Source: Rhodopseudomonas sp. (lineage in GTDB: Bacteria; Pseudomonadota; Alphaproteobacteria; Rhizobiales; Xanthobacteraceae). From it: DNA of 59,561 nt. A model generated the notes under the pieces. The model was given only the letters and a program-made list of their open reading frames with translations. It made no database searches and was not told the origin of the DNA. Below, piece by piece: positions 1-59,561 of the stretch. Both the position numbers and the translations under genes were made by a program. Location of the stretch: NCBI GenBank assembly GCA_016124795.1, contig WGNB01000060.1, forward strand, positions 1 through 59,561. The letters are read 5' to 3'. How positions within the stretch are numbered: position 1 is the first letter of the stretch; every line of letters starts with the position of its first letter.

Positions 1-1
1 C

Positions 2-511
2 GCCTTCGTCACGGTGCGGCTGCGCCGGCTGCCGGTCGGCCGCGCCTGGGAAGCCTTGCGCGAGGACGAGATCGCCTGCCGCGCGCTCGGCATCAACACC
101 ACGCATACCAAGCTGACCGCCTTCGGCATCGGCGCGATGTTCGCCGGTTTCGCCGGGTCGTTCTTTGCCGCGCGTCAGGGCTTCATCTCGCCGGAGAGCT
201 TCACCTTCCTGGAATCGGCGACTATCCTGTCGATCGTCGTTCTCGGCGGCATGGGCAGCCAGATCGGCGTCGCGATCGCCGCCGTCGTGATGATCGGCGG
301 CACCGAGATCATGCGCGATCTCGATTTCCTCAAAAGCATCTTCGGACAATCCTTCGACCCGACGCAATACCGGATGCTGCTGTTCGGCTTCGGCATGGTG
401 CTGATCATGGTGCTGCGCCCGCGCGGCCTGGTCTCGACGCGCGAACCGTCGGTGTTCCTCAAGGAGCGCAAGAGCATCTCGTCGGACCTCGTCAAGGAAG
501 GACACGGCTAG
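2..511 (+). CDS. livM: LivM, branched-chain amino acid ABC permease (5' partial)
   Basis: This is the C-terminal part of an inner-membrane permease of the LivM type, which with LivH forms the channel of the high-affinity branched-chain amino acid importer. The reading frame is open to the left edge, so the start lies outside the window. The visible part has the cytoplasmic coupling loop [17 protein letters not shown], through which the permease contacts the ATPases. It continues with hydrophobic segments typical of the family ([32 protein letters not shown]) and a basic tail. It stops three bases before livG, so the two are surely co-transcribed. Substrate range (Leu/Ile/Val or other amides and aromatics) cannot be told from the sequence. 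Confidence 0.93.
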
Positions 512-514
512 CGC

Positions 515-1423
515 ATGGCGGGCAACGGCGACACGCTGCTCAAGGTCGAGCACCTGACGATGCGCTTCGGCGGCCTGGTCGCGGTCGACGACCTGTCGTT
601 CGAGGCGCGGCAGGGCGAGATCACCGCGCTGATCGGTCCCAACGGCGCCGGCAAGACCACGGTGTTCAACTGCATCACCGGTTTCTACAAGCCGAGCGAA
701 GGCCGCATCGGCCTGCGCCACGGCGACAGCGCGGTCTGGAACCGGCTCGACGCGCTCACCGACAGCGGCCAGCGCAGCTACGCCGACGCCACCGGCGGCC
801 TGTTTCTGCTCGAGCGGATGCCGGATTACCAGGTCACCCAGAAAGCGCGGGTGGCGCGCACCTTCCAGAACATCCGCCTGTTCTCCGGCATGACGGTTCT
901 GGAAAACCTGATGGTTGCGCAACACAACCGGCTGATGCTGGCATCGGGCTATACCCTGCTCGGCATTTTCGGCGTGCCGTCCTACACGAAAGCGGCGCAG
1001 GCCGCCGTCGAGCGCGCCCGGCACTGGCTCGACCGCACCGGACTGACCGACCGCGCCGACGATCCGGCCGGCGACCTGCCCTATGGCGCGCAGCGCCGGC
1101 TGGAGATCGCGCGCGCCATGTGCACCGACCCGGTGTTGCTGTGCCTCGACGAGCCGGCCGCCGGCCTGAACCCGCACGAGAGCCACGAACTCAACGAACT
1201 GCTGCTGTCGATCCGCGACCGCGAAGGCATCTCCATTCTGCTGATCGAACACGACATGTCGGTGGTGATGCAGATCTCCGACCACATCGTCGTGCTCGAC
1301 TACGGCGTCAAGATTTCCGACGGCGCGCCCGACGCCGTGCGCAACGACCCGAAAGTGATCGCCGCCTATCTCGGCGTCGCCGATGAAGAGGTCGAGGATG
1401 TCCACGCGGAGGTCGGACTATGA
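515..1423 (+). CDS. livG: LivG, branched-chain amino acid ABC transporter ATPase
   Basis: This is a cytoplasmic ATPase of the liv importer. It shows Walker A (GPNGAGKTT, about residue 42), the signature region [15 protein letters not shown], Walker B ([13 protein letters not shown]) and the switch His in LLIEHDM. At 302 residues it is longer than enterobacterial LivG (about 255). The extra length is an insertion of roughly 45 residues between Walker A and the Q-loop (about residues 66-115), before [12 protein letters not shown]. The signature reads YGAQ rather than the usual SGGQ, which is common in LivG. The last four bases (ATGA) overlap the livF start, a mark of translational coupling. Confidence 0.95.
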
Positions 1424-2148
1424 CCGCCACGCCTTTGCTCGCCGTGCGCGGCGTCAAGACCTATTACGGCCGCGTGATGGCGCTCAAGGGCGTCGACCTC
1501 GACGTCAACGAAGGCGAGATCGTCACCTTGATCGGCGCCAACGGCGCCGGCAAATCGACCTTGATGATGACGATCTGCGGCGATCCGCAGGCCCGCGAAG
1601 GCACGATCACGTTCGCCGGCCGCGACATCACCAAGCTCCCGACCCACGAGATCGCCCGGCTGAAGCTGGCGCAATCGCCGGAGGGCCGGCGCATTTTCTC
1701 GCGCATGACGGTGCTGGAAAATCTGCAAATGGGCGCGACCGTCGCCGCGGAAGCCGAGTTCGAACACGATCTCGAACGCATGCTGACCTTGTTTCCTCGC
1801 CTGAAGCAGCGCATCGGCCAGCGCGGCGGCACCTTGTCGGGCGGCGAACAACAGATGCTGGCGATCGCCCGCGCGCTGATGGCGCGGCCACGTCTGCTGC
1901 TGCTCGACGAACCGTCGCTCGGCCTTGCGCCGCTGATCGTGCGGCAGATCTTCGACGCGATCAAAACCCTGAACGCACAAGACGGCCTGACCGTCTTCCT
2001 GGTCGAACAGAACGCCTATCACGCCCTGCGTCTCGCCCACCGCGGCTACGTCATGATCAACGGCCTGATCACGCTATCGGGCACCGGCCGCGAACTGCTC
2101 GAACGGCCGGAGATCAAACAGGCTTATCTTGAAGGAGGCCGCGCATGA
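1420..2148 (+). CDS. livF: LivF, branched-chain amino acid ABC transporter ATPase
   Basis: This is the second ATPase of the importer; it pairs with LivG to drive LivHM. Walker A is GANGAGKST, the ABC signature is LSGGEQQMLAIARAL, Walker B is LLLLDEPSLGLAP, and the switch region is FLVEQNAYHAL. The length of 242 residues is normal for LivF. It starts inside the stop of livG and ends in an ATGA overlap with the next gene, so translation is coupled on both sides. Confidence 0.95.
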   Translation: MTATPLLAVRGVKTYYGRVMALKGVDLDVNEGEIVTLIGANGAGKSTLMMTICGDPQAREGTITFAGRDITKLPTHEIARLKLAQSPEGRRIFSRMTVLENLQMGATVAAEAEFEHDLERMLTLFPRLKQRIGQRGGTLSGGEQQMLAIARALMARPRLLLLDEPSLGLAPLIVRQIFDAIKTLNAQDGLTVFLVEQNAYHALRLAHRGYVMINGLITLSGTGRELLERPEIKQAYLEGGRA

Positions 2149-2525
2149 CCGAACAGGCCGCCGACGGTTTCTCGATCGCCCAGCTCTTTTACGAGGAAGG
2201 CTCGTTCGGCCCTTATCTCCTGGTCACGATCATCCTCGGCGGCGGAGCGGCCTGGCTGTCGGGCCGCGCCATCGCCCAGACCTGGCGACCGGGCTGGCAA
2301 ATTCTGGCCTATGGACTGATCCTGGGTTTCGCCGTGCGCTTCATCCATTTCAGCCTGTTCGGCGGCACCTTGCTGTCGGCTTATTATTACGCAACCGACA
2401 GCGCGGTCTGCATCGCACTCGGCCTTTTGGGATTCCGCGCCGCGCGCGCCCGCCAGATGGTGACCCATTATCGCTGGATCAACCGGCCGGACGGGCCTTT
2501 GCGCTGGCGCAAAAATTCGCCCTGA
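2145..2525 (+). CDS. Small membrane protein of the liv operon (DUF6867-like)
   Basis: A 126-residue protein with three or four hydrophobic segments (about 20-38, 50-70 and 78-96) and a basic C-terminal tail (RARQMVTHYRWINRPDGPLRWRK). I recognise it as the small conserved protein found between livF and the binding protein in many Rhizobiales (DUF6867, from memory). Its function is unknown. It overlaps livF by four bases (ATGA), so it is an integral part of the operon. An accessory or stabilising role for the permease is a guess from position only. Confidence 0.8.
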   Translation: MTEQAADGFSIAQLFYEEGSFGPYLLVTIILGGGAAWLSGRAIAQTWRPGWQILAYGLILGFAVRFIHFSLFGGTLLSAYYYATDSAVCIALGLLGFRAARARQMVTHYRWINRPDGPLRWRKNSP

Positions 2526-2579
2526 CGTAATATTGCAACGGGAACACGACTGCCGGCTCCAAGCTGAAGGGAACATCGA

Positions 2580-3752
2580 ATGAGTAAAATCGGGATGGAA
2601 AAAATCGGGATGAAAAAGGTCATCACACTCGGCCTCGCGCTGGGTTTTGCCGCGGCCATGACGGCCACCGCCTCCGCGCAAGTGAAAATGGGCGTCATCG
2701 GACCGATCACCGGACCGAACGCGGCCTTCGGCTCGCAGCTCAAGAACGGCGCCGAACAGGCGGTGAAGGACATCAACGCCGCCGGCGGCATTATGAAGCA
2801 GCAGGTCACGCTCGAATTCGGCGACGACGTCTCCGATCCGAAGCAGGGCGTTTCGGTCGCCAATAAATTCGCCGGCGACGGCGTCAAGTTCGTGGTCGGC
2901 GCCTTCAACTCCGGCGTCACCATGCCGTCCTCGGAAGTGTTCCAGGAAAACGGCATCCTCCAGATCACCCCGGCTTCGACCAACCCGCAGATCACGGAGC
3001 GCAAGATGTGGAACATCTTCCGCACCTGCGGTCGCGACGATCAGCAGGGCTCGGTCGCCGGCCAGTACATCGTCAAGCACTTCAAGGGCAAGAAGATCGC
3101 CGTCGTGCACGACAAGACCACCTACGGCAAAGGTCTGGCCGACGAAACCGTCAAGGCGATGGCCAAGGGCGGCATGAAGCCGGTGATGTATGAAGGCATC
3201 AATGTCGGCGAGAAGGATTATTCGGCGCTGGTGTCGAAGATCAAATCGTCGGGCGCGGCCTTGGTCTACTGGGGCGGCCTGCACACCGAAGGCGGCCTGA
3301 TCGTGCGCCAGATGCGTGACCAGGGCGTCAAGGCGCCGCTGATGGGTGGCGACGGCATCACCTCCGACGAATTCGCCCAGATCGGCGGACCCGGCGTCGA
3401 AGGCACGCTGATGACCTACGGTCCCGACCCGCGCAAGCTGCCGTCGGCCAAGAAGGCGGTCGCCGAATTCCGCGCCGCCAAGTTCGAGCCGGAAGCCTAT
3501 ACGCTGTACAGCTACGCCGCCGTTCAGATCGTCAAGCAAGCGGCGGAAGCGGCCAAGTCGCTCGACCCCAAGAAGGTCGCCGAGAAGATGCATTCCGGCA
3601 TAAAGTTCTCGACCGTTCTCGGCCCGATCTCCTATGACAAGAAGGGTGACATCACCAAGCTCGATTACGTGATGTACATCTGGAAGAAAAACAAAGAGGG
3701 CAAGATCACTTACGAAGAGTGCCCCGGTTCGGACTGCTCGAAGATGAAATAG
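2580..3752 (+). CDS. livK: Branched-chain amino acid ABC transporter substrate-binding protein
   Basis: A periplasmic binding protein of the Leu/Ile/Val type (type I fold). An N-terminal signal peptide ends near ATASAQ (about residue 34). It is followed by VKMGVIGPITGPNAAFG, the usual start of the mature domain. Downstream are the family landmarks GAEQAVKDINAAGGI, KIAVVHDKTTYGKGLA and LMGGDGITSDEF. There are three possible Met starts in the first 11 codons; I keep the first, which follows GGGAAC closely, but the later MKKVITL is also a good signal-peptide start. The gene is 54 bases after the DUF6867-like gene and is closed by a strong terminator, so it ends the liv operon. Confidence 0.93.
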   Translation: MSKIGMEKIGMKKVITLGLALGFAAAMTATASAQVKMGVIGPITGPNAAFGSQLKNGAEQAVKDINAAGGIMKQQVTLEFGDDVSDPKQGVSVANKFAGDGVKFVVGAFNSGVTMPSSEVFQENGILQITPASTNPQITERKMWNIFRTCGRDDQQGSVAGQYIVKHFKGKKIAVVHDKTTYGKGLADETVKAMAKGGMKPVMYEGINVGEKDYSALVSKIKSSGAALVYWGGLHTEGGLIVRQMRDQGVKAPLMGGDGITSDEFAQIGGPGVEGTLMTYGPDPRKLPSAKKAVAEFRAAKFEPEAYTLYSYAAVQIVKQAAEAAKSLDPKKVAEKMHSGIKFSTVLGPISYDKKGDITKLDYVMYIWKKNKEGKITYEECPGSDCSKMK

Positions 3753-3802
3753 GCGCTACGCCGTTTCATCACGACGGGTCTTTCAAGGACCTGATACAAG
3801 CG

Positions 3803-3831
3803 AAAAGCCCGGCAGCGATGCCGGGCTTTTT
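3803..3831 (+). terminator. Rho-independent terminator after livK
   Basis: A perfect stem of at least 10 bp (AAAAGCCCGG pairs with CCGGGCTTTT) extends by two more pairs to a GCGA (GNRA) tetraloop and is followed by a run of T. It lies 50 bases after the livK stop and ends the liv operon before the convergent ccdA. Confidence 0.9.
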
Positions 3832-3941
3832 GTTGTGTCGCTCATGTTGGAAATTTGGCCGGCGGTCGCGCCTTACGCCAGACCAATGCCGACGCGGCGA
3901 TTGCCGATCCGGTCGCCGAGGCGAGGTCCAACGCCGTGCGA

Positions 3942-4676
3942 TCAACCGATATTGCCGAGGCCGGGAAAGACTTCGAGCAGCCACACGCTCATTTCATTGA
4001 TGCTGCCGGTCAGGAAGGCGATCCCGGTCAGGACCAGCAAGCCGCCCATCACCTGCTCGACCCGACGCAAGTGCTTCTTGAAGCGGGCCAGGAAAGCCGC
4101 GAAGGGCTCGATGGCGAACGCCGCCAGCATGAAAGGAATACCGAGGCCGAGCGAATAGATCGCCAGCAGACTGGCGCCCTTGGTGACCGTCTGTTCGGAC
4201 GCCGCCACCGCGAGAATGGCGGCCAGGATCGGGCCGATACAGGGCGTCCAACCGAAGGCGAAGGCCAGCCCCATCACATAAGCGCCCCAGAGGCCGACCG
4301 GCTTGGCGACGGTGGCGCGCTTTTCACGCATCAAAAAGGCGATCTGGAAGACGCCGAGAAAGTGCAGCCCCATAACGATGATGACGATGCCGGCAATCGT
4401 CGACAGCGGCCCCGAATAGGTCCGGATCAGCCCGCCGATAGCGCTGGCGCTGGCGCCCAGCGACACGAACACGGTGGAAAAACCGAGCACGAACAGCGCC
4501 GCGGCGATGACCGTCTCGCGCTTGACGCGCGGCTCGGCCTCGTGGTCGGCGAGACGTTCCAGCGACGTACCGGCCAAGTACACCAGATAAGGTGGCACCA
4601 GCGGCAACACGCAAGGGGAAAGGAAGGAGACCAGGCCCGCGATCAGGGCGGCGACGTAGGAGACTTCAGTGTGCAT
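3942..4676 (-). CDS. ccdA: CcdA-type cytochrome c biogenesis / thiol-disulfide transport protein
   Basis: A six-helix inner-membrane protein of the CcdA/DsbD-beta family. It carries electrons from cytoplasmic thioredoxin to periplasmic thiol reductases, mainly for cytochrome c maturation. The two essential cysteines are visible: Cys22 in SFLSPCVLPLVPPYL and Cys146 in GWTPCIGPIL, both in their Pro-flanked motifs. I use the Met at 4676 (MHTEVSYV), giving 244 residues. A Met 12 codons upstream (4712) would add a non-family extension. No ccm or resA genes are adjacent. It converges on the liv operon terminator. Confidence 0.92.
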   Translation of the reverse strand: MHTEVSYVAALIAGLVSFLSPCVLPLVPPYLVYLAGTSLERLADHEAEPRVKRETVIAAALFVLGFSTVFVSLGASASAIGGLIRTYSGPLSTIAGIVIIVMGLHFLGVFQIAFLMREKRATVAKPVGLWGAYVMGLAFAFGWTPCIGPILAAILAVAASEQTVTKGASLLAIYSLGLGIPFMLAAFAIEPFAAFLARFKKHLRRVEQVMGGLLVLTGIAFLTGSINEMSVWLLEVFPGLGNIG

Positions 4677-4861
4677 GGCGGCTACATGCCTCGACGATTG
4701 CGGCATTGGCAAGTCGCCATTCGCGACGTGCCGGGGAAGTGATCGGCCGTGATCGGACGCCCGCTTGACGGTGCCAGAGGCTGCATTTCCCTTCGCCGGC
4801 TTCCCCGCTAATCTCCGGCAGCGGATTCCCGCTCTCAGGAATGCGGCACAGGAGCGGCTTT

Positions 4862-5848
4862 TTGCGCAATCTCATTACCGATATTCCGGGCCTGCGGGTC
4901 GGCCACGCCGGCGCCGCCAAACTCGGGTCCGGTTCGACCGTCGTGCTGTTCGACCGGCCGGTGGCCGCCAGCATCGACGTCCGCGGCGGCGGTCCCGGGA
5001 CGCGCGAGACCGCGCTGCTCGACCCGGCCCAGACGGTGGAAGGCATCGACGCCATCGTGCTGTCGGGCGGTTCGGCCTATGGCCTCGACGCCGCCTCCGG
5101 CACGCAGGCTTATCTGCGCGAGCACGGTCGGGGCTTCAAGGTACGCGAGGCGCTGGTGCCGATCGTACCCGGCGCCATCCTGTTCGATTTGTTGTCGGGC
5201 GGCGACAAGAAGTGGGCCCGCTATCCGCCCTATCGCGAGTTCGGCTATGACGCCGCCAAGGCCGCGGCCGAGGACTTCGCGCTCGGCTCGGTCGGCGCCG
5301 GCCTTGGCGCCACCACGGTCAACCTCAAAGGCGGCATCGGCTCGGCATCCGCCGTGACCAGCGACGGCATCACCGTTGGCGCGTTGGTCGCGGTCAATGC
5401 CGCCGGCAGCGTCACCGTCGGCGACACCCCGCATTTCTGGGCAGCGCCTTTCGAACAGAACAGGGAGTTCGGCGGTTGCGGCCTGCCGCCATCGTTCAGC
5501 GCCGAGGATCTGGCGCTGCGCAGCAAAGGCGGCCCCCGTCAGGCGACCACATTGGCGATCGTCGCCACCGATGCCAAGCTCACCAAGGCGCAATGCAAAC
5601 GGCTGGCGGTGATGGCCCATACCGGCATGGCGCGCGCGATCTATCCAGTGCATACGCCGCTCGACGGCGATGTCATCTTTGCCGCAGCGATGGGCAATAC
5701 CGAATTGCCCGATCCGATCTATTCGCTCAGCGAACTCGGCATGACCGCCGCCAATGTCCTGGCCCGCGCGATCGCGCGCGGCGTCTATGAAGCCAGCGCC
5801 CTGCCGTTTCCCGACGCGCTGCGCAGCTGGAAGGACTGGCACAGCTAG
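4862..5848 (+). CDS. P1 family peptidase (DmpA/BapA-like N-terminal nucleophile hydrolase)
   Basis: A member of the DmpA/L-aminopeptidase D-esterase family, whose precursors self-cleave before a Ser nucleophile. The N-terminus NLITDIPGLRVGHA and the later blocks LSGGSAYGLDAASG and GGIGSASAV are family hallmarks. The Gly-Ser in the last block is the likely cleavage and nucleophile site, though I could not align it. I prefer the TTG start at 4862 because AGGAG sits eight bases ahead and the protein then begins MRNLITDIPG as in relatives. The ATG at 4841 has its AGGA directly abutting. It is a stand-alone gene; the substrate is unknown, probably small peptides or amides. Confidence 0.87.
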   Translation: MRNLITDIPGLRVGHAGAAKLGSGSTVVLFDRPVAASIDVRGGGPGTRETALLDPAQTVEGIDAIVLSGGSAYGLDAASGTQAYLREHGRGFKVREALVPIVPGAILFDLLSGGDKKWARYPPYREFGYDAAKAAAEDFALGSVGAGLGATTVNLKGGIGSASAVTSDGITVGALVAVNAAGSVTVGDTPHFWAAPFEQNREFGGCGLPPSFSAEDLALRSKGGPRQATTLAIVATDAKLTKAQCKRLAVMAHTGMARAIYPVHTPLDGDVIFAAAMGNTELPDPIYSLSELGMTAANVLARAIARGVYEASALPFPDALRSWKDWHS

Positions 5849-5881
5849 GACCGGCCGCGCACTTCCACGCCCAAAAGCCGC

Positions 5882-7486
5882 CTAGCCGAGACCGCACACC
5901 TGCCGCATGAGGGCAACCGGATCGGCCGCCGCTTCGTCGCTCACCCAGGCGATGAACTGGTCCGGCCGCACCAGCACGAGACGATGGCCATAGGCCTCAC
6001 GACCGCCGTCATAACTGTCCTCGATCAGCTTGAACGGAACGTTCAAAGTCTGCGCCGCATCGGCAATCGTCTGCGCACTGCCCGCCGGCGCGCCAAAGGC
6101 CAGGAGCGTAAAGCCCCTGCCAAGCTCTTCGTAGACATTACGGCCCGACGACAGCCCGCGCGGCGCCAGATGATGCCCGGCGCGCGCCTCGATGCGATGC
6201 TCGCCATGCGCGGTGGTGACACCGCCGGCGGGACCCAGCACCACGGCCGAGCCTTCGTAATTCGGTTCATATTTCTGCGCGCGCTGCCCGATGTCGGTGA
6301 TCCGCGCCGCCCAGGCGGCTTCAAAGTCGGCCCGATCGCGCGCCGGATTATGGCGAGCATAAAACTCGCCATCGGCCGCGATCCGTTTGGCGATGAAGTC
6401 CTCGGCGACGTCACGAAACACCGGTCGTCGTTCGGCGCTATAGGAATCCAGCAGCGCCTCGCCGCCCCAGCCTTGCAACCGCGCCGCCAGTTTCCAGGCC
6501 AGGTTGGCCGAATCCTCCAGGCCGTTGTTCAAACCGAAGCCGCCATAAGGCGGATGGCTATGCGCGGCATCGCCGGCAATGAACACGCGACCGTTGCGGT
6601 AGGTCTCGGCGACCGCGTTCCGCAATTCCCAAAAGCCGGTGTAGTCGAATTCGATTGCGACATCGGCGCCGATCGCCTTGCGCAACGGTCCGGTGAAATC
6701 AAAATCTTCGCGCCGGGTGTCGCGCGCGACCGGCGCATGAAAGAAGAACCCCTCGCCGACATCGATGCGACCGAAGAACTGCCAATAGCCGTCGAAGTCC
6801 GGATGCATGACGCGAAACGTCGAACGCGGCGGAAAGCGCTTGAGCAGTTCGTGCAGTTCCTTCGAACGGAACACCGTGAGGACCATCAACTTGTCGAAAT
6901 CGGTGCCGACGCGGGTAATGCCGCTCTGCTCGCGCACCGTCGAACGGGCGCCATCGCAACCGACCAGATATTCGCCGGTCAGAACCGCGGTGCCGCCGCC
7001 ATCTTCCTGCGCAATATTGACACGCACGCCATCGGCGCTCTGCGCGATCTCATGAACCGTCCAGCCATAGTAAGGATCGGCCGCCTTCACGGTCGTCAGC
7101 TTTTTACGCAACACCGCTTCCATGCAGTATTGCGGCATCCGGTCGAGGTCCTCGAAATAGAAATCCTTGACCAGCTCGCGGCCGGCCGGTGCGTGCCAGT
7201 ATTCGCCCATCAAGGTGTCGTAGGCGGTGATCTCGCCGATCGGATGATTGCGCGGCATTAGCCGCGCATCGCGCAACTCGTCGGCGATGCCCCAGAAATA
7301 AAAATGTTCCAGCGTGCGCTGCGTAAGGTTCTGGCCTTTCGGAATGCGATGCAGCGTCGGGCGGCTTTCGATCAGCGCGCAGGAAATGCCGCGCGACCCA
7401 AGATGCACCGCAAGCGCGACTCCGACCGGGCCGCCGCCGGCAATGATGACCTGATAATGTTTGTCCACAAACGCACCCCAATGCAT
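5882..7486 (-). CDS. FAD-dependent aromatic-ring-type monooxygenase
   Basis: A class A flavoprotein monooxygenase of the p-hydroxybenzoate/phenol/3-(3-hydroxyphenyl)propionate hydroxylase group. The N-terminal Rossmann motif IIAGGGPVGVALAVHL, the middle DGARSTVR (DG motif) and the later GRVFIAGDAAHSHPPYGG (GD motif) place both FAD contacts. About 534 residues from the chosen ATG at 7486; a GTG seven codons later (start VDKHYQV) is also possible. The open frame runs back to 7603 but that part overlaps the divergent gene. The substrate is not evident, as no ring-cleavage genes are nearby. It is divergent from a TctC-type binding protein, which suggests uptake and attack of an organic acid, but this is inference. 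Confidence 0.88.
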   Translation of the reverse strand: MHWGAFVDKHYQVIIAGGGPVGVALAVHLGSRGISCALIESRPTLHRIPKGQNLTQRTLEHFYFWGIADELRDARLMPRNHPIGEITAYDTLMGEYWHAPAGRELVKDFYFEDLDRMPQYCMEAVLRKKLTTVKAADPYYGWTVHEIAQSADGVRVNIAQEDGGGTAVLTGEYLVGCDGARSTVREQSGITRVGTDFDKLMVLTVFRSKELHELLKRFPPRSTFRVMHPDFDGYWQFFGRIDVGEGFFFHAPVARDTRREDFDFTGPLRKAIGADVAIEFDYTGFWELRNAVAETYRNGRVFIAGDAAHSHPPYGGFGLNNGLEDSANLAWKLAARLQGWGGEALLDSYSAERRPVFRDVAEDFIAKRIAADGEFYARHNPARDRADFEAAWAARITDIGQRAQKYEPNYEGSAVVLGPAGGVTTAHGEHRIEARAGHHLAPRGLSSGRNVYEELGRGFTLLAFGAPAGSAQTIADAAQTLNVPFKLIEDSYDGGREAYGHRLVLVRPDQFIAWVSDEAAADPVALMRQVCGLG

Positions 7487-7591
7487 CAACAGAGTCAAAT
7501 CAGCCGCGCCGTGTGCTAGCCTGATCGCAGGCTCTTGAAAATGGGGCGCCGCAAAAATTCGGCATCGGCCGATCGTATCAGGGATGGAAAC

Positions 7592-8608
7592 GTGACCGCA
7601 CAATCAATCGTAAGGAATTTCATAACCTCAAATCGAATGACGATTGTTGTCGCATTCGCCGCGTCGGTTATCGCGATGACGCTCGGCCACGCGACGCCAT
7701 CGCAAGCGCAGGATTATCCGAACCGGGTCATTCACGTCATCATTCCGTTTCCGGCCGGCGGCCTGAACGACAATGTCATGCGCGTCGTGCAGCCTTATCT
7801 GCAGCAGAAGCTCGGTCAAACCATCGTGATCGACAACCGGCCCGGCGCCAGCGGCATGATCGGCAGCGAAGCCGTCGCCCGCGCTACCCCCGACGGCTAC
7901 ACCTTGCTGGTGGTCGCCTCGTCGCACACCGTCGTGCCGGCAACCCGCAATACGATGCCCTACGACGCCGATAAAAGTTTTGCCGCGGTCGGCCTGATGG
8001 TGCGCGATCCGCTGCTGTTCGTCGTGCCGAGTTCGCTGCCGGTCAAGACGCTCAAGGATTTCGTCGCGCTCGCCAAGTCGAAACCGGGCAAGCTGAATTA
8101 CGCCACGCCCGGCAGTTCCAGCCAGTCGCACTTCGTCACCGAACTGTTCGACATGAAGGCCGGCATTAAGATGACCGAAGTGCCCTACCGCGGCGGCGCG
8201 CCAGCCGCGCTGTCGCTGATCGCGGGCGAAACCCAGTTCGGCGTGCTGTCGACGCAATTGTCGGTGCCGCAGATCAAGGCCGGCAAATTGCGCGCGCTTG
8301 CCTCCGGCGGCAAGACCCGGGGCGCGCATTTCCCCGACCTGCCGACGCTGGCCGAAGCCGGTTATCCGGGCATGGAGGCTCTGCAATGGGTCGGCATGCT
8401 GGCGCCGGCCGGCACACCGAAGCCGGTCATCGACCGCCTGAACGGCGCGTTGCATGACGCGCTGACCGATCCGGAGATTGTCAAGAAACTTGACGCCACC
8501 GGCATGACCGCCGCCGCCACCACGCCCGCCGAATTCCAGGCGCTGCTCGCCACCGAGGTCGCGCAGTGGCGCGAGGTCGGCAAGGAAGCCGGCATCAAGA
8601 AGAACTAG
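7592..8608 (+). CDS. Tripartite tricarboxylate transporter (TctC/Bug) substrate-binding protein
   Basis: A periplasmic binding protein of the Bug/TctC family. The mature start YPNRVIHVIIPFPAGG and the loop VIDNRPGASGMIGSEAVARATPDGYT (read in two parts) are diagnostic. I choose the GTG at 7592, preceded by AGGGATGGAAAC; it yields a signal peptide ending at SQAQ. An ATG 15 codons later (7637) also begins a plausible signal but has no ribosome site, and the ATG at 7535 overlaps the divergent monooxygenase. No tctA/tctB membrane genes are near, the usual situation for Bug proteins. The ligand is a carboxylate, identity unknown. Confidence 0.88.
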   Translation: MTAQSIVRNFITSNRMTIVVAFAASVIAMTLGHATPSQAQDYPNRVIHVIIPFPAGGLNDNVMRVVQPYLQQKLGQTIVIDNRPGASGMIGSEAVARATPDGYTLLVVASSHTVVPATRNTMPYDADKSFAAVGLMVRDPLLFVVPSSLPVKTLKDFVALAKSKPGKLNYATPGSSSQSHFVTELFDMKAGIKMTEVPYRGGAPAALSLIAGETQFGVLSTQLSVPQIKAGKLRALASGGKTRGAHFPDLPTLAEAGYPGMEALQWVGMLAPAGTPKPVIDRLNGALHDALTDPEIVKKLDATGMTAAATTPAEFQALLATEVAQWREVGKEAGIKKN

Positions 8609-8632
8609 CGGCCCACCGCCCGTCCGGTGACC

Positions 8633-9880
8633 TTACGCGCCGAATCGCTCGGCCGCGTAAGGCATCGGATCGCAGAACGGCGTTTCACCGCTGATCATTT
8701 CGCCGAGCAGACGGCCGGTCACCGGACCGAGCGTCAGGCCCCAATGCGTGTGGCCGATCGCCAGCCAAAGCCCCTTCTGTCCCGGCGCGCGACCGATCAC
8801 CGGCCGCGAATCCGCGAATGACGGCCGCGCGCCGAGCCAGGTCTTGTCGTCGGCGCGCTCACCGATCGGGAACAGGCCGCGCATCGCCGGCATCAACCGG
8901 TCGAATTGCACCGGCGTCGGCGCGGCATCGCGCGCGGCGAATTCAACGCCGGTGGTCAGGCGAATACCCTGCTCCATCGGCGTAATCAGGCAGCCATGCG
9001 CGACGTCGACCACCGGTCGCGACAGACTGGCGCCAGGCTCGCCCTTGAAATGCCGGTGATAGCCACGCTTAACCGCCATCGGCAGTTTGATGCCCATCGG
9101 CTCAAGCAGATCGGGCGCCCAGGGTCCGAGCGCCACCACGACCTCGGACGAATCGATCGAACCTTCCGCCGTGTCGACCCGCCAGCCGGCACCTGATTTA
9201 TGCAACGTCCGGGCATCGCCCTTCGCCGTGACACCGCCTAGCGCGGCAAATCGCGCGGCATAAGCCTGCGTCAGCGCCAGCGGATTGCTCAGGCTGGCGG
9301 CCGCCGGCCAGAACACCGCGCGCTTGAACACCGGACTGAGCGACGGCTCGAGCTTGCACGCGCCCGCGGCATCCAGCGCCTCGACCGGCAGCCCGTATTC
9401 GCGCGCCAGGTCGAATTCAAGCGTCAGCGCATCGAACACGCGCTCGTCGCGATAGAGTTTCATCCAGCCGGTCTTGCGCAGATAGCGGGTCGCGCCCGAC
9501 TCCAGCATCAGCTTTTCGTGCTCGGCGACGGCGCGCGCGAACAAGGGCCGGTTAAGCCGCGACGTTTCGGCGAGCTTGTCCGGCTGCGAGGCAGCGCGAA
9601 ACGCCAGCAGCCAGGGCGCCACTTTCGGCAGAAAGGTCATGTGATAATTGGCTTCGCTGGCGCGCTTGAGCGCGACCCGGGCCAGCGCCACCAGACCCGG
9701 CGGAAAGGCCGGCGGCAGCACGGTGCTGCCCTCGATCACGCCGGCATTGCCATAAGACGTCTGTTCGCCGATGCCGGCGCGCTCGACCAGCGCGACGCTC
9801 ATGCCGCGTTTGGCCAGATGCAGCGCGATCGATACGCCGACAACGCCGCCACCGAGGACGATTGCATCAGTGCGTGCCAT
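8633..9880 (-). CDS. DadA-like D-amino acid dehydrogenase / FAD oxidoreductase
   Basis: A DAO-fold flavoprotein: the N-terminal dinucleotide motif AIVLGGGVVGVSIALHLAKR, then SYGNAGVI and the C-terminal GHTHWGLTLGPVTGRLLGEM match the DadA branch, which oxidises D-amino acids at the membrane. At 415 residues it has the normal length. The ATG at 9880 follows GAGGAG well spaced. Its start region faces the divergent BASS-like transporter. The exact substrate (D-amino acid or other secondary amine) cannot be fixed from sequence. Confidence 0.88.
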   Translation of the reverse strand: MARTDAIVLGGGVVGVSIALHLAKRGMSVALVERAGIGEQTSYGNAGVIEGSTVLPPAFPPGLVALARVALKRASEANYHMTFLPKVAPWLLAFRAASQPDKLAETSRLNRPLFARAVAEHEKLMLESGATRYLRKTGWMKLYRDERVFDALTLEFDLAREYGLPVEALDAAGACKLEPSLSPVFKRAVFWPAAASLSNPLALTQAYAARFAALGGVTAKGDARTLHKSGAGWRVDTAEGSIDSSEVVVALGPWAPDLLEPMGIKLPMAVKRGYHRHFKGEPGASLSRPVVDVAHGCLITPMEQGIRLTTGVEFAARDAAPTPVQFDRLMPAMRGLFPIGERADDKTWLGARPSFADSRPVIGRAPGQKGLWLAIGHTHWGLTLGPVTGRLLGEMISGETPFCDPMPYAAERFGA

Positions 9881-9969
9881 TATGTCTCCTCAAAGCCTGC
9901 ATGCCGCCCCTGCGCCGTCGCCGGCCCGGCTGCGGCCGCCGTCTATGGATCATCGCCGGCCGAGGGGCT

Positions 9970-10971
9970 ATGAAGACCGCCGTTATCCGGCCGGAGATAC
10001 CCTCAACGATGACTATTCTACAGCTGCCGATCGTGGCGCTGGCCTGGCTTGGCCGGCAGGGCACACGCGCCCTGGCGGCCTCGATCTTTCTCGGCCTAGC
10101 GATGCCGCAACTCGCCGACTACGTGAAGCCCTACCTTGGCCTTACGGTGTTCGTGCTGTTGTTGTTCTCCTACCTGCGCACCGATCCGAGCGCCTTCGGC
10201 CGCATCGTCAGGGCGCCCGGTCTGGCGATTCTGGCCGCGCTCTGGATCATGGTGGCGTTGCCGCTGTTGTTCGGCACAGCCTATGCGTTGACCGGCCTGC
10301 ACGAAACCATGCCGGCGCTCTATACGATCATGATTCTGCATATCGCCATTGCGCCGATTACATCCTCGGCCGCCTTCGCGGCCCTGATGGGCCTCGACGT
10401 CGCCTTCTCACTGGCCGGGCTGATCGTCAGCAGCACGCTGTCGCCGCTCACCACCGTCGCAATGTGTTATCTCTTCCTGGGGACGGCGCTGTTCTCGCCG
10501 ATCGATCTCGGCGTCAAACTGTTCCTGTTCTTCGCAAGCTCGGGCGCCGTCGCTTACGCCATCCACCGCATCGCCGGTCAGGACTGGATCGAACGCCAGA
10601 AGAATTCGATCGACGGCCTCAGCGTCATGGGGGTTTTCATCTTCGCGATCGCGGCGATGGGCGAAGTGCCGCACTATGTGCTGACCCAGCCGCTGTTCGC
10701 GCTCGAACTGCTGGGCTTTGTCGTTGCGCTGACCGCCGCGCTGGTCGGGCTGAGCGTTCTGGTCTTCGCCCGAATCGGCATCGACCGCAGCCTGGCGCTC
10801 GGCCTGCTGGCGGCCTTCCGCAATCTCGGCGTCGTCATGGCCGCACTCGGTGCGACGCTGCCGGATACAGCCTGGTTCTTTTTCGCGCTAGTCCAGCTAC
10901 CGATCTATACCTTCCCGGCTTTGCTGAAACCGCTGGCAAGGCGGCTTCAGCAGGCCGGACCGGATATTTAG
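9970..10971 (+). CDS. Bile acid:sodium symporter (BASS)-like membrane protein
   Basis: An integral membrane protein with about ten hydrophobic helices, for example LTVFVLLLFSYL, LAILAALWIMVALPLLFG and GLIVSSTLSPLTTVAMC. The pattern and the crossover-like SSTLSPLTT resemble the BASS/SBF family, which moves organic anions with Na+. I select the ATG at 9970, three bases after GAGGGG; a later ATG at 10009 is possible, and the frame upstream to 9862 overlaps the DadA-like gene. The four terminal bases overlap the end of the convergent EF-hand gene. The transported substrate is unknown. Confidence 0.72.
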   Translation: MKTAVIRPEIPSTMTILQLPIVALAWLGRQGTRALAASIFLGLAMPQLADYVKPYLGLTVFVLLLFSYLRTDPSAFGRIVRAPGLAILAALWIMVALPLLFGTAYALTGLHETMPALYTIMILHIAIAPITSSAAFAALMGLDVAFSLAGLIVSSTLSPLTTVAMCYLFLGTALFSPIDLGVKLFLFFASSGAVAYAIHRIAGQDWIERQKNSIDGLSVMGVFIFAIAAMGEVPHYVLTQPLFALELLGFVVALTAALVGLSVLVFARIGIDRSLALGLLAAFRNLGVVMAALGATLPDTAWFFFALVQLPIYTFPALLKPLARRLQQAGPDI

Positions 10972-11762
10972 GCGACCGCCGATACGGTCGAGTTCGTCGC
11001 GCTGAGCATCTGCGACTGCATCTTGATCAGTTGCTCCAGCAGATTCGACGCGCTCTTGTTGAAGCTCGATTGGCTCGAATTGCCGTTCGACTGATCGCCG
11101 GTGCTGGACGACGAGGCCGGCGTGGTCATGTCGATCTTGCTGCCATCGGCATAGGAGATGGTGGTCGTGGTCGAGCCGTCGGCGTTGGTCGTCGTCTGAG
11201 TGGTGGCGCCATCGGCGCCAGCGCCCGACAACAAGGCATCGGCGCCGCCGGACCCGCCCGCCCCGCCGCCGCCACCGACGTGATGATGGTGGTGACCGCC
11301 GTGGTCGGCCTTGGTCAACTCGCTCTGCGAAATCGAGCCGTCGCCATTAGTGTCGATCTTGGCGAAGACCGCATCGGCCACCGAACTGCTGGCGCCGGCA
11401 TTGGTGGCGGCGGTCTCGAATTCCGATTGGCTAATTGAACCGTCGCCGTTGGTATCGAGCTTGGAGAAGAATTTCGACTCGGCGCCGCTGCCGGACTGCT
11501 GGCCCTGCGCCGAGATCAACGCAGCCATGGTATCCTGCCCGAACGGCGGGCAGTTCGAGCCCGTCGATGCCGTCGACGAGGTCGTATCCGTCGAGCCGGT
11601 CTGCCCGGACGACGATGGGTCGCTGCTGGACAGCGCCTGCATCAGCATCGATAGCGGATCGGTCGCTGTGCTGGAACCGGTCTTGTTGGATTGGCCCTGT
11701 TGCAGCAGCTGCTGCAAATAGGACAAGGCGCTTGATGAAGACGCGCCCACTGACATCGACAT
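10968..11762 (-). CDS. EF-hand calcium-binding protein, Ser/Gly/His-rich
   Basis: A 264-residue protein with two nearly identical canonical EF-hand loops, [12 protein letters not shown], at about residues 103-114 and 137-148. Each has the Asp-x-Asn-x-Asp-Gly-x-Ile-x-x-x-Glu Ca2+ ligand set. The N-terminus ([15 protein letters not shown]) and the Ser/Thr-rich stretch to about 90 are low complexity. After the second loop comes [14 protein letters not shown], a His/Gly tract able to bind divalent metal, then Thr/Ser-rich sequence. There is no obvious signal peptide. The start at 11762 follows GAGGAG. Similar EF-hand proteins of unknown function occur in Rhizobiales. A Ca2+ buffer or sensor is likely; a secreted or surface role is only a guess. 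Confidence 0.82.
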
Positions 11763-12056
11763 AACTCTACTCCTCAAACCCGCCGGCCAAGACCCTGGCA
11801 CGAACGTAAGATCAACCGGCGCCTGTCGCACCCGACGCCATCTTTGCAAGCGGCGCGCCAGCCCGCCGGCGGCGGGAAAGTCGTTGTTTTCCTGATGTTT
11901 TCCACAGGGCCCGCGCGCCGCGGCAACGGCCGGCCAGCCCGCCACCCGGCAATTCTTGCCGAAACCCACGCTCAATTTGCCGGTCCGGCGCCCCGCACCG
12001 CGTTGCCCCGCACAGGCCTGCGTGTTACGCGAACGGCGTTCTGGAGAGCCCCTGTC

Positions 12057-12734
12057 ATGACCCGTCCGCTGCTCATCGCGCCGTCAATCCTGGCGGCCGA
12101 TTTCGCCAAATTGGGCGAGGAAGTACGCGCCATCGACGCCGCCGGCGCCGACTGGATTCACGTCGACGTCATGGATGGCCATTTCGTGCCGAACATCTCG
12201 TTCGGCCCGGCGGTCATGGCTTCGGTGCGCGGCGTCACGTCCAAGCCCTTCGACACCCACCTGATGATCAGCCCCTGCGATCCCTATCTTGAGGCCTTCG
12301 CCAAGGCGGGTTCCGACATCATCACCGTCCACACCGAGGCCGGCCCGCATGTCCACCGTTCGTTGCAGGCGATCCGCGCGCTCGGCAAAAGAGCCGGCGT
12401 TACGCTCAATCCCGGCACACCGGTCGGCGTACTGGACAACGTCATCGATCTGGTCGATCTCGTCCTCGTGATGTCTGTCAACCCCGGCTTCGGCGGCCAG
12501 TCGTTCATTGCCTCGCAGCTCGACAAGATCGCCGCGGTCCGCGCGCTGGTCGGCGGCCGCGACATCGACATCGAAGTCGACGGCGGCGTGACCGCCGACA
12601 ATGCCGGCGCGATCGCCGCCGCCGGCGCCAATGTGCTGGTAGCGGGTTCCGCCGTATTCAAAGGCGGCAAATACAAAGAGAACATCGCCGCGATCCGCAA
12701 CGCTGCGGCGCAGGCGCGTGGAGAGATGGCGTGA
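12057..12734 (+). CDS. rpe: Ribulose-phosphate 3-epimerase
   Basis: A TIM-barrel epimerase interconverting ribulose 5-phosphate and xylulose 5-phosphate in the pentose phosphate (and Calvin) pathways. Family landmarks: [15 protein letters not shown] at the N-terminus, [17 protein letters not shown] (metal and catalytic Asp), [14 protein letters not shown] (phosphate loop) and EVDGGV. 225 residues, normal length. The start at 12057 has GGAGAG upstream; the frame upstream to 11844 is not part of the family. A palindromic repeat and purB follow. Confidence 0.96.
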
Positions 12735-12742
12735 AGGTAGTT

Positions 12743-12847
12743 GTCATTCCGGGGCGTGCGATAGCGCGAACCCGGAATCCAGACACAACCGCAATACAAA
12801 CATCTGGATTCCGGGTCCGCTCGCTGACGCGAGCGTCCCGGAATGAC
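12743..12847. repeat. Palindromic intergenic repeat (REP/BIME-like)
   Basis: A 105-base imperfect inverted repeat begins GTCATTCCGG and ends CCGGAATGAC. Its inner arms also match (CCCGGAATCCAGA against CATCTGGATTCCGGG). It fills the gap between rpe and purB and would fold as a long hairpin in either strand. Dispersed elements with these same termini are frequent in Bradyrhizobium and Rhodopseudomonas genomes, from memory. It is the only copy I see in the window. Confidence 0.82.
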
Positions 12848-12861
12848 GGAAAGGCAAAGAC

Positions 12862-14172
12862 ATGATCCCTCGTTATTCCCGTCCCGACATGGTGGCGATC
12901 TGGTCGCCGGAAACCAAGTTCCGCATCTGGTTCGAGATCGAAGCGCATGCCGCCGACGCCATGGCCGAACTTGGCGTCATCCCGAAGGAAGCCGCCGCCG
13001 AAATCTGGGCCAAGGGCAAGGACGCCAAATTCGACGTGGCGCGCATCGACGCCATCGAGGCGGAGGTCAAACACGACGTCATCGCCTTCCTGACCCATGT
13101 CTCGGAAATCGTCGGGCCGCAGGCCCGCTACATGCATTCCGGCATGACTTCGTCGGACGTGCTCGACACCTGCTTCAATGTTCAGCTGGTGCGCGCCGCC
13201 GATATCCTGATCGCCGATGTCGACGCGCTTCTGGCCGCGCTCAAGCGCCGCGCCTTCGAGCACAAGATGACGCCGACGGTCGGCCGTTCGCACGGCATTC
13301 ATGCCGAGCCGACCACCTTCGGCCTCAAGCTGGCGCAGGCCTATGCCGAATTCTCGCGTAACCGCGAACGGCTCGTCGCCGCCCGCAAGGAAGTCGCGAC
13401 CTGCGCGATCTCCGGCGCGGTCGGCACCTTCGCGCAGGTCGACCCTCGCGTCGAAGCCCATGTCGCCAAGGCCATGGGCCTCGAAGTCGAACCGGTATCG
13501 ACCCAGGTGATCCCGCGCGACCGCCACGCCATGTTCTTTGCAACGCTCGGCGTTGTCGCGTCCTCGATGGAACGCATCGCGGTCGAAGTGCGCCATCTGC
13601 AACGCACCGAGGTGCTGGAAGCGGAAGAGTTCTTCTCGGAGAAGCAGAAGGGCTCCTCCGCCATGCCGCACAAGCGCAATCCGGTGCTGTCGGAAAACAT
13701 CACCGGCCTGGCGCGTCTGGTGCGCGGCTACGCCTTGCCGGCGATGGAAAACGTCGCGCTCTGGCATGAGCGCGATATCTCGCATTCGTCGGTCGAGCGC
13801 ATGATCGGGCCGGACGCGACGGTGACGCTCGACTTCGCGCTGGCGCGATTGACCGGGCTCGTCGACAAATGGCTGATCTATCCGGCCAACATGCAGAAGA
13901 ACCTCGACAAGCTCGGCGGCCTGATCCATTCGCAGCGCGTGCTGATCGCGCTGACCAAGGCCGGTGTCGCGCGCGAGGACGCCTATCGGCTGGTTCAGCG
14001 CAACGCGATGAAAGTCTGGGGCGGCGAGAGCAACGACTTCCTCGGGCTCCTGAAGGCCGACCCGGATGTCCGCAAGGCGCTGAGCGACAAGGAACTCGAC
14101 GACAATTTCGATCTAGGCCACCATTTCAAGCACGTCGACACCATATTCAAGCGGGTGTTCGGCGAAAGTTGA
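12862..14172 (+). CDS. purB: Adenylosuccinate lyase
   Basis: A fumarase/aspartase-superfamily lyase. It acts twice in purine synthesis, splitting SAICAR to AICAR and adenylosuccinate to AMP. The superfamily signature GSSAMPHKRNP is present (about residue 268), as are SGMTSSDVLDT and GRSHGIHAEPTTFG with the catalytic His. The length of 436 residues is normal. AAAGG lies ahead of the ATG. The other pur genes of this window (purL, Q, S, C) lie about 15-20 kb away on the other strand. Confidence 0.96.
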   Translation: MIPRYSRPDMVAIWSPETKFRIWFEIEAHAADAMAELGVIPKEAAAEIWAKGKDAKFDVARIDAIEAEVKHDVIAFLTHVSEIVGPQARYMHSGMTSSDVLDTCFNVQLVRAADILIADVDALLAALKRRAFEHKMTPTVGRSHGIHAEPTTFGLKLAQAYAEFSRNRERLVAARKEVATCAISGAVGTFAQVDPRVEAHVAKAMGLEVEPVSTQVIPRDRHAMFFATLGVVASSMERIAVEVRHLQRTEVLEAEEFFSEKQKGSSAMPHKRNPVLSENITGLARLVRGYALPAMENVALWHERDISHSSVERMIGPDATVTLDFALARLTGLVDKWLIYPANMQKNLDKLGGLIHSQRVLIALTKAGVAREDAYRLVQRNAMKVWGGESNDFLGLLKADPDVRKALSDKELDDNFDLGHHFKHVDTIFKRVFGES

Positions 14173-14178
14173 CATTGA

Positions 14179-14733
14179 ATGACTGACATCGCGACCGGCC
14201 GGGTCGTAGCCGTCTGCGCCGCCAAGGGCCACAACTTCAGCAAGCCGCCGTGCCTGAGCATTCGGCTTGTGCCGGGTCTTGGCGTCGAAGGCGACGCCCA
14301 TAACGGCGAGAAGGTCAAGCACATCTACCTCGCGCGCAAGAACCCCGACGCGCCGAACCTGCGTCAGGTTCATCTGATGCACCGCGAGTTGTTCGACGAA
14401 GTCCGCGCCAAGGGCTTCAACGTGACGCCCGGCGATCTCGGCGAGAATATCACCACCGAGGGCATCAACCTGCTCGGCCTGTCGGCCGGCACGATCCTTT
14501 ACATCGGCGATACCGCGGCCATCGAAATCACCGGGCTGCGCAATCCCTGCCACCAGATCGATGCGTTCCAGAAAGGTCTGCTCAAGGCCACGCTCACCAA
14601 GGACGCCGACGGCAAGGTGCTGCGCAAGACCGGCATTATGAGTATCGTCAAAGCCGGCGGCGACATCCGGCCCGGCGATACGATCCGCGTCGAGCCGCCG
14701 GCCGGCCCCTATCGTCCGCTACCTTTGGTGTAA
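14179..14733 (+). CDS. MOSC domain protein (small, YiiM-like)
   Basis: A 184-residue single MOSC (molybdenum cofactor sulfurase C-terminal) domain. The conserved Cys that would bind Mo is Cys124 in TGLRNPCHQIDAFQKGL, and GDLGENITTEGI is the usual preceding block. Such proteins bind Mo cofactor or act as small Mo-dependent reductases; the substrate here is unknown. It lies six bases after purB and three before the next hydrolase, so the three are probably one transcript. It is distinct from the larger MOSC-rubredoxin module at 24.8-25.7 kb. Confidence 0.85.
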   Translation: MTDIATGRVVAVCAAKGHNFSKPPCLSIRLVPGLGVEGDAHNGEKVKHIYLARKNPDAPNLRQVHLMHRELFDEVRAKGFNVTPGDLGENITTEGINLLGLSAGTILYIGDTAAIEITGLRNPCHQIDAFQKGLLKATLTKDADGKVLRKTGIMSIVKAGGDIRPGDTIRVEPPAGPYRPLPLV

Positions 14734-14735
14734 CC

Positions 14736-15317
14736 ATGCGCGATGCCTCGACGGAGTTCGATTTTCTGGTGCTGCCGGGCCTGAGCAATTCCGGTGTCGA
14801 TCACTGGCAATCTTACTGGTGCCTCGCCTTCCGCAATGCTTCGCGGGTCTTGCAGGACGATTGGGACGCGCCCGTGGTCGACGACTGGCTCAAGCGCCTG
14901 AACGCCGCGGTCGCGGCCGGCACGCGCCCGGCGGTCCTGATCTGCCACAGCCTGTCCTGTTCGCTCGCCGCCCACTGGGCCGCGCAAAATCCGCCTGGAC
15001 GGGTTGTCGCCGCCTTGCTGGTCGCGCCGTCGGACGTCGAGGACCCGGCGCATACGCCGGACAGCGTGCGCAATTTCGCACCGATCCCGCTGGTGAAGTT
15101 CGCCATCCCGACCATGGTCGCGGCCAGCGTCGACGATCCCTATGTCACGCTGGAACGCGCGCGGGCATTCGCGACCGCGTGGGGCTCGGACTTCTGTAAT
15201 GTCGGCGAACTCGGCCACATCAATTCGGCGTCGCGGCTGGAATTCTGGCCGCAAGGCCTGGTGCTGCTCGGGCAATTGCTGGCCCTCGTCGCGCCTTGCT
15301 CAACGGCCGAACAATAA
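14736..15317 (+). CDS. RBBP9/YdeN-type alpha/beta hydrolase
   Basis: A short alpha/beta hydrolase (193 residues). The nucleophile elbow is LICHSLSC, with Ser72 in an H-S-L-S context instead of the common G-x-S-x-G, as in RBBP9/YdeN proteins. LGHINSAS near the C-terminus supplies the catalytic His, and SVDDPYV the acidic loop. Function in bacteria is unknown; serine hydrolase activity is likely. It follows the MOSC gene by three bases. Its last 18 bases overlap the end of the convergent dsbB. Confidence 0.85.
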   Translation: MRDASTEFDFLVLPGLSNSGVDHWQSYWCLAFRNASRVLQDDWDAPVVDDWLKRLNAAVAAGTRPAVLICHSLSCSLAAHWAAQNPPGRVVAALLVAPSDVEDPAHTPDSVRNFAPIPLVKFAIPTMVAASVDDPYVTLERARAFATAWGSDFCNVGELGHINSASRLEFWPQGLVLLGQLLALVAPCSTAEQ

Positions 15318-15866
15318 ATAGCCGGTCGGGTTTTCCGGCAACAGCCAGTGAAAACCGGCTTCGGCGATCACCGAGCCGATATTGGCGACGACGACGACCG
15401 CCAGGGCGGTCGCAGTTGCCGCGGCGACCGGACGCCACCGCTCAATAAGGCCATCGTTAAACCAGACGGTGCCGATCAACATGATCGCGTTGGCCGCGAT
15501 ATGCGCGAGAAACGCGATCAGGCACCACGTATAAAGATGCAGACCCAGCACCGGCGCGCCGTAACCGGGATCGTTGGGCAGAATATGCAGCAGCACCTGC
15601 CGGGCCGAGGCCGCGGCGCCGACCAATCCGGCAAGAATCGAGATACCGGCAGCGGTAGCAATCGTGCGAGCCGTGACGTCGCCGTTACGCTGGCCAATCA
15701 ATAAATAGATTGGCCCGAGTGCGCACAGCATCAAACCGATGCGCTGCAACGTACACAAAGGACATGGCGGCTCGCCGGTCAGCAATTGCACGGCGAAGGC
15801 CGCGATAAGCACCAGGATCAGCACCCAGGCATTCGCGGTCGCGGCAAGTCGATAAAGGCGCGCCAT
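15300..15866 (-). CDS. dsbB: DsbB-like disulfide bond formation protein
   Basis: A four-helix inner-membrane protein of the DsbB family, which oxidises DsbA and passes electrons to quinone. The first periplasmic loop keeps the redox pair Cys35-Pro-Leu-Cys38 (GEPPCPLCTLQRIG) and the quinone-binding Arg42. The second periplasmic loop (ILPNDPGYGAPVLGLHLYTWC) lacks the usual second cysteine pair; only one Cys, in the following helix, remains. It may therefore use a shortened relay or another partner. 188 residues. Its ATG overlaps the stop of an upstream 51-residue membrane protein by one base (TGATG). Confidence 0.88.
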   Translation of the reverse strand: MARLYRLAATANAWVLILVLIAAFAVQLLTGEPPCPLCTLQRIGLMLCALGPIYLLIGQRNGDVTARTIATAAGISILAGLVGAAASARQVLLHILPNDPGYGAPVLGLHLYTWCLIAFLAHIAANAIMLIGTVWFNDGLIERWRPVAAATATALAVVVVANIGSVIAEAGFHWLLPENPTGYLLFGR

Positions 15867-16021
15867 CAGAAGCTCAGATTCAGCGGTGTCGTCATGTCAC
15901 TGACGAGATAGCCGGCGACCGCAGCCAATGTGGCAAGAAACAAAGGCAGCGACGCACGGGACCCGCGCCACATCGCCGCGAGCACGATCAAGACGGCACA
16001 CATAAAAACGGCATAGAGCAT
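15866..16021 (-). CDS. Small membrane protein upstream of dsbB (DUF5993-like)
   Basis: A 51-residue protein that begins MLYAVFMCAVLIVLAAMW and ends MTTPLNLSF. It has two hydrophobic segments (about 2-17 and 24-41) split by the basic turn WRGSRAS. The stop codon shares its last base with the dsbB start (TGATG), so the two are translationally coupled. I recognise it as the DUF5993-type neighbour of dsbB in Rhizobiales. Function is unknown; a DsbB partner or stabiliser is the natural guess. It has one Cys (residue 8, in the first helix). Confidence 0.78.
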   Translation of the reverse strand: MLYAVFMCAVLIVLAAMWRGSRASLPLFLATLAAVAGYLVSDMTTPLNLSF

Positions 16022-16170
16022 GGCAGGCCTCCCAAGAGTCGAAGCCTAGCCGATTCTGCCGGCGCTCCGCCACGAACAACGCCGCCGCGCGAATTTATCC
16101 CAACGCGCTGATCATAACGCAATCCGGCGATCGGCTGACGCGCCGTGTTCAAGCGCGCCAGCCGCAACGA

Positions 16171-16536
16171 TTAGCGATGATGCCAGCGATGATGACCGTG
16201 CCAGCCGTTATGCCAGCGCCGGCCGCCAAAGCCAAACACGACCGGCGGTGGCGGCGCGGGTTCGACATAGACCGGCGCGGCCGCATAGGCGCCGCCGTCG
16301 CCGAGATAGTTGGCGCTGGCAAAGCCGACCGCGCCGCGCCAGTTCACCCGGCACCAGGCGCCGCCGCAACCGAGTACGCGCACATGCGCACCGGCCGGCA
16401 TGGTGTCGATCACGCGATAATTGGTGCCCGGACCGCTGCGCAGATTGAGGTCGCCGGTCACGGTGGCGGCCGAAGCAATGCCGGCCGAGGCCAGCACAAC
16501 GCCGGCCGCCAATGTCAATACTTTCAGTTTCATCAT
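16171..16536 (-). CDS. Secreted SH3 domain protein
   Basis: A 121-residue exported protein. A signal peptide (MMKLKVLTLAAGVVLASAGIA in two parts) is followed by a bacterial SH3 domain: ATVTGDLNLRSGPGTNYRVI, AGAHVRVLGC and WCRVNWRGAVGFASANYL. The C-terminus is Pro-rich and then His/Trp-rich (RRWHNGWHGHHRWHHR). AAAGGA lies ahead of the ATG at 16536. SH3b domains usually bind peptidoglycan or cell-wall peptides. The two Cys of the domain may form a disulfide, fitting the nearby dsbB, but that link is inference. Confidence 0.85.
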   Translation of the reverse strand: MMKLKVLTLAAGVVLASAGIASAATVTGDLNLRSGPGTNYRVIDTMPAGAHVRVLGCGGAWCRVNWRGAVGFASANYLGDGGAYAAAPVYVEPAPPPPVVFGFGGRRWHNGWHGHHRWHHR

Positions 16537-16743
16537 TGCACGTCCTTTCAATCGATTATTGGGTGAAAGCCCCCATCTCGAAGAAAACGGCTCAGGCCGC
16601 TCTTGGTTCGGATATTCCCCGCATTCGCTTGAATGATCGCTGAACAATGGCGCCCGACACATGAACGGTTCCGCGCCGCGACCTATTGTCACCCGCGCCG
16701 GGACATGGCTTATGCTCGCCTTCCACCGTGATTCCAAAGAGCC

Positions 16744-17547
16744 ATGGCTAACCTTACCGATCGTTCAGAAAGCGGCGCGCCGACTGTCCTGATCTTCGAC
16801 TCCGGCGTCGGCGGCCTGACCGTCTTCCGCGAGGTCGCCGTGGCGCGCCCCGATGCGCGCTATATCTATGTCGCGGACGATGCCGGTTTTCCTTATGGCA
16901 ATCAGCCGGAGCAGAAACTGATCGCGCGCATTGTCGCTGTCGTCGGTCAGGCGATTGCCGAGCACAAACCCGATCTGGTGGTCGTGGCCTGCAATACCGC
17001 GTCGACGCTGGCGCTGGCGGCCTTGCGCGCCGCTTATACGGTGCCTTTCGTCGGTACAGTGCCGGCGATCAAGCCGGCTTGCGCGCAATCGCAAAGCAAG
17101 CGCATCGCCGTGCTCGGCACGCTCGCCACCGTCGGACTTGAATATACCAAGACGCTGATTCGTGAGTTCGCGTCCGGCTGCGATGTCGTGCTGGTCGGCT
17201 CGCGCCATCTGGCGTCATATGCCGAGCGCGAACTGGCCGGACAGCCGGTGAGCGATGCCGAGATCGCCAGCGAGATCGCCGGCTGCTTCGTCGACAGCGA
17301 CAACCGCCGCACCGACACGGTGGTGCTGGCCTGCACGCATTATCCGCTGTTGCTGGAACGCTTTCGCAGATTGGCGCACTGGCCGGTGACCTTCATCGAC
17401 CCGGCGCCGGCGATAGCGCGACGAGTCGCCGACCTGTTGCGCGGCCGGCCGGTGTCGGGGGGCGCGATCCGGCCGCGCATCGTTTTCACGTCGGGACAGG
17501 CGCCAGCGCCGGCCCTGGCGACGTTCCTGACCAGCTTCGGCTTTTAG
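16744..17547 (+). CDS. murI: Glutamate racemase
   Basis: A cytoplasmic racemase supplying D-glutamate for peptidoglycan. The two catalytic cysteines are Cys83 (VVACNTAS) and Cys198 (VLACTHYPLL), with the N-terminal FDSGVGGLTV carrying the Asp-Ser pair. 267 residues, normal. It stands alone. Its final four bases overlap the end of the convergent terC gene. Confidence 0.95.
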   Translation: MANLTDRSESGAPTVLIFDSGVGGLTVFREVAVARPDARYIYVADDAGFPYGNQPEQKLIARIVAVVGQAIAEHKPDLVVVACNTASTLALAALRAAYTVPFVGTVPAIKPACAQSQSKRIAVLGTLATVGLEYTKTLIREFASGCDVVLVGSRHLASYAERELAGQPVSDAEIASEIAGCFVDSDNRRTDTVVLACTHYPLLLERFRRLAHWPVTFIDPAPAIARRVADLLRGRPVSGGAIRPRIVFTSGQAPAPALATFLTSFGF

Positions 17548-18200
17548 ACCGGCAAAGTCGGCCAGACCTCGAGCGCACCACGGTAGATCATGTCGCAGGC
17601 GACGAAGACGATGATCGCCAGACCGACATAGGCAATCCAGCGGTGCTTGTTGAGCAGCCGCGCGATCAGCCCCGCGGCAAGCCCCATCAACAGGATCGAC
17701 AGCGCCAGTCCGAACACCAAGGCTTCGAGATGGTCGCGCGCCGCGCCGGCCACCGCCAACACGTTATCAAGCGACATCGAGATATCGGCCACAACGATCT
17801 GCCAGGCGGCCTGGGCGAAAGTCTTGCCGGTCGTCCTGGATTCGGCATCGGCCACCGTCGCCTCGGCGGCACCATGGTTCGGCCCGCGCAGTTCGCGCCA
17901 CATTTTCCACGACACCCAGAGCAGCAGGATGCCGCCGGCCAGCAGCAGCCCGACGATATTGAGCAGTTCGACGGCGAAGACCGCGAACAGGATGCGCAGA
18001 ACGGTGGCGGCCAGAATGCCGACCAGAATAGCGCGAGCGCGCTGGGCCTTCGGCAAGCCGGCGGCAGCCAGTCCGATCACCACCGCGTTGTCGCCGGCCA
18101 GCACCAGGTCGATCATGATGACCTGGGCGAAGGCCGCCAATCCGTCCACGGACAACGTGAACAGCGAAGCGAATTCCGGCATCTGGAATGACATGGTCAT
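17544..18200 (-). CDS. TerC family membrane protein (YjbE-like)
   Basis: A TerC-family integral membrane protein of 218 residues with seven hydrophobic helices. The family acidic motifs in helices are present: IDLVLAGDNAVVIG and ISMSLDNVLAVAG. The YjbE/TerC group exports or handles Mn2+ and other metal ions. The linker GPNHGAAEATVADAESRT before the second half is hydrophilic. Starts at 18200 and 18194 are both possible. It diverges from rpsD across a 405-base gap that holds the rpsD promoter and leader. Confidence 0.88.
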   Translation of the reverse strand: MTMSFQMPEFASLFTLSVDGLAAFAQVIMIDLVLAGDNAVVIGLAAAGLPKAQRARAILVGILAATVLRILFAVFAVELLNIVGLLLAGGILLLWVSWKMWRELRGPNHGAAEATVADAESRTTGKTFAQAAWQIVVADISMSLDNVLAVAGAARDHLEALVFGLALSILLMGLAAGLIARLLNKHRWIAYVGLAIIVFVACDMIYRGALEVWPTLPV

Positions 18201-18420
18201 GGCGCGGGCGGCCCCTCGGGTTCAATCAGTCCGACATCGCAGCCACATGGCTGCCAGAGGGGCCCGGCCTGATAGGACGAAAATGGCGGCCAATTTCGTT
18301 CCGGGCAAGCCCGGCGTGCAAAGTTTCCGCCGAAAACCGACCCGTCCGGCACGGCATACCGCCGCAGCCAGTGGAATTACCATCCATAACCGGCAAATCC
18401 CGATCATATGTGACCATTCG

Positions 18421-18449
18421 TTGACACCGGGCCCCTTGCCCCCTAAAAC
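18421..18449 (+). promoter_or_regulatory. Probable rpsD promoter (TTGACA-N17-TAAAAC)
   Basis: TTGACA at 18421-18426 is spaced 17 bases from TAAAAC at 18444-18449. Transcription would start near 18456, leaving a leader of about 150 bases before rpsD. The stretch 18201-18420 between terC and this promoter holds nothing I can recognise. Confidence 0.6.
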
Positions 18450-18456
18450 CCGCTCA

Positions 18457-18605
18457 CCTTGCGGGGCCGTTCGAGCCCCGCTTGGCGTTTCGCGACCCGA
18501 GGCCTGTTCCTGACGCTTTAAGGGCTGGCCTGTCGGCTCCGGGGAGACCCGGAACAGAGGAGGGCGCGGTTCCTCACCCTAATATCGATCTTACATGAGG
18601 ACGCG
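18457..18605 (+). ncRNA. Structured 5' leader of rpsD, candidate S4 autoregulatory RNA
   Basis: The 150-base leader can form a 7-bp hairpin (GCGGGGC 18461-18467 with GCCCCGC 18475-18481) and a longer-range stem (CTGTTCC 18504-18510 with GGAACAG 18551-18557). The second strand of that stem can instead pair with GGTTCC at 18568-18573, so two folds exclude each other. S4 is a known translational repressor in other bacteria. This leader does not obviously match the enterobacterial or Bacillus S4 elements, so the regulatory role is inference. Confidence 0.4.
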
Positions 18606-19223
18606 ATGACCAAGCGTTTGGAATCCAAGTACAAAATTGACCGCCGGATGGGCCAGAACATCTGGGGTCGACCGAAGAGCCCGGTAAACCGCCGTGAATA
18701 CGGCCCCGGCCAGCACGGCCAGCGCCGCAAGAGCAAGCTGTCGGACTACGGCGTGCAGCTCAAGGCCAAGCAGAAGCTACGCGGCTACTACGGCAACATC
18801 TCCGAGAAGCAGTTCCACAGCATCTATTTCGAAGCCATCCGCATGAAGGGCGACTCGGGCGCCAACATGATCGGCCTGCTGGAGCGCCGCCTCGACGCGG
18901 TGATCTACCGCGCCAAGTTCGTGCCGACGGTGTTCGCCGCCCGCCAGTTCATCAACCACGGCCACATCAAGGTGAACGGCCGCCGTGTCAACATCCCGAG
19001 CTTCCGGGTGAAGGTCGGCGACGTCATCGAGATCAAGGAATCGTCGAAGCAGATGAACCTGGTGCTCGAAGCCCAGGCTTTGTCCGAGCGCGACGTGCCC
19101 GATTACATCGCCGTCGATACCGGCAAGATGACCGCCCAGATGGCGCGCGTCCCGGTGTTCTCGGATGTGCCCTATCCGGTCCAGATGGAACCGCACCTGG
19201 TGGTGGAATACTACTCGCGCTAA
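18606..19223 (+). CDS. rpsD: 30S ribosomal protein S4
   Basis: A 205-residue primary 16S rRNA-binding protein of the small subunit, essential for 30S assembly. Conserved blocks include [30 protein letters not shown] and the S4 RNA-binding domain with [20 protein letters not shown]. It is monocistronic rather than part of the alpha operon, as is usual in alphaproteobacteria. GAGGACGCG precedes the ATG, and a hairpin terminator follows. Confidence 0.97.
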
Positions 19224-19261
19224 GCGACGGCGTTTTCCCGACTTCATCTTCCGAGAATTGC

Positions 19262-19288
19262 AATCCCCTGCCCAAAAGGCGGGGGATT
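19262..19288 (+). terminator. Terminator after rpsD
   Basis: AATCCCCTGCC pairs with GGCGGGGGATT (one G-T wobble) around a CAAAA loop, 38 bases after the rpsD stop. The T run is short (TTT), so efficiency is uncertain. Confidence 0.6.
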
Positions 19289-19326
19289 TGCTATTCAGGG
19301 ATCAGAATATGTACGGGAGAAGCGCC

Positions 19327-20265
19327 ATGACCAACAACAACCAGCTTTCGCGCCGTGCGTTGCTGGCGACGACCGCCGCCGGGCTTGCCGCCGCGAGCCT
19401 GCCGCCCCTGCCCGCTTTCGCCGCCGCGCCGCCGACCACGTTCAAGCACGGCGCCTTCGAGGTCACCGTGGTCAGCGATGGCCATCTGGTGCTGCCCACC
19501 ACCATGCTGGCGCCCGACGCCAAGCCGGACGAACGGGCGGCGCTGCTGAAGACCGCCGGGCAAAGCGGCGATACCTATAACGCGCCGACCAATGTCACCC
19601 TGCTCCGCTCGGCCAGCGATCTGATCCTGATCGATATGGGCTCGGGCGATCGCTTCATGCCGACCGCCGGCAAGCTGTGGGACAACCTCAAAAGCGCCGG
19701 CATCGACAAGACCAAAATCACCAAGGTGATCTTCACCCACGGCCACCCCGATCATTTGTGGGGCGCGGTCGACGAACTCGACGACCTTGTGCTGCCGAAA
19801 GCCAGCTTCCACGTCGCCGCCGCCGAATGGGACTTCTGGAACGGCGACAACGCCACGCGCGGATTGCCGGCCGAGCGCGCCGGCTTCGTCACCGGCGCGA
19901 AACGCAATTACGCCGCGATCAAGGAGCGGGTCACCATGTTCAAGGCCGGCGACGAGATCGTGCCGGGCATTCAGGTGATCTCGACGCCCGGCCATACCCA
20001 GGGCCATGTCTCGCTGGCGGTCGCCGGCGGCGACGGCCTGATCGTCGGCGGCGACGTGCTCACCCACCCGATCATCTCGTTCCGGCATCCGGAATGGAAA
20101 CCGACCGCCGATCACGTCCCAGATCAAGCTGTCGCCACCCGCAAGATGCTGCTCGACCGGCTGGCCAAGGATCGCTCGAAGCTGATCGGCTACCATTTGC
20201 CTTATCCCGGCCTTGGCCGGGTCGAACGCAAGGATGGCGCGTACCGTTACGTTGCGGAAGGCTGA
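19327..20265 (+). CDS. Tat-exported metallo-beta-lactamase-fold hydrolase
   Basis: A 312-residue MBL-fold enzyme. The N-terminus carries a twin-arginine signal (LSRRALLAT at residues 7-15, then an Ala-rich core ending near AFAAAP), so it is exported folded. Metal ligands are clear: His138, His140, Asp142 and His143 in THGHPDHLWG, then GHTQGHVSL and GGDVLTH, and a late GYHLPYPGLGRV. These features fit the quorum-quenching-lactonase and alkylsulfatase-like branch of the fold, but the substrate is unknown. GGGAGA precedes the ATG at 19327; the frame upstream is not part of it. Confidence 0.88.
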   Translation: MTNNNQLSRRALLATTAAGLAAASLPPLPAFAAAPPTTFKHGAFEVTVVSDGHLVLPTTMLAPDAKPDERAALLKTAGQSGDTYNAPTNVTLLRSASDLILIDMGSGDRFMPTAGKLWDNLKSAGIDKTKITKVIFTHGHPDHLWGAVDELDDLVLPKASFHVAAAEWDFWNGDNATRGLPAERAGFVTGAKRNYAAIKERVTMFKAGDEIVPGIQVISTPGHTQGHVSLAVAGGDGLIVGGDVLTHPIISFRHPEWKPTADHVPDQAVATRKMLLDRLAKDRSKLIGYHLPYPGLGRVERKDGAYRYVAEG

Positions 20266-20283
20266 CGCAACACGGCGCGTCGC

Positions 20284-21315
20284 CTAGGCGTCGATGACAA
20301 GCCGCGCCGAACGGGCGCGGCTGACGCAGACCATCATGCAATCGTTACGCGCCTTGTCCTGCGCCGACAGAACGCTGTCGCGATGATCGGGTTCGCCGGC
20401 AATCACCCGCGTCTCGCAGGTGCCGCAATAACCCTCCTCGCAGGAAAACGACACGTCGGCCTGCGCGGCACGCAAGACGCTGCCGAGCGAGCGGTCGGCC
20501 GGCACCGGCAACGTGCGCCCGCTCCGGGCCAACACCACCTCGAATGCGCGATTGACCGGCGGCGCGGCCACCGGATCGGCGACCGGCGCGGTGAACCGTT
20601 CGACATGCAGCCGATCGGCCACGCCATAACGGCGCGCGGCATCCTCGATCGCGATCAGCATGGCCGCCGGCCCGCAGGCATAGATCAGCGTGTCCGGCAT
20701 CAGCGCACGCAACAGCGCATCGATGTCCGGATGTCCGGCCTCATCCCGCGCCACGGCTTCGAATTTGCCGCCCGAGCGGCGCGCGACTTCATTGCCAAAG
20801 GCCATGCTGGCACGCGTCCGCCCGCCATGCACGAAGCGCCAGGATCGACCCGACCGCGCGGCGGCCTGGACCATCGGCAATAACGGCGTGATGCCGATGC
20901 CACCGGCGATGAACAGATAATCGTCGGCGTCGAAGAATGGAAAGCGGTGACGCGGCTTGCCGATATTCAACCGCAGGCCGGGCCGGGCCACCGCATGGAG
21001 TTCGGCCGAACCGCCACGGCCGGCGGCTTCGCGCAACACCGCGATCCGGTAAGAGTCAAACTTATCGGGATCGCCACACAACGAATATTGCCGCACCTTG
21101 CCCGTCGGCAGCGCGACATCGACATGCGCACCCGGAAGCCACGGCGGCAATTTCGCACCGTCTTCTCGCACCAGTTCAAGCGCGATGACAGCCTCGGCCA
21201 CCTGCGTCACCCGCGCGACCCACACCGGCAAAGATGCGCCGCCCGTCGCGCGTTGACGGCCCGCCGCGGCATCGCGCGGCAGCAATCCGGGCTGCGATAA
21301 CGGCTGCGAAGTCAT
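20284..21315 (-). CDS. Phthalate-dioxygenase-reductase-like flavin/2Fe-2S oxidoreductase
   Basis: A three-domain reductase. First is a flavin-binding barrel with RQYSLCGDP (flavin contact). Next is an NAD(P)-binding domain (FIAGGIGITPLLPM and IYACGPAAML). Last is a C-terminal plant-type 2Fe-2S domain (SCEEGYCGTCETRV plus a late Cys in NDCMMVCV). It would pass electrons from NAD(P)H to a partner oxygenase or other acceptor; none of the usual Rieske oxygenases is adjacent. The ATG at 21315 fits AGGAG spacing better than the one at 21321. It lies downstream of the urtA-like gene with a hairpin between, and near the divergent MOSC-rubredoxin frame, which could be its electron acceptor (inference). 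Confidence 0.87.
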   Translation of the reverse strand: MTSQPLSQPGLLPRDAAAGRQRATGGASLPVWVARVTQVAEAVIALELVREDGAKLPPWLPGAHVDVALPTGKVRQYSLCGDPDKFDSYRIAVLREAAGRGGSAELHAVARPGLRLNIGKPRHRFPFFDADDYLFIAGGIGITPLLPMVQAAARSGRSWRFVHGGRTRASMAFGNEVARRSGGKFEAVARDEAGHPDIDALLRALMPDTLIYACGPAAMLIAIEDAARRYGVADRLHVERFTAPVADPVAAPPVNRAFEVVLARSGRTLPVPADRSLGSVLRAAQADVSFSCEEGYCGTCETRVIAGEPDHRDSVLSAQDKARNDCMMVCVSRARSARLVIDA

Positions 21316-21327
21316 CGTCATGCTCCT

Positions 21328-21361
21328 AAAGAAACTGGCGGCCGCTCGCCGCGGCCGCCAG
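21328..21361 (-). terminator. Terminator between urtA-like gene and the reductase
   Basis: On the minus strand CTGGCGGCCGC pairs perfectly (11 bp) with GCGGCCGCCAG around GGCGA and is followed by TTTCTTT. It could end urtA transcription or attenuate read-through into the reductase gene, whose ribosome site is directly behind it. Confidence 0.65.
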
Positions 21362-21405
21362 CGGGGATCTATGACGCGGCCGCAGCCGCGCCACAGCAGG
21401 TTCGG

Positions 21406-22692
21406 TTAGTTGGTGGCAAAGCGCGGCGTCGTGCAGCCGCCGCAAACCCACGGCCAGGACCAGTTGGCGACCTTGCCTTTATTGGCCTCGACGTAGGGAC
21501 TCCAGGCTTTCGGCGGCAGCGCCTTGCTCTTGTAGACGATGCTGAACTGACCGTTGCCCTGGATTTCGCCGATCATCACCGGCTTGGCCATGTGGTGGTT
21601 CGGGCCCATCGTCACTTCGAAGCCGGACGGCGACTTGACCTTCTGGCCGATCATCGCCTGACGCACGGCGTCGACATCGGTGGTGCCGGCCTGCTGAACC
21701 GCCTGCACCCACATGTGGAACAGGATGTAGGCCGATTCCATCGGATCGTTGGTCACGCTCTTCGGGTTCTTGGTATAGGCGTGCCACTTGGCAATGAACG
21801 CCTTGTTCTCGGGCGTATTGACCGACTCGAAGTAGCTCCAGGCGGCGAGATGACCGATCAACGGCTTGGTATCGACGCCGGCGAGTTCTTCTTCGCCGAC
21901 CGAGAAGGCGATCACCGGGATATCGGTCGCCTTGATGCCCTGGTTGCCGAGTTCCTTGTAGAACGGCACATTGGCGTCGCCATTGACGGTCGAGACCACC
22001 GCCGTCTTCTTGCCGGCCGAGCCGAACTTCTTGATCCGCGCCACTTCGGTCTGCCAGTCCGAGAAGCCGAACGGCGTGTAGTTCTCCAGGATGTCTTCAT
22101 CCTTGACGCCGACCTACTTGAGATAAGCGCGGATGATCTTGTTCGAGGTGCGCGGATAAACATAGTCGGTGCCTTCGAGCACGAAGCGTTTGACGTTGCC
22201 GCCATCCTTGCTCATCAGATACTTGACCGCCGGGATCGCCTTGTTATCCGGCACCGACGAGCCATAGAAGATGTTGTAGGACGATTCCTCGCCTTCGTAT
22301 TCGAGCGGGTAGAACAGCAGGCCGTTAAGCTCCTCGAACACCGGCAGCACCGACTTGCGCGACACCGACGTCCAGCAGCCGAATACGGCGGCGACCTTGT
22401 CCTTGGAAATCAGTTCGCGCGCCTTCTCGGCGAACAGCGGCCAGTTCGACGCCGGATCGACCACCACCGGCTCGATCTTCTTGCCGAGCAGACCACCCTT
22501 GGCGTTCTGATCGGCGACCTGCATCAGCATCAGATCCTTGAGGATCGTTTCGCTGATCGCCATGGTGCCGGACAGCGAATGCAGGATACCGATCTTGATG
22601 GTGTCGGCGGCCAGCGCCGGCGTCGCGACCGCGCCCCATAAGAAGGCCGAGGCCACCGTCGCGTGAAGCCAGGAATGTCGCTTTGCGGTCAT
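21406..22692 (-). pseudogene. urtA: UrtA-like urea/amide ABC transporter substrate-binding protein, interrupted by an in-frame amber codon
   Basis: The frame encodes a full-length UrtA-type binding protein. It has a signal peptide ([17 protein letters not shown] to ATPALA), the mature start [19 protein letters not shown], then [33 protein letters not shown] and GFEVTMGPNHHMAKPVMIG. Codon 193 is TAG (22114-22116), in the same frame, between RAYLK and VGVKDEDILENYTPFG. Both sides remain perfectly conserved in style, so a single recent base change or a base-calling error is likely. If real, the product is truncated within the first lobe. No urtBCDE genes are near, so it was an orphan or works with another permease. 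AAGGAG precedes its ATG. Confidence 0.85.
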
Positions 22693-22946
22693 CTGAGTTC
22701 TCCTTGATGTGAATTCATCATTGTCGAGCCACGCGTCATGCGCGGCTGTCGTGCTCCGGCCACGGCGGCAAATTGCACCGCGCCGGAACCATCGCCGAGA
22801 GCCACAGCGGGAAATTGCGCTGGCACCATGCGCTGCCCGCGGCTGAGCCACTTGCAGCAACACACTGCCTAGAAGACGATCCGAAGGCGTGGGTTTAACG
22901 CCGGCTTTGCCGATGGCTTGGGCAAAAGCACCACGCGGCGGTCGCC

Positions 22947-23020
22947 AGCGGTCCAGTTGACTTTGGATTGAGCGGTCCAGTTCGCCACCGGCTTGCGGTC
23001 CAGTTGCGAGCACCTACAAT
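22947..23020. promoter_or_regulatory. MocR-type operator: three direct repeats of GCGGTCCAGTT, with promoter of the divergent regulator
   Basis: The 11-base motif GCGGTCCAGTT occurs three times in the same orientation, within 12-base blocks at 22947-22958, 22971-22982 and 22994-23005. Spacing is 24 and 23 bases, about two helical turns. The last copy overlaps a TTGCGG (22993-22998) that is 16 bases from TACAAT (23015-23020), a plausible promoter for the MocR gene at 23092. Phased direct repeats are the usual operator form of MocR/GabR/PdxR regulators, so this site probably controls both the regulator and urtA. The rest of 22693-23091 shows nothing else. Confidence 0.75.
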
Positions 23021-23091
23021 CGAAACGCCGGAGCCAACAGGGGCCTGCGCCGCTTACACCAAATGCGGCGTGCCCAGCGATAAGGTTGTGA

Positions 23092-25746
23092 ATGCAGATT
23101 CCCGTGCTGCTGGATCGCTCCCGGCGCGAACCTCTGATTAATCAACTCTGCGACCAGTTGCGCGAGGCGATCCGCCAGACGCGGCTGGCGGCCGGCACCC
23201 GTTTGCCGTCGTCGCGCCAGTTGTCGGAACAGCTCGCGGTGTCGCGTAACACCGTGGTGCGCGCCTACGACAGCCTGATCGTCGAGGGCTATGTCGAATC
23301 GCGTCCGGGCTCCGGCATTTTTGTTTCAGACCGGCCACCGGCGATCAAACCGAGCTTCGATACCGACACGAGCGACATCGACTTCACTACGTCGGCATCG
23401 GCGATGCCGATCCCGACCATCGCCTTGCGCGCGCCGACCGTCGGCCATCTGACGCCGGGACGCCTGTCATTCGACTTCTTTCCGGGCCGGCCGAGCGCGG
23501 CGCAATTCCCGATCAAGACTTGGCGGCGCATCCTGCATCGCAATCTGGCGCAAGGTGGCGGCACCGGCCTTACCCATTATGGCGACCCCGCCGGCCTGCC
23601 GCTGTTGCGTTCGGCCATCGCCAGTCATCTGGCGACATCGCGCGGCATCGCCGCCGACCCCAGCCGCATCGTCATCGTCTCCGGCATTCAGGAAGGCATC
23701 GGTATCGCGGCGCGGCTGTTCCTGAACGCCGACACGCTGACCGCCATCGAGGACCCGTGTCATCAGGGCGTCGCCTATGCTTTCGAGGCGACCGGCACGC
23801 GCATGGCCCATATCGCGGTCGATAACGAAGGGCTGATCCCCGACGACCTGCCGCGCCGGCAAACCGCGCTGCTCTACGTCACCCCATCGCATCAATTTCC
23901 AACCGGCCATACGCTATCGCTGACGCGCCGGCGCGAGATCGTGCGCTGGGCGCGTCGCAACGGCTGCTACATTCTCGAGGACGACCGCGACAGCGACTTC
24001 CGCTACGAGGGCTCGCCGCTGCCGGCGATCGCGGCGGCGGCGCCCGATTGCACGATCTACCTCGGCACCTTTTCAAGGTCGCTCGGCGCCGGATTGCGGC
24101 TTGGCTACATGGTGGTGCCGCGCCAGCTCGCCGAACTGACCGCCCATGCCAAGGCGCTGCTTAACAGCGGCAATCCCTGGCTCGAGCAATCGGCGCTGGC
24201 CGAGATGATGCGCAACAACAGTTACGACGCGCACCTGCTGCGCATCCGCGCCACTTATCGGCAGAACCGCGATCGGCTGCTGGTCGCACTGCGGCGCAAT
24301 TTCGGCGACGTCATCGTCACCGGCGAACATGGCGGCCTGCATCTGGTCTGGCATCTGCCGCCCGGCGTACCGAATGCCGCCGTGGTCGAGGCTATCGCGC
24401 GACGCGCCCGTATCGGCGTCTATTCGCTCGCCTCCGGCGGCGCTTACGCCGCCAAGCCGAGCAATCTGGTGCAGCGCGGGCTGATGCTCGGCTATGCCGC
24501 GCTCAACGCCAAGCAGATCGAACAAGGCATCGCCCGCCTGTCGGACGCGATCGACGATTCAATCGACGACCCTGGCGCCGATGTCAGCGCGCTGTTCGCG
24601 CGGCTGTCGCCTGCCATTACGGCCGGCACAAGCGGCGCGTCGCCGGTCCATCTGGACTCCAAACTTCGTCGGCAACCGGCCCTCGCGGCGATCCGCCGGC
24701 CGCGTGCAAGCTCGGCGTCCAACCCCAGTCGCGGTCACGCACGAGCAGCAGGACGTCCCATGGCAACGGTGAGCAGACTCTATCGGTATCCGATCAAGGG
24801 ACTGAGCGCGCAGCCGCTATCGTGCGTCGCGCTCGAACCCGACAAGCCTTTTCCGCACGACCGCGAATACGCGCTCGCCCGGCCCGGCGCGCCGATCGAC
24901 AGCCGCGATCCGAAATGGGCCAAGAAAGGCCTGTTCGTCATGCTGATGCTCGACGAAGGCCTCGCCCGCGTCACCACCAAGCTCGACGTCGACAGCCACC
25001 ACATGACGGTGACGCAAGGCAACCGGCAGATCGCGCAAGCCAATCTGACCGACGAAGCCGAGCGCGCCGAATTCGAACATGCCGTGTGGAAGCTGGTGCC
25101 GACGCTGCCGGCGCCGCCGACGCTGGTGCATTCGTCCGGCGGCCATTTCATGGACAAGCCGGACAACGTCATCTCGCTGATCAATCTGGCGACGGTGCGC
25201 AGCCTCGAACAGCAATGGGGCGTGGCGATCGATCCGCTCCGCTTTCGCGCCAATATCTATATCGACGGCGCCAAGCCCTGGGAGGAATTCGACTGGGTCG
25301 GCGGCGATATCAGCATCGGCGGCGTCGACTTCGCCGTCGACCGCAAGAACGGCCGTTGCGGCGCGACCAATGTCAATCCACAGACCGGCCGGCGCGACCT
25401 CGATATTCCGGCCTCGCTGCGCGCGATGTACGGCCACAAGAATCTCGGCGTCTACCTGATCGCCAAGAATGCCGGGCAGATCGCGGTCGACGATGCGCTG
25501 ACCACGCCGAACGTGAAATCGGCGGTCGTCGCGCCCGTGTTGCCGGAGATCGCGATGCCGGTACCAGCGCGCAGTTTCATCTGTCGCGGCTGTTATTTCA
25601 TCTACGAGGAAGCCAAGGGCCTGCCGCAACAGGCGATCGCGCCGGGCACCGCTATCGCCAACATTCCCGACGCCTGGCGCTGCCCGGACTGCGGCACCGA
25701 CAAGACGACGTTCCGGCCTTATGCCGAAAGCGAGACGACGGTCTGA
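23092..25746 (+). CDS. MocR-type regulator fused to MOSC domain and rubredoxin (884 aa)
   Basis: One open frame with four parts. Residues 10-78 are a GntR winged helix (PSSRQLSEQLAVSRNTVVRAY, in parts). Residues 115-485 are a fold-type I aminotransferase domain (THYGDPAGLPLLR, YVTPSHQFPTGHTLS, EDDRDSDFRYEG). Residues 490-556 are an Ala/Ser/Arg linker without family features. Residues 557-835 are MOSC_N plus MOSC (VSRLYRYPIKGLS; the likely Mo-ligand Cys756 in GRCGATNVNPQTGRRD; NLGVYLIAKNAG). Residues 829-876 are a rubredoxin with Cys831, Cys834, Cys864 and Cys867 (CRGC, WRCPDCG). The PLP-binding Lys expected in TFSKxLGxGLRLGY is Arg329 (codon AGG). An ATG at codon 557 with its own AGGA suggests that two genes were joined by loss of the MocR stop. 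DNA binding is intact by sequence; PLP binding is doubtful. Confidence 0.85.
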   Translation: MQIPVLLDRSRREPLINQLCDQLREAIRQTRLAAGTRLPSSRQLSEQLAVSRNTVVRAYDSLIVEGYVESRPGSGIFVSDRPPAIKPSFDTDTSDIDFTTSASAMPIPTIALRAPTVGHLTPGRLSFDFFPGRPSAAQFPIKTWRRILHRNLAQGGGTGLTHYGDPAGLPLLRSAIASHLATSRGIAADPSRIVIVSGIQEGIGIAARLFLNADTLTAIEDPCHQGVAYAFEATGTRMAHIAVDNEGLIPDDLPRRQTALLYVTPSHQFPTGHTLSLTRRREIVRWARRNGCYILEDDRDSDFRYEGSPLPAIAAAAPDCTIYLGTFSRSLGAGLRLGYMVVPRQLAELTAHAKALLNSGNPWLEQSALAEMMRNNSYDAHLLRIRATYRQNRDRLLVALRRNFGDVIVTGEHGGLHLVWHLPPGVPNAAVVEAIARRARIGVYSLASGGAYAAKPSNLVQRGLMLGYAALNAKQIEQGIARLSDAIDDSIDDPGADVSALFARLSPAITAGTSGASPVHLDSKLRRQPALAAIRRPRASSASNPSRGHARAAGRPMATVSRLYRYPIKGLSAQPLSCVALEPDKPFPHDREYALARPGAPIDSRDPKWAKKGLFVMLMLDEGLARVTTKLDVDSHHMTVTQGNRQIAQANLTDEAERAEFEHAVWKLVPTLPAPPTLVHSSGGHFMDKPDNVISLINLATVRSLEQQWGVAIDPLRFRANIYIDGAKPWEEFDWVGGDISIGGVDFAVDRKNGRCGATNVNPQTGRRDLDIPASLRAMYGHKNLGVYLIAKNAGQIAVDDALTTPNVKSAVVAPVLPEIAMPVPARSFICRGCYFIYEEAKGLPQQAIAPGTAIANIPDAWRCPDCGTDKTTFRPYAESETTV
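24751..24762 (+). promoter_or_regulatory. Internal ribosome site and ATG for a separate MOSC-rubredoxin protein
   Basis: AGGA lies six bases before the ATG at 24760, in frame with the 884-codon gene. Initiation here would give a 328-residue MOSC_N-MOSC-rubredoxin enzyme beginning MATVSRLYRYPIKG, the natural N-terminus for this family. The cell may therefore make this protein independently of the fusion. Sequence alone cannot show which is used. Confidence 0.6.
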
Positions 25747-25760
25747 ACGTCATTGATATG

Positions 25761-25799
25761 AAAACGGCGCGGTGCAGCTTGTTGAGCCACACCGCGCCG
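25761..25799 (-). terminator. Terminator of the bolA-grxD unit
   Basis: On the minus strand CGGCGCGGTG pairs with CACCGCGCCG (10 bp, 15-base loop), followed by TTTT. It lies about 40 bases after the grxD stop, between grxD and the convergent fusion gene. Confidence 0.7.
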
Positions 25800-25841
25800 G
25801 GTTGTCGCGTTCGCGGACCGGTTCAAACCGGCGCGAAAAAC

Positions 25842-26174
25842 TTAAGCCTGCGCCGCCACCGGAACGCCGGCGTCCTTCAGGGCCTGCTGCAATTCGCCGG
25901 CCTGGAACATCTCGCGCACGATGTCGCAGCCGCCAACGAACTCACCCTTGATGTAAAGCTGCGGAATGGTCGGCCAGTTCGAATAGGCCTTGATGCCATC
26001 GCGCAGATCGGCGGACTCGAGCACGTTGAGGCCCTTATAGGCGACGCCGAGGTGATCGAGGATCTGCACGACCTGACCGGAGAAACCGCACTGCGGAAAC
26101 TGCGGCGTGCCCTTCATGAACAGCACTACGTCGTTGGCCTTCACTTCGTTGTCGATGAACTGCTCGATGCCCAT
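25842..26174 (-). CDS. grxD: Monothiol glutaredoxin (Grx4/GrxD)
   Basis: A 110-residue CGFS-type monothiol glutaredoxin. The active-site Cys29 is in [15 protein letters not shown] and [19 protein letters not shown] form the glutathione and 2Fe-2S binding surface. Such proteins carry or store Fe-S clusters and pair with BolA. The bolA gene lies 174 bases upstream on the same strand, a common alphaproteobacterial arrangement. AGGA precedes the ATG at 26174. Confidence 0.95.
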
Positions 26175-26348
26175 GATTCAGGTCCTGTTTGGCGGCTCGG
26201 CGCGGTCCCTCTGGACCGGCGCGGCGAATGTCTCTGGTGCCGATATATGTAGCGCAAATTGTGACGCAAACCCAAATCGCCGCCGGAATAAGTGCGCCGG
26301 GGCTGGCGCATGGCAGGCTCCCGGGCGGTCGGCCAACCCGGTCTCGGC

Positions 26349-26579
26349 TCAGGGGGTGCCGGTTTGCAGCGCCAAAGCGTGCAGCACGCCGCCCATCTGG
26401 CCCTTCAGCGCCTGATAAACCAGCTGGTGCTGCTGCACCCGCGATTTGCCGGCAAACGAGGCTGCCAGCACCGTAGCGGCATAGTGGTTACCATCGCCGG
26501 CCAGGTCACGGATCGTCACCTGGGCATCGGGAATGCCCTCCTTGATCAGCCGTTCGATTTCACCTGCATCCATCGCCAT
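26349..26579 (-). CDS. bolA: BolA family protein
   Basis: A 76-residue BolA-like protein. It has the family block GDGNHYAATVLAASFAGKSRVQQHQLVYQAL (read in parts) with the conserved His used with glutaredoxin to bind a 2Fe-2S cluster. AAGGAG lies eight bases before the first ATG (26579); a second ATG two codons on is possible. It is transcribed toward grxD and the two products probably act as a complex in iron sensing or Fe-S delivery. Confidence 0.93.
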   Translation of the reverse strand: MAMDAGEIERLIKEGIPDAQVTIRDLAGDGNHYAATVLAASFAGKSRVQQHQLVYQALKGQMGGVLHALALQTGTP

Positions 26580-26775
26580 CGGTTATCTCCTTCGCGCCGC
26601 AAGATACGCCGAACCAGGCCGCTTCCGGCAGTCAAATTCGGCCAATTCACATCAAAAATGCCGTCTGACACCGACGCCGCGACGATGCTACGATACCGTC
26701 ACGCTTGGCCCTGAGGGGCGACGTCGCATTTCTTTCAAGAGCATCGTTTTTTTCGCATTGCCCGTGGGGGGAACC

Positions 26776-27711
26776 ATGACGAACCGGCATTCTCACTCCA
26801 GCCTTGGCTGGCGCGACCTTGTGACTTTCAAATCCGGCATTGCCGGGGCAAGCGCCGCGGCTCTGACCGTCCTTGTCATGACCGCCAGCGCGCAAGCCCA
26901 GATGAGCGACGCGCAAAAGGCCGCGATCAAATCGTCCTGCCGCTCCGATTACATCTCGAATTGCATGAGCGTGAAGCCGGGCGGCATCGAGGCATTGCAA
27001 TGCCTGCAAACCCACATGGCCAAGCTGTCGCCGGCCTGCCAGAGCGCGGTCAGCGCCGCGACGCCGAAACCGGCGGCACCGCCACCACCACCGGCCGCTG
27101 CCGCAGCGCCGCCTCCACCCCCGGCCGCACCGCCACCGCCCAAAACCGCCGCCGCACCACCACCGGCACCTCCGGCACCCGCCGTCGCTACGGCGCCACC
27201 ACCGGTTCAGCATAAACCCAAGCCGAAACCGGCCGCCAAGGCGCCGCCGCCACCGCCGAAGCAGGCGGTCGCCGTCCCGCCACCACCGCCGCCCGCGCCC
27301 GAGCCGCTACCGGCTCCAACCGCCGCGCAACTCAACGCCATCAAGGTCACCTGCCGCGGCGATTTCCATCGCGACTGCCGAGGCGTTCCGGCCGGCGGCG
27401 CACAGGCAATCGCCTGCCTGCAACTCCACGCCGCCACGCTGTCGCCGGACTGCAAGGTGTCGCTGGCCGACATCGCCGGCACCGCGCTGGTGCCAACCCC
27501 GGTCGACATCACGCCACCACCACCGGGCATGCCGAACGCACCAATCGTCATGACCGCGGTGATCGGACGGGCCTGCCTGCGCGACCTCGCCCTGCACTGC
27601 CGCGACACCGGTTTTGGCGACGGCCAGAAGATCGCATGCCTGATGGCGCGCGGCCCCAAACTGGCACCCCTATGTAAGGCGGCCCTGAAAATCACCGAAC
27701 CGGTACGCTGA
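26776..27711 (+). CDS. Secreted protein with three Cys-rich repeats and a Pro-rich linker
   Basis: A 311-residue exported protein. A signal region (about residues 10-42, ending SAQAQ) precedes three copies of a four-Cys repeat. The first is CRSDYISNC to LSPAC (Cys55, 63, 76, 88), the second CRGDFHRDC to LSPDC, and the third CLRDLALHC to LAPLC. The pattern is C-x7-C-x12-C-x11-C with small variations and recalls the GLG1-type Cys-rich repeat. Between copies one and two lies about 115 residues of Pro/Ala/Lys-rich sequence, probably spanning the periplasm or wall. The GTGGGGGGA site supports the ATG at 26776. Function unknown; disulfides are likely. Confidence 0.8.
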   Translation: MTNRHSHSSLGWRDLVTFKSGIAGASAAALTVLVMTASAQAQMSDAQKAAIKSSCRSDYISNCMSVKPGGIEALQCLQTHMAKLSPACQSAVSAATPKPAAPPPPPAAAAAPPPPPAAPPPPKTAAAPPPAPPAPAVATAPPPVQHKPKPKPAAKAPPPPPKQAVAVPPPPPPAPEPLPAPTAAQLNAIKVTCRGDFHRDCRGVPAGGAQAIACLQLHAATLSPDCKVSLADIAGTALVPTPVDITPPPPGMPNAPIVMTAVIGRACLRDLALHCRDTGFGDGQKIACLMARGPKLAPLCKAALKITEPVR

Positions 27712-27755
27712 GGACGGCCGCGAAAGGATGAAAAATATTTCCGATATACGACCAA

Positions 27756-27780
27756 TATACTTGCATACGGAAGTATGTTG
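27756..27780 (+). promoter_or_regulatory. MarR gene promoter -10 with overlapping palindromic operator
   Basis: TATACT (27756-27761) is a good -10. It abuts the palindrome CATAC-GGAA-GTATG (27764-27777), which would cover the transcription start. No convincing -35 is visible. The position fits autorepression by the MarR protein just downstream. Confidence 0.55.
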
Positions 27781-27795
27781 GCTTATATCGAGGCC

Positions 27796-28242
27796 ATGTC
27801 AAACACACCCTTTGTTGCCGTTATCGATCTGCTGCGCGCCTCGGCGCTGATCCAGGAACGCTTTGCCGGCGAACTCGGCTCAGTCCATGGCCTGGCGCTC
27901 GGCGAAGCGCTGCTGCTGATGCATCTCGAACGCGCGCCGCTCCAGCGCCTGACCCGGGTCGACCTGGCCAAGCGACTGCACGCCAGCGCCTCGACCGTGA
28001 CCCGCATGGCCGCGCCGCTCGAAAAAACCGGTTTCGTAATCCGGCAGTCCGATCCACGCGACGCCAGACTTGCTTATGTCGCGCTGACCGAAGCCGGCCT
28101 CGCCGCCGTGCGTGAGGTCCGCCAGACTCTGGAAAAGCGGTCGGCCGAACTGTTCCGCGATCGCTGGAGCGAAGACGATATCGCCGCCCTGGCCCATCTG
28201 CTCGGCCGGCTGACCGCCGGCGAACCAGGCACGCTGGTTTGA
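27796..28242 (+). CDS. MarR family transcriptional regulator
   Basis: A winged-helix regulator of the MarR family, about 148 residues. The DNA-binding core is LTRVDLAKRLHASASTVTRMAAPLEKTGFV (in parts), followed by the wing RQSDPRDARLAYVALTEAG. An ATG seven codons earlier (27775) sits inside the palindromic operator and only a few bases past the probable transcription start. I therefore prefer 27796, which has GAGG ahead. It is a single gene convergent with purL; its regulated target other than itself is not obvious. Confidence 0.87.
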   Translation: MSNTPFVAVIDLLRASALIQERFAGELGSVHGLALGEALLLMHLERAPLQRLTRVDLAKRLHASASTVTRMAAPLEKTGFVIRQSDPRDARLAYVALTEAGLAAVREVRQTLEKRSAELFRDRWSEDDIAALAHLLGRLTAGEPGTLV

Positions 28243-28258
28243 TAACCGCCGACCGCCG

Positions 28259-30469
28259 TTACGCCGCGCCCGCCATATAACCGGGCAGCCAGCCTTCCGA
28301 ACGCTCGCTCAGATCGGCAACGGCCATGGCGCGTTCGCCGGCCAGCGCCAGCGTCTTGCCGCCGGTGACGCCGATCCGCGACACCAGCACGCTGGCCGCG
28401 CGGGCCCGCGCCAGCACGGCCTCGACCTGCGCTTCCGGCACCGTCACGACGTAACGCGCCTGATCTTCGCCGAACCAGTAAGCATGAGCCGGCAGATCGT
28501 CAGGCGCGGCCTCGAACCTAGCGCCGATGCCGGAGGCCATCGCCATTTCGGCCAGCGCCACCAGCAATCCGCCGTCCGACAGATCGTGTACGGCGGTCGC
28601 GGTGCTGTCGAGAATGAGCGCCCGCACGAAATCGCCGTTCTCGCGTTCTTCGACGAGATCGACCGGCGGCGGCGCGCCTTCTTCACGCACCGCGATCTCG
28701 CGCAGATAGATTGACTGGCCAAGCCAGCCGGTGGTTTCGCCGATCAGCAGGATCGCCTCGCCCTCGGCCTTGAACGCAAGAGTCGCCGACTTGGTGAAAT
28801 CCGCGATCAAACCGACGCCGCCAATCGACGGCGTCGGCAGGATCGCCTTGCCATTGGTCTCGTTGTAGAGCGAGACGTTGCCGGACACGACCGGGAAGTC
28901 GAGCGCCTTGCAGGCTTCGGCGATGCCGCGCACGCAGCCGACGAACTGGCCCATGATCTCCGGCTTTTCCGGGTTGCCAAAATTCAGGTTATCGGTAATC
29001 GCCAGCGGCGTCGCGCCGACCGCCGTCAGATTACGCCAGCATTCGGCGACCGCCTGCTTGCCGCCTTCGAACGGATTGGCTTCGCAGTAACGCGGCGTCA
29101 CATCGGTGGCGAAAGCCAGCCCCTTCGGTCCTTCCTCGACGCGCACCACCGCCGCATCGCCGCCCGGCCGCTGCACCGTATTGCCACCGATGATGTGATC
29201 GTATTGCTCCCAGACCCAGCGCTTCGAACACAGATCCGGCGTCGCGATCAGATGCTCCAGCGCGTCGGCGATGCTGGCAGGCGCGGGCACGGTCTCGGCA
29301 TCGATCGTCGGCAGTTTCTCAAGGCTGATGAAGGGCCGTTTATACTCCGGCGCGCTGTCGCCCAGTTCCTTGATTGGCAGATCGGCCATGGTCTGGCCGT
29401 TGTGCCGGACGATGAAGCGCTTGCTCGGCGTGGTTTCGCCGACGATGGCGAAGTCGAGCCCCCATTTGCGGAAGATCGCCTCGGCCTCTTTTTCCTTCTC
29501 GGGCTTGAGCACCATGAGCATGCGCTCCTGGCTTTCCGACAGCATCATTTCATAGGCCGTCATGCCTTCTTCGCGGCACGGGACCTTGTCGAGATCGAGC
29601 GTCACGCCGAGATCGCCTTTGGCGCCCATTTCGGTGGCGGAGGATGTCAGACCGGCCGCGCCCATATCCTGGATCGCGATCACGCAGCCCTTTTCCATGA
29701 TCTCAAGGCAAGCCTCGAGCAGCAGCTTCTCGGCGAAGGGATCGCCGACCTGCACTGTCGGGCGCTTCTCGTCGGAGTCGTCGTCGAATTCGGCCGACGC
29801 CATCGACGCGCCATGAATGCCATCGCGGCCGGTTTTGGAGCCGAGATAAACGATCGGCATGCCGACGCCGGAAGCGGCCGCGTAAAAGATCTTGTCTTTC
29901 TCGGCGAGGCCCACTGCCATGGCATTGACCAGGATATTGCCGTCGTAACGGTTATGAAACCGCACCGAGCCGCCGACCGTCGGCACGCCGAAGGAATTGC
30001 CATAGCCGCCGATGCCGGCCACCACGCCGGACACCAGATGACGGGTCTTGGGATGTTCGGGCGCGCCGAAGCTCAGCGCGTTAAGGCAGGCGATCGGTCG
30101 CGCGCCCATCGTGAACACGTCGCGCAGGATGCCGCCAACACCGGTCGCCGCGCCCTGATAGGGCTCGATATAGCTCGGGTGGTTGTGGCTCTCCATCTTG
30201 AAGACGCAAGCTTGGCCGTCGCCGATGTCAATGACGCCGGCATTCTCGCCCGGCCCCTGAATGACATGCGGTCCGGAGGTCGGCAGCCCGCGCAGATGAA
30301 CCTTGGAGGATTTGTAGGAACAGTGCTCGTTCCACATCGCCGAGAAAATGCCGAGCTCGGTCAATGTCGGCTCCCGACCGATCAGGTCGAGGATCCGCTG
30401 ATACTCGTCGGGCTTGAGCCCGTGCTCGGCGACCAGTTCGGGGGTGATTTTCGGTTCGGTAACGGTCAC
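28259..30469 (-). CDS. purL: Phosphoribosylformylglycinamidine synthase subunit PurL
   Basis: The ATP-dependent synthetase subunit of FGAM synthase (small PurL type, 736 residues), working with PurQ and PurS in the fourth step of purine synthesis. Seen: [19 protein letters not shown] near the N-terminus, [10 protein letters not shown] (ATP/metal site), [13 protein letters not shown] and [16 protein letters not shown] choose the GTG at 30469 (M-T-V-T-E-P-K), which matches the family start and has GGAA ahead; the frame further upstream crosses the purQ gap. It follows purQ on the same strand. Confidence 0.95.
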
Positions 30470-30521
30470 TGATAATTCCGCGCGATCTGATGCTCCCCGC
30501 CACGTGGAGAGACGAAAAAAC

Positions 30522-31223
30522 TTAAGCCGCTTTTTCCAGCGCTTCCGCGAGCCCGGCAAACAGCCCGCGGCCGTCGGTATTACCGACGATGGCTTCGACG
30601 TGATTTTCCGGGTGCGGCATCATGCCAAGCACATTGCCGCCTTCGTTGACGATGCCGGCAATGGCGTTGATCGCGCCGTTATGATTCCAGTTCGGGTCGA
30701 TCATGCCGTCCGGCGAGGCATAACGGAAAACCACCCGGCCCTCGCCTTCCAGCCGCGCGATGGTTTCGCCGTCGGCAATGTAATTGCCCTCGCCATGCGC
30801 GACCGGCACGCGGATCACCTGCCCGGCGTTGTAGCCGCGGGTGAACGGCAGATCGGAGCGCTCGACCTTCAGAAAGACATCGCGGCAGATGAAGCGCAGG
30901 TTCTCGTTGCGCATCAGCACGCCCGGCAGCAGGCCGGACTCGCACAGGATCTGGAAGCCATTGCAGACGCCGAGCACCAGGCCGCCCTTGGCGGCAAAGC
31001 TGCGCACCGCGTTCATGATCGGCGAGCGCGCCGCGATCGCGCCGCAGCGCAGATAATCGCCGTAGGAGAAGCCGCCGGGCACGACGACGAGGTCGGTGCC
31101 GGCCGGCAGCTCATGGTCGGCATGCCAGACCATCGCCGGCTCTTTGCCGGAGACGAGCCTGAGCGTGCGCGCCATGTCGCGCTCACGATTGATTCCAGGA
31201 AAGACGAGGACGGCGGCTTTCAT
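30522..31223 (-). CDS. purQ: Phosphoribosylformylglycinamidine synthase subunit PurQ
   Basis: The glutaminase subunit (class I amidotransferase, 233 residues) that feeds ammonia to PurL. The catalytic Cys lies in [12 protein letters not shown] and the His/Glu pair in [25 protein letters not shown] is the usual start. It lies 19 bases after purS and 52 before purL, in operon order purS-purQ-purL. Confidence 0.96.
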
Positions 31224-31242
31224 CGAATGACCTGCCTTCCGT

Positions 31243-31485
31243 TCACCCCAAAACCTCGACCCGGTAATTCTCGATCACCGTATTGGCCAGAAGCTTGTCG
31301 GCCGCTTCGTTAAGCAGAGCCTCGGCCTTTTTCGGATCGGCGGTTTCGATCTCGACGTCAAAGACCTTGCCCTGGCGGACGGAGGCCACGCCATCGACGC
31401 CGAGCGAGCGCAACGCGCCCTCGATCGCCTTGCCTTGCGGGTCGAGAATGCCGGTTTTCAGGGTGACGGTGACGCGGGCTTTCAT
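31243..31485 (-). CDS. purS: Phosphoribosylformylglycinamidine synthase subunit PurS
   Basis: An 80-residue structural subunit that joins PurQ and PurL. Family blocks: [20 protein letters not shown] and [12 protein letters not shown] start at the Met at 31485, as in relatives; the ORF can be extended 19 codons upstream without family similarity. It lies upstream of purQ on the same strand, about 150 bases after purC with a hairpin between. Confidence 0.94.
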
Positions 31486-31558
31486 GGCTGGCGGCTTACC
31501 ATAACAATCGGGACCTGTGGCCGGGAAAGTTCGGCCATCCACGCTAAACTAAAACGGC

Positions 31559-31595
31559 AAAGCCCGGCGCGAGGACTGCTCCTGTGCCGGGCCTT
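31559..31595 (-). terminator. Hairpin between purC and purS
   Basis: On the minus strand AAGGCCCGGC pairs with GCCGGGCTTT (one wobble), followed by GCCGTTTT. It lies about 40 bases after the purC stop and may partly separate purC from purSQL. Confidence 0.55.
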
Positions 31596-31635
31596 GGATT
31601 TTCTTGCGGCCCACCGGGCCGAGACCAGTCGAAAC

Positions 31636-32403
31636 CTAGCCTTTGACCAGCACCGGGCCGGAGCCCTGCGGCCGCTCGCCCTCGGCGACGATGCCAAGAC
31701 GCTTGGCGACCTCGGTATAGGCCTCAACCAGCCCGCCGAGATCGCGGCGGAAGCGGTCCTTGTCCATCTTATCGTTGGTCTTGATGTCCCACAGCCGGCA
31801 GGAGTCCGGGCTGATCTCATCGGCGACCACGATCCGCATCACGTCGTTTTCCCACAGGCGGCCGGTTTCCATCTTGAAATCGACCAGCCGGATGCCGACG
31901 CCGAGGAACAGGCCGGACAGGAAGTCATTGACGCGAATGGCCAGCGCCATGATGTCGTCGATTTCCTGCGGGCTCGCCCAGCCGAACGCGGTAATGTGCT
32001 CTTCCGACACCATCGGGTCGTTGAGCGCATCGTTCTTGTAATAGAACTCGATGATCGAACGCGGCAGTTGCGTGCCCTCGTCGATGCCGAGCCGTGTCGC
32101 CAGCGAACCGGCGGCGACATTGCGCACGACGATCTCGAGCGGAATGATCTCGACCTCGCGGATCAATTGCTCGCGCATATTGAGCCGGCGGATGAAATGC
32201 GTCGGCACCCCGATATCGTTGAGGTGCTGGAAGACGTATTCCGAGATGCGGTTGTTCAACACGCCCTTGCCTTCAATCACCTCGTGTTTCTTGGCGTTGA
32301 AGGCGGTGGCGTCATCCTTGAAATGCTGAATCAGCGTTCCCGGCTCAGGGCCCTCATAGAGGACCTTCGCCTTGCCTTCGTAAATGCGGCGGCGGCGACT
32401 CAT
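31636..32403 (-). CDS. purC: SAICAR synthase
   Basis: Phosphoribosylaminoimidazole-succinocarboxamide synthase, the ATP-dependent ligase joining aspartate to CAIR. Blocks: [38 protein letters not shown]-like [12 protein letters not shown] and [13 protein letters not shown] choose the Met at 32403 ([11 protein letters not shown], 255 residues), the family start; a Met ten codons upstream (32433) has GAGGAA but loosely spaced. It lies upstream of purS in the same direction. The 293 bases to the divergent DUF1476 gene show no clear feature. Confidence 0.95.
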
Positions 32404-32696
32404 CGGGATATACCGTGGTTTTTGAAAGTCCATTGGATGCCGTGGTTCCTCTTCGTAACGACTTCAGATCCGCGGCGGCGGGACCGGACGTTATGGCTTG
32501 CGTCGGTTTGATACGCATGCGCTAAAACGCCCTGGGCACGAGGTCAACCTAGCCGATCGTCCCGGTCAGCACAATCGAACCCTGACCACGTTTTCCACTC
32601 CGCAATTTTGCCGTAATACCTCGCTGCCTTGTTGCCTTGACCCTGGCACAGCGATATGCAAGGCGCATCAAAATGATGTCAACAATGAGGGGCGGT

Positions 32697-33014
32697 ATGA
32701 CCACGTTCGACAAGCGCGAGGAAGGCTTCGAATCGAAGTTCGCGCATGACGAGGAGCTTCATTTCAAGGCAATGGCCCGCCGCAACAAGCTGCTCGGTCT
32801 CTGGGCGGCCGGCCTGCTCGGCAAAACCGGTGCCGATGCAGACGCTTACGCCAAGGAAGTCGTCATGGCCGACTTCGAAGAAGCCGGCGATGAAGACGTT
32901 TTTCGCAAAATTGCCAAGGATTTGGAAGGCAAGGGCGTGACCGAACAGCAAATTCGTCAGCAGATGAATGAGCTGATCGCCCAGGCCGTGGCGCAGATTC
33001 AGGCGGGCACCTGA
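32697..33014 (+). CDS. DUF1476 protein, F1-ATPase inhibitor zeta subunit family
   Basis: A 105-residue helical protein. The block FDKREEGFESKFAHDEELHFKA with RRNKLLGLWAAGLLG marks the DUF1476 family, whose Paracoccus member (zeta) inhibits ATP hydrolysis by the F1-ATPase. The N-terminal 15-20 residues carry the inhibitory function in that protein and are conserved here. GAGGGG precedes the ATG at 32697. It sits beside purC as in many alphaproteobacteria and is one base ahead of the aldolase gene. Confidence 0.92.
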   Translation: MTTFDKREEGFESKFAHDEELHFKAMARRNKLLGLWAAGLLGKTGADADAYAKEVVMADFEEAGDEDVFRKIAKDLEGKGVTEQQIRQQMNELIAQAVAQIQAGT

Positions 33015-33015
33015 C

Positions 33016-33786
33016 GTGACCGCTTTCGCGCTCGCCCGGCGCCTGCGTGCCGGCGAGACGGTGTTTTCGAGCTGGTGCAATCTGGCTAGCCTGATCGTGG
33101 CCGAAACCATCGCGCGCGAGGGCTTTACCGCCGTCGTGCTCGATGGCCAGCACGGGCTATGGGATGCCGCCACGATTCTGGCGGGGATCAGCGCATTGAA
33201 TCATGCCGGCGCCGCGCCGGTGGTCCGGGTTCCGGTTAACGATTTCGCATTTGCGTCGCGCGCCCTCGACTTCGGCGCCGAAGCGATCATCGCGCCGATG
33301 ATCAACAGCGCGGACGACGCGCGGCAATTCGCGGCAGCGGCGAAATACCCGCCGCTCGGCGAGCGCAGCTGGGGGCCGCAGCGCGCGATGAGTCTGCAAG
33401 GCTACAGCGTCACCGCCGAATACCTGCGCGACGCCAATACCGGCACGCTGACGCTCGCGATGATCGAGACCCCGCAAGCGCTCGCCAATGTCGACGCGAT
33501 TGCCGCGACCGCCGGCATCGATGCCTTGTTCGTCGGGCCTTACGATCTGTCGACGTCACTATCGGCGGGCAAAGCACAAGACATCAACGCCCCGGAAGTC
33601 GACAAGGCGATCGACACGATCTGCGCGGCGGCGGTCAAGGCCGGCAAGATTCCCGGCATCTATTGCAGCAATCCCGAACGTGCATTGGCGATGGCCAAGC
33701 GCGGCTTCAGATTCCTCACCATCGGCAGCGATCAGGGTCTGCTGCGCGAGGGCGCGGCGGCGCAGGTCAAAGCGCTGAAGGGCTGA
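33016..33786 (+). CDS. HpcH/HpaI family aldolase
   Basis: A 256-residue class II pyruvate-dependent aldolase of the HpcH/HpaI family. Catalytic landmarks: VVLDGQHGLWD (His/Asp region, with Gln where many members have Glu), AMIETPQAL (metal-binding Glu) and FVGPYDLSTSLSAG (Asp ligand). It would cleave 2-keto-4-hydroxy acids, releasing pyruvate; the natural substrate is unknown. The start is GTG at 33016, one base after the DUF1476 stop, so the two are coupled. Confidence 0.88.
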   Translation: MTAFALARRLRAGETVFSSWCNLASLIVAETIAREGFTAVVLDGQHGLWDAATILAGISALNHAGAAPVVRVPVNDFAFASRALDFGAEAIIAPMINSADDARQFAAAAKYPPLGERSWGPQRAMSLQGYSVTAEYLRDANTGTLTLAMIETPQALANVDAIAATAGIDALFVGPYDLSTSLSAGKAQDINAPEVDKAIDTICAAAVKAGKIPGIYCSNPERALAMAKRGFRFLTIGSDQGLLREGAAAQVKALKG

Positions 33787-33810
33787 TCGTCGTCCTGAAG
33801 CGCGAGCCGC

Positions 33811-37586
<3,776 letters not shown>

Positions 37587-37614
37587 CAGCGACGGCGCAT
37601 TGTGCGACAAGACT

Positions 37615-37651
37615 GCGGCCCGCCCGACACTTCTGACGTCGGGCGGGCCGC
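37615..37651 (+). terminator. Long GC hairpin after monomeric icd
   Basis: A perfect 14-bp stem (GCGGCCCGCCCGAC with GTCGGGCGGGCCGC) with a nine-base loop, 28 bases after the icd stop. No T tract follows, so it could be a weak terminator or a 3'-end RNA stabiliser. Confidence 0.5.
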
Positions 37652-37722
37652 CTGCCGAATCCCCATCGCGCCGCCACCGCGAGCTTCAACGGCCCGGCAT
37701 TGAAGGCCCGCGTGACCGCGGC

Positions 37723-37751
37723 TTTCACGGCGCGAAAGGCGATGCTATAGA
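37723..37751 (+). promoter_or_regulatory. Probable promoter of dimeric icd
   Basis: TTTCAC (37723-37728), 17 bases, TATAGA (37746-37751), nearly identical in form to the promoter of the first icd. Transcription would start near 37758. Confidence 0.5.
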
Positions 37752-37855
37752 GCGCGCCATGGCCGCAGCGCCGACAAGAACCCCAGGCGCGCGCCCTCCC
37801 TGCCGTCGCCCGACGGCCGTTCCCGATGCCGGCTCTCAAATGGTGGTTTCCTGAC

Positions 37856-39067
37856 ATGGCGAAGATCAAGGTAAAAAATCCCGTCGTCGAGATGGACGGC
37901 GATGAGATGACCCGCATCATTTGGCAGCTCATCAAGGACAAGCTGATCCACCCCTATCTCGATATCGACCTGCTCTATTACGATCTCTCGGTCGAAAAGC
38001 GCGACGAGACCAACGACCAGATCACTATCGATTCAGCCGAGATGACCAAGAAGGTCGGCGTCGCCGTCAAATGCGCCACCATCACGCCGGACGAAGGCCG
38101 CGTGAAGGAATTCGGCCTCAAGGAAATGTGGCGCTCGCCGAACGGCACCATCCGCAACATCCTTGGCGGCACGATCTTCCGCGAGCCGATCATCTGCAAG
38201 AACGTGCCGCGGCTGGTGCCCGGCTGGACCCAGCCGATCATCATCGGCCGCCATGCTTATGGCGATCAGTACCGCGCCACCGATTTCAAGTTTCCGACCA
38301 AGGGCACGATCTCGCTCAAGTTCGTTGGCGACGACGGCAAGGTGATCGAGAAGGAAGTGTTTAAGGCGCCCGGCGCCGGCGTCACCATGGCGATGTACAA
38401 CCTCGACGATTCGATCCGCGATTTCGCCCGCGCGTCGATGAACTTCGCGCTGGCGCGCAGCTATCCGCTCTACCTGTCGACCAAGAACACCATCCTCAAG
38501 CAATATGACGGCCGCTTCATGGAGCTGTTCCAGGAGGTGTTCGACGGCGAGTTCAAGGACAAGTTCGAAGCCAAGAAGCTGACCTACCAGCACCGGCTGA
38601 TCGACGACATGGTCGCCTCGGCGCTGAAGTGGTCGGGCGGCTATGTCTGGGCCTGCAAGAACTACGATGGCGATGTGCAGTCCGACACCGTCGCCCAGGG
38701 CTTCGGCTCGCTCGGCCTGATGACCTCGGTGCTGCTGACGCCGGACGGCAAGGTGGTGGAAGCCGAGGCCGCCCACGGCACCGTGACGCGACACTACCGC
38801 GAGCACCAGAAAGGCAACGAAACCTCGACCAATTCGATCGCCTCGATCTTCGCCTGGACCCGCGGCCTGGCGCATCGCGCCAAGCTCGACGACAATGCCG
38901 ACCTGGCGAAGTTCGCGGCGACGCTGGAGAAGGTCTGTATCGACACGGTCGAAGCCGGCTTCATGACCAAGGATCTCGCCCTGCTGGTCGGCCCCGAACA
39001 GAAGTGGCTGTCGACCACGGGCTTCCTTGACAAGATCGACGAGAACCTGAAAAAGGCGATGGCCTGA
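37856..39067 (+). CDS. icd: NADP-dependent isocitrate dehydrogenase, homodimeric type
   Basis: A 403-residue dimeric isocitrate dehydrogenase of the eukaryote-like subfamily common in Rhizobiales. Seen: [18 protein letters not shown], the phosphate-binding [13 protein letters not shown], and the metal-binding Asp loops in [11 protein letters not shown] and [10 protein letters not shown]. It catalyses the same reaction as the upstream enzyme. The frame could extend ten codons to 37826 but family members begin [10 protein letters not shown] strong terminator follows. Confidence 0.96.
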
Positions 39068-39091
39068 CGCGGCCAACGCCCGCTCCAAACG

Positions 39092-39123
39092 AAAACGGCG
39101 CGGTCACCCGCGCCGTTTTTTTT
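39092..39123 (+). terminator. Rho-independent terminator after dimeric icd
   Basis: AAAACGGCGCGG pairs with CCGCGCCGTTTT (12 bp) around TCAC and runs into eight T. A textbook terminator 25 bases after the stop. Confidence 0.95.
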
Positions 39124-39163
39124 AGCGAGGCCGACGGCCGCCTTAGGGCGACCGACCGAATGC

Positions 39164-39514
39164 CTAGTGCTTGAGATCGTCCGGCACCGCGCCGCCGTTT
39201 TCGGCGAGCTTCTGCATCACCTGCTTGTGCAGCCAGATGTTCATCGAAGCGGAATCGCCCATGTCACCCTTGTAGCCGAGCTCGGTGGCCAATTCCTTGC
39301 GCGCGCCCAGGCTGGAATCCAGATCGAGAAGCTTCATCAGATCGACAATCGACTTCTTCCAGTCGAGCTTCTCCGGGTTCTTGGCGGCAAGGTCGTTCAT
39401 GACCTTGGCGACATCGACATCGGACAGCGGCGTCGCGGTGGCCGGGGCGGCAGCGCCTTCGGACGCCTTGGCCGAGCCGAAAATCGCCGACACGATTTTT
39501 CCAAAAATGCTCAC
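39164..39514 (-). CDS. DUF3597 domain protein
   Basis: A 116-residue protein of the DUF3597 family. The C-terminal half (VDLMKLLDLDSSLGARKELATELGY, in parts, then NIWLHKQVMQKLAENGG) is the domain; the N-terminus SIFGKIVSAIFG is hydrophobic/amphipathic. I select the GTG at 39514, eight bases after AAGGAG, giving MSIFGKIV; the ATG two codons upstream is too close to the ribosome site. Function unknown; the domain recalls a LysM-associated small fold. It diverges from yidB across a gap with a perfect palindrome. Confidence 0.85.
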   Translation of the reverse strand: MSIFGKIVSAIFGSAKASEGAAAPATATPLSDVDVAKVMNDLAAKNPEKLDWKKSIVDLMKLLDLDSSLGARKELATELGYKGDMGDSASMNIWLHKQVMQKLAENGGAVPDDLKH

Positions 39515-39571
39515 AATCATTTCTCCTTGCACATGCTTGATGGACGAACCAAACTATTAATCGAGCAGACC

Positions 39572-39586
39572 CGTAGATACTCTACG
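39572..39586. promoter_or_regulatory. Palindrome CGTAGA-TAC-TCTACG between divergent DUF3597 and yidB
   Basis: A perfect 6+6 inverted repeat with a three-base centre, in an AT-richer patch about 58 bases upstream of the DUF3597 start and 137 upstream of yidB. It could be an operator. No known regulator motif is recognised. Confidence 0.35.
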
Positions 39587-39722
39587 CTACCTCGTCGCAC
39601 GGCGTCATGCGAATTGCACTTAACCGAACTATCAACAGATAGACATAACGACGCGGTGACACAATTCTGAAGGGCCGCCGCCATCCGTTTCTACTACGCA
39701 GCACGAACGAAAGGATAGCCAC

Positions 39723-40334
39723 ATGGGTTTGCTCGACATTCTAAACGGCATGCAGAACGGTCCGCGCGGCCAGACCCAGCCGGGCAAAGGCGGCATGTCG
39801 CCAATCACCATGGCGATGCTCGCCTTGCTGGCTTACAAGGCTTATCAACATCTCGGCTCCGGGCAGCCCAATACCGCTCCGGCTAATAACCCGGTACCGC
39901 CCGCCAATAGTGGCGGTTTGGGCGCCGGTCTCGGCGGTCTTCTTGGCGGGTTGCTCGGCGGCGCCGCCGGCAGCGCGACGCAAGGCGGCGGACTCGGCGG
40001 ACTTCTGGAAGGCGGCCTCGGCAGCCTGCTTGGCGGCGGTGCGGCCGGCAGCGTGCTGAGCAGTGGCCTCGGCGAAGTGGTCAAGCAATTGCAGCAAGCT
40101 GGTCACGGCGACGCCGCCCAGTCCTGGGTCGGCACGGGCGCCAACAAGACGATCTCGCCCGACGATCTCGGCAAGGCGCTCGGCGACGACACCGTCAATT
40201 CGCTGGCCGAACAGGCCGGGCTCTCCAAAGTCGATCTGCTCGAAGGCCTGAGCCATCAATTGCCACAACTGGTCGATCAACTGACACCGCAAGGCAGCCT
40301 GCCGGACGAACACGAAATGTCGCGCATGCTCTAG
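39723..40334 (+). CDS. YidB family protein
   Basis: A 203-residue YidB (DUF937-like) protein. The N-terminus MGLLDILNGM and hydrophobic MTMAMLALLAYKAYQHL-like block are followed by a Gly/Leu-rich low-complexity stretch (GGLGAGLGGLLGGLLGG). The conserved C-terminal domain is WVGTGANKTISPDDLGKALG and LLEGLSHQLPQLVDQLTP. Function is unknown. It lies 36 bases ahead of a GlsB-type gene and is probably co-transcribed with it. AAAGGA precedes the ATG. Confidence 0.87.
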   Translation: MGLLDILNGMQNGPRGQTQPGKGGMSPITMAMLALLAYKAYQHLGSGQPNTAPANNPVPPANSGGLGAGLGGLLGGLLGGAAGSATQGGGLGGLLEGGLGSLLGGGAAGSVLSSGLGEVVKQLQQAGHGDAAQSWVGTGANKTISPDDLGKALGDDTVNSLAEQAGLSKVDLLEGLSHQLPQLVDQLTPQGSLPDEHEMSRML

Positions 40335-40370
40335 AAGCGGCGAACCAAACCCCAAGATCGGAGAACTGGA

Positions 40371-40640
40371 ATGATTTGGATTCTCGTCGTTGGCCTGGTG
40401 GCCGGCTTTCTCGCGCGCATGATCATGCCGGGGCCAAATAACCCGGCAGGCTTCATCCTGACCGCCGTGCTCGGCATCGCCGGCGCCTTCCTGGCAACCT
40501 TTATCGGCCAGACCATCGGCTGGTACCGGCCCGATCAGGGCGCCGGCTTCATCGCAGCCACTGTCGGCGCGGTGGTCGTGCTGTTCATCTGGCACCGGCT
40601 GGTGGCGAGCGGCAAGCTTCCCGATCCGGGCGCCCGCTAG
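40371..40640 (+). CDS. GlsB/YeaQ/YmgE family membrane protein
   Basis: An 89-residue inner-membrane protein with three hydrophobic helices (about 2-20, 27-47 and 56-76). It has the family pattern WILVVGLVAGFLARMIMPG, then GFILTAVLGIAGAFLAT. Members are often induced by stress and called transglycosylase-associated. GGAG lies before the ATG. It ends the yidB unit, followed by a long terminator. Confidence 0.9.
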   Translation: MIWILVVGLVAGFLARMIMPGPNNPAGFILTAVLGIAGAFLATFIGQTIGWYRPDQGAGFIAATVGAVVVLFIWHRLVASGKLPDPGAR

Positions 40641-40663
40641 GATCGCCGCTGATGGCAAGAGTT

Positions 40664-40700
40664 GAAAACGGCGCAACGCAAGTTGCGCCGTTTTCTTTTT
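40664..40700 (+). terminator. Terminator between glsB-like gene and convergent tctC-like gene
   Basis: A perfect 14-bp stem (GAAAACGGCGCAAC with GTTGCGCCGTTTTC) capped by a GCAA tetraloop and followed by five T. The A-rich foot may also let it act weakly for the opposite strand. Confidence 0.9.
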
Positions 40701-40722
40701 CAGTCGGCTACTTGCCAGTTAG

Positions 40723-41721
40723 CTACTTGGCGTTGATATGCGCCGCCTTGATGATCGGCCACCAACGCGCCGCTTCCGCCTTCTGGAAATCGCGCAGCCC
40801 CTGCGGCGTCTGCGAACCGGTGTTCATCTGGGTGCCGCGCACCTTGAAATGCTCCTGAACCGCCGGCAACGCCAACACCTTGACCATCACCGCGTTGAGC
40901 TTGGCCTCGATGTCTTTCGGCGTGCCTTTCGGCACCCAGAGCCCGTACCACAGCGAGGCGGTAAAGCCCTTCAGACCGGCTTCGGTCATGGTCGGCACGT
41001 CGGGCATCGAGGTGGTGCGGCTCGTGGCTGTGACGGCGAAGGGCTTGATCAATCCCGCCTTGACCGGACCGAGAAAGTTCGAAGCCGGCTCCATCATGAA
41101 ATCGATCTGGCCGCCAATCAGGTCCTTCATGCCCGGGCCATTGCCGCGATAGGGCACGAACAGATAGGACGTGCCGGTCTCTTTCTGGAACGCCAGACCG
41201 GCAACGTGGCCCGTGGCGCCGACGCCGGCGATGCCGCACGATGCCTTGCCGGGATTGGCCTTGAGCCAGGCGATAAACTCTTGCAAATTCTTGGCCGGCA
41301 GATCCTTCTTGCCGGCCAGCAGCAAGGGCTCGTTGCCGATCAAGATGATCGGATCGAGATCGCCGAGAAGGTCGAAAGGCAGTTGGTAGAGACCGCCGAC
41401 CAGCATGTTGGTGGTCGAAGTCCCGATCAACAGCGTGTAACCGTCCGGCGTCGCCCGCACTGCTTTTTGCACCGCGATGCGGCCGGTCGCGCCGCCGACA
41501 TTCTCGATCACCACCGGCTGGCCCAGCAGATCGTGCATGTGCTGGCCGAGCAGCCGGGCCATGGTGTCGGTCGACCCGCCGGGCGGAAACGGCACGATCA
41601 AGGTGATCGGACGCAACGGATAGGTATCGGCCGCGGCGTTCGCCACGGCGGAAACCAGCAAGCCGGCAGCGAAGGCCACGCCGAGCAGCAGACCCAAAGC
41701 TCTTCTAACGATCGATGTCAT
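40723..41721 (-). CDS. Tripartite tricarboxylate transporter (TctC/Bug) substrate-binding protein
   Basis: A second Bug/TctC periplasmic binding protein (332 residues). It has a signal peptide from MTSIVRRALGLLLG to AVANAAA, the mature start YPLRPITLIVPFPPGGSTDT, and the loop GGATGRIAVQKAVRATPDGYT (in parts). I use the Met at 41721 with AGGGGGAAAATC ahead; the frame upstream overlaps the channel gene. No tctA/tctB neighbours. The ligand is a carboxylate of unknown identity. Confidence 0.89.
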   Translation of the reverse strand: MTSIVRRALGLLLGVAFAAGLLVSAVANAAADTYPLRPITLIVPFPPGGSTDTMARLLGQHMHDLLGQPVVIENVGGATGRIAVQKAVRATPDGYTLLIGTSTTNMLVGGLYQLPFDLLGDLDPIILIGNEPLLLAGKKDLPAKNLQEFIAWLKANPGKASCGIAGVGATGHVAGLAFQKETGTSYLFVPYRGNGPGMKDLIGGQIDFMMEPASNFLGPVKAGLIKPFAVTATSRTTSMPDVPTMTEAGLKGFTASLWYGLWVPKGTPKDIEAKLNAVMVKVLALPAVQEHFKVRGTQMNTGSQTPQGLRDFQKAEAARWWPIIKAAHINAK

Positions 41722-41800
41722 GATTTTCCCCCTATGCAAATAACCGGTCTTGTTGGCGACCGTTGGGAGACAAACTAATGGACCATCATCCGAATTGCCA

Positions 41801-43012
41801 TCAGCTTTCGTCCAGCTCGCTCTCGACGATATCGCCCCGTGGCGTGACCACCTCACGGCCGACACGCTTTTCCACCACGTCCTTGATCCGCTCGGCGATG
41901 CGCGCATCGCGGCTCATCAGCGCGTGCAGGTCCTGCGCATCCAGCACCAGCAGGCTGGCGCGGGTCAGCGCGATCGCCGTCGCCGAACGACGCGCCCGTT
42001 TGAGCACTGCCACCTCGCCGAAGAACTGACCGGGTCCGATCACGACATGCTCGCGTTTCTTCAGCGCGACCTCGACCTGACCGGCGGCAATGAAATACAT
42101 CGAATGCGCCGGCTCGCCCTCGCGCACGATCACCTGACCGGCCTCGACCAGTTGCGCGCGCAAGAGCTGCATGATGTCCGCAATGTCGCCGCCATCGAGT
42201 TCGGCGAACAACGGCACGCGCGCGATCATGCCCCAGGTCACGATGAAATCGCGGCGGTGAATCTGTTCCGAGAACGCGGTGGCGATGATGCCGACCGGCA
42301 GCGCGATCATGATGACGCCGAGGAATATCGTGGCGGTCGCGATCAGCTTTCCGAAGGCGGTCACCGGCACGACGTCGCCGTAACCGATGGTGCCGATAGT
42401 CACGATCGCCCACCACATCGCATCCGGAATGGTGCCAAGCTTGTCCGGCTGAACGTGGCCTTCGGCGACATGCATCAAGGCCGCCATCACCAGCGTGGCG
42501 CCGGCGGTGATCACCAGACAACCGAACAAGGCGCGACGCTCGCGATACAGCACATCGAGCAGCGAGCGCATCGCCGGCGAATAGCGCGCGATCTTGAAAA
42601 ACCGCACCATGCGCAGCACCTGCAACACGCGCAGGTCGTTCGGCAAAATGGGAGCGAACCAGAACGGCAGAACCGCGACCAGATCGACGAGGCCGGCCGG
42701 GCTGACGATGTATTTGATCCGGGCGCGCAGCGGCGACAGACCGCGGCTCGGGCCATGCTCGACCGCGCTCCACACCCGCAACGCATATTCCAGCGTAAAC
42801 ACGACGAGCGAGATGTCCTCGACCGCGGCGAACACCAGACTGTAATCCGCCGCCAGATGCGGCACCGATTCCAGCGCCACCGCCGTCAGGTTGATCAGAA
42901 TCAACGCCACCAGCAGCCGGTCAATATTCACGCCGACGCCGCCGCCAATCGGGCCCTGTTCGAGCGCCAGATAGATGCGCCGGCGCAGGTCCTTGATCTG
43001 AGTGCGTAACAT
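41801..43012 (-). CDS. Cyclic-nucleotide-gated potassium channel
   Basis: A 403-residue six-helix channel subunit resembling the Mesorhizobium MlotiK1 channel. It has a voltage-sensor-like S4 (RVLQVLRMVRFFKIAR, about residues 128-143) and a pore with the K+ filter TIGYGD (208-213). The C-terminal cyclic-nucleotide-binding domain (about 266-371) has FFGEVAVL and RRSATAIA, containing the phosphate-binding Arg. It probably opens on cAMP binding. I start at 43012 (MLRTQIKDLRRR) with GGAGAG upstream. It is directly downstream of a K+/H+ antiporter-type gene, suggesting a shared role in K+ homeostasis. Confidence 0.9.
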   Translation of the reverse strand: MLRTQIKDLRRRIYLALEQGPIGGGVGVNIDRLLVALILINLTAVALESVPHLAADYSLVFAAVEDISLVVFTLEYALRVWSAVEHGPSRGLSPLRARIKYIVSPAGLVDLVAVLPFWFAPILPNDLRVLQVLRMVRFFKIARYSPAMRSLLDVLYRERRALFGCLVITAGATLVMAALMHVAEGHVQPDKLGTIPDAMWWAIVTIGTIGYGDVVPVTAFGKLIATATIFLGVIMIALPVGIIATAFSEQIHRRDFIVTWGMIARVPLFAELDGGDIADIMQLLRAQLVEAGQVIVREGEPAHSMYFIAAGQVEVALKKREHVVIGPGQFFGEVAVLKRARRSATAIALTRASLLVLDAQDLHALMSRDARIAERIKDVVEKRVGREVVTPRGDIVESELDES

Positions 43013-43108
43013 CGCCGGCTCTCCGCTCGACCGACTCACCGCGGCCGCACCCGCAAGCTTATACAATAAGCCCCAGTGCCAGCGATGGCCCGGACGCAAC
43101 GCGGCTGT

Positions 43109-44839
43109 TCAGGGCAGACGCCCAAATGCGTCGGCGCGCATCGTCGCCAACCGCTTCGCCACCAGCTCGGCCGGCAGATCGAGGCTCTCCAGCAGCCGGC
43201 CAGCCAATTGCAGGCTGGCCTCCACCGTCTCCGGGATCACGCCGACGGCGCCGAGCGCCATCAACCGGTCGGCATGGCCGGTGTCGGCGGCCCGGGCAAA
43301 GACCAGCGCCTGCGGCCTGATGCGGCGCGCCGCCGCCACCATCCGTTCGGCGGACAGTGGATTGTTGATGGTAACGACGAAGGCGCGCGCCCGCTGGCCG
43401 CCAAGTTTGGCCAGCATTTCCTCGCGCCCGGCATCGCCGAAAAACACCGGCCGGCCAGCGAGCCGCAGATGCGCGACCCGCTCGCCATTGGCATCGATCG
43501 CGACGTAAGGCACCCGTTCGGCCTCAAGCGCGTCGGCGACCAGATGACCGACCCGGCCAAGACCGCCGATCACAACATGGTTGTCGAATTCGTCGAGATC
43601 CGGCCCCGGCATATGACCAGCATGATCGGTCTGTTCCAGCCGCGCCGCCAACACCCGTGCGGCATAAGCCAGCACCGGCGTCGCCAGCATGCTCAGGCTG
43701 ACCACCGCGATCGAGGCATCGGCCAGTCGCGGCGATAAAAGGGCATGGCCCTGCGCCACGCCGATCACGACAAAAGCAAACTCGCCGGCCTGCGCCAACA
43801 GCAAGGCCACTTCGGCGGCGGTCGCGCGCGGCACGCCGAATGCGCGCGCCGCGCCGAACAGGATCACGGCCTTGCCGCCAATCAGCGCGACAACCGCGAG
43901 CAGGATCCAGCCGATGTCGCCGGTCACCGCGACGAGATCGAGATTGGTGCCGACCGAAATAAAGAAGATGCCGAGCAGCAGGCCCTTGAACGGTTCGAGA
44001 TCGACTTCAATGTGATGGCGCGCCTCGCTGTCCGACAACAACATGCCGGCGAGAAAGGCGCCGAGCGCGACCGACAGCCCGGAAAGCCCGGTCGCGACCG
44101 AGAACACCACCAGGATCAGGAGCGCGATCGCCATGATCAGATCGCGACTGCCGGTGCGCACCGCCGAGCGCAATAACGGCCGGACGACGAAGCGGCCGAG
44201 CAGCATGATGGCGATCACCGCGGCCAGCGCCTGGGCGAAAGGCCGGGCCAGTTCAACGATGCCGGCCGGCTCCTGACCCTGCTTGCCGGCCGCCAGCACG
44301 CCGACCACGAACAGGATCGGCACCACCATCAGGTCCTGAAACAACAGCACCGACAGCGCGATCCGGCCGGTCGGGTTGGCGACCCGATGCTGTTCGATCA
44401 GCAATTGCATGACGATGGCGGTCGACGACAGGGCCAGACACAAGCCGAGCACGACGCCGGCCGGCGGCACGCCGACGGTTACGCGCGCCACCGCGCCGAT
44501 CGCCACGGTGGCGAGCAGGACCTGCGCGAAGCCGACGCCGAGCACATAACGGCGCAATTGCCACAGCCGCTGCAATGACAATTCCAGACCGAGCAGGAAC
44601 AGCAGGATGACGATGCCGGCTTCAGCCAGCAGCTCGGCGCGCTTGGGATCGTCGAAGGTGACAAAGACGATCCACGGATAACTGTCCGATAGCCGGCCGA
44701 GCCCATGCGGCCCGAGCACGACTCCGGCGATCAAGAAGCCGAGCACCGTGCCGATGCGGGCACGGTGAAACAGCGGCACGATGACGCCCGCGACCACCAG
44801 AAATATGATGAGGCCTTTAAGGCCTTCGGCATGCAGCAC
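43109..44839 (-). CDS. CPA2-family cation:proton antiporter (KefB/KefC-like) with RCK domain
   Basis: A 576-residue membrane antiporter. The N-terminal 380 residues hold about 12 helices with LLFLLGLELSLQRLW and VLLFQDLMVVPILF (the conserved Gln-Asp of CPA2). The C-terminus is an RCK/TrkA-N nucleotide-binding domain (HVVIGGLGRVGHLVADAL, FFGDAGREEML). It is like Kef K+ efflux systems but the glutathione-site residues were not verified. No kefF/kefG is near. It precedes the channel gene by about 96 bases. Confidence 0.9.
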   Translation of the reverse strand: MLHAEGLKGLIIFLVVAGVIVPLFHRARIGTVLGFLIAGVVLGPHGLGRLSDSYPWIVFVTFDDPKRAELLAEAGIVILLFLLGLELSLQRLWQLRRYVLGVGFAQVLLATVAIGAVARVTVGVPPAGVVLGLCLALSSTAIVMQLLIEQHRVANPTGRIALSVLLFQDLMVVPILFVVGVLAAGKQGQEPAGIVELARPFAQALAAVIAIMLLGRFVVRPLLRSAVRTGSRDLIMAIALLILVVFSVATGLSGLSVALGAFLAGMLLSDSEARHHIEVDLEPFKGLLLGIFFISVGTNLDLVAVTGDIGWILLAVVALIGGKAVILFGAARAFGVPRATAAEVALLLAQAGEFAFVVIGVAQGHALLSPRLADASIAVVSLSMLATPVLAYAARVLAARLEQTDHAGHMPGPDLDEFDNHVVIGGLGRVGHLVADALEAERVPYVAIDANGERVAHLRLAGRPVFFGDAGREEMLAKLGGQRARAFVVTINNPLSAERMVAAARRIRPQALVFARAADTGHADRLMALGAVGVIPETVEASLQLAGRLLESLDLPAELVAKRLATMRADAFGRLP

Positions 44840-44960
44840 GATGCTGTCCTTGGCGATACGGGGGACATGGCGAACAGCAGCGAGGCTGTCCAGCGATTCG
44901 GCGGCGCCCTAATCGTAACATGCCGGCCGCCACATTCGCGCCGCGACGCATCGCCCGACG

Positions 44961-45431
44961 TCAGGCGGTGAGCGTGCGTTCCATGGCAAGATAGCGCGGC
45001 CGCCCAGGGTCCTGGCCTTCGCCGGTCACGACAAAGCTGGCGCTTTCGAAATAACGACGGTTGTCCGGCAATTCGACCCGCACCCGCAACGTCAGTCGCG
45101 TGGCGTCCGCCTGCCGCGCGACCTGTTCGGCTGCGGTCAATAACGCGGCGCCGACGCCGCGCCGGCGCCAGGCCGGCAAGGTCGCGACCCGCGTCAGATA
45201 AAGGGCGTCGCCATCGCGCACGGCGAACAGGCTGCCGATGATCTTGCCGTCGGCCTGCGCAACGATGACCGTACCGGCACGCAGCCGCGCTTCGAAATCC
45301 GCAAGCGTCTCCCGCATCACGCTCGACGGCGGCTGCAGGTGATCGAAAGCGGCATGCACGACGGCCAGAACTTCCGGCAGGCGCGCACGATCGGTGCAAG
45401 GCGCGGCGATGAAAGCGCCGTGGTCGGCCAT
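44961..45431 (-). CDS. GNAT family N-acetyltransferase
   Basis: A 156-residue GNAT acyltransferase. The acetyl-CoA-binding motif A is LPAWRRRGVGAALLTAAEQ, preceded by the beta strand LYLTRVATL. The acceptor substrate is unknown. It begins two bases after the alaS stop, so it is the distal gene of an alaS transcript. Confidence 0.87.
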   Translation of the reverse strand: MADHGAFIAAPCTDRARLPEVLAVVHAAFDHLQPPSSVMRETLADFEARLRAGTVIVAQADGKIIGSLFAVRDGDALYLTRVATLPAWRRRGVGAALLTAAEQVARQADATRLTLRVRVELPDNRRYFESASFVVTGEGQDPGRPRYLAMERTLTA

Positions 45432-45433
45432 CG

Positions 45434-48094
<2,661 letters not shown>

Positions 48095-48510
48095 GAATGA
48101 AGGCCGCTTCCGGTTGATGCAGGATGTCTCGCCGCCGGGGCCGCCCCCACGTTGAATGCGGGCACCACGACCGGGGCTCTAAAGCCCCGTCCGGCTTGAA
48201 GATTTCGGACGATCTATTTAGCGGCGGCAACCCGAGGAGTCCAGAAAGCCGGGCTTTTTCAAGGCAGGGCCGCGCCGCTTCGCCGGCCCGGGACCGGCTG
48301 CCGATCCCGGAGGCTGGCCGATGGCCGCGGGGCGATACGGCCCGCCAAAACGCCTTCGCCCCCGTCTTCGGTGGCGGCCGCTTTACGCAGCCGGGTGCCG
48401 ACGGGGGCGAATTTGGCGACCAGCCCAAGGCTGCGCCGATGCTTTAACCGTGCGCCACCGATCCCGCGATGGCGCAAGCCGTGCAGGCTGCTGCCCACAC
48501 GACCCGGACG
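48095..48510. other. Intergenic region upstream of alaS (416 bases)
   Basis: It holds the probable alaS promoter (listed separately) and a hairpin (CGGGGCT 48172-48178 with AGCCCCG 48183-48189) in the alaS leader. Another hairpin, CCCGGACG with CGTCCGGG (48503-48524), spans the stop codon of the upstream gene. It is followed by T5 only on the plus strand, where no gene arrives. No coding sequence is evident. Confidence 0.5.
48215..48243 (-). promoter_or_regulatory. Probable alaS promoter
   Basis: On the minus strand TGGACT is 17 bases from TAAATA (within GCTAAATAG), with transcription starting near 48208 and a leader of about 110 bases. Confidence 0.4.
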
Positions 48511-49536
48511 CTATTTCGTCCGGGCCTTTTTGGCCGGCGCCTTTTCGGTCCCGGGCTTCTGAGCGGCGGCTTTCCGCGCCGACGCCTTTTTGTCCGACAC
48601 CTTGGTCACGACCGCCTTCTTGGCATCAGCCTTCTTGGTCTCGGCCTTTCTGGCGTCCGCTTTGACGGTCTTCGCCGCCTTGGCAACCGACTTGGCAGTG
48701 CCCCTGGTCTTCGACGGCGCGCTGGACGCGGGCGTGACCGGAGCCTCGACGTCAGCGTCGGCCTCGATCTTGGCTTCGGCCTTGGTCTTGTTCTCGGTAT
48801 CGGACCCGATCCTGGCTTCGATCTCGACTTCGCCGGCCTCGACTTCGGCCGGAGCGGCGACGTCCGTCGCGCCCCGATCCTCGATCCTGGCCTCCTCCGA
48901 GAACCCGGCCCCGGCCGAAGGGGACAGCTCGGATTTCGCCGTTGCCGTCATATCCGGCGTGGTCCCATCCGCGGCTGTCCTGCCTCCGGCCAACTTCTCC
49001 AGCGCTCGCGCCCTGGCATTCTTGCGCTTTTCCGGCTTCGGATGCGCCATGGCCAGATCGCCGGGTTCGCCCGTCACAGCTTCCGTCGCATCCGCCGCGG
49101 GCGCAGGACCCGCCAAAGCCTGGCTTGCCGGAGCGTCCGCCGGCAACAGCGCCGGCTGGTCGGAGCCTGCCTTGGCAGCCAAGGCGGCCTTGGCGCGCGC
49201 CTTGGCGTTCTGGCGCTTTTCAGGCTTGGGGCGAACCGTCACCAGCCCCTCGGCCAGCCGCGCCGTCGGCGCGGCAACGTCCTGCTTCGGCAGCCAGTGG
49301 TCGAACCCGACCACTGCGGCAGTCCCGACAGCATCCATATCGCCCGCCACGCCGGGCGGCGTGCCGTCAACCGTGCCTGCCGCATCGGCAGACGCATCAT
49401 CGTTCGATTCATAGGCCGGCTTGGGCGCTCCAAGCGAGGACATCGTCCCCGCCTGTGCCGGACCTTCAACGCCGCGGGTATCTCCCGTCACAGAGAACCC
49501 GTCGTCGCCGAAGCCGGCGCCGAGCGATGGCGTCAC
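48511..49536 (-). CDS. Ala/Lys-rich protein with histone H1-like tail, downstream of recA
   Basis: A protein of up to 341 residues of low sequence complexity. The N-terminal third is acidic. Two copies of a basic block, PKPEKRQNAKARAKAALAAK and PKPEKRKNARARALEKLAG, lie near 103 and 166. The last 70 residues are an Ala/Lys tail of the histone-H1/AlgP kind (KTVKADARKAETKKADAKKA onward). It starts with GTG (49536) 31 bases after recA on the same strand; an ATG at 49443 is also possible. A nucleoid- or DNA-binding role is suggested by the tail and by recA proximity, but the real function is unknown. Confidence 0.65.
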   Translation of the reverse strand: MTPSLGAGFGDDGFSVTGDTRGVEGPAQAGTMSSLGAPKPAYESNDDASADAAGTVDGTPPGVAGDMDAVGTAAVVGFDHWLPKQDVAAPTARLAEGLVTVRPKPEKRQNAKARAKAALAAKAGSDQPALLPADAPASQALAGPAPAADATEAVTGEPGDLAMAHPKPEKRKNARARALEKLAGGRTAADGTTPDMTATAKSELSPSAGAGFSEEARIEDRGATDVAAPAEVEAGEVEIEARIGSDTENKTKAEAKIEADADVEAPVTPASSAPSKTRGTAKSVAKAAKTVKADARKAETKKADAKKAVVTKVSDKKASARKAAAQKPGTEKAPAKKARTK

Positions 49537-49566
49537 GCCATCACGTCTCGGCGTGCCCGGAGCTTT

Positions 49567-50655
49567 TCAAGCCTCGGCAGCGGCGTCGCCGTCGTCATCC
49601 TTCTCGGCCTCGCCCTGCATGATCGCATCGGCGATCAGCCCGGAATTGGCCCGCACCGCCGCCTCGATCTTGCCGGCGAGATCGGGATTGTTCTTCAGGA
49701 AGGTCTTGGCGTTCTCGCGGCCCTGGCCGATGCGCTGACTGTCGTAGGAATACCAGGCGCCCGACTTCTCGACGACGCCGGCCTTGACGCCAAGATCGAC
49801 CAGTTCGCCCATCTTGGACACGCCCTCGCCATACATGATGTCGAATTCGACCTGCTTGAACGGCGGCGCCAGCTTGTTCTTGACCACCTTGACGCGGGTC
49901 TGGTTGCCGATCACCTCATCGCGATCCTTGATCGCGCCGATCCGGCGAATATCCAGACGCACCGAGGCATAGAACTTCAGCGCATTGCCGCCCGATGTGG
50001 TTTCGGGCGAGCCATACATCACACCGATCTTCATGCGAATCTGGTTGATGAAGATCACCATGGTGCGCGACTTCGAGATCGAGGCGGTCAGCTTGCGCAA
50101 CGCCTGGCTCATCAAACGAGCCTGACTGCCGGGCTGCACGTCGCCCATCTCGCCTTCCAGTTCCGAACGCGGCACCAGCGCGGCGACCGAGTCGACCACC
50201 AGCACGTCGATGGCGCCGGAGCGCACCAGCGTATCGGCGATTTCCAGCGCCTGTTCGCCGGCGTCGGGCTGCGAGATCAGAAGGTCGTCGACATTGACGC
50301 CGAGCTTGCGGGCATAGACCGGATCGAGCGCGTGTTCGACGTCGACGAAAGCGCAGATGCCGCCGGCCTTCTGGGCCTCGGCAATGGTGTGCAGCGACAG
50401 CGTGGTCTTGCCGGACGATTCCGGGCCGTAGATTTCGACGATTCGGCCGCGCGGCAGGCCGCCGACGCCGAGCGCGATGTCGAGCCCGAGCGAGCCGGTC
50501 GACACGGTTTCGACATTCAACGACTGGTCGTTCTTGCCGAGCTTCATGACCGAGCCCTTGCCGAACTGGCGCTCGATCTGGGAGAGCGCGGCTGACAGGG
50601 CTTTGGACTTGTCCATGGACGATCCTTCGACGAGACGCAGGGCAGGCTGACTCAT
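49567..50655 (-). CDS. recA: RecA recombinase
   Basis: A 362-residue RecA catalysing strand exchange and LexA cleavage. Walker A is GPESSGKTT, Walker B is [11 protein letters not shown]1 is EGEMGD, and L2 spans [21 protein letters not shown] (in parts). The C-terminal tail is acidic ([12 protein letters not shown]). Start at 50655; a second Met 13 codons in ([11 protein letters not shown]) is also used in some relatives. It is preceded by a LexA-type operator and promoter, so it is SOS-induced. Confidence 0.97.
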
Positions 50656-51287
50656 GTGTCGCTCCTTATGGCCTTAGATTCGACCCCCGACAACGCGGTC
50701 GCGCTCGGCTCTGTGGAGCGCCGCAGGCGTCGTGATCGCCTATGTCAAGTATGTACCTCATTTGTTCTCAGTTCGCAATATGTTCTTCTCAGTTCGCGGA
50801 TGTTTACTCACGCCGACGGCCGCCGCAGCCGGAGGCGATCGCGCAAGATATTGAAATGACGAACACATCCGGCGGAAAACGCTGACCGGCACCGCTCCGA
50901 AGACGGAAATGCCAATCGGCCGAGTTTACCCCTGCGCCGTTCCGCGACGCCGCCGGGCCTCGGGCCCAATTACCGTCAGATCCGACGCTACCGCGCCGTG
51001 TTGGTCGAGCACCTAATCGCCTTGCCAGTTGCTGGCCGGCTGGCCGCAATAGCGGCAGTGCCCGGTCTCGTCGAAATCATGCTTTGTGAATACGCAGATC
51101 CATGGCCGCAAAGCCTCGCGCAATTTTCGCAACATTTCTGCACTTCCCCAACATCGGCGGGGAAAGAACGCGCGAAGCGGCAATCGGTTCGAAAATACCA
51201 GCTAATGCATGGACGCCACCGCAAATATGGCGGCATCTTCGCGAAACAGGGAACAATGACGGCCGCCAAGGCGACGTCGAACGAACC
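50656..51287. other. Intergenic region upstream of recA (632 bases)
   Basis: It holds the recA SOS promoter at 50750-50785. The remaining 500 bases show no recognisable gene or RNA, and the short open frames there look like chance. Confidence 0.6.
50750..50785 (-). promoter_or_regulatory. recA: recA promoter with LexA (SOS) box
   Basis: GTTCGCAATATGTTC (50771-50785) is the alphaproteobacterial LexA site GTTC-N7-GTTC. It overlaps the -35 TTGCGA (minus strand, 50778-50773), which is 17 bases from TACATA (50755-50750). Further GTTC words at 50764 and 50792 flank it. LexA bound here would block the -35. Confidence 0.88.
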
Positions 51288-51482
51288 TCAGGCCTGATAC
51301 TCGCTGAGCATCAGCTTGAGCGCGGCTTTGCCGGCGCGGGTCGCCTCGGACATCGATTCGAAATAGACCTGACTATGCTCGACCGGGCTGCTGCGGCCGG
51401 CGCGGTAAATCTCCCAGCGCCACGGCTTGGGCGGTGAGGCACGATTTTTCACAACAACGGAAAAGTCTTCATGGTCGATCAT
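51288..51482 (-). CDS. Small conserved hypothetical protein
   Basis: A 64-residue soluble protein with the block VVVKNRASPPKPWRWEIYRA followed by SEATRAGKAALKLML. I recognise the type from Bradyrhizobium relatives, where it is common and of unknown function. The W-rich and basic centre suggests a compact fold. An AT-rich patch (TTTTTTTTGATATTAAATTT, 51518-51537) upstream may carry its promoter. Confidence 0.75.
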   Translation of the reverse strand: MIDHEDFSVVVKNRASPPKPWRWEIYRAGRSSPVEHSQVYFESMSEATRAGKAALKLMLSEYQA

Positions 51483-51939
51483 GCCGGGAATATAGCGGCA
51501 AAAACCCGAATGTGGGCTTTTTTTTGATATTAAATTTGCCAGTATTACTTGCGAATTATTGCCGTTCGCCCCGCCATTTGCCGCTACGCAACAAAAGCAC
51601 CTGATTCGGAACTTGGCTATGCTTGCCGGCGACCGCTCCGTCCACGGTCGTTCACAGCCCTGGCCGACACCGGCCCCCGGCGCTTCGTTCCGTCAACACC
51701 GCACCTCGCGCGCCGCCGGAAGGCCCGCCGTTAAGGGTTCGTTGACCTTACCAAACTATTAACCGGTATCGGCATTCGGCACGAGCCTTGCCTTGTTAAC
51801 GCCGCTGTGACGTCGAAAACAGGCCAGCATTGCACGTTACCGAGTGTCCAAACGAGATGCCGCAAAAGACTGCCGCCACTCCACACCGCTCACCGTCAAG
51901 CCGGGGCCGTGCGTTGAGGCGGCCAATAAGGGGACGGTA
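51483..51939. other. Intergenic region (457 bases)
   Basis: It contains an AT-rich patch near 51515-51560 (likely promoter for the leftward small gene) and an isolated TTGACC at 51742 without a clear -10. Otherwise nothing is recognised. Confidence 0.5.
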
Positions 51940-52086
51940 ATGCGGGCGACGCTGATGGATCAGTGTGTACGGCTGGGGATGGCGATCGTGCTCATCGCCC
52001 TAGTGTCCGTCACGCTTTACAATTTTTCCAGCCGCACCGGCTCGATCGGCTCGGGCGCGCTGACCGACATCAGCTTCCGGCGTTAA
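51940..52086 (+). CDS. Very small single-helix membrane protein
   Basis: A 48-residue protein, MRATLMDQCVRLGMAIVLIA and onward, with one hydrophobic helix (about 12-28) and the polar tail SSRTGSIGSGALTDISFRR. AAGGGG lies close before the ATG at 51940. The open frame extends upstream to 51844 but without a ribosome site. Function unknown. Confidence 0.6.
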   Translation: MRATLMDQCVRLGMAIVLIALVSVTLYNFSSRTGSIGSGALTDISFRR

Positions 52087-52101
52087 CGACGGACCGTCGG
52101 T

Positions 52102-52290
52102 TCAATCGGCGCGGTCCTGCCAGTCGCGCCAATGGGTGGGATGAACGTCCAGCCGCTCCTGCGTGCGCGCGTTCATCCAGCCGGCCGGAATTTTCCGGCA
52201 CGGAAACACCAAGGCATGCTGCCCGTCCTTATCGAGAACGGCGAGTTCGAGGTCGCGATCGCTCGGCGCGCTGGAAATCGGGTGCCACAT
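52102..52290 (-). CDS. Small conserved hypothetical protein
   Basis: A 62-residue protein that starts MWHPISSAPSDRDLELAVLD and ends DVHPTHWRDWQ. The type, with W-H-P-I-S near the start and P-T-H-W-R-D-W at the end, is common in Bradyrhizobium relatives. Function unknown. The start is chosen by family memory; no clear ribosome site is visible. Confidence 0.7.
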   Translation of the reverse strand: MWHPISSAPSDRDLELAVLDKDGQHALVFPCRKIPAGWMNARTQERLDVHPTHWRDWQDRAD

Positions 52291-52479
52291 CGGCACAAAA
52301 TGGCAGTCCGCCAGCTTTCCGCATTGAGATAAATCAGATGGCAGCACCGGCCATCCGCCCGCATGCGGCGCGAATCGGCGGGCCGCCAAGCGTGCTGACA
52401 CCGGTTCGATACCGACCGCCAATGCGGCTCAATTCTAAAATATTGATCCAGATCAATTCGCGGCGGCGACACTATCCCG

Positions 52480-52686
52480 ATGATGAACAATCTGTTCGTC
52501 GCTTCGGATACGTCCTTGCTCAAGCCGCCGCCCATTCCGCCTCGCCATTGCCCGATCTGCGGCATTGCCATGCAAGGCCACAAGTCGAGCGCCGACCGGC
52601 GGCATTTCGACGTGTTCGAATGCTTGAACTGCGACACGACGATTCGGGTCGCCCAGTCGGCTGGCAAAAGCCCACAGGAAAACTGA
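52480..52686 (+). CDS. Small zinc-ribbon-like protein
   Basis: A 68-residue protein with two Cys pairs, CPICG (near residue 24) and CLNCD (near 48), spaced as in a zinc ribbon; HFDVFECLNCDTTIRV resembles domains of small regulatory or adaptor proteins. Function unknown. Two adjacent ATGs could start it. Confidence 0.6.
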   Translation: MMNNLFVASDTSLLKPPPIPPRHCPICGIAMQGHKSSADRRHFDVFECLNCDTTIRVAQSAGKSPQEN

Positions 52687-52854
52687 GCCGGTCCGGCTGA
52701 GCCCACACAGCGTCAAACAAGACACGCGGCCGGCGCGGTAGCGCCCCTGCCGACCCCGCGCGACCGGCCGAAACAGCCTGATCACGCTCCCTTGCAACTG
52801 CATGGATTGGTCCGGCCTGCCCGCTTTCAAATCGGGCGCAAAACCGGCCCGAGC

Positions 52855-53040
52855 TTAAAAGGGCCGATTGGCGATCACTAATGTGATCCCCATCACAGCG
52901 CTGGCCAGGGCGGTCAAGATATAAATCTGGCCAACGATCCAGAGCTTCAGGAAGGCCGCCGGGTTTCCATCTTTCGGCCGCGCCAGAGCGAGCATGGCAA
53001 CTGTAACGGCTATCAAGATGAAACCTACCCAGATCGTCAT
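52855..53040 (-). CDS. Small two-helix membrane protein
   Basis: A 61-residue protein with two hydrophobic helices (about 3-19 and 35-57) separated by ARPKDGNPAAFLKLW. GGGGATT precedes the ATG at 53040; the longer frame to 53208 is probably not translated. Function unknown. Confidence 0.65.
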   Translation of the reverse strand: MTIWVGFILIAVTVAMLALARPKDGNPAAFLKLWIVGQIYILTALASAVMGITLVIANRPF

Positions 53041-53201
53041 GGCAATCCCCGGCCGCGCCCAAAACCGGCATGACGCTAACGAGGCGGATTTGGCCTGGCG
53101 CGTAAATTGGCCGTCAAAAAGCGGGGCGTTCGCGCAACCGCGAAGTCGCGGCGACGTCATCGACGATGTCTTGATATGCCACAAAAAGGAGCGACGCCAA
53201 A

Positions 53202-53615
53202 ATGTCACAACCCGCCGTAGAAGTACAAACGCCGATCACGCCGCGCATCGGCAAGCCCGCTCCCGTCGCCATGATCCAATTTGAAGCCCCCACCGCCATG
53301 AAGTCATCGATCGTCAAACGCTCAATCGAACTGAAGGGCCATAAAACCAGCGTCTCGTTGGAAGACGAGTTCTGGTCCGGCCTGCGCTCGATTGCCGAAT
53401 CCAGCCGGACGCCGCTGCCGGATCTGCTTCAGACCATCGACGCCAAGCGCGGCCAGGCCAACCTGTCGTCGGCGATCCGCGTCTTCGTGCTCGTCCACTA
53501 TCGCGAGTTGGCCGCGGCGCAAGCGGCGGCCAAGGCGCTGGACCAGAGTCCGGAAGCAACGCCGGCGATCACGCCCGCCGACAGCACCACTTTGCCCACC
53601 AAGGGCGAGGCCTAG
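53202..53615 (+). CDS. Ribbon-helix-helix (RHH_4-type) protein, copy 1
   Basis: A 137-residue protein whose core (about residues 33-105) is a ribbon-helix-helix domain: MKSSIVKRSIELKGHKTSVS, EFWSGLRSIAESSRTPLPDL and NLSSAIRVFVLVHYRE. AAGGAG supports the start at 53202; the core alone would begin at the Met at 53298, where the paralogue starts. Such proteins bind DNA as dimers, often as autoregulators. The C-terminus is Ala/Pro-rich. Confidence 0.8.
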   Translation: MSQPAVEVQTPITPRIGKPAPVAMIQFEAPTAMKSSIVKRSIELKGHKTSVSLEDEFWSGLRSIAESSRTPLPDLLQTIDAKRGQANLSSAIRVFVLVHYRELAAAQAAAKALDQSPEATPAITPADSTTLPTKGEA

Positions 53616-53882
53616 TCCGACCGAACGGCGGGGCGCAGCCGCGACAGCAATACGCCGCGGCCCCCGCCGGGACCGCCATCGCAACGACCGAACCGCCGAC
53701 CCGATCGGCCGGCAATCAGACCAATATTCCGGCCAAGCCGTCACGGACGGTTTGGCCGGCGCAACTTTTTTGTTTTGGTCCCGGAACTTTCGTCCGGAAA
53801 TAGCGTTCCTAGAGGTTACGTCTAAAAACAATTCAACCGGGCGGCTTCACCGGCCGCATCGGGGAAGTTTTTGGGGAACCTC

Positions 53883-54173
53883 ATGAAATCCTCCATCGCA
53901 AAGCGATCTGTGGTCATCGGCGGCCACAAGACCAGCGTCAGCCTGGAAGAACCTTTCTGGCAGGCGGTCCGCGAAATCACCGATAAGCGCTCGATCACCG
54001 TGTCGGAACTGCTGCGCCAAATCGACCAGGCACGCGACAGCTCCAATTTGTCGTCGGCGGTGCGGGTGTTCGTACTCGACCAGGTCCGCCAGCGCGCCGA
54101 CGCCGCACAGGCCCGCCTGAACCGCGAAAACCAGACCCCGCCGCAACCGCACGCCGGGGTTCCCGGCGATTGA
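53883..54173 (+). CDS. Ribbon-helix-helix (RHH_4-type) protein, copy 2
   Basis: A 96-residue paralogue of the preceding gene: MKSSIAKRSVVIGGHKTSVS, EPFWQAVREITDKRSITVSEL and NLSSAVRVFVLDQVRQ. The two domains share most core positions, so the pair is a tandem duplication, 267 bases apart. TTGGGGAACC precedes the ATG. Possible heterodimer or cross-regulation is inference. The gap between them holds no gene. Confidence 0.82.
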   Translation: MKSSIAKRSVVIGGHKTSVSLEEPFWQAVREITDKRSITVSELLRQIDQARDSSNLSSAVRVFVLDQVRQRADAAQARLNRENQTPPQPHAGVPGD

Positions 54174-54461
54174 AGCCGGCGGTCGATTGCACGGCCGCCC
54201 GCGCTGGCTGACACAATCGGCGGCGACTGACGCGCGGCACCGTTCGACTAACCCAGCCGGGCCGCGGCGATGGGAGGAGATTCGATGTGCGGCGGAGGCC
54301 CGACACCGCCGCTCTGGCTATGCTCGGCGGCCCGATCCTGTTGTATAAGCGGCAAGTCCTTCAACCCTTGCGGCCGAAGCCGTTGAAGCCGGCTTCATGA
54401 CCTTCCCCATGGCACCCTCCATGGCTTCGGCAACCGCAGCCATCACGGCCGAGACCACCCC

Positions 54462-55055
54462 ATGACCGAAACCGCCGCCCTTAGCCTTGCTACGCCACTG
54501 GCGGTGCCGTCGCCGCTGCGCTGGCGCTATCTGATCGCCGCCCTCGCCGCCATCGCGGTGATGATCGGCGCCATTCTCGGCGATAGCCTCTGGTTTCTCA
54601 ATTTCATTCACGTCATGGCCGGCGTGTTGTGGACCGGCATCGACCTGTTCATGGGCTTCGTCATCGGACCGGTGCTGCGCCAGGTGTCGTTCGAAACACG
54701 CCGCACCATGATCGCCGGCATCATGCCGCGCACCCTAATCCTGATGCCGACATTGTCGATCATCACCGCGACAGCCGGCTGGTACATGGCGGTACGGCTC
54801 GGGTTCCTCGATCTCGGCTATCCGGAATTTTACTGGGTGATCGCCGCGCTGGCGATCGTCACGGTCCTGACCGTGCAGGGCCTCGGCTATCTGCTACCGA
54901 CCAATCTGCGGCTTTATTTCGAAGTCCAGAAGCCGGCGCCGGACCAGGACAAGCTCAGGCGCTGGATGCGCACTTACGTGCGCGTCGTCGCCATTCAGGG
55001 CTCGCTGCAAGTCGCCATCATCGTGGTGATGGCGCGCTTTGCCACCGGCTTCTGA
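54462..55055 (+). CDS. Conserved membrane protein
   Basis: A 197-residue protein with about five hydrophobic helices (LIAALAAIAVMIGAILG, FLNFIHVMAGVLWTGIDLFMGF, MPTLSIITATAG, FYWVIAALAIVTVLTVQG and VAIIVVMARF). The His-x-x-x-Gly-x-x-Trp-x-Gly pattern in FIHVMAGVLWTG is shared with DUF2269/CopD-like membrane proteins, where His may bind haem or metal. Function unknown. It is convergent with a cytochrome b gene; the 288 bases before it hold nothing evident. Confidence 0.72.
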   Translation: MTETAALSLATPLAVPSPLRWRYLIAALAAIAVMIGAILGDSLWFLNFIHVMAGVLWTGIDLFMGFVIGPVLRQVSFETRRTMIAGIMPRTLILMPTLSIITATAGWYMAVRLGFLDLGYPEFYWVIAALAIVTVLTVQGLGYLLPTNLRLYFEVQKPAPDQDKLRRWMRTYVRVVAIQGSLQVAIIVVMARFATGF

Positions 55056-55118
55056 TCCCGCCACCGGGAGCTGACAACAATCGTCGCTCGGGCCGGCGGC
55101 GGGATCGTCAATCGACCA

Positions 55119-55694
55119 TCACATCGGCCACTTGCGGCCGGTGATCATCGCCGTCACCAGATTTTCCTGATGCTCGAAGCTGGCAACCACAACACCGAGC
55201 ACATGGAGAACGACCAACCCAACCGTCAGGTTGGCGAAGACCTCGTGAACCTCCTTGACCCAGCGGATGCCCCAGAAAGCGTCAGTTGTGATCAAGAACC
55301 CGGTTGCGGCCGTCGCGGCCAGCATGACCAGCAAGGCGACGATCATCGCACCGCCCGCCGGATTGTGGCCGATATAACGCCGTGCTCGCAGTAGCGCGAC
55401 ATCGCGCATATAAGCCATTACCACGCCCGGCGACCGCACAAAATTGACGAACCGGGCATGGTTCGGCCCGACAAACCCCCAGACGATACGCAAGATCACC
55501 AGTCCCCCGATCGTATAACCGGCGGCGATATGCACTTTTTCAATCTCGTCGCCAGTCAGGTAAGCGATCAGAAACAGGCTCGCCAGCGACCAGTGAAAAA
55601 CCCGCACGAAGGGGTCCCAGACCTTGACGGTCGCAACGACCGCGGCCGGCGGCATCGCGCCGCCGGCTTTGATGTCATTATGGTTGGTGCTCAT
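55119..55694 (-). CDS. Cytochrome b561-type membrane protein (cytochrome b/b6 domain)
   Basis: A 191-residue four-helix b-type cytochrome like the YceJ/hydrogenase b subunits. Candidate haem ligands are His34 (RVFHWSLAS), His55 (EKVHIAAGY), His150 (KEVHEVFAN) and His164 (VVLHVLGV), placed as in the family for two haems. It moves electrons in the membrane. It lies 12 bases after a PepSY gene on the same strand, so they are one unit; PepSY proteins and b561 cytochromes commonly sit together. Confidence 0.87.
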   Translation of the reverse strand: MSTNHNDIKAGGAMPPAAVVATVKVWDPFVRVFHWSLASLFLIAYLTGDEIEKVHIAAGYTIGGLVILRIVWGFVGPNHARFVNFVRSPGVVMAYMRDVALLRARRYIGHNPAGGAMIVALLVMLAATAATGFLITTDAFWGIRWVKEVHEVFANLTVGLVVLHVLGVVVASFEHQENLVTAMITGRKWPM

Positions 55695-55706
55695 AACCGC
55701 CCCCCG

Positions 55707-56078
55707 TCACAATTGGCCGACGATGGCGCCGGAGGTCGGATCAACGAACAGCTCGACGCGCTGGCCGTCCTTGTCGGTGGCGTAAATCTCGCCGCAAGCC
55801 TTTTTCAGTTTGGCGTTGCGCACCTTGTAGCCTTGCGCCTCGACCTTGGCCTGTAGCGCATCGATCGACAGCCACTGGCTCTGCGGCGCGGCGGTACAGG
55901 CCTTGCCGAAGCTGCCGGCTTCGGCCGGCGTCGCGGCCAGCATGCCGAGCGCTATGGCGAATATCGACGCTTTCACCAGGACCACCAAGCCCAACAGACC
56001 GGCGGCAACCTTGAAGGACGACGGCTTGTTCGCTGAACTCTCGTTCGAAGAAGAATGGGTCAATAATGCCTTGATCAT
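55707..56078 (-). CDS. PepSY domain protein, membrane-anchored
   Basis: A 123-residue exported or membrane-anchored protein. A hydrophobic segment (about residues 25-52, GLLGLVVLVKASIFAIALGML) is followed by a PepSY-type domain: WLSIDALQAKVEAQGYKVRNA, GEIYATDKDGQRVELFVDP and GAIVGQL. Two Cys (TAAP region and KKACGE) may pair. GGAGA precedes the ATG at 56078. It is co-transcribed with the cytochrome b gene. Confidence 0.85.
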   Translation of the reverse strand: MIKALLTHSSSNESSANKPSSFKVAAGLLGLVVLVKASIFAIALGMLAATPAEAGSFGKACTAAPQSQWLSIDALQAKVEAQGYKVRNAKLKKACGEIYATDKDGQRVELFVDPTSGAIVGQL

Positions 56079-56265
56079 TGTCGGTCTCCGTTCTCGCCAC
56101 CGCCGCACCATGCGGCGGGCAACGACCGAACCATGGGGCGGACGCGCTGACGCCAAGCTGTTGACCGATGTCAGCGAGTTGTCAGCTTCGCCGTGAAGGG
56201 CCCGGCAAAAACAGAACGAGCCGGCGGCATCGCCACCGGCTCGCTCCTCAAACGGCAGCGCCGCG

Positions 56266-56733
56266 TTATCGACGATGATGCGCCCAGCCCTCGCCGCGAT
56301 CGTGATCGCGATCGCGATCGCGATCCGCGAATTGCCGCGACCGGACCGGCGTTTCGCCAGCCTTATCGCCAGCCCTATCGCCAAGCTTGTCGCCACGTTT
56401 ACCGTCACGATCGTGGTCATGATCGCGGACGTGGTCGCCGGCACGATCGTCCTCGCCGCTCAATTGACGACGACTCTCATGCCGCGATTTGTGGCGGCCT
56501 TCGTAACGCCCTTCATCGCGGTCTTCCCGGCCGGGCTTGACGTCACCACTCCGATTGGCCGCGATCTTGCCGGCCGGAGGCGCCGCATCGACGGCCTGCG
56601 GCGAAGCGGTCTCATGAATGCCGGCGGGCGCGTTGGCCTTGTCCGGCACCTGATCCTGCGCCGACGCGCCGACGGCCAAGCCGACAAGGCCGAAGAGACC
56701 GGCAAGCGCGCTGAAAAGCATGGTTTTCCGCAT
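56266..56733 (-). CDS. Secreted highly charged Arg/Asp-repeat protein
   Basis: A 155-residue protein with a clear signal peptide (MRKTMLFSALAGLFGLVGLA, cleavage near ASAQ). A very hydrophilic body follows, dominated by Arg/Asp/His/Gly (RDHDHDRDGKRGDKLGDRAG, and RDRDRDHDRGEGW near the end). No fold is recognised. AGGAG lies eight bases before the ATG. The DNA has short tandem repeats encoding the charged runs. It neighbours the two-component operon and may be its target. Confidence 0.72.
   Translation of the reverse strand: MRKTMLFSALAGLFGLVGLAVGASAQDQVPDKANAPAGIHETASPQAVDAAPPAGKIAANRSGDVKPGREDRDEGRYEGRHKSRHESRRQLSGEDDRAGDHVRDHDHDRDGKRGDKLGDRAGDKAGETPVRSRQFADRDRDRDHDRGEGWAHHRR
56295..56400. 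repeat. Short tandem repeats inside the charged-protein gene
   Basis: About five near-perfect GCGATC hexamers (56295-56328) encode Arg-Asp repeats. Nearby at 56353-56400 a degenerate 12-base unit (TCGCCAGCCYTA form) encodes Gly-Asp-Lys/Arg-Ala/Leu repeats. Such tracts may vary in length between strains. Confidence 0.65.
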
Positions 56734-56884
56734 AGTCTGTGCTCCTAGGACTTATCCAGCCGGGGATCGGCCGGATTGAGGTCCAGCTTGGCGAAACGGG
56801 CCTGACCGCAGCCTGTTGATCCATGTCAGCCATTTGTCAGGTGATTTTCGGCATGGTGCCGGTCGCCAACCGGTGAAAACACGC

Positions 56885-57352
56885 ATGTGGATTTTTCGAC
56901 GTTCTGCGCCCCGCGCATTGCTATGGACCGTGACAATGCTGGCCTCGGCGTTGCCGATGGCCGCGATGTCATCGCCAGCGCGGGCACGCGATTTGAACCA
57001 GGGCACAAGCCAGAACCTCAGCCAACCCACGAGCCAAGACGCGAGCCAAGAATCGAACCATGACTTGAACGGCGATTTGGAAAGTGATCCGACCCGCGAC
57101 GGTCATCGCAACCACGATCGCCGCCGCCGCGACCAGGTCCGCCACGCCGTCGAAGCCGGCGAAATCAAATCGCTGGCCGACATCCTTCAGGCCGTTCGCA
57201 GCAAAGTGCCCGGCGACGTCGCCGGCGTCGAGGTCGAACGCGACGACGGCCGTTGGCGCTATGAATTGCGTGTCGTCGACGACAAAGGCCGGCTCTACGA
57301 AGTCACCGTCGACGCCAGTAGCGGCGAAATCGAACGGATCAAGGAAAAGTAA
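56885..57352 (+). CDS. PepSY domain protein, first gene of the two-component operon
   Basis: A 155-residue exported protein. A signal-like segment (about residues 10-35, RALLWTVTMLASALPMAAMS) precedes a Gln/Ser/Asn-rich spacer (GTSQNLSQPTSQDASQESN). The C-terminal PepSY domain is SLADILQAVRSKVPGDVAGV, WRYELRVVDDKGRLYEVTVD and SGEIERIKEK. The ATG at 56885 has no clear ribosome site; a GTG at 56873 is possible. Its stop overlaps the next gene start by one base (TAATG). PepSY proteins often lie in PhoPQ-like operons and may modulate the kinase. Confidence 0.82.
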   Translation: MWIFRRSAPRALLWTVTMLASALPMAAMSSPARARDLNQGTSQNLSQPTSQDASQESNHDLNGDLESDPTRDGHRNHDRRRRDQVRHAVEAGEIKSLADILQAVRSKVPGDVAGVEVERDDGRWRYELRVVDDKGRLYEVTVDASSGEIERIKEK

Positions 57353-58017
57353 TGCGCGTATTGCTCGTCGAAGACGACCGCCGGATTTCAGCCGACGTCG
57401 AGGCCGCACTCAAGGCCGTCGGGTATGTGGTCGAAACCGTGCGTGATGGCGAAGACGCCTGGTTCAAGGGCGATACCGAGGATTACGGCGCGGTGGTGCT
57501 CGATCTTGGCCTGCCCGGCATGGATGGCCTGGCCGTGCTCAAGCGCTGGCGTGACAACGGACGGACGATGCCGGTGCTGATCCTGACCGCGCGCGCCAGT
57601 TGGGCCGAACGCGTCGACGGGATCGACGCCGGCGCCGATGACTATTTGCCCAAACCGTTCCGGATCGAGGAATTGCTGGCGCGGCTCCGTTCGATCGTGC
57701 GGCGGTCGGCCGGTCACGCCTCCTCGGTTGTGACGTCCGGCGACATCACACTCGACGAACGACAGATGAAGGTGAGCCTGCGCGGCGTGCCGATCGCGTT
57801 GTCGCCTCTGGAATATCGCCTGATCGCTTTCCTGTTGCGCCACCGCGGCCGCGTCGTGCCGCAACATGAGCTGGCGGAAAACGTCTATGGTCGCGACGAA
57901 GACCACGACTCCAATGCGCTGGAAGTCTTGATCGGCCGGGTTCGCAAGAAGCTGGGCGCCGAGCTGATCGAGACCCGTCGTGGCTTCGGCTATCTGGTGC
58001 CGGAGACGCCGGCATGA
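57352..58017 (+). CDS. OmpR-family response regulator
   Basis: A 221-residue response regulator. The receiver has EDD (residues 7-9), phospho-acceptor Asp51 (VVLDLGLPGMDG) and the conserved Lys in DYLPKPF. The C-terminal winged helix is LTPLEYRL-like (SPLEYRLIAFLLRHRGRVV, SNALEVLIGRVRKKLG and TRRGFGYL). It resembles PhoP/QseB/TctD regulators. It overlaps the PepSY gene by one base and precedes the histidine kinase. Confidence 0.95.
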   Translation: MRVLLVEDDRRISADVEAALKAVGYVVETVRDGEDAWFKGDTEDYGAVVLDLGLPGMDGLAVLKRWRDNGRTMPVLILTARASWAERVDGIDAGADDYLPKPFRIEELLARLRSIVRRSAGHASSVVTSGDITLDERQMKVSLRGVPIALSPLEYRLIAFLLRHRGRVVPQHELAENVYGRDEDHDSNALEVLIGRVRKKLGAELIETRRGFGYLVPETPA

Positions 58018-58042
58018 AAAGCGCGCCGACGAGGATGCCGCG

Positions 58043-59398
58043 ATGAGGTGGGGCTCACTGCGGCTGCGCTTGATCGCCGGCGGCGTGATCGCGATCCTGG
58101 TGGCATTAACGATCGCCGGCGTGGGCCTGACGGTCTTGTTCGAGCGTCATGTCACGCGCACCATCGCCGACGATCTCGCCGTTCATCTCAAGCAATTGAT
58201 CGCCGGCATCGACGTCGACACACAGGGCCAGTTGGTAATGAACCGGCCGCCGACCGATCCGCGTTTCGACGAACCCTTGTCGGGTCTGTATTGGCAGGTC
58301 AGCGACGATCGCGCCCAGTCGTTGCGCTCGCGCTCGCTGTGGGACATGACGCTGAACCTGCCGCGCGACGAATTGGCCAATGGCGAACAGCATCTGCACG
58401 CCATTTCCGGCGGCGGCCTCGGCCGCCTGCTGGTCGCCGAGCGCCGGGTCCTTCTGACCGTCGGCGACCGGCGCGTGCCGGTCCGCGTCGCCGTCGCGGC
58501 CGATCTCGCCCGCGTCAAAATAGCGGCGTGGCATTTCGCCAAGGACCTTGCCGTCGCGCTCGGCCTGCTTGGCCTGGTGCTGGCGGTCGCGACCTCGATT
58601 CAGGTCGGGCTCGGCTTGCGTCCGCTTTCGGCATTGCGCCGCGGCATCGTCGATATCCGCGCCGGACGCCGACAGCATCTGCCGGACGCCGTGCCGGCCG
58701 AAGTCCGCTCGCTGGTCGAGGAACTCAATGGTCTGCTCGACGCCCAGGAACGCGAAATCGAACGCTCGCGCAGCCGCGCCGCCGATCTCGCCCATGGCCT
58801 CAAAACGCCGCTGGCGGCGTTGGCCGCCGACGCCGCCAGGCTGCGCGAGCGCGGCGAAGCCGACATCGCACACGACATCGAAGCCGTCGGCGATGCCATG
58901 AGCCGCCACGTCGACCGCGAACTGGCCCGCGCCCGGCTGCGCGGCGCCACCCGTCACCGCGGCGGTGTCGTTACACCTTTGGCGCCGCTGGTGCGATCCC
59001 TGGTCGCCACGCTGTCGCGCACGCCGGCCGGCGCCAGCATCGCCTTTCAGGCCGACGTGGCCGAAACCGTGGAGACGCCACTCGACCGCACCGATCTCGC
59101 CGAGGTCCTCGGCAATCTGATGGAAAATGCCGCGCGCCATGCCGAGACGCGCGTTCGGATTGTCGCGGCCGCCGGCAAACAATCAATCGCGATCGAGGAC
59201 GACGGCCCGGGCATCGCCCCAGAGCAACGTCAGCGGATGCTGGAACGCGGCGTGCGCCTCGACCGGCGCGGCGACGGCGCGGGCCTCGGCCTCGCCATCG
59301 TGCAGGATGTACTGGCCGCCTATCGCTGGCGGCTCGATCTCGGCCCTTCCGACCTCGGCGGGCTCAAAGCGACGATCGGGCCAAGCGAACCGACATGA
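58043..59398 (+). CDS. Sensor histidine kinase
   Basis: A 451-residue membrane kinase. Helix 1 is about 8-30 (LIAGGVIAILVALTIAGVGL). A periplasmic sensor of about 135 residues follows, then helix 2 (LAVALGLLGLVLAVATSIQ), a HAMP-like linker and the DHp domain with phospho-acceptor His251 (AADLAHGLKTPLAAL). The catalytic domain has the N box (NLMENAARHA), G1 (DDGPGI) and G2 (GAGLGLAIV). GAGG supports the ATG at 58043. Pairs with the preceding regulator. The signal is unknown. Confidence 0.94.
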   Translation: MRWGSLRLRLIAGGVIAILVALTIAGVGLTVLFERHVTRTIADDLAVHLKQLIAGIDVDTQGQLVMNRPPTDPRFDEPLSGLYWQVSDDRAQSLRSRSLWDMTLNLPRDELANGEQHLHAISGGGLGRLLVAERRVLLTVGDRRVPVRVAVAADLARVKIAAWHFAKDLAVALGLLGLVLAVATSIQVGLGLRPLSALRRGIVDIRAGRRQHLPDAVPAEVRSLVEELNGLLDAQEREIERSRSRAADLAHGLKTPLAALAADAARLRERGEADIAHDIEAVGDAMSRHVDRELARARLRGATRHRGGVVTPLAPLVRSLVATLSRTPAGASIAFQADVAETVETPLDRTDLAEVLGNLMENAARHAETRVRIVAAAGKQSIAIEDDGPGIAPEQRQRMLERGVRLDRRGDGAGLGLAIVQDVLAAYRWRLDLGPSDLGGLKATIGPSEPT

Positions 59399-59462
59399 CA
59401 CCTTGACCGCCGCTGCCGGTCACCGGCACAGTGGCGGCCTCGTAGCCGGCCGGGCCTCGCTT

Positions 59463-59561
59463 ATGACTCGTCAACCCAATGCGGTCGATTTCTGGCGCGG
59501 CTTCGCGCTGATCACGATCTTCATCGACCACATCCCCGGTCTGGTCTATTCGCGCTACACG
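59463..59561 (+). CDS. opgC: OpgC protein, osmoregulated periplasmic glucan modification (3' partial)
   Basis: Only the first 33 codons are present: MTRQPNAVDFWRGFALITIF, then IDHIPGLVYSRYT. The DFWRGFAL and DHIPG patterns mark the OpgC acyltransferase-like family, which adds succinyl groups to periplasmic cyclic or linear glucans. It follows the two-component operon by 64 bases and may share its transcription, which would fit an osmotic or envelope stimulus. Confidence 0.78.
   Translation, partial: MTRQPNAVDFWRGFALITIFIDHIPGLVYSRYT

Follow-up and report, generated by a model that had tools for sequence, protein, structure and literature searches.

A MocR-type regulator fused to a MOSC-rubredoxin module beside a divergent UrtA-like gene in Rhodopseudomonas and its relatives

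Trigger enzymes such as PutA combine a DNA-binding function with a redox enzyme domain in one polypeptide. To our knowledge, what bacterial MOSC N-reductases act on physiologically is still largely an open question. Enzymes of the mARC type reduce N-oxygenated compounds, N-hydroxyurea being given as a preferred mARC1 substrate, and the partners of MOSC domains covered in the available sections of a MOSC review are ferredoxin, flavin, MoaB and XdhC, with the word “rubredoxin” occurring 0 times in its main text (PMC10637980). Among MocR regulators, the lysine known as Lys312 in GabR is described as conserved throughout all MocR clusters (PMC6677901), and direct boxes combined with an inverted box are given as the commonest motif structure, accounting for 32% of regulons (PMC5320631). 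The urea-binding protein UrtA of Prochlorococcus is described as having a conserved pocket composed of Trp120, Ser122, Tyr141, Gln144, Glu146, Tyr190, Asn246 and Ser274, and changes to Ser122, Gln144, Tyr190 or Asn246 led to urea binding being strongly reduced or lost (PMC10392092). Fusions between regulators and molybdoenzymes have precedent, since a survey of molybdoprotein fusions, in the part available, includes a NarL/FixJ response regulator joined to the DMSO-reductase family (PMC6147048). For a MocR regulator joined to MOSC or rubredoxin, we found no open-licence paper on such an arrangement among the matches listed (titles and abstract openings).

The locus described here lies within a window of 59,561 nucleotides, by which we mean the whole stretch of DNA analysed (Rhodopseudomonas sp., GCA_016124795.1, contig WGNB01000060.1, positions 1 to 59,561 of the forward strand). 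A single open frame of 884 codons (23092..25746, + strand, as are all parts of this gene below) encodes a protein of 884 aa in which a MocR regulator, a MOSC enzyme and a rubredoxin are joined. Its parts are a GntR winged helix-turn-helix (residues 17-78, 23140..23325; Pfam PF00392, 64.6 bits with a cut-off of 27), an aminotransferase-like domain (Aminotran_1_2, residues 150-434, 23539..24393; PF00155, 82.7 bits with a cut-off of 19.7), a MOSC_N-like part plus MOSC with a mARC-type fold (24760..25500) and a rubredoxin domain with four cysteines (residues 829-874, 25576..25713; PF00301, 57.7 bits with a cut-off of 23). The MOSC domain itself (residues 687-803, PF03473) scored 48.4 bits against a cut-off of 22.7, while MOSC_N (residues 557-654) scored 23.4 bits, slightly below its cut-off of 25. 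A first-pass annotation of this DNA had read the four parts in this same order, which Pfam confirms with the one sub-threshold score just given, and had noted that a rubredoxin stands in the place of the 2Fe-2S domain of YcbX, which is also borne out. The Cys-containing GRCGATNVNPQTGRRD which it reported in the MOSC part is present, and its linker (about codons 490-556) and internal ATG with AGGA at codon 557 are correctly placed. Residues 1-487 align with GabR (4n0b). The NCBIfam PdxR model gave 416 bits on this protein (cut-off 320); the name PdxR was not adopted, because the conserved neighbour of the gene is UrtA-like.

We scanned genome contigs with the MOSC-rubredoxin part as the query and recovered 30 loci. 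A MocR match lay upstream in 20 of these, and in all 20 the junction was in the same frame and contained no stop between the aminotransferase-like part and MOSC; the first-pass annotation had proposed a comparison of relatives for such a stop. Two of the 20 (L038 and L048) are truncated, their contigs starting within MocR; a third (L053) carries a frameshift further on, inside MOSC; and L031 and L047 represent a pair of copies from a single metagenome bin. The scan also returned MOSC-rubredoxin without MocR (L033, L035 and L045), cut, broken or partial loci (L052, L054 and L060) and plain MOSC (L055-L058). Adding the window and L062 to the 20 scan loci gave 22 distinct fused loci; L061, L063, L090 and L091 were excluded because their coordinates coincide with those of loci already counted. 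Seven of the 20 fused loci originated from named-strain records whose titles are not marked MAG: Rhodopseudomonas sp. B29, Bradyrhizobium sp. LTSP885, B. manausense SZCCT0118, Methylobacterium sp. J-030 and E-005, Prosthecomicrobium hirschii 16 and Zavarzinia marina Adcm-6A. The fusion is a rare and patchy trait, being found in 4 of 249 sampled genomes of the order and 3 of 385 of the class (the window's own genome is included in both). It was not found among 72,556 plasmid records, where the single match was a plain MOSC protein (38.8%). A MocR tree with 52 rows, 19 of them fused and 33 unfused, placed the fused MocRs in one clade (100/100), which favours one fusion event and suggests an ancient fusion of two genes. 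No MOSC or UrtA match was found in the short DNA around each of the 33 unfused MocR loci.

Residues of the enzyme half are conserved. The MOSC cysteine Cys756 (25357..25359), which is the Mo ligand in mARC, was invariant in 18 fused sequences and in 23 MOSC-rubredoxin sequences, the residues surrounding it were also invariant, and the four rubredoxin cysteine columns (CxxC ... CxxC) were invariant in both alignments. A model of the MOSC-rubredoxin part (pLDDT 81.6, 23 sequences) had human mARC1 (6fw2) as its top PDB match and nearest fold (E 3e-9, TM 0.51 by query length, rmsd 11.9, 13% identity), and rubredoxins came next, many of them aligned at 0.6-0.8 A. In the sequence searches, mARC was absent among the 60 PDB matches listed per search, all of which were made through the rubredoxin part.

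Upstream of the fused gene we identified three operator-like boxes by sequence conservation, all on the + strand: box 1, AGCGGTCCAGTT, at 22947..22958, box 2, 24 nt after box 1, at 22971..22982 and box 3, 23 nt after box 2, at 22994..23005. Within 230 nt upstream of the fused gene, we counted 63 TGGNNCCAGTTG-like boxes vs 4.7 expected, with at least two in each of 19 loci; the box matrix was built from these same 19 loci, each of which was scored without its own sites. Direct pairs exactly 24 nt apart, a spacing which was selected after inspection, occurred in 16 of the 19 loci (mean 0.31 and maximum 3 in 500 random-segment sets). The next commonest spacings were found in 2 loci each, and an inverted box was additionally present in many loci. 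A strict form of the pair matched 5 times in 13 genomes, always at a fused locus and with 9 of the 13 genomes giving no match; the same genomes gave 14 matches to a backwards control pattern, and therefore only the place of these matches is informative and not their number. The pair in the form found in the window matched twice in its own genome, both times at the fused locus, and its control gave 0 matches. As judged from these sequences, it is well supported that the direct and inverted boxes at a putative divergent target are MocR-type operator-like elements. The first-pass annotation had offered a real bifunctional sensor as one option, and this is supported to the extent of the conserved operator-like boxes and enzyme residues, with sensing itself putative.

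The divergent gene encodes a UrtA-like binding protein (21406..22692, - strand, with a putative start codon). It has an in-frame TAG at 22114-22116, and therefore the module in the window may be partly broken. A UrtA-like gene was divergent from the fusion in all 19 loci with upstream DNA (L038 and L048 begin inside the fused gene, and L031 has only the first 114 UrtA-like residues on its contig), and the relative at L049 scored 513 on TIGR03407 (cut-off 492.75). The position of Gln144 was Glu in 19 of 19 UrtA-like proteins beside the fusion, with the other seven pocket residues conserved. Among 17 other UrtA-type proteins this position was Gln in 16, His in 1 and Glu in 0; these comprised 14 of the 15 best full-length matches away from the fusion and three proteins at 45-46% identity, with a match in G105:C5 and partial and weaker matches excluded. 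At least 14 of the fusion-bearing genomes have a Gln-type UrtA elsewhere. In the order sample of 249 genomes the same 4 carried the fusion and a UrtA-like match at threshold, and in the class sample of 385 genomes there were 5 UrtA-like matches, of which the 3 with the fusion were of the Glu type and the 2 others of the Gln type.

We did not find a wide conserved operon around the fusion in 20 neighbourhood regions, which represent 19 places, as L041 and L077 are an identical place. The gene picker reported the UrtA-like gene in 19 of the 20 regions, and the one which it missed (L079) was recovered by direct search. In the window, a NAD-binding/2Fe-2S reductase gene (20284..21321, - strand; Pfam Fer2 and NAD_binding_1) lies behind the UrtA-like gene and is a possible electron supply. 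A Fer2 ferredoxin was found directly behind the UrtA-like gene in 5 of 20 regions, or 4 of 19 places (L041/L077, L080, L075 and L076), L075 and L076 being close relatives. Other neighbours recurred in few regions only, such as a binding-protein gene in L031, L045, L047 and L053.

The reading which we favour, with moderate confidence, is that of an ancient fusion which joined a locally acting transcription regulator to a molybdenum N-reductase containing its own rubredoxin, with a urea-analogue binding protein as its partner; its dual product, ligand and chemistry are what we infer. The MocR part would bind the boxes between its own gene and the divergent UrtA-like gene and would control both. 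By analogy with the known families, MOSC would hold Moco via the invariant Cys and would receive electrons from the rubredoxin. A second start at the internal ATG would probably provide extra free MOSC-rubredoxin, so that few tethered copies may regulate and many free ones may catalyse.

The proposed start of this short product is the ATG of codon 557 (24760..24762, + strand), with an SD-like AGGA ahead of it at 24750..24753 (+ strand). The alternative which survives best is that there is a single product, a classical trigger enzyme which acts only when attached to its DNA-binding part, with the ATG as a relic and Met557 kept for folding. This is possible, if clearly less probable than the reading above. 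Met was invariant at three further MOSC positions, and so a structural reason for Met557 is possible; moreover, an SD word was absent before ATG 557 in 8 of 20 loci, and SD binding energy did not differ significantly from synonymous resampling (p 0.13). Against a single product, all 22 distinct fused loci have Met at codon 557 while the neighbouring linker residues vary. Counting AGGA, GGAG, GAGG and AAGG as SD words, we found one ahead of ATG 557 in 14 of the 22 loci, with 2.6 expected from random codons of the same genes and 0.8 from linker codons; other in-frame ATGs were preceded by one in 33 of 234 cases. After the removal of two near duplicates the count was 12 of 20 vs 6.9 by synonymous-codon resampling (p 0.0025), and with a wider search interval the p value over 21 loci was 0.008. 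Standalone MOSC-rubredoxin relatives also exist. Taken as statistics over related sequences, these results lend moderate support to a second, shorter MOSC-rubredoxin product from ATG 557.

Returning to the favoured reading, a urea analogue is the probable substance handled by the module, as the known urea pocket is retained save for the change of Gln144 to Glu. N-hydroxyurea would be compatible with both the pocket and known mARC chemistry: the urea oxygen would be held by the retained Ser122 and Tyr190, the changed residue would face the nitrogens, and an additional N-OH donor would be well matched by a carboxylate at this position. The most specific version, an N-oxygenated-urea module in which the Glu144 UrtA catches the compound, a Mo reductase which serves as the sensor of its own regulator reduces it, PLP sensing has been replaced by enzyme sensing and tethered and free products coexist, is tentative and we consider it rather doubtful as a whole.

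At codon 329 (24076..24078, + strand), the GabR alignment places an Arg where the PLP Schiff-base lysine (GabR Lys312) is expected. This position was Lys in 33 of 33 unfused MocRs which we compared and in 11 of 19 fused ones, the other 8 having 5 Arg, 1 Ala, 1 Ser and 1 Gln, for which the tree requires no fewer than 6 changes. The Tyr281 position was Tyr in 11 of 19 fused MocRs, while the 33 unfused had 27 Tyr and 6 Trp; the Tyr205 position, which was Tyr in 15 of 19 fused and 26 of 33 unfused, varies in both alike and therefore says little. The pocket residues of the window protein are Arg329, Arg299 and His224. Such losses would be expected if the MocR half were decaying baggage, with an aminotransferase-like domain which senses nothing and a fusion which serves only the production of the reductase. 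This we judge unlikely: the GntR residues are conserved in the fused proteins, the 24-nt box pair is still present in 7 of the 8 loci without the lysine, and the MocR part had pN/pS values of 0.20-0.43 in 8 pairs.

The history of the standalone enzymes also speaks for decay of the MocR half. In the MOSC-rubredoxin tree, in which the partial L052 is the deepest row, L033 and L035 are nested within the fused clade (100/99 for a six-row set with the window; 91/89, unstarred, for their place directly beside the window). At the same locus this sister lineage carries MOSC-rubredoxin but no MocR, its shared neighbour genes putting it where the gene of the window lies, with rpsD on one side and glutaredoxin/purL on the other; in the window's flank, Ribosomal_S4 and glutaredoxin genes were identified, and the genes in L033 and L035 which we take to be rpsD, and that taken to be purL, are presumed to be so. 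Neither a fused-type MocR nor a UrtA match above 66% identity was found in the L035 genome, for which completeness is not given. Given the nesting, the shared place and these searches, the regulator was probably lost from the L033/L035 lineage, in which the enzyme was retained. The L035 enzyme begins exactly at the ATG which matches codon 557, and that of L033 at an ATG five codons earlier. Within the fused proteins, the repeated loss of the PLP lysine with retention of the boxes and enzyme residues hints, under the reading of a working regulator-reductase, that signal input may have shifted off PLP, at least in the lysine-less lineages, with the attached enzyme's redox or substrate state as perhaps the simplest replacement.

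The linker (codons 490-556, 24559..24759, + strand) is predicted to be disordered, with an AlphaFold pLDDT below 50 at 497-554 in a model which was built from 18 sequences only and had a pTM of 0.48. Its sequence is variable, A530, L531 and M557 being invariant in 18 aligned full-length fused proteins. The pN/pS of the linker was below 1 in 8 of 8 pairs (0.63, 0.45, 0.30, 0.30, 0.45, 0.64, 0.29 and 0.10), so that it is translated and under purifying selection. The other two forward frames across the linker were open in 28 of 44 readings; openness alone is therefore weak and was not used as evidence. A chance open frame across the junction was rejected, as a same-frame, stop-free MocR in 20 of 20 loci is beyond chance. 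The joining of two neighbouring genes by a recent stop loss or by sequencing or assembly error, which the first-pass annotation had raised and which draws some support from the AGGA ahead of the internal ATG and from a linker unlike a domain, is very improbable, as the 22 distinct fused loci share the same frame (7 of them in named-strain records), none of the 20 MocR-bearing loci has a stop, the fused MocRs group in a single clade and purifying selection acts on the linker, so that the relatives refute it as a general explanation.

The regulator, the operator-like boxes, the binding protein with its one change and the reductase make up one small conserved unit, and because it is so compact its substrate and signal are directly testable. 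If the favoured reading is true, this would be an example of a regulator joined to an enzyme in which a second start is conserved, and a case of a sensor domain which repeatedly loses its cofactor lysine once a redox enzyme has been attached. Compared with MocR, GabR and PdxR, the fused protein has the same GntR and fold-type-I aminotransferase-like domains, direct boxes (often with an inverted one) and a divergent neighbour gene, but it differs in carrying MOSC and rubredoxin and in having a UrtA-like partner; unlike MocRs generally, the window protein and 7 of the other 18 fused proteins lack the PLP lysine. As in YcbX and mARC, there is a MOSC fold with its Cys, with mARC1 (6fw2) as the nearest fold and a front part which resembles MOSC_N at slightly below its cut-off, and as in YcbX there is a C-terminal electron-transfer domain (PMC10637980); however, a rubredoxin replaces the 2Fe-2S ferredoxin and a regulator is placed in front. 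The binding protein resembles UrtA, the binding protein of the urea ABC transporter, in seven of the eight conserved urea-pocket residues, and differs from it by Glu in the place of Gln144 in 19 of 19 proteins and by divergent pairing with the fusion. In contrast to PutA, different protein families are joined here, and an internal start may supply a separate free enzyme.

The MOSC-rubredoxin module was found alone, without the MocR regulator, at two loci of relatives, L033 (4800-5963) and L035 (480-1711). At both loci it occupies the same genomic place as the fused gene does in the window, and in the MOSC-rubredoxin tree both branch inside the fused clade. L033 and L035 probably represent a natural loss of the regulator half.

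L053, from a metagenome assembly, is otherwise a fused gene and carries a frameshift within MOSC at about 5162. The match at L060 (5001-5153, 73%) was limited to the rubredoxin part, with no MOSC match found ahead of it, and represents either a fragment or an assembly join. A single metagenome bin (G284) contained two diverged fusion copies, L031 and L047, each with a separate predicted operator pair of MocR-type boxes.

The divergent UrtA-like gene of the window contains an in-frame TAG (22114-22116, minus strand), which was absent from the 17 other fusion-adjacent UrtA-like matches compared; either this gene is decaying or the sequence contains an error.

The second MOSC match of the genome (G000:C42:7908-8666), with 39% identity to the fused MOSC, lies in a separate open frame of 273 aa. 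The window also encodes a metallo-beta-lactamase fold protein (19165-20265, plus strand) which, at a score far under the model cut-off, partly resembles the AidB lactonase model.
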